This document shows, one piece after another, positions 1 through 35,952 of a stretch of DNA of 35,952 nucleotides. How positions within the stretch are numbered: the stretch's first letter is position 1; every line of letters begins with the position of its first letter. A program made the translations under genes and the position numbers. The stretch is taken from positions 44,349-80,300 of IMG/VR virus record IMGVR_UViG_3300030085_000965; one strand, given 5' to 3'. The notes beneath the pieces were generated by a model. That model had not been told where the DNA came from. It did not search any database and worked only from the letters and a program-made list of their open reading frames with translations. Source of the DNA: a virus.

Positions 1-423
1 ATTGACACGGATCAGTTCTCTGCTGAGTTGTGCACACGCTTGCTCAACACCGAACGTTTTACCGTTGCCAGACATTCCAGTAATGAAGACTGGATAGAAA
101 GCACGGGACGCAATAACCTTTTTAAGGTTACTAAAGTTGCCAAACTGGACGAAGGTATCATCTTTAGCGGGAACGAGATTTTGGTGAACAGATTCAGTCT
201 TGCCAACTTGAGCAACAGTTTGCTCTAGTTGTTCTTTAACTTCATCAACGGTCAGATTCCAGTGACCACGAGAAACTTTGTACTGATTGAGATACTTAGT
301 GATGGTTTGGTAAGACACACCAGACTGATTGCAGTATGCCTTAACCATATCAGCATTTAGTTCTGTGCCAAAGGTGTCAACCAAGGCGTCGATGTGTTGC
401 TTGCTGTTGATGGTGCGTGGCAT
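1..423 (-). CDS. cobS: CobS-like AAA+ ATPase (MoxR type), N-terminal part only
   Basis: The gene runs off the left edge, so only the first 141 residues are visible. A helical N-terminal region (about residues 1-85) is followed by FVQFGNFSNL and the Walker A motif GMSGNGKT at residues 116-123, then a conserved IRVN. This arrangement matches the cyanophage protein annotated as cobalt chelatase subunit CobS, an AAA+ ATPase. The ATG at 423 has an AAGGA-like ribosome site just upstream and a perfect TATAAT about 25 bases upstream. The preceding gene on the same strand encodes a CobT-like von Willebrand A protein, the usual partner. In bacteria CobS and CobT drive cobalt insertion by CobN; no CobN is present here, so a general MoxR/VWA chaperone-like role is equally possible. 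The Walker B and sensor motifs lie outside the window. Confidence 0.85.
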   Translation of the reverse strand, partial: MPRTINSKQHIDALVDTFGTELNADMVKAYCNQSGVSYQTITKYLNQYKVSRGHWNLTVDEVKEQLEQTVAQVGKTESVHQNLVPAKDDTFVQFGNFSNLKKVIASRAFYPVFITGMSGNGKTFGVEQACAQLSRELIRVN

Positions 424-447
424 GTGTCCTTTGCTGTCGATGAGACT

Positions 448-453
448 ATTATA
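448..453 (-). promoter_or_regulatory. Sigma70-type -10 box upstream of cobS
   Basis: The minus strand reads CCCCTATAATAG, with a perfect TATAAT at 453-448 in the 66-base gap between the CobT-like gene and cobS. No good -35 box is visible at 17 bases' distance (GGATCT), so this may be an activator-dependent or weak host-type promoter. It would give cobS transcription independent of the upstream gene. Confidence 0.45.
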
Positions 454-489
454 GGGGATGGATGGGGTTCAGATCCGTGGCGTGTGCCA

Positions 490-2580
490 CTATGCGATCT
501 GGTCTGCGAACTGCTGGAGCACAAATTTGTTTGTTCTCTTGTTCTTGAACATCTTGCGGAACGCCTTACTAACGTCTGCTTTCTTAGCATCGTCACTAAC
601 ATTTAGGTCAGTGTCTACAGTGAGTCCTGATTGTGGGATGCCAAACATAAGATCAAACGAGTCCAGTTTCATGCAGATGCTACCAGTTTTTCGGATAACA
701 TCTTGCATTTCAGTGCTACTAGTGCCATCACCAAAGTATGATGCGAAGGAACGAATGTCACCACGTCCGAGGATACGGAACCCGATGAAACTAACACCAG
801 GAAGACCATCCTTTACGCACTCAATCAAGTCATTAGTGAATGAAAACTCACTAGTCTTCCATGTGCGTCCTGTCTCACGATTGCGGAGCATAGTATTATA
901 TCCAATGCGAGCACGTCCACGGGATACTTCACCACTGTGCTCATATTTACGCTCACGATTATATGCTGGTGTATATCCTTCACCATCAGTGAGACAAATG
1001 ACATGACACTTCTGAAGATAGTGTTTCTTGATCATTTGCTTGACAACCTCTTTACTGGTGATGATTGCCTCATTCAATGGTGTGCCAGACAAGGTGAACT
1101 TAGGAGGATAGTTAAGCATACCGCTGCCAAATGATCTGCCAGCAATATACAGATACTGCATCATCTCATCGTTATACTTACTCTTAGAACTGCTGCTGAG
1201 TATATTGACGAGACGGAAACATCCATCAATAGTTATCTCATTGTTCTTCCATTCTTTCACCATCAGTTCAGTATGCATGTTATCATCATAGTTGTACTCT
1301 GAAGAGAGTGCCCATGAATCATTGGTGAAAGCATACACTTCGAAGGGGATGTTTACCTTACGGCAGAACCACACCAACTGAAATAGTTGCTTGAGTGTAT
1401 CACTCATGATGTTACACATAGATCCACTCCAGTCAAGCAAGAACACCAGACCGTGATTCTTACCATCGGGGATGGTTGTCACTTTCTTGAAGAGATCTTC
1501 GTTATACTTGTAGGTGTGGAGTTTGCCTGTGTTGAGTACACCAGTGCGTGAAGTTGTGGCACGGGCATAAGCATCAGCAGACTTCTTCATCTCAAACTCT
1601 TTCACAAGGTAGTTTACTTCCTTGGAACTATCACGCTTGAATGTAGTATATTCATCAAGCATGAGAGCATATCTGTCAGGATACATCTCATTCTGCTGAG
1701 CATAGAACTCACGCAAATACTCAAGAATAGTATCAAACTTGACTACAGCACGATTAAGATTTGCCTGAGGAACTTCCACATAGTTCATCTCAGTGCCATT
1801 GCCGATTAGACTCTGCTGACTATCACCAAAGGCACGTTGAGTGTCACTAGTTTCATCCTCATAATCAGCGCCAGGATCGTCCTCAGTGGCATCTGAATCC
1901 TCTTCAGTATCATTCTCCTCCTCACCATCAATAGAACTCTCTGAAGGTTGCACAGTGTCATCCTGAGATGTACCCTGACCTGCTGATTGTTGCTGTTGTT
2001 GTTCTTGTTCTTCCTTCTTCTTCTGTGCAAGTTTCTTGGTGTATGCCTGAATATCACGGGCAATGATAAGAACCTCTTCGAAGTCCTCTGCCTTACTGAT
2101 ACGAGTGATGAAGTCATTCTCCTCATCAGTAAACTCAATGTCAATGAAAGCACCGACTTTGAAGTATAGATTGATCTTGTCAATCGGTTTCAGAGCATTA
2201 ACATCGTCATCAGAAATAGCAAAGAAGTCTTGCTCATTCAGTTCCTGATAACCTGAGTGAAAGTCACGATTGAGACCACGAAACCGACGCTTCATCAACT
2301 TCTCAATGCGAGCATCTTCAACCACGTTGACATAATCAGGTGGCACTCTAAAGTATTCTTTCTCTACAATCCAGTTGCGAGTAGGTGTATACAATGCATG
2401 ACCTACCTCGTGGGCGACAAGCATATCATAGACAGTATCACTAGCGCGATCCCATTGTGGTAGAGTGAGCACACGAGTCTGAACATTGAACTGCGCTGTC
2501 TCTACGTTACGGTGCTCAACGATCAGGTTCTCAGTTGCCAGCAGTCTTGCCAGGTTGCCTTTGATCTCAATGCTGACCAT
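490..2580 (-). CDS. CobT-like von Willebrand factor A protein with an HEVGH motif
   Basis: About 696 residues from ATG 2580, which follows GACGAGAAGC; an upstream TTG at 2601 is also in frame but less likely. The N-terminal region carries HEVGH (about residues 57-61), a zinc-metallopeptidase-like HExxH, followed by VVEDARIEKLMKRRF, which resembles CobT-type proteins. Residues about 185-255 are a low-complexity Q/E/D-rich linker. The C-terminal half is a VWA domain: the MIDAS motif DWSGS (about 383-387), then SGTPLNEA and CLTDGEG supplying the Thr and Asp of the metal site. The next gene downstream is CobS-like AAA+ ATPase, the known partner type. VWA plus MoxR pairs generally act as ATP-driven remodelling or metal-insertion machines; the target in this phage is unknown. 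Confidence 0.8.
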   Translation of the reverse strand: MVSIEIKGNLARLLATENLIVEHRNVETAQFNVQTRVLTLPQWDRASDTVYDMLVAHEVGHALYTPTRNWIVEKEYFRVPPDYVNVVEDARIEKLMKRRFRGLNRDFHSGYQELNEQDFFAISDDDVNALKPIDKINLYFKVGAFIDIEFTDEENDFITRISKAEDFEEVLIIARDIQAYTKKLAQKKKEEQEQQQQQSAGQGTSQDDTVQPSESSIDGEEENDTEEDSDATEDDPGADYEDETSDTQRAFGDSQQSLIGNGTEMNYVEVPQANLNRAVVKFDTILEYLREFYAQQNEMYPDRYALMLDEYTTFKRDSSKEVNYLVKEFEMKKSADAYARATTSRTGVLNTGKLHTYKYNEDLFKKVTTIPDGKNHGLVFLLDWSGSMCNIMSDTLKQLFQLVWFCRKVNIPFEVYAFTNDSWALSSEYNYDDNMHTELMVKEWKNNEITIDGCFRLVNILSSSSKSKYNDEMMQYLYIAGRSFGSGMLNYPPKFTLSGTPLNEAIITSKEVVKQMIKKHYLQKCHVICLTDGEGYTPAYNRERKYEHSGEVSRGRARIGYNTMLRNRETGRTWKTSEFSFTNDLIECVKDGLPGVSFIGFRILGRGDIRSFASYFGDGTSSTEMQDVIRKTGSICMKLDSFDLMFGIPQSGLTVDTDLNVSDDAKKADVSKAFRKMFKNKRTNKFVLQQFADQIA

Positions 2581-2601
2581 GCTTCTCGTCTGTTGATGCA
2601 A

Positions 2602-2802
2602 CTATTGTAATGCATCCTGCTTCGCTGGTGCCGGTTTGTGGACAGTATACCGATCGTCCCACCGGACACAGACACGGACAGGTGTGCCGCTACAATATCC
2701 CTCATCTGCAATCTGTAGGCAAAAATAGTTCACATCAACAAATGCCACTTCACCAAACATATCGTGGTAACTTACTTTGTCGCCAATTTCAACCTGTGCC
2801 AT
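2602..2802 (-). CDS. Small conserved protein, unknown function
   Basis: A 66-residue protein starting MAQVEIGDKVSYHD. Its N-terminal half (VEIGDKVSYHDMFGEVAFVD) looks like a small SH3/KOW-like beta barrel, but this is only an impression. The ATG at 2802 lies about 18 bases downstream of the predicted start of a strong sigma70-type promoter; longer in-frame starts would begin inside or upstream of that promoter and are disfavoured. It ends 21 bases before the CobT-like gene and probably forms an operon with it. Function not recognised. Confidence 0.6.
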   Translation of the reverse strand: MAQVEIGDKVSYHDMFGEVAFVDVNYFCLQIADEGYCSGTPVRVCVRWDDRYTVHKPAPAKQDALQ

Positions 2803-2826
2803 GGAGATAGTGCGATAACCCCTGCC

Positions 2827-2855
2827 AGTATACATAGGTCTATAGGATATGTCAA
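2827..2855 (-). promoter_or_regulatory. Strong sigma70-type promoter (TTGACA-17-TATACT)
   Basis: On the minus strand TTGACA (2855-2850) is followed, after exactly 17 bases, by TATACT (2832-2827). This is almost a textbook host housekeeping promoter and would start transcription about 2820, just before the ATG at 2802. It would drive the small gene and the CobT-like gene early in infection. Its -35 box overlaps the first codons of the divergent plus-strand gene starting at 2849. Confidence 0.75.
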
Positions 2856-3736
2856 CATCTATGACAAAATACATTTATTGGGCACCATCTTGCTTTGGTA
2901 AGAGTCATGCTTGCTTTACCTTTGCAGCAAATAACAAGGTGTCGATGAAGTATGGAACATATGGTGAAGGGTTTCAAGTATTCTCTGGCACAGTAATCGA
3001 CCAAGAGAAGTATAATAGGCACGGATTCCCTGGCAAAGTGCAGGTTGAATCACTATCAGTAAGGAAGAAAGACATATACACATCACAGTGTATCAGAAGC
3101 AAGTTTATTGCTGGTGATCCTGATCATGCATACATCCCACAGCATGAGAATAAAGCGATGACTGAGGGAGAACTAACCCGTAATCGTATGCTCAATGATC
3201 TACCTAGTGAGCATATCCCAGACTGTGCATTTCCTGAGCACAAAGTAGATGAGAACAATACATGGTTAGATAACCTGAGTATTATGGTGCGTGACTTCAA
3301 TCCAGATCTTATCTGTTTAGAAGAACCATTGCCCGTGAATGTTGATATAAACTATGCTGATTACAAGCACGTTGTACCATACAAGTCCACAGACTTCAAG
3401 CAACTGGTGTTTGAATATCTGACAATCCTAGACATTGATGGTCTATCAACTGCTAAAGTATTCGCTTTTCTAGATCAACGTCTAGTCCATTTTGAACGAC
3501 TACTAGATTATCTGAGACTACAAGATATTGACTGGCAGTGGTTAGACATATCCAAATGGGAGAACTACAAATACTTTGGATTGCAAAACATTCCTGATCA
3601 TGATATGGCAGACCACAAATGGATGTCACCTGAGATAAGAACAGATCGTATTGATTACTATTACTTACTTGCTGAGAGATATATTATATCACGGAGCGAA
3701 AGACTAAATCTACTCTACCCTGAGGTGAAGAACTGA
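2849..3736 (+). CDS. Unknown protein, first of two tandem paralogues
   Basis: Unrecognised 295-residue protein. It is clearly related to the next gene: both begin with a (K)Y-x-YWAP-x-x-FGK-x-HAC motif, share YKHV(V/I)PYKS in the middle and a W(Q/E)WLDIS motif near residue 230. The start at 2849 has AGG about 10 bases upstream; an internal ATG at 2861 (MTKYIYWAP) aligns better with the start of the paralogue and may be the real one. There is no signal peptide and no membrane segment. It precedes kdsB, a sugar isomerase and a HAD phosphatase on the same strand, which hints at a sugar- or surface-related role, but no catalytic motif is recognised. Its stop overlaps the next start (TGATG). Confidence 0.75.
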   Translation: MSTSMTKYIYWAPSCFGKSHACFTFAANNKVSMKYGTYGEGFQVFSGTVIDQEKYNRHGFPGKVQVESLSVRKKDIYTSQCIRSKFIAGDPDHAYIPQHENKAMTEGELTRNRMLNDLPSEHIPDCAFPEHKVDENNTWLDNLSIMVRDFNPDLICLEEPLPVNVDINYADYKHVVPYKSTDFKQLVFEYLTILDIDGLSTAKVFAFLDQRLVHFERLLDYLRLQDIDWQWLDISKWENYKYFGLQNIPDHDMADHKWMSPEIRTDRIDYYYLLAERYIISRSERLNLLYPEVKN

Positions 3737-4644
3737 TGACTCAAAAGTATATGTACTGGGCACCACAGATCTTCGGTAAAGATCATGCATGTGCTCTATT
3801 TGAACTCAATGGTAGAACGTCACTAAGATACTTTGGTGAAAAATCACCAGGTGATAAGTGTGTCTTTGCATGGGGTGAGATTGTAGACGATTACTTATAC
3901 AATCGCACACTAGTTCTTAGCAAGGACTTTGACGAAGACAAGACAGATATACAGTCAAACGAGTTCTTTATTCAACCATGTGCCATGATCCCTGCATTTT
4001 GGGCAGGCAACTATATCTTTGAAAGTCAAGATCATGTGCTCCAAACACGAAAAGAATGGTATGAATGGCATCAAGATACTAACCCAGATGCAATCAACTG
4101 GGATGAGATAGACATACCTGATCCAACCAAGATCCCAGAATACCTAGACAAGAATATACCTGTCATGGAGAACATTCAGCGTATCTTTGATAATGCTGAT
4201 CCTGATCTAGTGTGTTCAACAGTCTCAATGAGAGATGAAACTATTAACATAGATCTAAAGAAGTATAAGCATGTTATACCATACAAATCTCAAGGATATA
4301 AGTATCTACTGCTAGATCTTTTAGGTAGCACCAATCCAGAATTCTTACAGGACTTCAAAGCGGTAGAGAATCTATTCAAAGAACAACTTCACAAGTTTAG
4401 GACATATATCAAATGTCTAGAAGAAAACGAATGTGAATGGGAATGGTTAGATATATCTAATGACGAAGATTACAAGGAAAAGTTTAACATAGAGAAGACA
4501 TTAGACTTCATCTCCAATGATCCTAGGTGGTTTGATCCTATTGTTCAGACAGATATGACGATGAAATGCTCTAATCTAGTGGACAAATACTTTGACAGGT
4601 ACTATAATGTCCTTAACGATTTCTTTCCTAAAGTATTAAGCTAA
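3736..4644 (+). CDS. Unknown protein, second of two tandem paralogues
   Basis: Unrecognised 302-residue acidic protein, paralogous to the preceding gene through the YMYWAPQIFGKDHAC start, the YKHVIPYKSQGYK block around residue 180 and the EWEWLDIS block around residue 235. The start codon shares one base with the previous stop, so translation is probably coupled and the two products may work together. The protein is rich in aromatic and acidic residues with no transmembrane segment. Context suggests involvement in the nearby sugar module; the family itself is not recognised. Confidence 0.75.
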   Translation: MTQKYMYWAPQIFGKDHACALFELNGRTSLRYFGEKSPGDKCVFAWGEIVDDYLYNRTLVLSKDFDEDKTDIQSNEFFIQPCAMIPAFWAGNYIFESQDHVLQTRKEWYEWHQDTNPDAINWDEIDIPDPTKIPEYLDKNIPVMENIQRIFDNADPDLVCSTVSMRDETINIDLKKYKHVIPYKSQGYKYLLLDLLGSTNPEFLQDFKAVENLFKEQLHKFRTYIKCLEENECEWEWLDISNDEDYKEKFNIEKTLDFISNDPRWFDPIVQTDMTMKCSNLVDKYFDRYYNVLNDFFPKVLS

Positions 4645-4710
4645 AGCCCACCCTTTAACGGGAACAGAGTCAGTCTACATAGATTACGCCAAGTTGTCAA
4701 CCCCTACATT

Positions 4711-5421
4711 ATGTTCAAAGGTAAACAGATTATTTGCATTATTCCTGCTAGAATGTCATCCGGCAGGTTTCCTGGTAAACCACTTGCACGAATCAATGGG
4801 CGTGAGATGGTGCTACGAGTAGCAGATATTGCTCGTAAATCTAAATACCTTGATCATATCATTGTTGCTACTGAAGACGAAGTAATCAAACGAACGTGTG
4901 AAGTCAATGGATATGAATCACGAATCACAGGCAGACACTATACCTGCACTCATCGCGTGGCAGAGGTATCTGAAACTCTGGAAAGTGATTATATTGTTAA
5001 TCTACAAGGGGATGAACCACTGACTGATCCTCAATGGATTGACGACATGATTGAATATGGTGTTACACATGACTGTGACATGGTGCAAGCATCACGGGAA
5101 CTAGAACCCGATGAGATTGCTGATGACGATGTTGTAAAGATGGTTGTCAATAATGGTGTGGTAACACATATGGTGAGAACACCAGATATTATCACCGCCA
5201 ACACTGTGACACAGTTGGGTCTCTACATGTATAGACTAAATGTTATACGAGACTTCCCAAACTTAGACATGACATTTGTCAAACATTGGGGTGGACTTGA
5301 CACCATCGGATTCTGTGGTAAGTATCAAGTGTCGCCATTTGACCTGAAATGTGGTAAAATAAGGGCTGTGGATCGCTCCTGGCACATACAAGAGATCGAG
5401 CATGAACTTGCAAAACGTTGA
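4711..5421 (+). CDS. kdsB: 3-deoxy-manno-octulosonate cytidylyltransferase (CMP-KDO synthetase)
   Basis: A 236-residue nucleotidyltransferase of the KdsB family, which activates KDO with CTP to form CMP-KDO, the donor for inner-core lipopolysaccharide. The visible motifs are IIPARMSSGRFPGKPL (residues about 10-25, the CTP-binding signature), VATEDE (52-57), HRVAEV (81-86) and NLQGDEPL (97-104). Its length is close to bacterial KdsB (about 245-250). The C-terminal third is divergent: the usual GVDTP-like ending is replaced by AVDRSWHIQEIEHEL, so substrate preference could differ (another 3-deoxy acid such as sialic- or legionaminic-type). The start has no clear ribosome site but gives the canonical N-terminus. 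The next gene overlaps its 3' end by 20 bases. Confidence 0.8.
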   Translation: MFKGKQIICIIPARMSSGRFPGKPLARINGREMVLRVADIARKSKYLDHIIVATEDEVIKRTCEVNGYESRITGRHYTCTHRVAEVSETLESDYIVNLQGDEPLTDPQWIDDMIEYGVTHDCDMVQASRELEPDEIADDDVVKMVVNNGVVTHMVRTPDIITANTVTQLGLYMYRLNVIRDFPNLDMTFVKHWGGLDTIGFCGKYQVSPFDLKCGKIRAVDRSWHIQEIEHELAKR

Positions 5422-5863
5422 CATAAGTCTTGGTGCTAAGATGCTGGATAAAGCATCACGCATTGCGATCATTGGCAGTGGTGGTAATCTTGCCATTGCA
5501 CAACATGCTGCGTCTGATATACAACGGCACACAGGAAAGTTCTGCTTTGCTCCTGATAGTGTTCACCTTACTGCTGTTGGTAATGACATTGATTGGAAGT
5601 ATGAGTGGATGGCATATGCTGCACAACACTGTGACATGGTGTTAGGTATCAGTGCACGAAATCAATCGCCTATGATCAGAGTCTTAGACGAGTTTGCTTT
5701 TGGTATCCCTACAACAGTCATCGCACCTAAGAAGATCGAGACGCCATACATTCACACAATCTGTATCCCATCCAGATACTATCACGAGTTTGAAGTCAAC
5801 GCCCTCTGGACAATCTACATGCTCATGGAGTATAATGGAGTCAAGTTACCCGAACTCCCATGA
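5402..5863 (+). CDS. SIS-domain sugar isomerase, phosphoheptose isomerase (GmhA)-like
   Basis: A 153-residue single SIS domain. IAIIGSGGNLAIAQHAASDI (residues 22-41) corresponds to the phosphosugar-binding GNGGSxxDAQH segment of GmhA; TAVGNDIDWKYEW resembles the GmhA segment after it; MVLGISARNQSP corresponds to its second SxSGxS-like loop. GmhA converts sedoheptulose 7-phosphate to D-glycero-D-manno-heptose 7-phosphate. The C-terminal helix HEFEVNALWTIYMLME retains a Glu at the place of the GmhA QE motif but seems to lack the histidine(s) usually found in it, so activity or substrate may be altered (an arabinose-5-phosphate isomerase role is possible). It overlaps kdsB upstream by 20 bases and the HAD gene downstream by 4 (ATGA). 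Confidence 0.7.
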   Translation: MNLQNVDISLGAKMLDKASRIAIIGSGGNLAIAQHAASDIQRHTGKFCFAPDSVHLTAVGNDIDWKYEWMAYAAQHCDMVLGISARNQSPMIRVLDEFAFGIPTTVIAPKKIETPYIHTICIPSRYYHEFEVNALWTIYMLMEYNGVKLPELP

Positions 5864-6210
5864 TTCAACACGTATCGGAAGGTGCACCAGTTTACTGCTT
5901 CGATATTGATGGGACACTGTGCACTGAAATGATGGGTGACGTTGAGAACTCACAACCCATCGTTTCACGAATCAATGTTGTCAATGATCTGAAGATGAAA
6001 GGTGCTACGATCTACCTACAGACAGCACGAGGTATGGTCAAGGCGAACAACGATCAAGCACTCGCTGATAAAAACATGCGAGAACTTACCGAACGACAAC
6101 TAAAAGAATGGGGTGTTGAGTACGATGCACTGTTTTTCGGTAAACCCCGTGCCATGAATTACATCGACGACAAGGGGTGGAATGATAGTGACTTTTTTCG
6201 TCAGTTTTAA
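5860..6210 (+). CDS. HAD-superfamily phosphatase, EcbF/BcbF capsule-biosynthesis type
   Basis: A 116-residue HAD phosphatase without a cap domain. Motif I is FDIDGTL (nucleophile D15, acid/base D17), motif II is the Thr of LQTARG (T55), motif III is the Lys of FGKPRA (K95) and motif IV is the DD of NYIDDKG (D103-D104). The TARG and GKP...DD arrangement matches the small capsule phosphatases EcbF/BcbF rather than KdsC. It is the last gene of the plus-strand sugar module, overlapping the isomerase by 4 bases, so it probably dephosphorylates a sugar-phosphate intermediate made by its neighbours. Its stop overlaps that of the converging minus-strand gene. Confidence 0.75.
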   Translation: MIQHVSEGAPVYCFDIDGTLCTEMMGDVENSQPIVSRINVVNDLKMKGATIYLQTARGMVKANNDQALADKNMRELTERQLKEWGVEYDALFFGKPRAMNYIDDKGWNDSDFFRQF

Positions 6211-7187
6211 ATAGTAGCGTATATATCAGTACACCTATCACTACATTTAATATTATTAACTTTTATCGTTTTCTCGCGTAACCATTCGTAGGCAGTAATA
6301 TACTCTTCATTTACAACCTGTTTATCTTCTTCACGAAGAAATCCTATCTCCAGGAGATCATTGTATAGATCTTCTGGAGATTTTAGTTGACTGAGACCTA
6401 GCATCTTTGCAGTCATAAATGCACGATCATCCTCAGGTAAGATGCTCCACGTATTTGTATACTCGAAGAACTTCTTCTGAGTGTCATTCAGATAGTCCCA
6501 TCCCCATTTTAGATGACGAAGAATCTTTGTCTTACTTTGTGGAGACTCCTCAATAGTTTTTGTGCGGTAATATTCTAACCTGTCATATATGTGCACATGC
6601 TTACCAAGGAACTCAGCATAGTATATGTCAGTGCCGGGCCAAGGAATATAAACGTGCTCGGACTGTAAGAATAACCGTGACAAGATAAACTGTCTATTAA
6701 CACGATCATTCATCTGGATGAACTCACTATCCTTAGGCAACTTTAAGTTCTTCCATTCTTTCCAGATGTCACATTCACGCCATGGCAATAAGAATCTAAT
6801 AGGACGTGATGCCCAGTTGATAGCATCCTGAACATTTCTGTAATCAGCATCACGAATAGTAACCTGATCATCTCGTGGGATAAAGAATAACGAACCTTCA
6901 GGTTCATATGATTCTGTTGTTGCAACCTTGGCAAGATCCCATAGAAATGGACATGCACCATAATATGATTGCATCCTAGACTTCTCCAACTTCTTTGCGT
7001 GGTATTCACTCCACACATATACTTTGTTAGAGTTAAAACATTCTGGTTGTGTATACATCCAGTCGCGTCTACCTACAACCTCGCGACATACACCCGGAAT
7101 AACACCATACAAAAAAGAGGCATCTGGTAAACCCAGATACCTCTGCATAGAATGATGCCACTTATCTGATTGATCGGCAAAAAACAT
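6207..7187 (-). CDS. Possible glycosyltransferase-like protein (GT-B-like C-terminal half), uncertain
   Basis: A 326-residue protein without a clear family match by eye. Features suggestive of a GT-B-type sugar transferase are SEHVYIPWPGTDIYYAEFLG followed by KHVHIYDRLEYY (about residues 185-220), which resembles the donor-binding 'SD...G....E....GKPVI.Y' segment, and SLFFIPRDDQ, which resembles the linker preceding it. It converges with the sugar module (kdsB, isomerase, HAD), which supports a role in glycan transfer. The start at 7187 lacks a Shine-Dalgarno sequence; a second Met occurs 14 codons in. Alternative: a fibre-associated protein, since the next gene upstream belongs to the fibre cluster. 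Confidence 0.5.
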   Translation of the reverse strand: MFFADQSDKWHHSMQRYLGLPDASFLYGVIPGVCREVVGRRDWMYTQPECFNSNKVYVWSEYHAKKLEKSRMQSYYGACPFLWDLAKVATTESYEPEGSLFFIPRDDQVTIRDADYRNVQDAINWASRPIRFLLPWRECDIWKEWKNLKLPKDSEFIQMNDRVNRQFILSRLFLQSEHVYIPWPGTDIYYAEFLGKHVHIYDRLEYYRTKTIEESPQSKTKILRHLKWGWDYLNDTQKKFFEYTNTWSILPEDDRAFMTAKMLGLSQLKSPEDLYNDLLEIGFLREEDKQVVNEEYITAYEWLREKTIKVNNIKCSDRCTDIYATI

Positions 7188-7199
7188 TATGAAAGGTAA

Positions 7200-7595
7200 T
7201 CAATAGATCTTAGAAATACCATCAGTGGTAGTTCTTGCGAATCCAACAGTATTAGTTTCTTCGACGAGAATAGTATCAACTTCTTCGTCTGTCAGTACAC
7301 CTTTTTCTAGGAGGATCTGAATGAGACCCTCCGTAGAAACTTTAATCTCAGTTTTATTTACCGGGATCCATTTATTACTATCAGTGTACTCAGCAATCTC
7401 ACCATACTCTCCTTCAAGAGCACGACGATAGATTTCCCGAGAATGTTCACTAACATCGGTTGGAGAAGCAGTGTATTGAATCCACTCCTCCTCGATGTCA
7501 ATGAAATTCACATCAATATCAAGAACATTGTGTTCTTCATTTGCCCATTTGGGATTGCGAGCATCCATAATGGTATAATATGGAGATTCAGACAT
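7200..7595 (-). CDS. Small conserved fibre-cluster protein, unknown function
   Basis: A 131-residue acidic protein beginning MSESPYYTIMDARNPKW. The segment IDVNFIDIEEEWIQYTASPTD followed by SREIYRRALEGEYGEI is a pattern I associate with small proteins encoded directly after phage tail-fibre genes, some of which are fibre assembly chaperones; this is inference. It lies 21 bases downstream of the stop of the fibre-tip gene and 12 bases upstream of the start of the next gene, so it belongs to the late fibre operon. There is no signal peptide or membrane segment. Confidence 0.6.
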   Translation of the reverse strand: MSESPYYTIMDARNPKWANEEHNVLDIDVNFIDIEEEWIQYTASPTDVSEHSREIYRRALEGEYGEIAEYTDSNKWIPVNKTEIKVSTEGLIQILLEKGVLTDEEVDTILVEETNTVGFARTTTDGISKIY

Positions 7596-7615
7596 ATTAA
7601 AAAATCAAAAAGTGA

Positions 7616-8167
7616 TCAAGCGTAACGCAACCAAAGTGTAGCGGAGTATGCAACTGTGGTGTTAACTGTTAGTTCAGAAGCAACGTTAACAGAAGCAGTA
7701 CCAGAGTTGATAGTACCACTGCCAAAGTTAGCAGACTTACCAGGAACAGAAACGTTACCTGTAACAGAACCTGAAACGTTACCCGTGGAGGCAGTGTTCT
7801 GAGAAACTGTGCCGGTGTTGACTAGAGCAGAACCCGAGTCATAACCCATACATCTCCAGTTACCCGAAGGGGTAGTAGAGTTATATAGTCTACCAGTTGC
7901 GTCCGAATAACGCAAGCTAGAACCTGCTAGGGTATCACCAGGGTTGTATGTGGTGTTACCTGACGACTGTTGCATGAAGGCATATGTGCCTACATCACCA
8001 ACAGATGCGTTAGCGTTAATGCTTGCAGTAATAGAAACATTAGTGATGCCGCTGATACGCTGGTCAGCGTCTACAGTAACCTGTGCTACTTGGTTAGCGG
8101 ATCCATAAGTTCCGGCGCTCGCATCAGTTGTGTTCGTTACATTCGAACCAGTACCGTATAGTGCCAT
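7616..8167 (-). CDS. Tail fibre / receptor-binding tip protein
   Basis: A 183-residue Ser/Thr/Gly-rich protein. The central VGTYAFMQQ...NPGDTLAGSSLRY...GNWRCMGYDS and the C-terminal LWLRYA follow the pattern of the C-terminal, receptor-binding domain of many phage tail fibres ('GTWRCMG ... TLWLR'). The region between consists of short beta-strand repeats (GNVSGSVTGNVSVPG). The start is well supported: GAAGGAG lies 10-15 bases upstream and a late-promoter box CATAAATA lies about 22 bases upstream. It is probably a separate distal tip subunit for the preceding long fibres. It lies last in the fibre series. Confidence 0.75.
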   Translation of the reverse strand: MALYGTGSNVTNTTDASAGTYGSANQVAQVTVDADQRISGITNVSITASINANASVGDVGTYAFMQQSSGNTTYNPGDTLAGSSLRYSDATGRLYNSTTPSGNWRCMGYDSGSALVNTGTVSQNTASTGNVSGSVTGNVSVPGKSANFGSGTINSGTASVNVASELTVNTTVAYSATLWLRYA

Positions 8168-8188
8168 TTTAAGTTAATCTCCTTCGTA

Positions 8189-8196
8189 TATTTATG
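8189..8196 (-). promoter_or_regulatory. T4-type late promoter (CATAAATA) for the fibre-tip gene
   Basis: The minus strand reads ACTCATAAATATACG, 21 bases upstream of ATG 8167, followed by a strong GAAGGAG ribosome site. NATAAATA matches the late -10-like element recognised by gp55-type sigma factors in T4-like cyanophages; no -35 box is expected. Confidence 0.6.
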
Positions 8197-8203
8197 AGTT
8201 AGA

Positions 8204-10231
8204 TCAAACTTCTTCCAACATGAAGCGGAATTTCTTCCCACTTCTTCTGTTGGTAATATATAGATGCTCCTCACCTTCTTCGATTAGGTAGGAACCCCAG
8301 GTGCCATCGACCGTATTTACACCCTTTGCTTCGTTGGATAGATCCAAGTCAGAACTGAAAACGTTAGCGAAACGTGTGCCAGAAGCACCAAGATCTAGAG
8401 TACCGTTTGCATTAGGAATGAGGTCCGTAGATAGAACACCATTAAATGCAACAGTATCACTCGAAGAATCGCCTAGTGTAACACTACCTGATGCAGATAG
8501 TGTAGTACACGAAACAGTGCCACCACTGATATTCTTTGTAATCGTGCTAGGTAGACGATCATCAGAAAGAGTACCAGACGCAATGTTAGAGGCATTGATA
8601 GCAGTGATGTCACTACCATTAAATGCTGGTGTAGAGTCAGTATCACCAAGAGATAGTGAAACACCACCGATGGAGATACTTGAGTTTGCTAGGTAAGCGT
8701 TAGCAATCGCAGTACCTTGCCAAGTACCAGAACTAATCGTGCCAACAGTTGTTAGCGACGAGTTAACAACACCAGAACCAAGTGTAGTAGCAGAAAGAAC
8801 TGCGGTGTCAGCAATCTGGTAGGACTTGCCGCTTACAAGGTTAAAGTGCTCACTGGATTCCCAGTGATCGTTATCATTATACCAGAGAAGTGTATGATCT
8901 GTAGCACCCTTCAGGATAACACCACCAGCATTTGCGGTAGAATCGGATGGGGTGTCAACTGAACCTAGTTCAACAGTCTTATCATCTACAGTCAACGTGG
9001 TTGAGTTAATGACAGTCTGAGTACCATTAACGGTGAGGTTACCAGCAATAATAGCATTGCCAGAAACTGTTAGACCAGCACCGATAGTTGTCTCACCAGA
9101 GATGATAGCAGAACCAAATAGGTTAGCACCACTAGATGCAACGTTACCAGTTAGGTTACCAGTTACATTACCTACAACTGAACCAGTGTGTGTACCAGCA
9201 GTATCACCAGTTACGTTACCTACAACAGCACCAGTGTGTGTACCAGCACTATTACCTGTTAGGTTACCAGTTACATCACCTGTAACGTCGCCTGTAACAT
9301 CACCAGTTACATTACCGGTTAGGTTACCAGTTACGTTACCTACAACAGCACCAGTGTGTGTACCAGCGGAGTCGCCAGTTAGATCACCAGTTACGTTACC
9401 AGTAACATTACCTGTTAGGTTACCAACAAAACCACCTGTGGAAGTAGTAATACCACTAGCACTAATGGTTGTTGCAGTAATACCATTTGTGTTGATGTCG
9501 ATGTTACCGCCATCGACCGTTAGACTACCATTAACAGTTAGATCATCGTTAACAACAACGTTACCGTTACCATTACCCGAAAGTGCTAGGTTGCTGTTAG
9601 TTGTTCTTGAGATGAGACTGTTAGCAGCAACAGCAGATCCGAAGGTAATCGCGTTACCTGCCGAGTTGGTAATGTTAGTACCATCTTCGATCTGAAGTGT
9701 GCCTTTAACCTGAACGATACCAGTTCCAGTTGGATCTAGTTCTAGATCACCAGAACCAGAAGTCTGGAACACTAGGTTTTGGTTCTCGTCACAAGAAACG
9801 ATGATGTTAGAAGAATCTTCCTGAAGAACCTTCTGTCCATTAACATATAGCGATCCAGGACCGATATATACGTCTCTCCAAACTCTCGTTGGGGATCCTA
9901 GATCAAAGGTGTCATCTTCTCTAGGAATGATGTGACCACTAACGTCAAGTGCGGTTGTCGATGCACCAGCACCAACGGATTGCATACCGCTGACGTTGAC
10001 ATTTTGGGTAACGACAAGATCCTTGGTTGTTGTTACTCCAGTGATCCTTTGATTAGTTGCTGTGGTCTCATCATAAGAGAGATCACCTGTCACATTAAGA
10101 TTACCAGCAACCGTAAGGTCCTGGTACATTTCTACGTCTGCGGCAAAAGTAGATACGCCAACGTGGGAGGATAAACCTACGATTCGTTGTTGTACACCAC
10201 CTGCTTTTGCCAGTTCTCTGGCTCTCGACAT
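8204..10231 (-). CDS. Long tail fibre-like virion protein with GNxTG repeats
   Basis: A 675-residue virion protein. MSRARELAK is the typical beginning of cyanophage tail-fibre-like proteins. Residues about 265-365 contain tandem GNVTGNLTG / AGTHTGAVVGNVTG repeats, expected to form a trimeric beta-helical shaft. Blocks such as EDDTFDLGSPTRVWRDVY (about residue 100) and ANGTLDLGASGTRFANVF (about 600) repeat the 'DLG...W.NVY' theme. The C-terminus, VDGTWGSYLIEEGEEHLY to KKFRFMLEEV, is shared with the neighbouring 426-residue gene and probably caps the fibre. There is no convincing ribosome site at ATG 10231. The role is inferred from composition and context: an appendage or fibre exposed on the tail. 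Confidence 0.75.
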   Translation of the reverse strand: MSRARELAKAGGVQQRIVGLSSHVGVSTFAADVEMYQDLTVAGNLNVTGDLSYDETTATNQRITGVTTTKDLVVTQNVNVSGMQSVGAGASTTALDVSGHIIPREDDTFDLGSPTRVWRDVYIGPGSLYVNGQKVLQEDSSNIIVSCDENQNLVFQTSGSGDLELDPTGTGIVQVKGTLQIEDGTNITNSAGNAITFGSAVAANSLISRTTNSNLALSGNGNGNVVVNDDLTVNGSLTVDGGNIDINTNGITATTISASGITTSTGGFVGNLTGNVTGNVTGDLTGDSAGTHTGAVVGNVTGNLTGNVTGDVTGDVTGDVTGNLTGNSAGTHTGAVVGNVTGDTAGTHTGSVVGNVTGNLTGNVASSGANLFGSAIISGETTIGAGLTVSGNAIIAGNLTVNGTQTVINSTTLTVDDKTVELGSVDTPSDSTANAGGVILKGATDHTLLWYNDNDHWESSEHFNLVSGKSYQIADTAVLSATTLGSGVVNSSLTTVGTISSGTWQGTAIANAYLANSSISIGGVSLSLGDTDSTPAFNGSDITAINASNIASGTLSDDRLPSTITKNISGGTVSCTTLSASGSVTLGDSSSDTVAFNGVLSTDLIPNANGTLDLGASGTRFANVFSSDLDLSNEAKGVNTVDGTWGSYLIEEGEEHLYITNRRSGKKFRFMLEEV
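9159..9367 (-). repeat. Imperfect 41-base repeats inside the fibre gene
   Basis: Three copies of a 41-base unit at 9159-9199, 9207-9247 and 9327-9367. The last two are identical; the first differs at a few positions. They encode AGTHTGxVVGNVTG-type segments and are separated by shorter GNxTGD repeats. Such near-identical direct repeats allow copy-number change by recombination or slippage. Confidence 0.8.
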
Positions 10232-10262
10232 AATGGTAGGATATTTTTGACTACCCTATTAT

Positions 10263-11543
10263 TTAGACTTCTGTCAGATTGATCTTGTATCGTTTTCCAG
10301 ATAGATTGTTGATCATGTAGATTGTCTCAGCGCCCTCTTGTAGAGTCCAGTTACCTTCACTGCCATCAACGTCATTACCACCAGTTCCAGTGTTATTGAA
10401 GTGCATGTCAGCGGTGTAAACATTCGCCCAGCGGTTGTTGCTATCACCTAGATCGTACTGGTTATCAGCAGCAGGTTTCCACGAATATGCTGTGCCATGT
10501 CCAACGATAACATCTGGAGTTCCATATAGACCATTAGCAAGTGCATCTAGTACAGAAACAGTAGCAACACCAGTAACATTTAGAGTTGAACTCTGTTGGA
10601 ATGATACTGTAGAAATGCCTGTAGAGTTGAATGTTCCAGTAACAGTGAGGTGCTCAGTATCAATGGTAGTGTTGCTTACATCACCATTAATGTTAGCGTC
10701 GATGGTATTTGCTGTGATAATACCAACAGATAGGTTTCTTGCCTCAACATCAATGAAAGTAGAAATACCACTGTTGGCAAAGAATCCATCTGCTCTGAAC
10801 TCTAGTGCAGTTGCAAGACCAGCGGTAAGACGACCACCGTTAAGGATACTAACATCACCAGTTGTAGAAACTGTATCTACTTGAATACTGCCAATAGTAG
10901 CAATGCCAGTAACTTGAAGGTTACGATCTACATGTAGGTCTGTGAAGGTAGAAATACCAGCACCTTCAAACTGACCAACAAATGTAGTTGCTGTGAAAAT
11001 ACCAGCATGATTGGTGTAAGGAATCTGTTTTAGAGTTTCCTCGGCGTGAACATATAGTAGATCATCTGCCTCATTATATCTAAGAGCACCTGCAAATCCT
11101 TCTGCTGCAATCTCTTCAAGAGCTTCAGCAGAAGTTAGATCATTAGTGCGACTAGTAATGATATTGTTTCGCTTCTGCGAAATGATTTTACCACTTGCTG
11201 TAACGGTACTGGTACCAACCGCTCCAGAAGTAGCACCAAACTCCAACTCACCTTCAATCTTACCACCAAGTTCAAACTTGATAATATCTGGAGTAGATTC
11301 TGTAAGTGTGATACCAGAACCAACCCTGATGGATGAAATGCCCCCGAAGGCGAGTCCTCCTTCATCATTGTAGATGTCAAAGTTACCCGAAACATCGGTC
11401 AATGACTGTCCACTGCCAACAAATGCGGTTGCAGTTACAACACCAGCGCAAATAATGCCATTGGTAACACCAATGCCAAAAGGAAAACTTACCTTATCAT
11501 CAGATACTCGGTTGACAATAGTATTTACACGGAGTTTTGACAT
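10263..11543 (-). CDS. Tail fibre-like virion protein
   Basis: A 426-residue beta-rich protein starting MSKLRVNTIVNRVSDDKVSF. It contains repeated short strands of the 'GISTFTDLHVDRNLQVTG' and 'TGIATIGSIQVDT' type, in which 'GI(S/A)T' marks each turn, as in phage fibre shafts. The C-terminus (YDLGDSNNRWANVY, then VDGSEGNWTLQEGAETIY to GKRYKINLTEV) matches the end of the 675-residue neighbour, so the two fibres share a terminal module and may be paralogues for alternative receptors or parts of one fibre. AGGA precedes ATG 11543, and CATAAATA lies about 40 bases upstream. Confidence 0.7.
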   Translation of the reverse strand: MSKLRVNTIVNRVSDDKVSFPFGIGVTNGIICAGVVTATAFVGSGQSLTDVSGNFDIYNDEGGLAFGGISSIRVGSGITLTESTPDIIKFELGGKIEGELEFGATSGAVGTSTVTASGKIISQKRNNIITSRTNDLTSAEALEEIAAEGFAGALRYNEADDLLYVHAEETLKQIPYTNHAGIFTATTFVGQFEGAGISTFTDLHVDRNLQVTGIATIGSIQVDTVSTTGDVSILNGGRLTAGLATALEFRADGFFANSGISTFIDVEARNLSVGIITANTIDANINGDVSNTTIDTEHLTVTGTFNSTGISTVSFQQSSTLNVTGVATVSVLDALANGLYGTPDVIVGHGTAYSWKPAADNQYDLGDSNNRWANVYTADMHFNNTGTGGNDVDGSEGNWTLQEGAETIYMINNLSGKRYKINLTEV

Positions 11544-11581
11544 TACAGGTCCTGGCGGATACTACTTCTTATTCTTAGTTA

Positions 11582-11589
11582 TATTTATG
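11582..11589 (-). promoter_or_regulatory. T4-type late promoter (CATAAATA) for the 426-residue fibre gene
   Basis: The minus strand reads CCATAAATATAAC in the 48-base gap before ATG 11543. It has the same core and flanking TA as the box at 8189-8196. It would transcribe the 426- and 675-residue fibre genes. Confidence 0.55.
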
Positions 11590-11591
11590 GG

Positions 11592-12191
11592 TCACAAAGA
11601 CTCCAAGTTTAGAATATCAACAGTGAAAATCTTACCATCACCGATGATTAGATCTCCGCCTAAGTTGATATCTAGTTCAGGATAGATTGTCCATGCTCTC
11701 ATAGAGTCTGGCATGACTGCACTATCCAATGTGATAGTTTTAGATAAACCTACTCTGCTATTAAGGTATTCTATGATGCCTTCAGCACCAGGAATATTGG
11801 TACCAATACCAATATCATCTGTTGGGTCAACAATAATAGTGGCAATACCAACAGTTGCAGAACCCTGAACAATCTTAGATTGGATGGCGGTAACACCGAC
11901 ACCCTGAAAGTTCATGATGGTGATAGAACCAGCAAATCCAACTGGTGTTACACCTTCATCCTGAACTGTAATACCATCTACAGAACCTTGTGGTGTGATA
12001 GGACCCCAACGTCTTGTTCCATCAGCATCACCAAACAAAACATAATCGTTATTTGGTGATAGACCAAGGTTTGGTTCTGCTTCTGCCAGACCTAGAAAGG
12101 ATTTTTGTGCACCATTAGTGTACTGATTGCGGGACGTTGATAGACCCGCAAAACTAGTAACTCCAACTCTACCGGATAGCAGTCTAGGCAT
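11592..12191 (-). CDS. Virion structural protein (fibre cluster), unknown role
   Basis: A 199-residue protein starting MPRLLSGRVGVTSFAGLSTS. Gly/Val/Thr-rich strands (VGVTAIQSKIVQGSATVGIA) and the fibre-like wording of its N-terminus fit a small virion protein of the appendage cluster. Its start overlaps the previous stop (TAATG) so it is translated with the 112-residue gene upstream. No catalytic motif is visible. Family not identified. Confidence 0.6.
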   Translation of the reverse strand: MPRLLSGRVGVTSFAGLSTSRNQYTNGAQKSFLGLAEAEPNLGLSPNNDYVLFGDADGTRRWGPITPQGSVDGITVQDEGVTPVGFAGSITIMNFQGVGVTAIQSKIVQGSATVGIATIIVDPTDDIGIGTNIPGAEGIIEYLNSRVGLSKTITLDSAVMPDSMRAWTIYPELDINLGGDLIIGDGKIFTVDILNLESL

Positions 12192-12529
12192 TACTTCGCG
12201 TTCTCTAGGATACTAATAACACATTGCATAGTGTTGACAGTTTCACCTTTGATCTTGAGAATATCTCCAGTCTCAAGAACCAGACGACCTTCAATAAATG
12301 ACATTGCGTCCTGACTAGGAATCTGTGCACGCTGAACAATAGGCGTATCAATAGAGTCCCTAGTATGTTCTACTGTGAACTCAGTCACAGATGTTCCAGT
12401 ACCAACGTTAGCAACGTTGCCATAGATGATAAGAGCAGCAACACCCGGTGGGCAGGTGTAGATACCAACCGAAGTATTAGTCAGAGTATGAGTAATAGTT
12501 CGGAATTTATTAAGTGGAATCGCTGCCAT
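12191..12529 (-). CDS. Small virion-associated protein, unknown
   Basis: A 112-residue protein starting MAAIPLNKFRTITHTLTNTS and predicted to be all-beta (alternating hydrophobic strands, VGIYTCPPGVAALIIYGNV). The pattern resembles small phage capsid or tail decoration proteins with a jelly-roll-like fold, but this is only a structural impression. The start is firm: GGAGGAGG ends about 6 bases before ATG 12529 and overlaps the last codons of the preceding gene. A perfect TATAAATA lies 380 bases upstream inside that gene. Confidence 0.6.
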   Translation of the reverse strand: MAAIPLNKFRTITHTLTNTSVGIYTCPPGVAALIIYGNVANVGTGTSVTEFTVEHTRDSIDTPIVQRAQIPSQDAMSFIEGRLVLETGDILKIKGETVNTMQCVISILENAK

Positions 12530-12531
12530 TA

Positions 12532-14901
12532 TTAACCTCCTCCAAGAGAAATGATTAGTGGTGTAAGTGTTGCCTGGATACTCTTGTTAAAAGCGTCTCC
12601 AGTAATAGTTCCTGTCTGCTGGTTAATGGTAAAATCATCACCGATCAAGAAGTTTCCTCGTTCATCGGTTGATGTATGAACTACCTTTCCTCCTTCCAGT
12701 GATAGAACCTGATTTTCAGGTCTAGTAATACCACCTTGGTTAGGTCTAGCAATCGCGATTGTTACACCAGTTCCGATATATTCAAACGAGTGTGAAGATG
12801 CAAGGATCAGAGACTGATTTGCAAACGGAACAGTTGATCCAACACCAACATTTGCAGGAATAACTTGGTCTACTGTAATAGTAGACACACCTGCAGTAGG
12901 GGTAGTGACACTATTTATAGTATAGTAAGTAGGACCTAGAACAGCACTTGCAAATGCTGTAGTTAGTCCTGATGTTGGTGGATCGATTGTTACTGTAACA
13001 CTATCATCTTCACGATACTGTCTACCATTAGCAATCAAATCAATAGATGTAACTGATCCAAATCCAGAAACATTGGCAACAGCGTCTGCTTTAATACCAC
13101 CTGGACCAGATGGATCGCTGATCGATACTTTTGGAGGATTCGCAGCAGTATAACCTGCACCAGCGTTAGTTACATCAACACGAATAACATTCTGGAATAG
13201 TTCTCCGACATAGAATACCTGACCAGAGAATGGTCTTTGTGTACCTAGACCAGAGACAGTAATAATGTTATCCTCTTCGACCATCTCAACGTTAAGTGAT
13301 CCCGTATATGATACGGTACCAATACCTTGAGCAACTAGACCCTTATTACCAAACGAACTGTTAGAGTTTGTTAGGTCACACTGACCACCAGCACCACAGT
13401 AGATAGCAATATCATCACAGATCGTAAAGATCGAAACCAACTGAGCATAACCATTGTTGGTGATCGATACACCAATGCCGCCCTGATTGTACTGTGTGTA
13501 GGAGTCAACAACCATGGACTTAAGGTTTGCTGCCTTATTACCATCAATCTTCATACCAATAGAATCTGGTACGAAGTTTGTGCAGTTCCTAATATAAGGA
13601 GACTGAGTAATAAATCCAACATACTCAGAACCAATACCAGCAATACCTACATCAGCAGTGAATGATGTGGTAGTTGTAGCAGATACTGATACAAGTACAC
13701 CTTCTAGTGGTTCGCCAACACGAGGATGACTATAAACTTTATTGTTATTATCAGACCTACATGTAAAGTCTAGACTTGCAGTTGCAAAACCAACCTGAGT
13801 AACACCTGCTTCGATACCATGGTCCTCAGGAACCGTGACAGTCATGATACCTGACTTCGGACCATAAACGGCGAAGGTAGGTGTTATCTTGGTATCCCAA
13901 TCACCAACAGCAATAGCACCAGCGTCAGCACTAATAAAGGTATGAATATTTTCTCTTGGTTCATGGTATGCAATCATTGCACCCGTGCTAGCAGAACCAA
14001 TAAACGATAGGTTCTGAACAAAGCAACCGTTATCTACCTGGAATAGATCTTTACCATCGTTAATCGGAATAACCTGAGTATTTCTTAGATCATCACCGTC
14101 AACGGTGGTGTTTCTAGGCATACTGATTGGGTTATCTTCACGATAAACACCAGGAGATACTTTAACTAGTTGTCCTTCAACTGCAACTGATAGTGCTGAC
14201 TTGATAGTTCTCTTGGACTTGGCAAGTGTTAGACCATCTCTCAGATCATCACCATCTTCAGTAACGAAGATGACATTAAACTCTGATACACCAGCACCAA
14301 CCCACTGAAGTTCACCTTCCTCGGTTGCAATCAGTGTGGACTTAGCAAGACCTACACCACCAAACGAGTCAAGGAATGTACCACCAATCTGTACAAAACC
14401 ATTGGAACTATCACCTGCTGGTCTTTGTACTTGGAACAAATACTCTGGTTGTGTGGTACCAATACCTACACGATCATTATTATCATCATAATAGAACTCG
14501 TCTGCACCACCAAACTTGCCGTTTGCTTTTCTATACTGTACTTGGTGTGTTAGACCAGCAGCATTAGTTTCGATCTCAGCAAGATCAGTCCACGATATAG
14601 CAGTACCAACAGAAATAAGTGCCTGTTGGTTGTTACCAGCAACATCATTGGTGTCAAATAGACGACCTTTTATCCTAGCGTCTGTTGCAACATCTAAGTC
14701 ATATACTGGTTGTGTAGAACCAACACCAACCTGACCAGCAGCAACAACACCATCAAAGTTTGCAGTTCCAGCAACATCAAGAACATAACCGGGGTTAGTT
14801 TTACCAACACCGGTCCTGCTCGTATCTGCTTCTACGTGAAGGGCTTCGTCTCCAACCTGGAGACCAATGTCAACATTAAACTTCTTATTGACAGATGCCA
14901 T
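12532..14901 (-). CDS. Large virion appendage protein with parallel beta-helix
   Basis: A 789-residue structural protein. The N-terminal section (1-200) has fibre-like repeats of the 'VGIGTTQPEYLFQV' and 'VGVGSTQPVYDLDV' type. Residues about 205-560 look like a pectate-lyase-type parallel beta-helix: VIFVTEDGDDLRDGLTLAKS, then VKVSPGVYREDNPISMPRNT and a short CDDIAIYCGAGGQCD turn. Residues about 590-670 carry a GAGYTAANPPKVSI-type repeat found in other proteins here. The layout is shared with the 1852-residue protein upstream. It probably forms part of a tail or baseplate appendage that binds host polysaccharide. AGGAG precedes the ATG, with AATAAATA about 27 bases upstream. Confidence 0.7.
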   Translation of the reverse strand: MASVNKKFNVDIGLQVGDEALHVEADTSRTGVGKTNPGYVLDVAGTANFDGVVAAGQVGVGSTQPVYDLDVATDARIKGRLFDTNDVAGNNQQALISVGTAISWTDLAEIETNAAGLTHQVQYRKANGKFGGADEFYYDDNNDRVGIGTTQPEYLFQVQRPAGDSSNGFVQIGGTFLDSFGGVGLAKSTLIATEEGELQWVGAGVSEFNVIFVTEDGDDLRDGLTLAKSKRTIKSALSVAVEGQLVKVSPGVYREDNPISMPRNTTVDGDDLRNTQVIPINDGKDLFQVDNGCFVQNLSFIGSASTGAMIAYHEPRENIHTFISADAGAIAVGDWDTKITPTFAVYGPKSGIMTVTVPEDHGIEAGVTQVGFATASLDFTCRSDNNNKVYSHPRVGEPLEGVLVSVSATTTTSFTADVGIAGIGSEYVGFITQSPYIRNCTNFVPDSIGMKIDGNKAANLKSMVVDSYTQYNQGGIGVSITNNGYAQLVSIFTICDDIAIYCGAGGQCDLTNSNSSFGNKGLVAQGIGTVSYTGSLNVEMVEEDNIITVSGLGTQRPFSGQVFYVGELFQNVIRVDVTNAGAGYTAANPPKVSISDPSGPGGIKADAVANVSGFGSVTSIDLIANGRQYREDDSVTVTIDPPTSGLTTAFASAVLGPTYYTINSVTTPTAGVSTITVDQVIPANVGVGSTVPFANQSLILASSHSFEYIGTGVTIAIARPNQGGITRPENQVLSLEGGKVVHTSTDERGNFLIGDDFTINQQTGTITGDAFNKSIQATLTPLIISLGGG
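12912..12919 (-). promoter_or_regulatory. Perfect TATAAATA inside the 789-residue gene (possible internal late promoter)
   Basis: The minus strand reads ACTATAAATAGTG, an exact T4 late-promoter core, 383 bases upstream of ATG 12529. It could add late transcription of the 112- and 199-residue genes. As it lies in coding sequence it may also be chance. Confidence 0.35.
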
Positions 14902-14927
14902 CCCTTAAGTCACTCCTACGTTATTGG

Positions 14928-14935
14928 TATTTATT
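14928..14935 (-). promoter_or_regulatory. T4-type late promoter (AATAAATA) for the 789-residue gene
   Basis: The minus strand reads ACAATAAATACCAA in the short gap between the 1852- and 789-residue genes, 27 bases upstream of ATG 14901 and followed by an AGGAG ribosome site. It matches NATAAATA. Confidence 0.55.
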
Positions 14936-14939
14936 GTTA

Positions 14940-17900
14940 TCAGAAGATAACCATGAAGTGGAAAGCATTGTTTTGTTTATCGCCACCGTCACTTCGAATC
15001 TGGACAGTAAACTGATTAGTGCTCCTGTCGGTAATGTAGATCATATCATCATCACCTTCTGCAGTAGCAATAACTGTAAAGTCATTGTTTCCTGGTCCAT
15101 TAGATAATGTGACTCGATATGTTCCTGTGCCTGTTCTGGCAGAGCTAGCAACATTTTGACCGTATGACAAACTACCACTGTTTCCAGTAATCCTACCAAA
15201 AGCACGAACACCAAAGACTGGTGCATTACCACTTTGACCAGAGATGTGCTCTGATCCTAAGAAGTTATTAGGAATGGAGATCTGACCACCAGTAACAACG
15301 ATAGTAGTTCCATCACCTTCTAGTTCAGAAGGAATATCACTAATACGTGCAAGAGTATCAGAACCACCAGGAATATTGTGGTTGTTCAAACTAGATGCAG
15401 TAAGTGCACCTGTGCTCATGCTTCCAGATGATAGTGCACCGGAAATACTACCAGAAGCAGCACTGATTGCACCAGAAATGGTAGCAGAACCAGCACTAAG
15501 TGCACCAGTAATGGCAGCAGAACCAGCAGTGATTGCGTTTGTGATCGTGGCAGACAGTGCAGATAGTGCACCACTGAAGGTACCATCTACAGCAGTAATG
15601 TCACCAGTGAAGTCACCATCTACTGCATCAATATTACCACTGAAGTCACCATCATTAGCATTAACATCACCAGTGACTGTGATATTACCACCACCAGTGA
15701 TATTGCTACCCACATTCAATGTAGTGCCAACGTCAACAGCACCAGTGGAGTCAAGAGTTGTTACATCTACATTTGTAAATGTGGAGATACCAGCGTTTAG
15801 ATCATCAAACTTGTAACTATCACTGTATAGTGATTGTGAAACTGGAGCAAATCTTCTCCATCCTGTTGATGTCTTAACCCAACCAGCATTACTACCAGAA
15901 GTAGGAGTAACTTTGAACAGAATGTTGTTCTGACCATCAGACTCTGGAGGTGTATTCTGCGAGATGCCAACATAAACACTAGCACCAAGGTTACCACCAC
16001 GGTTACCTCTTAGGAGGATGTCAATAACCTCAGTGTTACCGTTACTGTATAGGTTATTGTTAACAATCAGTTCATCTAGTTCTAGGAATGTAGCAACCTC
16101 TTCCTCTTCGATGAATGTCTCATCACCACCAAGGAACTCAACTTCACCAGTAGAAACATCGATTCTAGTCTGTCCGATGTAGTAATCACCCACATCATCC
16201 ATACCAGTGTATGCAACTAGACCACCTCTAGTTTGTACTGACTGAGATAGAAGTTTCTGCTCGTCGGTTAGGATTCTATCCTGTGTCTGCGGCATTGCAG
16301 TAGAATAGTTACCTGGACCAAATCCGACATATTCAAATGTATGACCGGAACCACGGAGGATAGAATATCTTCTAGTCTCTGTAGGGATAACCTTAATCTT
16401 CTTAACAGCAACACCATTATCATGTGCAACAGCATTAGTTCCCATTGCACCACGAATAACAGTGGTGGCATTAGTATTTGAGACTCTAATAATCTCATCA
16501 CCAATCAACAGGAAGTCACCCCTGTTGATCATAGAACTATCTTCTAGTGCGATGGTTGTTGATGTTGCTGTAAATCCAGAAGTGTTGAGATAAGTATGAG
16601 CACCACCATAAATGTGGACGAGTCTATCTTCGCCACGGCGTGCAATACCATCAGAATATGCACTAACTGTACCTGCCATTGCTGGAGCAGGAATGACACC
16701 AGGGAATCCAACAAAGACTGACAGTTCTTGACCAGTACCAATACGATCTTGGATGTAATGTGTGCCGTTATAGACAGCAGAATCACCAGTACAACCTTCG
16801 ATAACAATAAAGTCTCCTTTATCGAATCCGAGATCTTTCTCAATGATGACTGTTGCAATACCTGTTAGGGCATCACATGCAATAGAAGTTACTCCGGTAG
16901 AAATACCAGCATGATAGACATAACCACCAGATTGTGCTACTGCATCGACTGCATCACCAGTGTAGGTAATCTCTTTGGAACTTGGAATCGCTGTGATCTT
17001 GAATAGACCATTATAGGATTCACTACCAACACCAACAATCTGAACAACATCACCGATTCTATTGTCAATCTCACTTACAGTGATACTTGCTTCAGTAGGA
17101 CTACCTTGATCTGGGATACCTCTGATTGTCAGAATATCATTGATGCTGTAGTTAGAACCATGATCAACAATCGAAACAGATGCTACCTGACCAGAAGCAT
17201 TGATGGTAACATTAGCAGTAGCACCCTTACCAGCACCACCTTCTAGTTGTACGTTAAAGTAGTTCTCAGTAATACCAGAACCAGATCCTAGATTAGATCC
17301 ATTCGAAGAAAGTGTGAATGCCTTAATACCATTAAGGTTGTGGTCTACCAGTGTATTGATAGTCAAATCTGTGCCACTTACACTAGCACCAGTAATACCA
17401 ATACCAACACCGAGTTCTTCAATCAAGGACTCAATGTTTTCTCTAGAGGTAGAGTTCTTTGGATCACTTGGTTCTACAACACCAATATCATCTCTTTGTG
17501 CATAAGATTTAGTTGGTGCTGGATCATCAACAGGATTATCTCTATCAATCCTTGGGAACAAGTATCCAGTCTTGACAGAGAACTTGTTGTTATCTACGTT
17601 GAAAGGTGTTACCTCTGGTTGTGCAACATATCCCTTGAGTAGAAGATCATAAACACCATCTTGGATGTCCTTCTTATACTCTTGGATATCATAAGCATTG
17701 AAGATCTGGAAGTCATTATCTACCCCACGCTTCACAAAGTATGGGATGCTGGTTCTACCAGAACCAACAATAGATGCATCATTCCTTGTATATGGAGTGG
17801 TGCCAGTGATTGTAGAGATACCACCTGGATCAGTGTTGATACCAATAGTGAATGTCTTACTATCAGTAACGCCTAGAACGTTAAACTTACCATTGAATCC

Positions 17901-20498
17901 GGTGTTATCTGTACCAGACTCATTGTTATCAGACTTTAGACGATAGACCTGTACTTGATGACCAACCTTCAGTCTATGTGGATTCTGACAAGTAACTACA
18001 CCAACGTTAGAACTCCATGATGCATTGATAATAGCACCATCTGCTCTCATATCGAGTTCAGATGTTAGACTGGTATTATCATTCTGATAGTTGGTATCAT
18101 CAATGATAGAACCTGTCTGCTGCAGAGTGAATCCATTCTGCGGTGGTGATGCCAATGGCGTAGACTTAGGAATAACAAGTCTAGGCATGTAGACCTTGTT
18201 TCTGTTAAGTCTGGTGTCTGGTTTTCTGGTTAGAGTTGATACTCTTGTCTTAGGAACAAGTGATCCCTGGTTAGAAACAATCGCTGCTCGTAGTGAGTTA
18301 CCTGCACCAACATTGACGTACCAACCATCAGCATCAAACTGTACTGGGTGACCTGGATCACCAGCAACTTTGTCAGATACAGCAGAAATAATCCTTAGAC
18401 TGCCACCAATGTTGTTGATACCAACAAGGCTAGCATTAGACAATGCATTAGTCTCAGTGGTTGCAATCCTGATCTGGTCTGCATTTAGAGAATCAGTAAT
18501 GGCATAGTACAGTCTATTGTGATCTAGACCATCAGGGAGAGAACCATCATCAGAGATGATTCTGATCGACTCACCTGGCAAGAAACTATGTTCTTCCTGT
18601 AGAGTAAATGTATTACCTGTGATAGAGTTGATGCCAGATGTTCTACCAACTTTGATCTCTTTAATAGCAGATACTCTGCGGTCTGGATCATTGAAAGGAA
18701 CCGGCATTAGAATGTCGGCATCATAAACAAGACTCTCGATGTTGACCGAGATCTTATCACCAACCTTAGCACCTAGTTTATACTTATTGATGGTGGTTTC
18801 TGGAACATTGGTGATCTGTTCAAACCCATCAATGTATAGTTTAGTGTCTGTGCTTGCAGTAGCAGTTTTTACTGTGGCAATAGACTTAAAGTTGATCGTC
18901 TGATCATTCTTACTGATACGCTCAGGTGGTTTAATCGATGTGATATATGCAGTATCATCCTTAGTAAATGCTTCAGGACGGAAACCATCAGACTCAAACG
19001 ATTTAGCACCAAAGTTAGAGTTAGAGTTGGTGATAGACATATCACCACCTGCCTCAGACAGGAAGTGCTGAGCATATCCGATAGCGAATACCGAAACTGC
19101 CTGAATGATGGCGTTGTTTGCAACACGGACGTGGAAGTTCTCCCAGTCGGGTTTGTGACGCGCTAAACTGTCCGTGTGTAGGGATACACTAGTACCTAGG
19201 GTTGCTTGATCCTCCCAGACGCCTGTAGTGGGGTTATACTTAACGTATGCGTCGTCATCCTTGTTCAGGGAGACACCAGTGAACTGGGCAACAACCATGG
19301 ACTTAAATCCAGTTGCCTTATCACCATCACAATCCATGCCGCTAAGACCGAATACAGATCTTACCGAACAGTTGAAAATATATGGAGAAGCAGACTGAAC
19401 ACTATCACTTTCAATCGTTACAAATGCTTGCTTACCTACAAGACTTGGAGTTGATGTAGATACTGGTGGATTGGATAGTGCGTATGTAAACTTGGTTGAG
19501 GAAGGAACAGATGTAACGAGGAAACTTCCATCATACTCCGCATTATCAACACCAAAGATAAGAATAGGTGTCGCTACTTCTAGTTGGTGTGGAGTGCTAG
19601 TTTCTACCGTAACGATAGAAGTTGCAGTAGGATCTGTTGGGTTCAATCCAGAGTATAGATCGGTGATCTGGATGTCACCAATCTGGGAGATAGCACCAAC
19701 GATTCTACATTCGTCGATGGTCTTCTCAAAGTCTGTATTTGCAGGATAGTTTGGTAGTGCACGACCAGAACTTGCACCATAAGCTTGAGTAAGCTTATAG
19801 TAATACATGTCTAGGTCAGTATTACCCTTACCTGTGATTTCATTGACACCATCAGCATACCTGAAGCAGGTTAGTTTGTGGTGTGAGAAGTCTGGTTTGA
19901 ATGTGCTTACAGTATAATCCTTGTAAACACGATCGTTAGGATCTCCATCAAAGAATGTAAATCCAAAGAACCAACATGCACCAGTAACACGGAAGATCGT
20001 GCTAGGTTTGATGCTATCATTCAGTGGGTTTGGAACAAACTTAGGACGGATCTTTGTCTTTCTTAGATCCTGACCAACGATGGATGTACCACGAGGCAGA
20101 ATAACACCACCATCAACAGAGTTGAAGTGATGTAATACATTATTTGGATTATTGATATCAAAGTTAGTACCAGCAGAAAACTGGTCAATGGTTTTTACCG
20201 TACCATTTACGTCAGTAATATTTCCACTTGTGTCGATTGCATAACCTGGACGGTTATCAATGTAGTGCACACCTGGAGACACCAGGATTGTAGTTTTGTC
20301 AAATTTATCGTTATCTTTACCAATCTGGTACGAAAATCTCGCAGACTCGATCAGCGCACGCTGAATCGTCTTGAAAGGACGTGCTCTGGAGTTACCAGTA
20401 TTACTAATATCGTCGGTTGCATCTAGTTCAAGGGGGTTGACATAGATGACATTTCCTTGAACATTCTTGAGAAAGTTCTCTAGTCTACTCAGCGGCAT
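14940..20498 (-). CDS. Very large virion appendage protein (beta-helix, fibre-like C-terminus)
   Basis: The largest gene here, 1852 residues. MPLSRLENFLKNVQGNVIYV is the characteristic start of giant structural proteins of T4-like cyanophages. Residues about 35-130 (ARPFKTIQRALIESARFSY, then TTILVSPGVHYIDNRPG) start a pectate-lyase-like parallel beta-helix. Middle regions have repeated 'GVSTITG' turns, and near residue 1140 there is a GSNYSINDILTI repeat. Residues about 1560-1730 are tandem GDITAVDGTFSGALSALSAT-type repeats and GALSAGSATISGAIS coils of a fibre shaft. The end (NDFTVIATAEGDDDMIYITD to AFHFMVIF) resembles a fibre-tip domain. It is probably the main side fibre or appendage and host-range determinant. 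ATG 20498 is served by TATAAATA at 20529-20536. Confidence 0.75.
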   Translation of the reverse strand: MPLSRLENFLKNVQGNVIYVNPLELDATDDISNTGNSRARPFKTIQRALIESARFSYQIGKDNDKFDKTTILVSPGVHYIDNRPGYAIDTSGNITDVNGTVKTIDQFSAGTNFDINNPNNVLHHFNSVDGGVILPRGTSIVGQDLRKTKIRPKFVPNPLNDSIKPSTIFRVTGACWFFGFTFFDGDPNDRVYKDYTVSTFKPDFSHHKLTCFRYADGVNEITGKGNTDLDMYYYKLTQAYGASSGRALPNYPANTDFEKTIDECRIVGAISQIGDIQITDLYSGLNPTDPTATSIVTVETSTPHQLEVATPILIFGVDNAEYDGSFLVTSVPSSTKFTYALSNPPVSTSTPSLVGKQAFVTIESDSVQSASPYIFNCSVRSVFGLSGMDCDGDKATGFKSMVVAQFTGVSLNKDDDAYVKYNPTTGVWEDQATLGTSVSLHTDSLARHKPDWENFHVRVANNAIIQAVSVFAIGYAQHFLSEAGGDMSITNSNSNFGAKSFESDGFRPEAFTKDDTAYITSIKPPERISKNDQTINFKSIATVKTATASTDTKLYIDGFEQITNVPETTINKYKLGAKVGDKISVNIESLVYDADILMPVPFNDPDRRVSAIKEIKVGRTSGINSITGNTFTLQEEHSFLPGESIRIISDDGSLPDGLDHNRLYYAITDSLNADQIRIATTETNALSNASLVGINNIGGSLRIISAVSDKVAGDPGHPVQFDADGWYVNVGAGNSLRAAIVSNQGSLVPKTRVSTLTRKPDTRLNRNKVYMPRLVIPKSTPLASPPQNGFTLQQTGSIIDDTNYQNDNTSLTSELDMRADGAIINASWSSNVGVVTCQNPHRLKVGHQVQVYRLKSDNNESGTDNTGFNGKFNVLGVTDSKTFTIGINTDPGGISTITGTTPYTRNDASIVGSGRTSIPYFVKRGVDNDFQIFNAYDIQEYKKDIQDGVYDLLLKGYVAQPEVTPFNVDNNKFSVKTGYLFPRIDRDNPVDDPAPTKSYAQRDDIGVVEPSDPKNSTSRENIESLIEELGVGIGITGASVSGTDLTINTLVDHNLNGIKAFTLSSNGSNLGSGSGITENYFNVQLEGGAGKGATANVTINASGQVASVSIVDHGSNYSINDILTIRGIPDQGSPTEASITVSEIDNRIGDVVQIVGVGSESYNGLFKITAIPSSKEITYTGDAVDAVAQSGGYVYHAGISTGVTSIACDALTGIATVIIEKDLGFDKGDFIVIEGCTGDSAVYNGTHYIQDRIGTGQELSVFVGFPGVIPAPAMAGTVSAYSDGIARRGEDRLVHIYGGAHTYLNTSGFTATSTTIALEDSSMINRGDFLLIGDEIIRVSNTNATTVIRGAMGTNAVAHDNGVAVKKIKVIPTETRRYSILRGSGHTFEYVGFGPGNYSTAMPQTQDRILTDEQKLLSQSVQTRGGLVAYTGMDDVGDYYIGQTRIDVSTGEVEFLGGDETFIEEEEVATFLELDELIVNNNLYSNGNTEVIDILLRGNRGGNLGASVYVGISQNTPPESDGQNNILFKVTPTSGSNAGWVKTSTGWRRFAPVSQSLYSDSYKFDDLNAGISTFTNVDVTTLDSTGAVDVGTTLNVGSNITGGGNITVTGDVNANDGDFSGNIDAVDGDFTGDITAVDGTFSGALSALSATITNAITAGSAAITGALSAGSATISGAISAASGSISGALSSGSMSTGALTASSLNNHNIPGGSDTLARISDIPSELEGDGTTIVVTGGQISIPNNFLGSEHISGQSGNAPVFGVRAFGRITGNSGSLSYGQNVASSARTGTGTYRVTLSNGPGNNDFTVIATAEGDDDMIYITDRSTNQFTVQIRSDGGDKQNNAFHFMVIF

Positions 20499-20502
20499 AG
20501 CC

Positions 20503-20510
20503 TATAAATA
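20503..20510 (+). promoter_or_regulatory. T4-type late promoter (TATAAATA), plus strand
   Basis: The plus strand reads GCCTATAAATACC, with an exact TATAAATA 28 bases upstream of ATG 20539. It would drive the coiled-coil gene 20539-21285. Its predicted start site lies between this box and the oppositely oriented box at 20529-20536. Confidence 0.7.
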
Positions 20511-20528
20511 CCAACACCTATTTCAATG

Positions 20529-20536
20529 TATTTATA
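20529..20536 (-). promoter_or_regulatory. T4-type late promoter (TATAAATA), minus strand
   Basis: The minus strand reads GGTATAAATACATTG, with an exact TATAAATA 30 bases upstream of ATG 20498 of the 1852-residue gene. It lies on the far side of the plus-strand late promoter, so the two transcripts overlap at their 5' ends. Confidence 0.7.
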
Positions 20537-20538
20537 CC

Positions 20539-21285
20539 ATGGCTATTGGTCCGAAGACTGAAGCACTGATTGAAACTTACCGCGAAGATATTAAAAATAA
20601 GCGTACTAATATTGAACAGATCAATGAGACCAAGAAGGGATATGATGTCAAAGATAGTGAAGGAAACTCCCTTGCCAGGATTGAAAATTTAGACGTTGTA
20701 ATCGATAGATATAGTCCAGCAACTAAAGGTCTTGACACAGAAGTTCTAAGAATCAACGGACTGATTCAAGATCTTCAAACACAGATTTTAAATGTATATA
20801 CTGGTGCAGCAGCAGTTGGATGTGCAACGTATGCTGGCGATGATGAAACACCAGTGGTTGTGATTGTGCAGGATCAAGTTAGAAGATATAACTGGTCTTT
20901 CTCTGGTGATAATCCGTTCGCAGAATCAAACAGTGTGATGACAAGTAGTCACATTGGTATGGGAACATACACGGGTATTACTACCACTGGAATCGGAACA
21001 TTCTATTTTCTTAGAACAACCGGATTGGGTGATGATGAGAACACTGAATGCTCTGGATATGCATCATCAGTCACCTCATTGGAATCACAAATCGTGACAT
21101 TGAGAGCACAAAGAGATCCTATCCAACAGGCAGTCAATAACCTGAAGCAAGATCGTGCTGAATATGAACTTCAACGATATGGATATGATAACGCTATTAG
21201 TCAGTTAAATGAAGAGATTGATGAGAAAGAACAAGCAATCGTAGACTTACAAAACTCTGACTATACTGGTTTTTACTTGGAGTGA
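20539..21285 (+). CDS. Coiled-coil virion-type protein, unknown
   Basis: A 248-residue protein from ATG 20539 (MAIGPKTEALIETYRED). N-terminal residues 1-95 are heptad-like helices (IKNKRTNIEQINETKKGYD, LRINGLIQDLQTQI); the centre (about 100-175) is beta-rich and ends in a GMGTYTGITTTGIGTFYFLR segment; residues 180-245 are again coiled coil (VTSLESQIVTLRAQRDP, AISQLNEEIDEKEQAIVDL). This helix-beta-helix layout suggests a trimeric rod or a whisker-like attachment. The longer in-frame Met at 20467 would begin inside the minus-strand gene upstream of the promoter and is rejected. It is the only plus-strand gene within the minus-strand structural region. The ribosome site is weak. Confidence 0.65.
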   Translation: MAIGPKTEALIETYREDIKNKRTNIEQINETKKGYDVKDSEGNSLARIENLDVVIDRYSPATKGLDTEVLRINGLIQDLQTQILNVYTGAAAVGCATYAGDDETPVVVIVQDQVRRYNWSFSGDNPFAESNSVMTSSHIGMGTYTGITTTGIGTFYFLRTTGLGDDENTECSGYASSVTSLESQIVTLRAQRDPIQQAVNNLKQDRAEYELQRYGYDNAISQLNEEIDEKEQAIVDLQNSDYTGFYLE

Positions 21286-21431
21286 TCTTCTTCCACTTTA
21301 GGTGGGATCATAGGATCTTTTTCGCCACGTACAATGGCACAAGCTCTGACGTAGAAGTAGGAATCAGTTTTATTCGCATTTTCCAATGCTTCCTTTACTC
21401 TTTGCCAGTTCTCTATAGTATGCTTGTCCAT
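21273..21431 (-). CDS. Small conserved protein, 52 residues
   Basis: A short ORF starting MDKHTIENWQRVKEALENAN and ending VEEDHSK, with a predicted amphipathic helix, followed by YFYVRACAIVRGEKDP. It resembles tiny conserved proteins found among cyanophage structural genes, from memory. Its last codons converge with and overlap the end of the plus-strand coiled-coil gene by 13 bases. GTAAATAG, a weak late-box variant, occurs about 24 bases upstream. Function unknown. Confidence 0.55.
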   Translation of the reverse strand: MDKHTIENWQRVKEALENANKTDSYFYVRACAIVRGEKDPMIPPKVEEDHSK

Positions 21432-21456
21432 TAGAGTTACTAGAAGTGACTAGTAA

Positions 21457-21642
21457 CTATTTACGCTTTGGGTTTCTCTTGCGTTTTAGTTTATGTTTTG
21501 GATCCCAGTCAAACTTGGTAGCATCATCAGACATAGCTTTACACCGTCTGACATGAGACCCGAACTCGATCCTATTGTGGGAGATATGACCGCACAGAGG
21601 ACAACGTATTTGTTTTTTTGGTTCCTCAGATCCCCGAGACAT
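21457..21642 (-). CDS. Small zinc-finger-like protein
   Basis: A 61-residue basic protein from ATG 21642 (MSRGSEEPKKQIRCPLCGHI), preceded by AGAGG. CPLC, followed 13-18 residues later by HVRRC, gives a C2HC-type zinc-binding pattern; the C-terminus is a Lys/Arg tail (HKLKRKRNPKRK). It could bind nucleic acid or serve as a small regulatory or adaptor protein. The start overlaps the end of the 64-residue gene upstream by 17 bases, so translation is likely coupled. No specific function is recognised. Confidence 0.6.
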   Translation of the reverse strand: MSRGSEEPKKQIRCPLCGHISHNRIEFGSHVRRCKAMSDDATKFDWDPKHKLKRKRNPKRK

Positions 21643-21820
21643 AGACGACCTCTGTGCTATCTTCGTTGTCACGAACAACCTCCAGTACGCTCATGAACTG
21701 ATCAATAGTATCACAAAGGATCTCACGACAAGACCCTTTGTCACCGTACATGGCAAAGGTACGGCTCAAAATGTCCACCTCAATCAGATTGACTGTTTCT
21801 TCTTGCTTTGGACGACGCAT
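21626..21820 (-). CDS. Small conserved protein, 64 residues
   Basis: MRRPKQEETVNLIEVDILSR begins a short acidic protein with alternating beta and helix segments (TFAMYGDKGSCREILCDTID, then FMSVLEVVRDN). It is embedded in a chain of overlapping small genes: its 5' end overlaps the 104-residue gene and its 3' end overlaps the zinc-finger-like gene. AATAAATA lies about 22 bases upstream. Function unknown. Confidence 0.6.
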   Translation of the reverse strand: MRRPKQEETVNLIEVDILSRTFAMYGDKGSCREILCDTIDQFMSVLEVVRDNEDSTEVVYVSGI

Positions 21821-22094
21821 TAGGGGTGCTTGCCTTGGAAGTATTTATTTTAGCAGGTGCTGGTTCAGGAGTCAAGCTCTCAGCAGTAACGGTGTAGTAT
21901 GCCCTCAGAGACCCGCCAGCACCGCTACGGATGATGGCACGGGTTCCCCACTCAATACGGTCCACATACAGTTCCTGCGCCGTTCCCACCGCAGTCAACT
22001 GGACATTGATAGTCTCAACCTTGATCTTGCCTTTCCATTCTTCAGGAAACTCAATGATGCCGTCTACTGTGACGACTCCAGACGCTGTAAGCAT
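21780..22094 (-). CDS. Small beta-rich virion-type protein, 104 residues
   Basis: Starts MLTASGVVTVDGIIEFPEEW. The first 75 residues are beta-rich (IKVETINVQLTAVG, ELYVDRIEWGTRAIIRSGAG) and the C-terminal 30 residues are a Ser/Ala/Pro/Lys-rich disordered tail. The gene overlaps the end of the S74-peptidase fibre gene by 31 bases and the next gene by 41. The overlap and composition suggest a partner of the fibre protein, but no family is recognised. Confidence 0.55.
   Translation of the reverse strand: MLTASGVVTVDGIIEFPEEWKGKIKVETINVQLTAVGTAQELYVDRIEWGTRAIIRSGAGGSLRAYYTVTAESLTPEPAPAKINTSKASTPNASSKARRNSQSD
21842..21849 (-). promoter_or_regulatory. T4-type late promoter (AATAAATA) upstream of the small-gene cluster
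   Basis: The minus strand reads CTAAAATAAATACTTCC, 21 bases upstream of ATG 21820, within the disordered tail coding region of the 104-residue gene. NATAAATA with TAC following matches the other boxes. It would drive the small zinc-finger-like and neighbouring genes. Confidence 0.5.
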
Positions 22095-22909
22095 GATTCT
22101 AAATGTTCAATACGTGTGTTTTGTTCTTTGATTGCTTCGACTAAGAGTGCTACAAGGTTTTCGTACTTGACACCCTTGACTTCCATACGTTTGCCGTCGT
22201 TTCCGTCAATCGTACTATCTATAACAACTTCAGGAACGACTTTTTCGACTTCTTGTGCAATGAAACCTATTTGTGTGCCTGGATAGTTGCGTTTTTGATC
22301 CCAGTGTGTCCAATCAAAAGTAACACCCTGGAGTGCCAATACTTTACTCAGAGAACTGGTAAGAGGTTTGACATTAGTCTTCAGTCTAGCATCAGAATGA
22401 CTGTGTAGAAATGCTAGTGGTGTGCCGTTAAACTTCCAGAAACCTACCAGATCACCTGATGGCGATGGAAGTGTTTGTTTCAGTGCTGCTGTAGTGTTCT
22501 TAGGTTCTGCTGCTGTCTTACCACCTACCTCAACTGCCTTGCCAACACGACTGAACAAACCAATCATGTTCTTGATACCAATCGCATTCCATAAACCAGT
22601 GTTATTAGAAACACCGAAGAAGTTGCTCAGACCAAGGTTATTCATATAACCGGTGTGCTGTGTGCCACCAGTTACATCTAGACCAAGTGTTGGAATACCT
22701 GGAGAAAATGGTGGAATAGCAGGACCGATATTTACAACAGCACGGGCAAATCCGATGTTAGTGGGAGCACCAAAAAATGCTGTACCTGATACTGCTAACG
22801 TGCCATCAAATGGGATCTTACCATTCAATGTCAGTAGAGACTGATCAGTCTTGAGTGGAATGGTAGGACCAATGTATACTTTTTGTGAAGAAATCTCTGG
22901 TGCTTCCAT
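22064..22909 (-). CDS. Fibre/spike protein with C-terminal S74 intramolecular chaperone peptidase
   Basis: A 281-residue protein. Residues 1-165 are a Gly/Pro-rich beta-helical stem (for example GPAIPPFSPGIPTLGLDVTG, then NNLGLSNFFGVSNNTGLW). From about residue 170 the Peptidase_S74 domain is clear: HSDARLKTNV supplies the Ser172-Lys177 dyad, then LALQGVTFDW, IGFIAQEVEKVVPEVV and VKYENLVALLVEAIKEQN with a terminal coiled coil. In this family the C-terminal domain folds the trimer and then cleaves itself off just before the Ser. It follows the spike-like gene (TAATG overlap), so it may be a short tail fibre or baseplate protein. Confidence 0.85.
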   Translation of the reverse strand: MEAPEISSQKVYIGPTIPLKTDQSLLTLNGKIPFDGTLAVSGTAFFGAPTNIGFARAVVNIGPAIPPFSPGIPTLGLDVTGGTQHTGYMNNLGLSNFFGVSNNTGLWNAIGIKNMIGLFSRVGKAVEVGGKTAAEPKNTTAALKQTLPSPSGDLVGFWKFNGTPLAFLHSHSDARLKTNVKPLTSSLSKVLALQGVTFDWTHWDQKRNYPGTQIGFIAQEVEKVVPEVVIDSTIDGNDGKRMEVKGVKYENLVALLVEAIKEQNTRIEHLESCLQRLESSQ

Positions 22910-23457
22910 TATACTCCTAATACGATGTTGCTGATTAGACTTTCAACCAGATCGTTGACACTTGTGGGGATCAACTTAGTTTTTTTCTCAAAGATAACAA
23001 CAGGAGAACCTGATAGGATATTCCATCCTGTTGAGTGTGATAGTAAGGTTTGAGATGCCGTTGTTGTCACATTGGTTCCAATAAGAACTAGATTATTATC
23101 TGCATCCAAACGGATGTTCTTCTTGGAGTTCATAACAATACCGTTATCAGCAGATGTCGTCTCCATTACAATAGAGTCTGCCTTTACGCTAAACTTACCT
23201 CCACAGTTGATATTAAGATCCCCATCGGAATAGATGTTGAGTGGACCCTCACCCTGTGTAATGATGTTAGATCCTTTCTTGTTACTTACTGCACGCAGTT
23301 CCCATCCACCATCTTCGAAAATGCGAAGACTGGAACCAGATCCACCAGCAAGTTGAACATGCTTTCTTCTGTTAGTCTTTAGATCCTTATTGTCAACTCC
23401 AATATGGAGAAAACCTGCTTCAGGATCACTTATAGTTACTGGTACTTTGTCTGTCAT
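22909..23457 (-). CDS. gp5 C-terminal-like beta-helix spike protein
   Basis: A 182-residue protein (MTDKVPVTISDPEAGFLHIG). After an N-terminal domain with LAGGSGSSLRIFEDGGWELR it shows a run of regular strands (LNIYSDGDLNINCGGKFSVK, ADSIVMETTSADNG, IRLDADNNLVLIGTNV) typical of the triple-stranded beta-helix of tail spikes such as the gp5 C-terminal needle. It overlaps the gp5-like hub gene by 4 bases (ATGA), suggesting that the hub OB domain and the needle are encoded as separate proteins here. It most likely sits at the tail tip and pierces the outer membrane. Confidence 0.6.
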   Translation of the reverse strand: MTDKVPVTISDPEAGFLHIGVDNKDLKTNRRKHVQLAGGSGSSLRIFEDGGWELRAVSNKKGSNIITQGEGPLNIYSDGDLNINCGGKFSVKADSIVMETTSADNGIVMNSKKNIRLDADNNLVLIGTNVTTTASQTLLSHSTGWNILSGSPVVIFEKKTKLIPTSVNDLVESLISNIVLGV

Positions 23458-25472
23458 CTAGCAACACAATCCACGACACGAATCAACTTAGCATTAGAAG
23501 GTATTGTTCTCTTCTTAACCTTGCTTACACGGGTAAACTTCAATACTGGTCTGATGAATGCACCATTACCAGTTGACGTATTTATCGTTAGATCTGGGAT
23601 GGTATCTATACCAAATCCACCAGACTTGACTGTACCACCAACGATTTCACCATCTTCTGTCAACACTGGTGCAATCACGATAGGTTCTCCATCAGGACCA
23701 GTTCCTGTAATAGTATCACCATCACTATATCCAGTACCAGGAGAGATAACTGAAATATCATCTACCTCACCAATCGTATCATTACCATCAGTATCAGAAG
23801 ATCCACCAGTAGATTCCTCTGGTAGTTGAGTACCTGGAGCTGGTAGATAACCATTACCAGGGTCATCAATAATGATATTAACTACCCTTCCATCTTCCAC
23901 TACAGGTGTTGCTGTAGCACCCCTACCATTTCCACAAGAGTCAACAATCGATACGAATGGGTTACTACTATAACCCACACCAAAGTCTGTCATATCAACA
24001 CCGACAACATTACCGAAACTATTAACAACGGCGTTTGCAGCAGCACCTAGACCACCACCACCGAAGATCTCGATAGTTGGTGGTCCACATTCCAATACAT
24101 ATGGGTTACATCCACCAGCAAGTGCCTGTGCTGCTTCACCACCAGCTGCAATATCTGCTTCAGATTCACCAAACCAACTGCCGATAGTATTTTGAACGTC
24201 CTCGTTAAGGTTTGATAGTTTACCTGATGCATTAAGTGCATTCTGGAAGTTTGCAACATCCTTTTTAACTGGTCCGAAGTTAGTTGCCCAGTCATATGGT
24301 TCTGGTGGACAGATGTCACCTTCACAAGACAAGATCTTGAGTCCTGCCTGTGCATATCCTACTGCCTTATCAACATAACTCATAAACGTTCCAATACCAC
24401 CAACAATATCATTGATTGCACCCATGGCAGGACCAATCGCTTTTAGAATCTGGTTAGTGATATTGTTGATCAAACCACCGATGAATCCTTCTGCAGCACA
24501 TAGTGGTAGGTTTGCAAACTTGCCGATCATCTGTGTAAGGAAGTCGGAAACAAAGTTTGTAATGCCTTTGATTATATTCTCGATCACACAAAAGATAGTA
24601 TCAACCGCCTTCTTGATAGCAATATCTTTGAGGAAACTTTCTGGTACTAGGAAGTCAATGATACTCTCAACAATCTTATAGATCTCTTCAAACAAAAACT
24701 TACGAGCAAGTCTAAACAAACTTGCAAATGCTCCAGAGATAATACTAGATGCTTGTCGGATTAGTGCAGGAATATCTGAAATAAGTCCTAGAACTGGATC
24801 AATATAACCAGATTTAAACTCTTTGAGTCCGTTAGTAACCTCAACAAATGATGCAAGAACTCTTGCAACATCGGACATGAATCCCTGTCCTGCCTTACAT
24901 TCCTTGGCAACCGAGACTACAATCGGTTTCTCATCCTGAACTGACTGTCTTGATTCTCCACCGTCAGGAGTTTCACCTCTTTGTGGTCGTGTGACCCCGT
25001 TGTTTCTTGTTTTACCACCGTCTGTTCTACTATTTCCAGCACTAAGTCTTAAAGTCTCTGGATTATCAATAGGTTTAAAGAACGATCCACCTTTCTTAAG
25101 AACTTCTTCCCAAGCAACTGCATTCTCTTCATTCTGACCACTAAACAATGAACCCCAAATGATTGGGATCTGACCATCCTCACCGTCTAACCAAAATCCT
25201 ACTACAGTTTCACCACCACGAAGGGCAAAACTTGTACCACCAAACTGCTTACCACTTCCAAATACTGATGGTGTAAGGAAGTGTGCCCAAGGCAACTCCT
25301 CGTCTTTTACTTCTATACCAGGAGGATGTGCTCCCAAGATACGAACCTTTGCACGATATCCATACTTAATACTAAAATCACGCCAAGATTCATCAGTGGT
25401 TACTTGACCAATAAACCACTGAAGTCCGTCTTTTCCTACAAAATTTACCTTGGGAAACGTTTGATCAAGCAT
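23454..25472 (-). CDS. gp5: Baseplate hub protein, gp5-like (OB-fold), without a recognisable lysozyme domain
   Basis: A 672-residue protein starting MLDQTFPKVNFVGKDGLQWF. Residues 1-115 fit the gp5 OB-fold: KVRILGAHPP, LPWAHFLTPSVFG, TSFALRGGETVVGFWLDGED, IPIIWGSLFSG. T4 gp5 then carries a lysozyme; none is recognisable here. Instead there are Ser/Gly/Asn-rich linkers (about 135-190), a long hydrophobic helical region (about 205-380, IIDFLVPESF...LLKAIGPAMG-like), and a C-terminal region with two 'GVGYSSNPFVSI / GNGYLPAPG / GTGYSDGDTI' repeats. It belongs to the tail hub under the tube, next to the spike gene downstream. Confidence 0.7.
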   Translation of the reverse strand: MLDQTFPKVNFVGKDGLQWFIGQVTTDESWRDFSIKYGYRAKVRILGAHPPGIEVKDEELPWAHFLTPSVFGSGKQFGGTSFALRGGETVVGFWLDGEDGQIPIIWGSLFSGQNEENAVAWEEVLKKGGSFFKPIDNPETLRLSAGNSRTDGGKTRNNGVTRPQRGETPDGGESRQSVQDEKPIVVSVAKECKAGQGFMSDVARVLASFVEVTNGLKEFKSGYIDPVLGLISDIPALIRQASSIISGAFASLFRLARKFLFEEIYKIVESIIDFLVPESFLKDIAIKKAVDTIFCVIENIIKGITNFVSDFLTQMIGKFANLPLCAAEGFIGGLINNITNQILKAIGPAMGAINDIVGGIGTFMSYVDKAVGYAQAGLKILSCEGDICPPEPYDWATNFGPVKKDVANFQNALNASGKLSNLNEDVQNTIGSWFGESEADIAAGGEAAQALAGGCNPYVLECGPPTIEIFGGGGLGAAANAVVNSFGNVVGVDMTDFGVGYSSNPFVSIVDSCGNGRGATATPVVEDGRVVNIIIDDPGNGYLPAPGTQLPEESTGGSSDTDGNDTIGEVDDISVISPGTGYSDGDTITGTGPDGEPIVIAPVLTEDGEIVGGTVKSGGFGIDTIPDLTINTSTGNGAFIRPVLKFTRVSKVKKRTIPSNAKLIRVVDCVAR
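23579..23586 (-). promoter_or_regulatory. Possible internal late promoter (GATAAATA) upstream of the spike gene
   Basis: The minus strand reads AACGATAAATACGTC within the gp5-like gene, 121 bases before ATG 23457 of the spike-like gene. It is the third GATAAATAC in this operon; functional status unknown. Confidence 0.3.
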
Positions 25473-26118
25473 CGCGTTCTTGGGAAGTCTTCCAGAAGTA
25501 TTCTGATTGATCGCCTAGACCATCTTGTCTATGCCCAGACTCAACCTCATAGATTCTGGTAGATACCTTGAAGTCAGGCATCTTAGGTTCTGCTGGTGTC
25601 AAACTATTGTCATAGATTCGCATCCTATTGTTAGGATACAAAGCAAACTGACCATTCTCTAGTTCGATTAGGTTGTGTGACTTGTGTTCTGCTGGTGTTT
25701 CAGCAGTGCTATAGTCAATCACATCCGGATCATGATGATAGTTATCTAGGGTACAGATGTATGTGCCCTTAATATGACCAAAATCCCTAGTATATATCTC
25801 GTAATCAGCAGAACCTGTGATTTGTTTGGTGATTGCCGTTACACCATAGTCCATACAGTTCCAGAACTGTAGGTTAGGTAGATCTAGATCAGGACTAGGT
25901 AACTCTGGTTTAGAAACAAACGCACTGATTGGTAGTTTATCATACATTGCCGCATACTCAGGCAAGTATGTCTCAAAATAAAAAGCACGTCCGGGTACAG
26001 ACTTTGCCGTAACCCAGACGCCTTCCACAAACTCTCCGTGTCCGTCTTGGTGATCTCTCAAATACTCCTTGCGGACATAAACGTGTTCACTGGGGAGGTT
26101 GCAAATAAGTGTGCTCAT
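25465..26118 (-). CDS. Conserved baseplate-operon protein, unknown
   Basis: A 217-residue protein starting MSTLICNLPSEHVYVRKEYL. It contains regular beta/loop segments (EFVEGVWVTAKSVPGRAFYF, then FGHIKGTYICTLDNYHHDPD) and many His and Tyr residues. I recall similar proteins beside the hub genes of other cyanophages, but no function. It begins right after the CP12 stop (TAA then ATG) and overlaps the gp5-like gene by 8 bases, so it is part of the same tightly coupled transcript. Candidate roles are a hub accessory or assembly factor. Confidence 0.6.
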   Translation of the reverse strand: MSTLICNLPSEHVYVRKEYLRDHQDGHGEFVEGVWVTAKSVPGRAFYFETYLPEYAAMYDKLPISAFVSKPELPSPDLDLPNLQFWNCMDYGVTAITKQITGSADYEIYTRDFGHIKGTYICTLDNYHHDPDVIDYSTAETPAEHKSHNLIELENGQFALYPNNRMRIYDNSLTPAEPKMPDFKVSTRIYEVESGHRQDGLGDQSEYFWKTSQERDA

Positions 26119-26346
26119 TTAGTCTTCATAGATACGACACTCGTCGGCGTCGGGATTAGAGTCGCAGTATAGTTCTAGTGGTGTGGGATCGTGATGATCA
26201 CCATCTGCGATTTCTTTTGCGTGGTTTTTTGCGTAGGCTTCTAGCTCTTCTAGTTCCCCCTCAATGTGTCTGCGCTGTTGCGCTGATGTCATTGGGTTTG
26301 CAAGGATCTCGCGATCCTTCTCAATGTGAGTTTCAATGTCTTTCAT
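26119..26346 (-). CDS. cp12: CP12-like Calvin-cycle inhibitor (auxiliary metabolic gene)
   Basis: A 75-residue acidic protein whose C-terminus, PLELYCDSNPDADECRIYED, is almost the textbook CP12 signature (DPLELYCDENPDADECRVYED). The pair C61-C70 with eight residues between corresponds to the redox pair that binds GAPDH. The N-terminal helix (IEKDREILANPMTSAQQRRH) fits the AWD_VEEL-type region but lacks the N-terminal cysteine pair used with PRK. CP12 ties GAPDH and phosphoribulokinase into an inactive complex and so shuts down the Calvin cycle; cyanophages carry it to divert carbon to the pentose phosphate pathway. It overlaps the hub gene upstream by an ATGA and abuts the next gene, in the middle of a baseplate operon. 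Confidence 0.85.
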   Translation of the reverse strand: MKDIETHIEKDREILANPMTSAQQRRHIEGELEELEAYAKNHAKEIADGDHHDPTPLELYCDSNPDADECRIYED

Positions 26347-27593
26347 GATAGCTCTCTGTAGGAATCTCTAACCAAGCTCAAAGCAGTCACATCAGCGTCA
26401 GCACCCGAAAACTTGTGGGACAATGATCTAATCATGTAGAATCCGGAACTTGGATTCTTGCCCAGATCTGCTTTTTGTGTATTTATCTTAGGAACTTCGC
26501 ACTGTACCATTTGCCCAGCACGTAATGCTAGGTTCATTGGTACAGTGATCTCTAGTGACTGTGAAAATAGAGAAGAGTACCTTGCTGCTGCTTGTGATTG
26601 ATAGAATGGTTGATCTTGTGGTGATGTTAAATCACCTTTATCGGCAATACATCCGGCATCAAGGATGGATAACATTCTGCGGGATGGACGATCAATATAA
26701 TTCTCTGGGATATTTGCCTCATCATTAGAGATAGAGATCATGTTCTCCTTTACAGTCTTACGGTAATCATAAAGATGTTCCGTAACACCACGAGTATTGA
26801 TGTCAAAGTACATGTTAGCACTCTTATACGCTCCGCGCCTTAACTTGTTCAGCAAATCATGACTTGAGGACCATGCTGGCGGAGAAGTCATACGGAAACT
26901 ATTTCTAGGATCTAGACCATCCGTTGACTGCGAATAGTAGAAGAATGGTACATCCTCAGTGTTAGACAAAATGGTATCGATTGCCCTAAAGTTATATCCA
27001 TCCATAGTCTCATAAAACAGGAATCCAGCACTACCAGTTGTTAACGAACTGCTACCAGTTCTAGCCTTAGAACATAACCAAGTACAAGTGAATAGTGGTT
27101 TCCTGTAGTTGCCCATGAAATCATATTCATTGGCACTGTCCTCAACCATAACGATTCGATCATCAGAAACCAGGAGTTCCTGCTTCAGAATCTTTTTGAT
27201 ACTATTTGAGATCTTACCTTTATATTTTCTAGAGACTCTAACCATATGGTTATCGAATGCTCCAGCAGTCTCACATACTAGAGTATACTGTTCTCGCTTT
27301 GCTGAGTTTACTTGTCCTTTAATATCACTAATGATTAGTGGAAACTCTTCGTACCTAAACTCACCACTTGGATGGGTAATAGTAATGTATAACTTCGATC
27401 CTGCCCTGATTGGTAGTTGATTAAGGAATCCATAGGTATCCTGAATGTCAACTTCTAAGTGGACACTAGAATCTGTTACGTTCTCATAGAAAGCAATGAG
27501 ACCGGATTGTGGTGCAAGAGATTGTCTACGTTCCCCATCAGGTGACTCTACAACCAGACGAGTAATCTTATGTCCAGCTAGATTTTGCGACAT
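26343..27593 (-). CDS. Baseplate hub / tail-tip protein, gp27-like
   Basis: A 416-residue protein starting MSQNLAGHKITRLVVESPDG. Residues about 1-110 contain VHLEVDIQDTYGFLNQLPIR and LYITITHPSGEF strands, and the C-terminal 70 residues (LALRAGQMVQCEVPKIN, then SGFYMIRSLSHKFSGADADV) match the tube-like domain of T4 gp27-type hub proteins, which carry the spike. It is located directly upstream of the CP12, gp5-like and spike genes, as expected for hub order. GATAAATA at 27627-27634 and an AGG ribosome site precede ATG 27593. The assignment is by motif and context, not alignment. Confidence 0.6.
   Translation of the reverse strand: MSQNLAGHKITRLVVESPDGERRQSLAPQSGLIAFYENVTDSSVHLEVDIQDTYGFLNQLPIRAGSKLYITITHPSGEFRYEEFPLIISDIKGQVNSAKREQYTLVCETAGAFDNHMVRVSRKYKGKISNSIKKILKQELLVSDDRIVMVEDSANEYDFMGNYRKPLFTCTWLCSKARTGSSSLTTGSAGFLFYETMDGYNFRAIDTILSNTEDVPFFYYSQSTDGLDPRNSFRMTSPPAWSSSHDLLNKLRRGAYKSANMYFDINTRGVTEHLYDYRKTVKENMISISNDEANIPENYIDRPSRRMLSILDAGCIADKGDLTSPQDQPFYQSQAAARYSSLFSQSLEITVPMNLALRAGQMVQCEVPKINTQKADLGKNPSSGFYMIRSLSHKFSGADADVTALSLVRDSYRELS
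26480..26487 (-). promoter_or_regulatory. Possible internal late promoter (GATAAATA) upstream of cp12
   Basis: The minus strand reads AAGATAAATACACAA within the gp27-like gene, 133 bases before the cp12 ATG at 26346. Its sequence is the same as the box at 27627-27634 over ten bases. If active it gives cp12 a late transcript separate from the hub gene. Confidence 0.3.
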
Positions 27594-29245
27594 TAACCGA
27601 ACCTAGACGCCTGAAGCATTTGGGTGTATTTATCAGCAACCTCAGAGGGATCAATATTGACAAATGCAATGCTATCACCACCAGTAGGTCCACCACCGTT
27701 AATGATAGTATTGTTACTGTCAAACAGGATTGAAGACTGATCACCATACTTTTTCACGTTTTTGATTTGTTGTTTTAGTGACGGTCTCTTAGGATTCAAC
27801 AAATCCTGAATATTTTGACCAGGATATTCTTGCCTCAATCTACCTTCAACTCCTCTTAAAGGTTCATTTGAAAGAACATTACCATCGTTAAACTTAGTAA
27901 CCTCGGGTCGCTGTTGTGGACCTTGTTCTGGTTTCACACCACCTGTTGGTCTTCTACCCATCAGGTCACGAACAAACTCTGTATTTTTCGCGTCAAGATT
28001 TTGCATGTCTCGCATAGCATCCTGCTGTGCTCTTCTTGCAGCATCGTCAGAACCACGAAGATCCCTAGGAGTGTTTTGTTGGAATGTTTTGTCTATTTCT
28101 ACTCGTCTTTGTGGTAGTTTCTTTTGTATAGGGTTAGTGGGTCTTGGTGTAACAGGAGTTTTAGGAGTTGTGACTTTTGGTGGTGGTGTAATAATGACAG
28201 GACTACCAGGTCTTGCCAATGGTGGTTTCACAATAGGCGGTCTCATGCCTTTACCACGCCCAATACCCATGGCAACGCCCTGGATTATAGCTTCGATTAG
28301 TGGACGGAACGTTGGATCGATATTAAAATTTTCAAGTAGTTTATCTGTCGCATCTGGTTGTTCATAATATCTCTCATAAAGGTTTACCATACCTTCATCA
28401 TCCAAGGCAAATCTTCTTAAGACACCATCAAGAAATCCAGTTCTTGGTGTAGTTGGTCTTATACCTCCTGTGCTAGCATCATCAATGTCAAGTTCTTCTT
28501 CTATTTCATCACAACCACATGCCTCAGAAAGACCGTTTACATATGCGGCAAACTTATTGATGACACGATCAAACTTATCTAAAGATCCTGAGAATAATGT
28601 TGGAGCACCAACTATAACTCTACGCTCTTCTTCTTTTCTTCTTTCATCTACACCAGTTACTTTATCTGATATAGCGCCGCCGAGCATACCACCCAGCAAA
28701 CTACCGGCAACGAATCCTACACCAGGGATCGGTATTAGCGCCTGACCGATGACACCACCCGCGATTGCTCCAGCAGTGCCCGCAGCAGTGCCTGAAATCG
28801 CCTGTGTTTGCGTCTGACCTTCTCCACGACGCCCAGCATAGTCCAGACCAGCAAACAGCAGTTGCAGCGGTCCTGCTCCTCCTCTGATTCGTCCACCAAA
28901 GCGTCCAAGGCGTCCAAGGCGTCCTAGACCCCTTGTAGGACGCACTACAGGAGGTGCTGAACCCTTTGGTGGTTTAAGACCACGCAGACCCCTTGCAAGA
29001 CCACCTAACCCAAGGGCACCCAGTACACCTTGAAAGATTCCATTATCCTTATCTTCTTTCTTCTGTAAGGATTGTAGGAGTGACTTATATGTAAGTTTTT
29101 TCTCCTCTAGTAACTTTTTCTTGAGGACCAAGATCCGTCTAGAAGCAGCAGACTCCACATCTGCCGAAGTGCCAAACAGTTTACTGACACTAAGAGACTT
29201 AGTTTGAATCTTTGTGCTTACTTTTAGGATCTTGTTAAAGTTCAT
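27593..29245 (-). CDS. Large tail protein with glycine-zipper region
   Basis: A 550-residue protein. Residues 30-65 are Lys/Leu-rich helix (ILVLKKKLLEEKKLTYKSLL); 72-130 are Gly/Arg-rich; 150-192 form a glycine-zipper membrane-like segment (GTAAGTAGAIAGGVIGQALI, then GVGFVAGSLLGGMLGGAIS), typical of tape-measure and tail-tip proteins that insert in membranes. About 330-400 is Pro/Thr-rich and disordered, and 385-500 is Gln/Arg-rich. Its start overlaps the end of the next upstream gene by 4 bases (ATGA). It may act as a tape-measure or ejected tail protein (T4 gp29 is of similar length) but the family is not recognised. Confidence 0.55.
   Translation of the reverse strand: MNFNKILKVSTKIQTKSLSVSKLFGTSADVESAASRRILVLKKKLLEEKKLTYKSLLQSLQKKEDKDNGIFQGVLGALGLGGLARGLRGLKPPKGSAPPVVRPTRGLGRLGRLGRFGGRIRGGAGPLQLLFAGLDYAGRRGEGQTQTQAISGTAAGTAGAIAGGVIGQALIPIPGVGFVAGSLLGGMLGGAISDKVTGVDERRKEEERRVIVGAPTLFSGSLDKFDRVINKFAAYVNGLSEACGCDEIEEELDIDDASTGGIRPTTPRTGFLDGVLRRFALDDEGMVNLYERYYEQPDATDKLLENFNIDPTFRPLIEAIIQGVAMGIGRGKGMRPPIVKPPLARPGSPVIITPPPKVTTPKTPVTPRPTNPIQKKLPQRRVEIDKTFQQNTPRDLRGSDDAARRAQQDAMRDMQNLDAKNTEFVRDLMGRRPTGGVKPEQGPQQRPEVTKFNDGNVLSNEPLRGVEGRLRQEYPGQNIQDLLNPKRPSLKQQIKNVKKYGDQSSILFDSNNTIINGGGPTGGDSIAFVNIDPSEVADKYTQMLQASRFG
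27627..27634 (-). promoter_or_regulatory. Possible late promoter (GATAAATA) upstream of the gp27-like gene
   Basis: The minus strand reads GCTGATAAATACACC, 33 bases before ATG 27593, inside the 3' end of the 550-residue gene. It matches NATAAATA followed by CAC. Distance to the start is like those of the clear promoters. Confidence 0.45.
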
Positions 29246-30924
29246 CCTACACCTAGGATAGCGTTAGAGGTAAAATGATCAAAACTACCACTAAATTTCG
29301 AAGAAGCAACGATATCAGGTGAACGTGGACCAGCTTTCTTTGGGCTCACAACTTTAGTTTGCCCAGGAAGTTGCAATACAATAGGATCACCAGATCCAGT
29401 TGCTTGACCATCCATGGCATTATCAAAAGAATCCACAATATTCTGAAGATTATTTAATGGAGTCTCGACTGGACGCATTGCGACGGCACTCGAAAGAGGA
29501 TCACCAACACTACCTCTATCACCCAGATCAACCTTATCAATCTGATTTAGTCTTCTTTCAACAGCATCTGAGAACTTAGTGATTGGAGTATTAAATCCAT
29601 CACGGAATACTTCTCCTCTTTCAATGAGTCTTTGAAGATTACCTTCACCGAGTTGTCCGGCACCAAGCATCTTAACACGCTCGACAGGACCCATTTGACG
29701 ATATTTTGGAGACAACTTCAACATCTGACGATGCATGTATAAAGTTCTACCCATGTAGATCCTTTCTTGCAACTCTGGATTGTTGAGATACTCTTGAGTT
29801 GTAGGAGGAGTTATGCCAATAATCCTAGATGCTGAGTCAATCTCTGGTCGTCCCATTTGATATCGACCAGCAAAAGCCATGCTAGATCCACCCATCTGGT
29901 TGTATCGAGCACCTTCAACATCAGCAACACCTTGTTTTAGTGCATTGTATTGTTCCTGAGTGATGCCAAGTTCTTCTAGTGATGTTTTTTCGTCTACAAA
30001 CGGAACTTGTGGAGTGCTTTGAGAAATCTGATAAGGAGTACCTATCTGTCTCCCTGTTAAATCAGCATTCTCGTCGTTGAGTTTATCTGCACTTTCTTTC
30101 TTATTGATCGGAATGAATCGATCAAGGATTGCACTGAACTTGTCAATCAATCCATTAAATCGTTCAACATCTGGTTCTGCAATAAGTGATTGACCTGTTT
30201 CTCTTCTTGTTAGTTCTGTTAGTCTGTCTTCTGCTGCATCAGCAGGAGCACCACCTAGGGCAAGTCCCCCAAGCAATGCAGTCGCACCTAAAGCGACACC
30301 AGCTCTACCACGAAGTCGCGGCAATTTCATTTTGGATCTCCCAATATTGTTGGTGGTCCCTGTCAATGGTGTGGGATTTGCACCAACGTTTTGTTTTGCA
30401 CCCCCCATTATACCACGTAATCCCAATGCGCCCAACCCAAAACCAGCACCCTTTTCCAGAATCTCTGGTGCCATCGACAAACCAGCAACACCCAGGTTTT
30501 GGAATCCTTGCCCAACCTTACCTTCACTGAAGGATTTAAATGCTGCTGCTCCTGCAATCAGGGCAATTTTAGATCTTAAATCAAACAATCCTACACGGAG
30601 ATTCTTAACTTCTTCCTCTTCATCCTTGATAAGTTTCTTTTCCTTATCAAATAGTTCTTTCTTAGCTTTAATGTCTAGGGCAACTCTTTTTTCGATTGCT
30701 TCTAGATTGCCATTAACTTTCTCCATCTCTAAGACGACCCTACCAATCTCACGGATCGTCTTAGGAGATACTTCTTCTGACTCTTTCTTCTTTATACCTT
30801 CTAACTTTTCTGCAGCAAGCGACATCCTCTTACGAAGAGGAAGAATAGCACGTTCCTGGCGTTCAGGATCCGCCATCGGAAACAGTTTAGATTTTGGAAT
30901 TACATCCCCAGTAATCCTAGGCAT
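29242..30924 (-). CDS. Large tail protein with lysozyme/transglycosylase-like domain
   Basis: A 560-residue protein. Residues 22-120 are coiled-coil helices; 120-230 are Ala/Gly-rich with two hydrophobic stretches (IALIAGAAAFKSFSEGKVGQ, then LGATALLGGLALGGAPADA); 245-290 is helical. Residues about 325-460 look like a phage lysozyme-like fold: QGVADVEGARYNQ with E337 as candidate catalytic acid, SSMAFAGRYQMGRPEIDSAS, LNNPELQERIYMG, and VKMLGAGQLGEGNLQRLIER. This 'E-G...A(F)GRYQ...NNPELQE...GA.LG' pattern resembles transglycosylase domains of tail proteins. It would cut peptidoglycan during DNA delivery. It follows gp26 and the 60-codon ORF, the place of the tape measure in many phages. Confidence 0.55.
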   Translation of the reverse strand: MPRITGDVIPKSKLFPMADPERQERAILPLRKRMSLAAEKLEGIKKKESEEVSPKTIREIGRVVLEMEKVNGNLEAIEKRVALDIKAKKELFDKEKKLIKDEEEEVKNLRVGLFDLRSKIALIAGAAAFKSFSEGKVGQGFQNLGVAGLSMAPEILEKGAGFGLGALGLRGIMGGAKQNVGANPTPLTGTTNNIGRSKMKLPRLRGRAGVALGATALLGGLALGGAPADAAEDRLTELTRRETGQSLIAEPDVERFNGLIDKFSAILDRFIPINKKESADKLNDENADLTGRQIGTPYQISQSTPQVPFVDEKTSLEELGITQEQYNALKQGVADVEGARYNQMGGSSMAFAGRYQMGRPEIDSASRIIGITPPTTQEYLNNPELQERIYMGRTLYMHRQMLKLSPKYRQMGPVERVKMLGAGQLGEGNLQRLIERGEVFRDGFNTPITKFSDAVERRLNQIDKVDLGDRGSVGDPLSSAVAMRPVETPLNNLQNIVDSFDNAMDGQATGSGDPIVLQLPGQTKVVSPKKAGPRSPDIVASSKFSGSFDHFTSNAILGVG

Positions 30925-31099
30925 TTTGTGCTTGCGCTACTTCCAGACGTTGTTTCTCAAGGTAGTTCATAAGATAGTTAATGTAAATCTGCCGCTCCCA
31001 GGGCATGAGATTTTCAATCTCTGTCAAACTCCAGTTATGATACTGTAGGAGAGCAAAGTTAGTCTCGAAGTATTCATCAAGACTATTATGATATAGCAT
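30917..31099 (-). CDS. 60-codon ORF in the -1 frame of gp26 (tail-assembly chaperone C-terminal extension)
   Basis: Begins ATG at 31099, sharing one base with the gp26 stop (TAATG), in the -1 frame relative to gp26. The protein (MLYHNSLDEYFETNFALLQY, then NWSLTEIENLMPWERQIYIN) carries the PWER-x-IY motif frequent in downstream ORFs of tail-assembly chaperone pairs. The heptamer T TTT TTC lies just before the gp26 stop, so this ORF can also be reached by -1 frameshifting, giving about a 303-residue gp26 fusion. It lies upstream of the 560-residue tail protein, in the expected position. It may also be translated alone through the overlapping start. Confidence 0.65.
   Translation of the reverse strand: MLYHNSLDEYFETNFALLQYHNWSLTEIENLMPWERQIYINYLMNYLEKQRLEVAQAQNA
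31061..31084 (-). other. Possible hairpin downstream of the slippery site
   Basis: On the minus strand AGTCTTGA (31084-31077) can pair with TCGAGACT (31068-31061), eight pairs including one U-G, with an eight-base loop. It begins 20 bases after the slippery heptamer, somewhat farther than usual for stimulatory structures, so its role is uncertain. Confidence 0.35.
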
Positions 31100-31827
31100 T
31101 ACGCGAAAAAACTAGACAAACCCTCAACAACAATCACAGATTCAACCCCAGTATTAGGGTTAGTAATGCTAGTTGTATAAGACAGTTTAGGCATTGTTGC
31201 AAAGAAGTTTTCAACTTCCTTAAACTGTGCTGAGTTTAGTTGCTCGATAAAAGAAGTCAACTCTTTATCGGTACAATCACTTGCAGACCAGGACTCGTCT
31301 TTAGTATAGATCTGATCGATACATGCAACAACAGATTTAAATGCTTGATCGATTACTTCTTTATCAGTCTCTTTAGAGATTGCAAAGTTATTATCGATAA
31401 ACTGCTGCATTGATGGATATTTGAACTGAATGAACAGTCCTTCACCAAGATCAATGGTATCAGTATGACCTTCTGGGATGATCAACTCAACATCAGAAAT
31501 GTTGATCTTAATAGGAACTTGAGTTTCACCATCATCCTGACAAACTGCAATAAGTTCTACAGATTCGCCAACAGATTTTCCTCGGATGTTCAGGAAAAGA
31601 TACTCTAGTTCGAACGTAGGAAGTTCATCAACCTTGACACCACGAGATAAAATGCATGACTTAAGTACATCTTTAATCGCAGAGTTAATCTGCTTTTTAT
31701 CACCACTTTCTAGAGCAATCAGAAGAACTTTTTCTTCCTTAACGAGAAATGGTCTGTACTTAATATTCTTGCCTGTAGACAAGAGTTTCAACTCATATGA
31801 AGGTGTAGAAACCTTTGGTAGTGGCAT
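31099..31827 (-). CDS. gp26: Baseplate protein, T4 gp26-like (T4_baseplate family)
   Basis: A 242-residue protein starting MPLPKVSTPSYELKLLSTGK, which with YRPFLVKEEKVLLIALES and FELEYLFLNIRGKSVGE is the hallmark of the T4_baseplate family (gp26/gp51-type baseplate hub assembly proteins of T4-like cyanophages). It functions in baseplate hub formation, possibly as a chaperone that is not kept in the virion. Its C-terminus (VEGLSSFFA) ends at TAA 31101-31099, immediately after the slippery T TTT TTC heptamer. A perfect late box TATAAATA lies 21 bases upstream of ATG 31827. The next gene is in the -1 frame. Confidence 0.8.
   Translation of the reverse strand: MPLPKVSTPSYELKLLSTGKNIKYRPFLVKEEKVLLIALESGDKKQINSAIKDVLKSCILSRGVKVDELPTFELEYLFLNIRGKSVGESVELIAVCQDDGETQVPIKINISDVELIIPEGHTDTIDLGEGLFIQFKYPSMQQFIDNNFAISKETDKEVIDQAFKSVVACIDQIYTKDESWSASDCTDKELTSFIEQLNSAQFKEVENFFATMPKLSYTTSITNPNTGVESVIVVEGLSSFFA
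31105..31111 (-). other. Slippery heptamer T TTT TTC before the gp26 stop
   Basis: The minus strand reads AGT TTT TTC GCG TAA TG in the gp26 frame, so the heptamer T TTT TTC is placed exactly as X XXY YYZ. A -1 slip continues as CGC GTA ATG CTA TAT, joining gp26 after Phe241 in frame to MLYHNSL. The slip removes the stop codon two codons downstream. Confidence 0.65.
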
Positions 31828-31847
31828 AATATTTAACGTCAGTGATA

Positions 31848-31855
31848 TATTTATA
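31848..31855 (-). promoter_or_regulatory. T4-type late promoter (TATAAATA) for gp26
   Basis: The minus strand reads ACCTATAAATATATC, an exact TATAAATA 21 bases upstream of ATG 31827. It overlaps the stop codon of the upstream tube-fold gene. It would drive gp26 and the tail genes downstream. Confidence 0.65.
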
Positions 31856-32636
31856 GGTTAGTCTGAGCCTTATATCTTCGAGTAACATAGAAGTCATAGG
31901 CGAAGGTAACTGTTGTTTTTAACAGTGCCGCATCTCCATATTCAAGCGGTGCAGACACGATATTCGTCGGGAAAGCATTCTTGATAAAATATGTCATCGT
32001 AGATGGAGTAGAAGACTCCGCAGCATTAATACTAATCTCCTTAAGTCGATCTCCCCTATTCAAGTATTCGTTAGGAAAAACAGAAACCTGCATCTCACAC
32101 TTATACTCCTCAGGGTATCTCATTCTACGATATGCTGCAGCATCATTGAGCGATGAGGTAATATATGCATTACCGTCATCAATACTATTGCCCACCGTAG
32201 TTTTATTACTAAAGTTTACTGGTGAGATGAAATCCATCCAACCATCAAATACTGCATTAGTATAGTAATCTTTTTGAGTATAGTATGTCAGATTGATCTG
32301 TGGATGTGCTCTGTATGTTGCATATGAAGTCTTTACACCTTGACGGAGACCAGAAATCTCCTGTGTTTCAATAGAGGATCCTGGCAATACTGCCTCACTA
32401 CAAAATAGCGAAAGATACGACCCAATATCTCCACCACTCTCGAATCCTTGCTTTTTAATATGCTCCACTAACTTTCCATTAGCGGTATTAAACTTAACAT
32501 AAACATCATACGTATTAGTATACGCTGGAATGATATTTCCAATACCACCTTCAGTCCCGCCGCTAAGCAGAACCTCCGTGGGTAGTCTATATCTACCAGA
32601 GTTCATGATGTTTGGGACGTTGTTCTCCGCTGACAT
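31851..32636 (-). CDS. Tail-tube-fold protein, gp54/gp19-like
   Basis: A 261-residue protein starting MSAENNVPNIMNSGRYRLPT. The segments LFCSEAVLPGSSIETQEISG, VKTSYATYRAHPQINLTYYT, FDGWMDFISP and the C-terminal KNAFPTNIVSAPLEYGDAAL to YDFYVTRRYK have the layout of T4-like tail-tube proteins (gp19 and its baseplate paralogues gp48 and gp54). Being single-copy and beside gp26, gp48 and gp53 it is most likely the baseplate tube initiator gp54 rather than the main tube gp19. The ATG at 32636 has TATAAATA starting 13 bases upstream, giving a very short leader. Confidence 0.6.
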   Translation of the reverse strand: MSAENNVPNIMNSGRYRLPTEVLLSGGTEGGIGNIIPAYTNTYDVYVKFNTANGKLVEHIKKQGFESGGDIGSYLSLFCSEAVLPGSSIETQEISGLRQGVKTSYATYRAHPQINLTYYTQKDYYTNAVFDGWMDFISPVNFSNKTTVGNSIDDGNAYITSSLNDAAAYRRMRYPEEYKCEMQVSVFPNEYLNRGDRLKEISINAAESSTPSTMTYFIKNAFPTNIVSAPLEYGDAALLKTTVTFAYDFYVTRRYKAQTNL

Positions 32637-32648
32637 CTAAATAGTCGA

Positions 32649-32656
32649 TATTTATA
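32649..32656 (-). promoter_or_regulatory. T4-type late promoter (TATAAATA), minus strand, in a divergent gap
   Basis: The minus strand reads AGTATATAAATATCGAC, an exact late box 12 bases before ATG 32636, so the predicted mRNA would begin about 5-7 bases before the start codon. The 28-base gap also separates gp4 on the plus strand, where TATACT at 32655-32660 may be a weak host-type -10. Confidence 0.6.
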
Positions 32657-32664
32657 TACTATGT

Positions 32665-33099
32665 ATGTCATACAAGGGGAAGTTTAAACCGTCTCACCCC
32701 CAAAAATACAAAGGTGATCCTACGGGCATTGTTTATCGATCTCTATGGGAACTTAAGTTTATGAGATATTGTGACTTGAATGAACGTATTCTAAAGTGGT
32801 CATCTGAAGAGATTGTCATACCGTATAAGTCTCCCATAGATAATAAGTACCATAGATATTTCCCAGATTTTTACATCAAATATGCTGATAGAAGTGGGAA
32901 AGTGAAAGAAAGTTTGATAGAAATCAAACCGGCGAAACAAGTAAAAGAACCACGAAAACAGAAAACACGGACTAAGCAATACGTTGCTGAGGTCTACGAA
33001 TACGCCAAGAACCAGGCAAAGTGGAAAGCAGCAAAAGACTACTGCGAAGATAGATTATGGGAGTTTCAAATCTTCACCGAAAAAGAACTTGGAATTTAA
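32665..33099 (+). CDS. gp4: Head completion protein, T4 gp4-like nuclease
   Basis: A 144-residue protein with the gp4 (gp50/gp4) signature: MSYKGKFKPSHPQKYKGDP, IVYRSLWELKFMRYCD with conserved E29, EEIVIPYKSPIDNKYHRYFP followed by D68 in DFYIK and EIK (E86, K88). This is the PD-(D/E)xK nuclease core. In T4, gp4 helps trim or prepare the DNA end and completes filled heads before tail joining. It is the first of four plus-strand genes (gp4, unknown, gp48, gp53), an arrangement typical of cyanophages. The start at 32665 is chosen because it gives the conserved MSYKGK; ATG 32661 is out of frame. Confidence 0.85.
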   Translation: MSYKGKFKPSHPQKYKGDPTGIVYRSLWELKFMRYCDLNERILKWSSEEIVIPYKSPIDNKYHRYFPDFYIKYADRSGKVKESLIEIKPAKQVKEPRKQKTRTKQYVAEVYEYAKNQAKWKAAKDYCEDRLWEFQIFTEKELGI

Positions 33100-33121
33100 A
33101 TCCCAACTACCAGAATCAGAG

Positions 33122-33520
33122 ATGACATCCGACATCACAGTCGGTAATCTTATGATGTTTAGATACGAAGCAAAAACTGCTCAAGAACTTCCATATTACG
33201 ACAAATCTCCTTTAGTCGTCATGGTTCTCGAAGAGAACGAGGTCTTCTTCGGTACCAATATACATTACTATAAACCAAAGGATCGCGTAGGAATCATAGA
33301 GTATATCCGGGAGATCAAGGAGTCCGGAGTCGGAGATTACAAAGGGTTCCTCTTCGGGTCGGCGGGGTTCCATAAATACTTGAAATCTAATGTTAGAAGT
33401 TTGTTTTTAGACGTGGCAGCATCAGAATGGGAAAAAGCGGCACTGCTGCCCGCTGAAGAGTTTGTAAGAAATCTAGGGGGTGCAGAAATCTCCATCAGTG
33501 GTAGGAGCATCTACAAATGA
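33122..33520 (+). CDS. Conserved small protein between gp4 and gp48
   Basis: A 132-residue protein starting MTSDITVGNLMMFRYEAKTA. FRYEAKTAQELPYYDKSPLV and FFGTNIHYYKPKDRVGIIEY form a pattern I have seen in proteins of T4-like phages without assigned function; the aromatic HYYKP motif may be structural. The start is at 33122, since longer upstream frames overlap gp4 without a ribosome site. Its stop overlaps gp48's start (ATGA). CATAAATA at 33371-33378 within it could serve gp48. Role unknown, presumably late and structural. Confidence 0.65.
   Translation: MTSDITVGNLMMFRYEAKTAQELPYYDKSPLVVMVLEENEVFFGTNIHYYKPKDRVGIIEYIREIKESGVGDYKGFLFGSAGFHKYLKSNVRSLFLDVAASEWEKAALLPAEEFVRNLGGAEISISGRSIYK
33371..33378 (+). 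promoter_or_regulatory. Possible late promoter (CATAAATA) upstream of gp48
   Basis: The plus strand reads TTCCATAAATACTTG inside the preceding gene, 138 bases before ATG 33517. It matches NATAAATA followed by C, like other boxes here. It could add late transcription of gp48 and gp53, but could be chance. Confidence 0.3.
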
Positions 33521-35004
33521 ACACTTTCATTCAAAATAGACCCTATCAAAAGTTTCAGTTTGAATATAGGGGAAGAAAGTATAGTGGATTCTATCGTCTT
33601 ACCACTAAAGACTTTTTAAGACCATTTGCCATCTTCGACGATAGCACGCCCGCTAATGTCTTTGAACCTAGCGATGCCAAGTTTAAAGAACTTGCAAAAT
33701 CCAGTGGTTACCTACAGGATTTTCAGATAAGTCTATCAATGTTAAAGGCACAAGTCAACAGCCTAGGACTAGCAACCGAAGCAAACCAGTACGCTAATCA
33801 ATCTGGTCAAGGTGCAGTTTGGACTGCAACTGTACCTTATATTCCCGGAACTCCACAAGCTCCGAACTTTACTCCACCTGCTCCGCTTGCAACTCAGAAG
33901 AGAGAACCAATTGCCACGATGGCTTTGGGAGGATTTGATCCAAAACGAGTTATCAGTTCAGCGCCTGCACTACCGGATTTTGATAAAGCAAAAGCGTTAA
34001 AATATCCGATTGATGCCTACAATCAACCCCAGTTTTCTCAAGATCATATGATCATTGAGATGTTTAGTTATAGTCCTCCACAAGAGAACATGTTTGGATC
34101 AGCAACTGGTCGTGGTAGTAATGTTTCTTCAGGATTTCTAATTAACGGTCTTCGAAGGAATAATAATATCTCAGAGTTTCGTGGACTAGTAAAACTACCA
34201 ATCCCAAATCAGCTCGCCTTCACAAACGGAGTGAACTGGGGTGCAGATAGTGCGAACGCTTTTACTGCTGCTGCCTTTAACACTGCAACCAATGCGGCAC
34301 AACCGCTTCTACAGGGTAACTTTTTCGGTGCAACAAAGGAACTGGCGAACGATCTACTTAGCGGTGCTGCTAGTATCCTTGGTACGACAGGTACAACTGG
34401 TGGAACAGGAACACTATTAACAGCACTTGCTGCAAAATATGGTCTAGGTAAAATTGGCATTAACGTTGATCCTAACCAGTTTATTGCTCGTGCATCTGGT
34501 AATGCAATCAACCCAAACTTAGAACTTCTATTCAATGGTCCTAAACTAAGAGATTTTGAGTTTAACTTTGAGTTTGCTCCAAATGGTGAAGCAGAAGCAA
34601 CAGAAGTTAGAAGAATCATGAGATTTTTCAGACGTGGAATGATGCCAAGAAGAGGAGAAAATAACGATCTAATCTTCCTCGGTTCTCCTGATGTGTTCCG
34701 GATTCGTTATAGAACTGGAAATGAACGCATTCGTGGTCTAAATATATTCAAAATTTGTGCATTAACCGAGTGCACGGTTAACTTTGCTCCACAAGGGGAG
34801 TATCAGTCATATAAAGATTCGAAGGCAGGATCTCAACCCGTTTTGTCATCAATGACACTCAATTTTACGGAGTTAACACCAATCTTTGCTCAAGATTATG
34901 ATGCGGATGATGGTAAGGATCCATCACTCCAAGATATGTTCCAAGATTTTGGTAGCCCAGTCAAAGGTATAGAACCTCTAAACAGCGAAGACATCGGATT
35001 CTAA
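33517..35004 (+). CDS. gp48: Baseplate tail-tube cap protein, T4 gp48-like
   Basis: A 495-residue protein. The N-terminal part (MNTFIQNRPYQKFQFEYRGR) and long Pro/Thr-rich middle (about 105-160) are followed by a C-terminal domain with NAINPNLELLFNGPKLRDFE (from residue 329) and FNFEFAPNGEAEATEVRRIM RFF, the signature of T4 gp48-type proteins, which form the ring that starts the tail tube on the baseplate hub. It then has an FNFTELTPIFAQDYDAD-like end. Longer than T4 gp48 (364), mainly from the added Gly/Ala-rich region about residues 240-325. It is translationally coupled to the gene before (ATGA) and to gp53 after (TAATG). Confidence 0.8.
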   Translation: MNTFIQNRPYQKFQFEYRGRKYSGFYRLTTKDFLRPFAIFDDSTPANVFEPSDAKFKELAKSSGYLQDFQISLSMLKAQVNSLGLATEANQYANQSGQGAVWTATVPYIPGTPQAPNFTPPAPLATQKREPIATMALGGFDPKRVISSAPALPDFDKAKALKYPIDAYNQPQFSQDHMIIEMFSYSPPQENMFGSATGRGSNVSSGFLINGLRRNNNISEFRGLVKLPIPNQLAFTNGVNWGADSANAFTAAAFNTATNAAQPLLQGNFFGATKELANDLLSGAASILGTTGTTGGTGTLLTALAAKYGLGKIGINVDPNQFIARASGNAINPNLELLFNGPKLRDFEFNFEFAPNGEAEATEVRRIMRFFRRGMMPRRGENNDLIFLGSPDVFRIRYRTGNERIRGLNIFKICALTECTVNFAPQGEYQSYKDSKAGSQPVLSSMTLNFTELTPIFAQDYDADDGKDPSLQDMFQDFGSPVKGIEPLNSEDIGF

Positions 35005-35669
35005 TGGCATACTTCGACCAGTTTTCAGATCTACTGCTCCAGTCGTTTACCGACAGTCGTACTTCCAGCACCGATTACGTAAAAGTCAAAAATATCTTCC
35101 GTCGTGCTAAGATTCGGGAAGATCTATTTCGTAATGCTCTTACTTTTGGTCAGTTTACGATTGTAGGTGATGATAGACCAGATACCGTTGCTGAAAAAAT
35201 GTATGGAAGGGCAGATTTAGACTGGGTAATCCTATTATCTAATAATATTCTAGATGTTCGAAATGAATGGCCTGTTACACAGGGAGATTTTTATGAATAT
35301 CTCTCTGCTAAGTATACTGAGAAAGAACTGACAGAAGTGCATCATTGGGAAACTCGCGAAATCAAAGATCCTGGTGGAGATCTACTTTTGACTGGTGGGA
35401 TGATAGTTGATGAAAACTTCGCATTTTCGTATACTTACGATAATATCCGAATTTCGCTTGCAGGTGCTGGTTTGGTAAAATCGGTATCTAACCTAGATTA
35501 CGAAATTGCTCTAAATGACAAAAAACGCACGATTTTTGTTTTAAGGAAAGAATACCTACAAACGGTTATAGACGATTTGCGAGAAATCATGACATATACC
35601 GATAGTTCTCAGTTTATCGATAAACGCACTAAAAAAGGAGTCAACTTGAGGATTTTGTCCCCTCGTTGA
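35004..35669 (+). CDS. gp53: Baseplate wedge protein, T4 gp53-like
   Basis: A 221-residue protein. FTIVGDDRPDTVAEKMYGRA DLDWVILLSNNILDVRNEWP, about residues 50-90, is the gp53 family core (a LysM-like 'D.P..VA...YG....W.I...N.I..P..W'). gp53 strengthens contacts between baseplate wedges and hub in T4 and precedes gp48 and gp54 addition. Its length is close to T4 gp53 (196). The start overlaps the gp48 stop (TAATG). It is the last gene of the plus-strand block, followed by a stem-loop. Confidence 0.85.
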   Translation: MAYFDQFSDLLLQSFTDSRTSSTDYVKVKNIFRRAKIREDLFRNALTFGQFTIVGDDRPDTVAEKMYGRADLDWVILLSNNILDVRNEWPVTQGDFYEYLSAKYTEKELTEVHHWETREIKDPGGDLLLTGGMIVDENFAFSYTYDNIRISLAGAGLVKSVSNLDYEIALNDKKRTIFVLRKEYLQTVIDDLREIMTYTDSSQFIDKRTKKGVNLRILSPR

Positions 35670-35680
35670 CCCCTGTAGGA

Positions 35681-35711
35681 AAAAATTGCCGGGATTTTTT
35701 TCCGGCAATTT
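35681..35711 (-). terminator. Rho-independent terminator between gp53 and the minus-strand gene
   Basis: A ten-pair stem, AAATTGCCGG (35683-35692) with CCGGCAATTT (35702-35711), closes a nine-base loop. Read on the minus strand it is followed by TTTTTCC, a proper terminator for the gene ending at 35735; on the plus strand there is no T tract after the stem, so it would stop gp53 transcripts less well. Confidence 0.65.
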
Positions 35712-35734
35712 ATGAAACTAAAAGTCGATTTTGC

Positions 35735-35952
35735 TCACTCTTCAGCAAGTCTTTGGAAGTATGACAGTGCATCGTCATCATCACTGGAGTTGCTAGGAGT
35801 GATGTCGGGTGCATTGAAACCCTTGTCAACCACACGCTCCTCTTCACGCTGTTGTTGGCGTGACTTCATCACAACCTCTTCCTGCTCATCAAAGGTGTCA
35901 GGATCAACACGACGACTGGTAGCACTGGGGTTCAGCACAGCGTTCATACGCT
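35735..35952 (-). CDS. C-terminal part of an acidic phage protein, probably truncated by the window
   Basis: The last 70 residues visible (MNAVLNPSATSRRVDP, then KSRQQQREEERVVDKGFNAP and SSDDDDALSYFQRLAEE) are hydrophilic with an acidic, aromatic tail. The frame is open to the window's end, and the Met at 35947 may be internal. The acidic 'DDALSYF-x-x-LAE' end resembles tails of phage replication or DNA-binding proteins such as cyanophage gp32 or helicase-type proteins, but this is only a guess. The terminator after its stop fits an end-of-operon gene. Confidence 0.5.
   Translation of the reverse strand, partial: RMNAVLNPSATSRRVDPDTFDEQEEVVMKSRQQQREEERVVDKGFNAPDITPSNSSDDDDALSYFQRLAEE

Follow-up and report, generated by a model that had tools for sequence, protein, structure and literature searches.

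Sugar-metabolism genes of marine phages are usually listed singly, under the names of the E. coli LPS genes. A contig in the IMG/VR virus record IMGVR_UViG_3300030085_000965 raises the question of what such genes do together: a kdsB-like gene, a gene for a SIS-domain protein and a gene for a HAD phosphatase overlap one another in series, and a first-pass annotation had read them as a module for activation of a sugar of the KDO or heptose type. The sequence window analysed here (35,952 nucleotides, positions 44349-80300 of the 80.3-kb contig) was examined for the extent and conservation of this module, the sugar that it may activate, and the acceptor to which the sugar may be transferred. The genes belong to one conserved module, and this module is larger than three genes.

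Gene layout and phage context

The three genes are real open reading frames on the plus strand (Table 1), with overlaps of 20 nt between the KdsB-type and SIS genes and 4 nt between the SIS and HAD genes, which make their co-expression likely. They are maintained together: all three are conserved jointly in dozens of viral contigs, far beyond chance. The first description of a three-gene unit was correct as to these genes and incomplete as to their neighbours. It overlooked a convergent gene on the minus strand, encoding a putative glycosyltransferase (GT), which overlaps the end of the HAD gene by 4 nt and belongs to the same larger unit. This GT gene follows a small tail-fibre gene on its own strand after a gap of 12 nt. 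Also overlooked were two paralogous candidate sulfotransferase-fold genes (A and B) on the same strand as kdsB, ending 66 nt before it. A promoter scan of the region was uninformative, with 22 sites compared to 17.2 expected.

Table 1. Coordinates of the module genes and their neighbours in the window.
Feature	Position	Strand	Basis
Accessory gene A, 295 aa, candidate distant member of a sulfotransferase-fold (Stf0-like) family	2849..3736	+	29% identity to B; profile comparison
Accessory gene B, 302 aa, paralogue of A	3736..4644	+	As A; wider family profile, hmmsearch 1.5e-8
KdsB-type cytidylyltransferase, cassette clade	4711..5421	+	Pfam, NCBIfam, alignment, tree
SIS-domain protein, probable sugar-phosphate isomerase, new clade near GmhA/DiaA	5402..5863	+	Profile, motifs
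HAD phosphatase, EcbF/BcbF-like	5860..6210	+	HAD motifs, profile; fused to SIS in 16/57 viral loci
Putative GT-B glycosyltransferase, new family, fourth core gene	6207..7187	-	55/57 loci; AlphaFold, Foldseek
Small tail-fibre-associated protein, immediately ahead of GT	7200..7595	-	phrog_1795 tail fiber protein, 1.6e-15
Tail protein, same strand as GT	7616..8167	-	phrog_4900 tail protein, 1.1e-7

The contig encodes T4-type baseplate wedge and tail-tube-cap proteins, and is therefore assigned to a T4-like myovirus. Genes of the psbA/psbD type are present in 8 of 15 related module-bearing records, so that cyanobacterial hosts are the best assumption, in agreement with the phage origin and cyanobacterial setting first proposed; this particular phage, in whose own 80-kb piece psbA had no match by tblastn, presumably also infects a cyanobacterium. 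The same phage has a second glycan-type locus upstream of the window (L003:6236-13540, approximately 26236-33540 of the contig), with genes for a Nol-like carbamoyltransferase, two radical SAM proteins and SGNH-hydrolase-like proteins.

Predicted proteins of the module

The KdsB-type protein matches the Pfam profile CTP_transf_3 at 8.8e-29 (101.3 bits; family cut-off 22.6) and the NCBIfam KdsB models at values down to 2.5e-40, yet it falls under every curated cut-off of the latter, for example that of TIGR00466 (98.2 bits; cut-off 155.2). The Pfam coverage ends at profile position 147 of 217, which bears out the divergent C-terminus remarked upon in the first-pass annotation, as does a change in the LEQLR segment of ordinary KdsBs. 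This segment of the sugar-binding C-terminal domain, whose LEQ residues are given a contact role in the KdsB literature, reads LDTIGF or similar (LDTxGF) in the KdsB proteins of this and related phage modules (hereafter cassette KdsBs), and IDMLR in host KdsBs that are linked to an aldolase. KdsB structures (CMP-Kdo synthetase) are the closest solved relatives of the cassette KdsB, and the cassette proteins resemble KdsBs of both the LPS and capsule types in their fold, their CTP-binding N-terminal half, their Mg-binding aspartates and a lysine, but differ from them in having HYTCTHR for an HxSGTxR-type motif as well as LDT for LEQ. In the A. aeolicus enzyme, Mg-A is liganded by D95 and D219, and K19 is conserved (PMC3149649); the corresponding D101, D221 and K23, assigned by motif, are invariant in 14 aligned KdsB proteins.

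Phylogenetic analysis places the cassette KdsBs in a single clade (support 100/100, branch 0.72), within which identity is 42-84%; the best cellular relatives have 28-45% identity over the matched part. The separate clade, together with LDT in place of LEQ, suggests a changed sugar substrate, and a substrate other than Kdo is the likelier case. No cellular copy of the cassette-type KdsB was confirmed among the matches listed when 84,980 genomes were searched with cassette-specific peptides, and in a broader scan the matches listed were all ordinary KdsBs. Neither a cassette-type SIS gene nor a GT gene was found beside the best 80 cellular KdsBs, which yielded one HAD match in a weak context (L241). 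A descent of the phage clade from the aldolase-linked host KdsBs was considered, but the two did not group together in the tree, the deep forks of which are weak.

The SIS protein as a single sequence matches Pfam SIS at 0.0046, under the cut-off, and a 28-row profile of it retrieves structures of GmhA and DiaA (1tk9 at 2.7e-6, and DiaA 2yva at 3e-6). The zinc ligands of GmhA are H64, E68, Q175 and H183, and all four have been described as fully conserved among its orthologues (PMC5705639). The phage protein shares the SIS core and the GNGG motif with GmhA and DiaA, and at the positions of the first two ligands it has a histidine (H35) and, four residues later, an acid; this acid is D39 rather than glutamate, however, and the later Q and H ligands are not kept (by position, H128 and then W136 are found), so that the full GmhA ligand set is absent by motif comparison. 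A new motif, [YF]HxxE (H128, E131), is invariant here and is also found in SIS proteins of Prochlorococcus glycan islands. The incomplete GmhA ligand set and the presence of this motif therefore indicate a protein with the isomerase fold that belongs to a clade of its own and is not a GmhA. From motifs and profiles it is probably a sugar-phosphate isomerase, with a possible metal site.

The HAD protein matches the NCBIfam EcbF-BcbF model at 1.1e-7 (31.8 bits, not reaching the cut-off of 162), and its profile retrieves the solved structure 9iqw, named "capsule biosynthesis protein", at 1e-16. HAD motifs I-IV are kept: D15, D17, T55, K95, D103 and D104 do not vary in an alignment of 8 relatives. 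It thus resembles the EcbF/BcbF capsule phosphatases (HAD-IIIA) in size, in all HAD motifs and in its solved relative, but it is far under the subfamily cut-off and is often fused to SIS. At the family level, the original identification of the three proteins as a KdsB-type cytidylyltransferase, a SIS isomerase-fold protein and an EcbF-like HAD phosphatase can be retained. Many cyanophage records contain a protein labelled "phosphoheptose isomerase" (phrog_1238; for example L006:7995-8330 and L007:11989-12333) that is an EcbF-type HAD phosphatase and not an isomerase; on the domain evidence, the label is a misnomer. The LPS-type cassette of P-SSM2, S-SSM7 and their relatives has this HAD gene in common with the present module and is likewise located among structural and fibre genes, but the partners of HAD there are small nucleotidyltransferases and a kinase of the HldE type instead of KdsB, SIS and GT.

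The fourth core gene encodes a protein of 326 aa for which direct sequence homology to known families was sought in Pfam, PHROGs and PDB, with no match. Its AlphaFold model (pLDDT 90.9, pTM 0.90) gave top Foldseek matches in PDB and BFVD that are mostly GT-B enzymes (best E 0.025 and 0.0039, TM approximately 0.3), including UDP-glucosyltransferases, TarL, LpxB and viral glycosyltransferases, none at E<=0.001. Two subgroups of the family are homologous over almost their full length (hhalign prob 98.6). The predicted structure is thus suggestive of a GT-B glycosyltransferase, an assignment of moderate confidence.

A family of proteins of about 290 aa is encoded near kdsB in 0 to 6 copies, several times between the KdsB and SIS genes. 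For one core member, the model from AlphaFold (pLDDT 90.1) has a clear best PDB match, the Stf0 sulfotransferase 1tex (prob 0.95, E 0.011). Profile comparison, as the sole link to this core (hhalign prob 91-96), suggests that genes A and B of the window are distant members of the Stf0-like family, and such neighbouring sulfotransferase-fold genes may add sulfate. Other sulfotransferase-like genes, recognized by motif only, are located upstream of kdsB in L005 and L049; considered as members of the A/B family, they had no similarity to it and no Pfam match. Long arrays of paralogues with a sulfotransferase-like N-terminal motif, LLNAGTxxSATTPLWYTL, are found in the phage contigs L293 (8622-14001), L297, L298, L299 and L300, where SGNH-hydrolase-like genes and a gene for an HpcH/HpaI aldolase are interspersed; one array gene was tested and has no Pfam family.

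Conservation of the module and its linkage to tail-fibre genes

IMG/VR was scanned with profiles of KdsB, SIS and GT. Cassette-type KdsB was found in 57 loci, a tally that includes the window, an identical copy of it (L008) and L005 (Marine virus AG-345-D19), and that does not count independent events, the viral contigs being partly redundant. SIS is present in all 57 of these loci, GT in 55 and HAD in 54, the absences including cut contigs, and there are several gene orders and orientations. The order KdsB-SIS-HAD with a convergent GT gene occurs in 42 loci, 16 of which have a fusion of SIS and HAD; GT-KdsB-HAD-SIS, all in one direction, occurs in 10, and the remaining loci are variants. Scans begun from GT or SIS alone recover the same module, and therefore the linkage is not an artefact of searching with KdsB. 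The module is well supported, and its four genes very probably constitute a functional unit. In a third group of phages (L169, L175, L179), only KdsB and SIS are present, beside curlin-like and CsgG-like genes; the gene directly upstream of kdsB there (280-304 aa) was considered as a GT homologue and showed no similarity by hhalign.

The position of the GT gene is also conserved. In 51 of 55 loci it immediately follows the small fibre-associated gene or its positional counterpart and is read in the same direction, and the arrangement is kept in L025 although the rest of the module there is reoriented. In the first GT subgroup, the gene ahead of GT encodes a PHROG tail-fibre protein. In the second, the counterpart gene has no PHROG match and is flanked by tail-fibre genes, and the entire module is situated within a fibre-gene array that holds several 2OG-Fe(II) oxygenases. 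At least four consecutive oxygenase genes of this kind are present in the module-holding array of L053 (2340-5134), and the question arises of fibre hydroxylation before glycosylation. A caution in reading this linkage is that glycan genes of phages gather next to fibre genes in general.

The occurrence of kdsB and of heptose genes in phages is already known, kdsB having been reported as a viral gene (PMC10653327, PMC9529941). The linked module with its GT and its fibre linkage appears to be new: no description of any of these was found in open-licence papers, subscription papers and preprints being outside the scope of the search.

Predicted pathway, sugar and acceptor

In the pathway that we propose, the SIS protein would convert a ketose phosphate to the corresponding aldose phosphate, and the HAD protein would remove the phosphate. 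An enzyme forming a C-C bond, usually that of the host and rarely that of the phage, and probably a pyruvate aldolase of the HpcH/HpaI type rather than KdsA, would yield a 2-keto-3-deoxy acid; the KdsB-type enzyme would activate this with CTP to a CMP-activated 3-deoxy-2-ulosonic (Kdo-like) acid; and the GT-B-like enzyme would transfer the activated acid to an acceptor, for which fibre proteins are favoured. That the module gives a CMP-ulosonate product is probable, and the whole model, with transfer and with fibre as the likelier acceptor, is held at about even chances.

A CMP-ulosonate pathway depends on enzymatic formation of the 2-keto-3-deoxy acid. The first-pass annotation had proposed a search for KdsA elsewhere in the genome; none (PF00793) was found in the 80-kb contig, which is a fragment, nor in 15 records of related phages, several of which span 170-220 kb. 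Among 151 Prochlorococcus-genus genomes, a host set reached via the record Prochlorococcus sp. AG-442-M23, KdsA is matched in 20 (16 over the family cut-off), the SIS profile in 19 (6 at E<1e-15) and the HpcH/HpaI aldolase in 14 (9 at E<1e-15). Strong aldolase matches are present in 4 of the 6 genomes with strong SIS matches, versus 9 in the whole set of 151 (hypergeometric p 8.6e-5, with thresholds picked after the data were seen and genomes that are partial and related), and strong KdsA matches in 0 of the 6. Eight of the nine strong Prochlorococcus aldolase genes have a KdsB-like gene at most 2.3 kb away, and in L276 the genes for SIS, HAD, aldolase and KdsB are adjacent in that order. The surface-glycan clusters of Prochlorococcus (L276, L277, L278/L279) encode the same kinds of enzymes as the phage module, with a homologous SIS (3e-21) and a KdsB that matches the phage profile at 5.5e-43, but they carry the aldolase, and the HAD adjacent to SIS is HAD_2, not EcbF-like; no homologue of the phage GT was found in these islands. 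Of 22 module-bearing phage records, one (the contig of L012) has its own HpcH/HpaI aldolase; four other phage contigs with an aldolase are fragments that have no KdsB match. This pattern suggests, as a lead, a KdsA-independent route.

Of the two acceptors suggested in the first-pass annotation, the phage's own fibre proteins are slightly favoured over host glycan because the GT gene ends the tail-fibre direction of transcription; the host surface as acceptor has a smaller, still appreciable probability. The same CMP-sugar chemistry could serve to remodel the host surface glycan during infection, for instance in blocking superinfection, which is how LPS-type genes of marine T4-like phages have been read in print (PMC7029224, PMC9529941), and related KdsB, SIS and aldolase genes do reside in the surface-glycan islands of Prochlorococcus. 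The co-directional abutment of GT on the fibre-associated gene, even in the reoriented L025, and the enclosure of the second-subgroup module in an oxygenase-bearing fibre array argue against this, and as a complete account it is judged unlikely, if the best of the alternatives.

Less probable again is that the product is CMP-Kdo itself, with SIS in the role of KdsD (arabinose-5-phosphate isomerase), a host KdsA yielding Kdo-8-phosphate, HAD acting as KdsC, and KdsB activating Kdo. Isomerase, phosphatase and cytidylyltransferase would be three of the four CMP-Kdo steps, the hosts with a KdsA match could supply the remaining one, and the closest solved relatives of the cassette KdsB are KdsB structures; but LEQLR is replaced by LDTxGF, the SIS profile retrieves GmhA and DiaA rather than KdsD, and the strong host SIS relatives do not co-occur with KdsA. 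The early doubt about KDO and heptose as substrates was also well placed, as the characterized LPS of marine Synechococcus lacks both (PMC4515613).

The heptose reading, in which SIS would give a heptose phosphate and HAD perform a GmhB-like step independently of the adjoining KdsB, could draw on the homology of HAD to the "phosphoheptose isomerase" of the S-SSM7/P-SSM2 kinase/nucleotidyltransferase cassette, but is rejected as very improbable in view of that protein being a phosphatase, of the missing GmhA ligand set in SIS, and of the lack of an HldE-like partner by tblastn in the 80-kb contig (where the hldE sought by the first-pass annotation was represented by the P-SSM2 HldE-like kinase and nucleotidyltransferases as queries) or in the cassette-bearing loci.

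The proposed transfer of a CMP-activated ulosonic acid to fibres, if true, would provide a concrete way to test for glycosylation of receptor-binding fibres by cyanophages, and would point to an uncharacterized CMP-sugar-acid pathway in Prochlorococcus, the characterized marine relatives of which lack KDO. In its most extended form, a KdsA-independent CMP-ulosonic route of picocyanobacteria would have been taken over in part by T4-like cyanophages, with a new GT-B family that glycosylates the phage's own fibres and with optional sulfation; so full a scheme is speculative and, taken together, rather unlikely. KdsB-like genes of the Prochlorococcus genus (L283:5444-8476, L281, L288, L289, L290, L291) adjoin differing C-C bond-forming enzymes: two types of HpcH/HpaI aldolase, an HMG-CoA-lyase-like protein as read from its sequence, or KdsA. 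Several distinct CMP-sugar acids are therefore suggested for these hosts.

What the first reader, a model, noticed from the sequence alone, without database searches (positions are those of the whole stretch)
30917..31827. Probable programmed -1 frameshift fusing gp26 to a 60-codon ORF
Seen: gp26 ends AGT TTT TTC GCG TAA, so T TTT TTC sits in the X XXY YYZ register two codons before its stop. A -1 slip gives Arg-Val then enters the next ORF (MLYHNSL) exactly in frame, making a roughly 303-residue fusion. The ORF has a PWERQIY motif and lies just upstream of a large tail protein. Known: tail-assembly chaperones of many long-tailed phages (lambda gpG/gpGT) use this layout before the tape-measure gene. 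Inference: gp26 of T4-like cyanophages is a tail-assembly chaperone equivalent made in two forms. I do not know of this being described for this group.
Basis: partly seen in the sequence, partly recalled or inferred. Interest (0 to 1): 0.86.

Follow-up and report, generated by a model that had tools for sequence, protein, structure and literature searches.

The report
Phage tail chaperone made by frameshifting
A T4-like ocean phage appears to make a short and a long form of one tail-assembly helper protein by letting some ribosomes slip back one base, which explains why its 'gp51' gene looked like a fragment; the protein pair itself has been described before.

Summary
gp26 (window 31827-31099, minus) ends AGT TTT TTC GCG TAA; a -1 slip on T TTT TTC adds Arg-Val and runs into the 60-codon ORF, giving 303 residues. 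It is the only in-register T TTT TTC in 36 window ORFs. All 82 gp26 genes checked in related phages, this one included, carry it. Of 75 conserved gp26 columns, only these two Phe use one codon throughout. An upstream GAGG and, in most relatives, a downstream hairpin resemble a classical -1 signal. The ORF is the C-terminal domain of T4 gp51, itself a gp26 paralogue carrying that domain in frame. So cyanophage gp26 and gp26-51 look like the short and long tail assembly chaperones; T4 uses two genes instead. gp26's N-terminal domain most resembles the HK97 tail assembly chaperone (Z 8.0; suggestive only). The T4-like chaperone genes were identified in print in 2022 (Vladimirov et al., not held), so this is a well-supported new member of a known kind. 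Frameshifting itself is inferred, not measured.

The parts
31099..31827 (-). gp26, short tail assembly chaperone (TAC-N), 242 aa
   Evidence: PF12322 T4_baseplate E 2e-70; phrog_150 E 2.4e-75; AlphaFold model mean pLDDT 85.5, nearest solved fold HK97 TAC 2ob9 Z 8.0
31105..31111 (-). slippery heptamer T TTT TTC in X XXY YYZ register, followed by GCG TAA
31121..31125 (-). GAGGG, Shine-Dalgarno-like sequence, 9 nt before the heptamer; probable upstream stimulator (inferred)
   Evidence: the Glu codon here is GAG in 29 of 33 representatives, against 238 GAG: 545 GAA elsewhere in gp26; the 8 other conserved Glu columns all favour GAA
31060..31085 (-). 9-bp hairpin downstream, starting 19 nt after the heptamer, farther than in most relatives (5 nt); possible stimulator
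   Evidence: z -3.4 for the 50 nt after the heptamer but z -1.2 for an 84-nt stretch and -2.0 for 114 nt; folding peak at this place across relatives; the common stem of relatives forms only 7 of 11 pairs here
30917..31111 (-). -1-frame continuation, FFRV + 60 aa: C-terminal domain of the long form (gp51 C-domain)
   Evidence: phrog_634 E 1.6e-22 for the 60-aa ORF; family alignment fits T4-type gp51 residues 200-247, hhalign E 2.2e-9; alignment
31851..32636 (-). upstream tail-tube-like protein
   Evidence: phrog_45 tail tube E 4.6e-25; Phage_TTP_2 E 1.5e-7
29242..30924 (-). downstream 560-aa protein, overlaps the 60-aa ORF by 8 nt; part of the tape-measure-like region (assignment weak)
   Evidence: phrog_5867 endolysin E 4.4e-14 over 318-472; no Pfam match up to E 0.1
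27593..29245 (-). next 550-aa protein, weak tape-measure similarity
   Evidence: phrog_794 tail length tape measure protein E 2.5e-6 over 76-206

Best explanation
gp26 and the 60-codon ORF are one gene for a tail assembly chaperone made in two forms. Most ribosomes end at the TAA and make the short form (gp26). A minority slip one base back on T TTT TTC and make a 303-residue long form, gp26 plus a C-terminal domain equivalent to the end of T4 gp51. By analogy with lambda gpG/gpGT, the short form coats the tape measure protein and the long form's extra domain brings tail-tube protein to it. Shown here: conservation of site, frame, codon choice and C-domain, and collinearity with T4 gp51. Inferred: that slippage happens, its rate, the role of the stimulators, and the binding roles.
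For: Heptamer in 82 of 82 close relatives including this gene, 33 of 33 representatives under 90% nucleotide identity, and 11 of 18 wider loci, as far as Vibrio nt-1, Stenotrophomonas BUCT608, Aeromonas CC2, Cronobacter S13 and Agrobacterium OLIVR5, at 25-30% gp26 identity to the window. Of 75 columns with one amino acid in at least 31 of 33 sequences (Met, Trp left out), only the two Phe of the heptamer use a single codon. Folding peaks in the 50 nt after the heptamer: 23 of 32 representatives z < -2, mean -2.5, against 8.5% of 644 control windows, mean -0.3. The -1 ORF is the gp51 C-domain; in wider phages phrog_634 matches the -1 ORF at E < 0.01 in 12 of 13 tested. T4 gp51 holds a gp26-family domain at 1-201 (E 3.9e-52) plus that C-domain in one frame. 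Where a separate in-frame gp51 exists, gp26 lacks the heptamer: 0 of 6 (all 12 proteins of the 6 phages are PF12322) and 0 of 10, even where Phe-Phe is kept as TTC TTT. Nearest solved fold of the gp26 model: HK97 tail assembly chaperone. Gene order tube - gp26 - ORF - tape-measure-like (window; P-SSM2; nt-1).
Against: No protein or reporter data. The window has an ATG in the overlap, so coupled initiation of a separate 60-aa protein is possible too. In the window the hairpin lies 19 nt past the heptamer, an unusual spacing, and is not strong over longer stretches. Only 2 of 9 wider phages fold with z < -2 after the heptamer. RNAalifold gives no single consensus structure over 32 sequences; the common 11-bp stem forms in 72% of cells, and two of five covariation measures do not clearly beat shuffles (93/500 and 13/500) or all slid versions. 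BUCT608 has the heptamer, but its -1 ORF is not recognised by phrog_634 or by comparison with T4-type gp51 (E 0.071). The structural match to a TAC is Z 8.0, at the tool's own caution line, and not significant in Foldseek (E 0.82). The tape measure assignment is weak, and in S-CRM01 gp4, not a tube gene, is directly upstream. Representatives are related, so the binomial figures overstate significance.
Confidence: 0.92

Rival explanations
1. The 60-aa ORF is a separate gene (a shortened gp51) translated by coupled re-initiation at the TAATG overlap, as it is annotated in cyanophage records; the heptamer is incidental.
For: ATG overlaps the stop in the window; P-SSM2 and S-CRM01 annotate gp51 separately; 30 of 33 representatives have an ATG within 7 codons after the two Phe.
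Against: Start codons are not conserved: 3 of 33 representatives (L033, L034, L064) have no ATG in the first 19 codons after the two Phe, 9 of 82 genes have none in the first 18, and 6 of 9 wider phages (Milchi, avDM12, CC2, S13, LPCS28, OLIVR5) have none in the first 12 (two representatives have a TTG and avDM12 a GTG). GAGGG lies 21 nt before the window ATG, too far for ordinary initiation, but 9 nt before the heptamer. Re-initiation does not explain the fixed TTT TTC codons.
Confidence: 0.05
2. The frame change is made by RNA polymerase slipping on the T6 run, giving mRNAs with one extra U, rather than by the ribosome.
For: A T6 run is present in every close relative checked.
Against: The wobble C of TTC is kept in 33 of 33 although TTT is three times commoner for Phe and would lengthen the run; T6 is short for such slippage (recalled); the register is always X XXY YYZ, with an upstream GAGG and usually a downstream hairpin, as for ribosomal -1 sites.
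Confidence: 0.03
3. Chance: the heptamer and -1 ORF coincide without function.
For: None beyond the A+T-rich sequence.
Against: Invariance across diverged phages.
Confidence: 0.005

Closest known systems
T4-like phage tail assembly chaperones gp26 (short) and gp51 (long); Vladimirov, Gautam & Davidson 2022, Virology 566:9-15 (not read; seen as a reference and through citing passages)
   Same: Same Pfam family PF12322 and same C-terminal domain family phrog_634; the two frames are collinear with T4-type gp51
   Different: T4 and its kin use two separate genes; this phage keeps one gene with a slip site. The paper was not held, so how far it treats cyanophages could not be read.
Lambda gpG/gpGT and the -1 frameshift TAC genes of Xu, Hendrix & Duda 2004 (recalled; lambda case in passages of PMC5009743)
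   Different: No sequence relation tested or shown; the downstream region here is two proteins of 560 and 550 aa instead of one clear tape measure gene
HK97 tail assembly chaperone, PDB 2ob9
   Same: Nearest solved structure to residues 1-86 of the gp26 model, Z 8.0, rmsd 3.9, 84 aligned of 107
   Different: gp26 is more than twice as long; the match is not significant by Foldseek
Vandenendeviridae/Andersonviridae TAC locus with GTTTTT slip motif, phage Adele (PMC12846349)
   Different: Different phage families and slip motif

Membership tests
T4_baseplate / gp26 family (PF12322) | profile match over the curated cut-off | tested here: met
   237.3 bits against cut-off 24.5
gp51 C-terminal domain (phrog_634) | 60-aa ORF matches the family | tested here: met
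   E 1.6e-22, profile 59-117 of 121; alignment of 16 such ORFs to T4-type gp51 E 2.2e-9
Tail assembly chaperones with -1 frameshift (G/GT type) | slippery heptamer near the 3' end and an overlapping -1 ORF with no intervening stop, conserved in relatives | tested here: met
Tail assembly chaperones with -1 frameshift (G/GT type) | lies between a tail tube gene and the tape measure gene | tested here: inconclusive
   tube gene upstream clear (phrog_45 E 4.6e-25); downstream tape measure assignment weak (phrog_794 E 2.5e-6 in the second ORF)
Tail assembly chaperones with -1 frameshift (G/GT type) | TAC-N fold | tested here: inconclusive
   2ob9 ranks first, Z 8.0, and first by Foldseek, E 0.82
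Tail assembly chaperones with -1 frameshift (G/GT type) | minor long product actually made, ratio required for assembly | not testable with these tools
   needs reporter assay or proteomics
Tail assembly chaperones with -1 frameshift (G/GT type) | absent from the finished virion | not tested
   no proteomics of this phage; the main text of the S-CREM2 virion paper (PMC10665884, find) holds neither 'gp26' nor 'gp51'

The most novel reading that the evidence does not exclude
Across marine T4-like phages and several distant groups, 'gp51' is not a gene but the frameshift tail of gp26, driven by a three-part ribosomal signal (GAGG upstream, T TTT TTC, hairpin downstream); T4's gp26/gp51 pair arose by a duplication that split the two forms into separate genes and destroyed the slip site; and the three-part signal has not been described.
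Probability: 0.3. Interest if true: 0.55.

Novelty: new member of a known kind. Interest (0 to 1): 0.42.

Why it matters
It explains an oddity noted in print in 2010, that cyanophage and marine vibriophage gp51 lack the first ~200 residues (PMC3037559, passages): the missing part is gp26, joined by frameshifting. It may also explain why that paper found gp51 missing in Aeh1 (not examined here). It says that 'gp51' in cyanophage records should be annotated as a joined CDS, supports a role of T4's hub proteins gp26/gp51 as short and long tape-measure chaperones, and offers a natural series (one slipping gene to two genes) for testing why phages need both forms.

Tried and rejected
Tried without use: a search for cyanophage virion proteomics (10 of 54 papers listed; one read by find) gave no junction evidence; RNAalifold over 32 sequences gave no common structure; no solved structure is related to gp26 by sequence (0 matches up to E 1); the T4-type gp51 model found no meaningful PDB match; the viral structure library returned mainly the same gp26 family and unnamed proteins. 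An alignment of 28 diverse gp26 proteins was too diverged for a collection scan. Single-sequence scans with nt-1 and BUCT608 gp26 gave only 2 loci each.

Considered and rejected: chance; transcriptional slippage; a free-standing 60-aa gene as the only product.

Rows dropped: L005 (gp26 truncated); L032 (contig ends 47 nt past the heptamer) in the fold scan and the alignment; L104 (Pseudoalteromonas XG4, partial hit) was fetched but its junction not analysed; L091 was read but not counted; L114 has no gp26 end; L120 was left out of the gp51 alignment because its gp51 is broken by a frameshift. The 33 representatives come from 82 genes clustered at 90% nucleotide identity. Control windows leave out offsets from -43 to +75. 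Of the 18 wider loci, five -1 ORFs (LPCS28, phiDP23.1, Menlow, D493, K452) were not put to the phrog_634 test.
Full report
Observation. The window's minus strand carries gp26 (31827..31099, 242 aa) followed by a 60-aa ORF (31099..30917) and a 560-aa ORF (30924..29242). The end of gp26 reads AGT TTT TTC GCG TAA TG. T TTT TTC is in the register needed for a tandem -1 slip, and the -1 frame continues CGC GTA ATG, so a slip adds Arg-Val and enters the 60-aa ORF. The fused product would be 303 residues. A -1-frame stop lies immediately before the heptamer, so entry into the -1 frame must happen there (open from -10). In 36 non-overlapping window ORFs (11,576 codon positions) T TTT TTC in register occurs once, here.

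What the proteins are. gp26 is PF12322 T4_baseplate (E 2e-70) and phrog_150. The 60-aa ORF is phrog_634, 'baseplate hub assembly catalyst', i.e. the gp51 family, but only profile positions 59-117 of 121 (E 1.6e-22). T4 gp51 (249 aa) resolves this: it matches the gp26 family over residues 1-201 (E 3.9e-52) and phrog_634 over 147-246 (E 1.2e-23), and T4 gp26 and gp51 are recognisable paralogues (BLASTP E 2e-6). Profile comparison aligns the gp26 alignment led by the window with T4-type gp51 residues 62-198 (E 1.9e-9) and the -1-frame domain with residues 200-247 (E 2.2e-9). The frameshift product and T4 gp51 are therefore collinear across the junction.

Conservation of the slip site. The best 80 of 232 viral contigs encoding relatives were fetched. 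In 82 of 82 gp26 genes (79 contigs, the window, P-SSM2, S-CRM01) the in-register heptamer lies within 15 nt of the stop, and the gp51-like ORF is in the -1 frame in 80 of 81 rows, the exception being cut by the contig end. After reduction to 33 representatives under 90% nucleotide identity, 33 of 33 have it. Of 75 gp26 columns with the same amino acid in at least 31 of 33 sequences (Met and Trp left out), only the two Phe columns of the heptamer use one codon throughout (TTT, then TTC); the eight other conserved Phe columns use both codons. The codon before them ends in T in 33 of 33, whichever of five amino acids it encodes.

Stimulators. Five codons before the first Phe of the slip site begins an invariant Glu-Gly. 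The Glu is GAG in 29 of 33, against 238 GAG to 545 GAA elsewhere in gp26; all eight other conserved Glu columns favour GAA. GAGG is Shine-Dalgarno-like and in the window lies 9 nt before the heptamer, similar to the recalled spacing of the upstream stimulator in E. coli dnaX. In the 50 nt after the heptamer 23 of 32 representatives fold with z < -2 (mean -2.5), against 8.5% of 644 control windows (mean -0.3). In the nine wider phages only 2 of 9 do. An 11-bp stem starting 5 nt after the heptamer forms at least 9 of its 11 pairs in 19 of 32 representatives, P-SSM2 among them, but 7 of 11 in the window. On this stem the covariation score, cells paired and cells with both-side changes exceed all 500 shuffles, but pairs with both-side changes (93/500) and further pair types (13/500) do not; slid versions are beaten on score and pairing, not on counts of both-side changes. 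RNAalifold finds no single structure. This stretch also codes for the C-domain, which constrains both arms. In the window the hairpin begins 19 nt after the heptamer and is unremarkable over longer stretches (z -1.2 and -2.0). Stimulators are thus likely in general but less certain for the window itself.

Wider T4-like phages. Eighteen phage loci were read at the junction. Eleven (P-SSM2, S-CRM01, Vibrio nt-1 and D486, Stenotrophomonas BUCT608, Pseudomonas Milchi, Aeromonas avDM12 and CC2, Cronobacter S13 and LPCS28, Agrobacterium OLIVR5) have T TTT TTC and an open -1 frame. In CC2, avDM12, S13 and LPCS28 that stretch is an unannotated gap. Seven (five Ackermannviridae and two unclassified Vibrio phages) lack the T6 heptamer but keep a -1 ORF with an MPW motif and a TTTC, TTTTC or TTTTTG stretch before the stop, so they probably slip at a different site. 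phrog_634 matches the -1 ORF at E < 0.01 in 12 of 13 tested, Ackermannviridae included (3M, PhaxI, GR28A; weakest E 0.0028 in PhaxI); BUCT608 is the exception, also by comparison with T4-type gp51 (E 0.071). Phages with a separate in-frame gp51 lack the heptamer at the gp26 end: 0 of 6, where both proteins of each phage are PF12322, and 0 of 10 readable (several near-identical to T4). T4 keeps Phe-Phe there but as TTC TTT. RB43 has GTTTTT near its gp26 end, like the motif of the Adele paper, though its gp51 is a separate gene. This pattern fits a duplication that gave each form its own gene and released the slip site; no tree was built to test the direction.

Function. By order (tail tube gene, gp26, C-domain, tape-measure-like region; window; P-SSM2; nt-1; not in S-CRM01, where gp4 is directly upstream) and by analogy with lambda gpG/gpGT, these are the short and long tail assembly chaperones. 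An AlphaFold model of gp26 (mean pLDDT 85.5) has the HK97 tail assembly chaperone 2ob9 as its nearest solved structure (Z 8.0, 84 residues), followed by 3fgx and YqbN 3klu (Z 7.9 and 7.1, tied; that YqbN is a prophage tail chaperone homologue is recalled). The tool warns that Z 7 to 8 is common for models without a clear match, and the Foldseek E-value for 2ob9 is 0.82, so this is supportive, not proof. A Klebsiella phage record already calls gp26, gp51 and gp28 'tape measure chaperone'.

Literature. Sullivan et al. 2010 (PMC3037559, passages) noted that cyanophage and marine vibriophage gp51 lack the first ~200 residues and that Aeh1 lacks gp51; frameshifting from gp26 explains the former, and the unannotated -1 ORFs of Aeromonas CC2 and avDM12 suggest the same for Aeh1 (not examined). 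Vladimirov et al. 2022 (Virology 566:9-15) identified the T4-like chaperone genes by its title; it is not held. Seen only through citing papers: PRFect (PMC10885494, passages) says some T4-like phages carry one short and one fused long gene instead of frameshifting; the phage Adele paper (PMC12846349, passages) says poly-T slip signals are known in TAC-N genes of T4-like phages and cites it. Three other citing papers (passages) add nothing on this point. In the listings seen of literature searches (30 of 57; 30 of 259; 12 of 14; 10 of 10; 7 of 8; 15 of 15; 10 of 54; 4 of 5) no title or abstract start describes the cyanophage signal; most subscription papers are not in that library. The class of finding is therefore known; whether the cyanophage case and the three-part signal are in the 2022 paper could not be read.

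Verdict. Observation confirmed, interpretation supported at about 0.92, novelty limited.

Noticed in passing
L097-L100, L102, L103, L111 (gp26 3' ends): Five Ackermannviridae and two unclassified Vibrio phages keep a -1 ORF with a gp51-like C-domain after gp26 (phrog_634 in 3 of 3 tested) but have no T6 heptamer; a TTTC, TTTTC or TTTTTG stretch before the stop suggests a different, perhaps single-tRNA, slip site.
   Followed up: partly
L093-L095, L110 (between gp26 and the next gene): Aeromonas and Cronobacter phages leave about 160-270 nt unannotated after gp26; the -1 frame there encodes the long-form C-domain (phrog_634 in 3 of 3 tested).
   Followed up: yes
L091 around 4745-4765: One contig whose gp26 is identical to that of Stenotrophomonas phage BUCT608 over residues 1-251 has T5 instead of T6 at the slip site, perhaps a homopolymer sequencing error.
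   Followed up: no
L120:3001-3746: The gp51 gene of this contig is interrupted by a frameshift; its C-terminus matches that of Klebsiella phage KP1079 gp51.
   Followed up: no
L109:3237-3794: RB43 gp26 ends near GCG TTT TTA, a GTTTTT stretch like the slip motif of the Adele paper, although a full-length gp51 gene is directly upstream.
   Followed up: no
window 27593-30924: The region where a tape measure gene is expected holds two proteins of 560 and 550 aa: the first has an endolysin-like stretch, the second weak tape measure similarity.
   Followed up: partly
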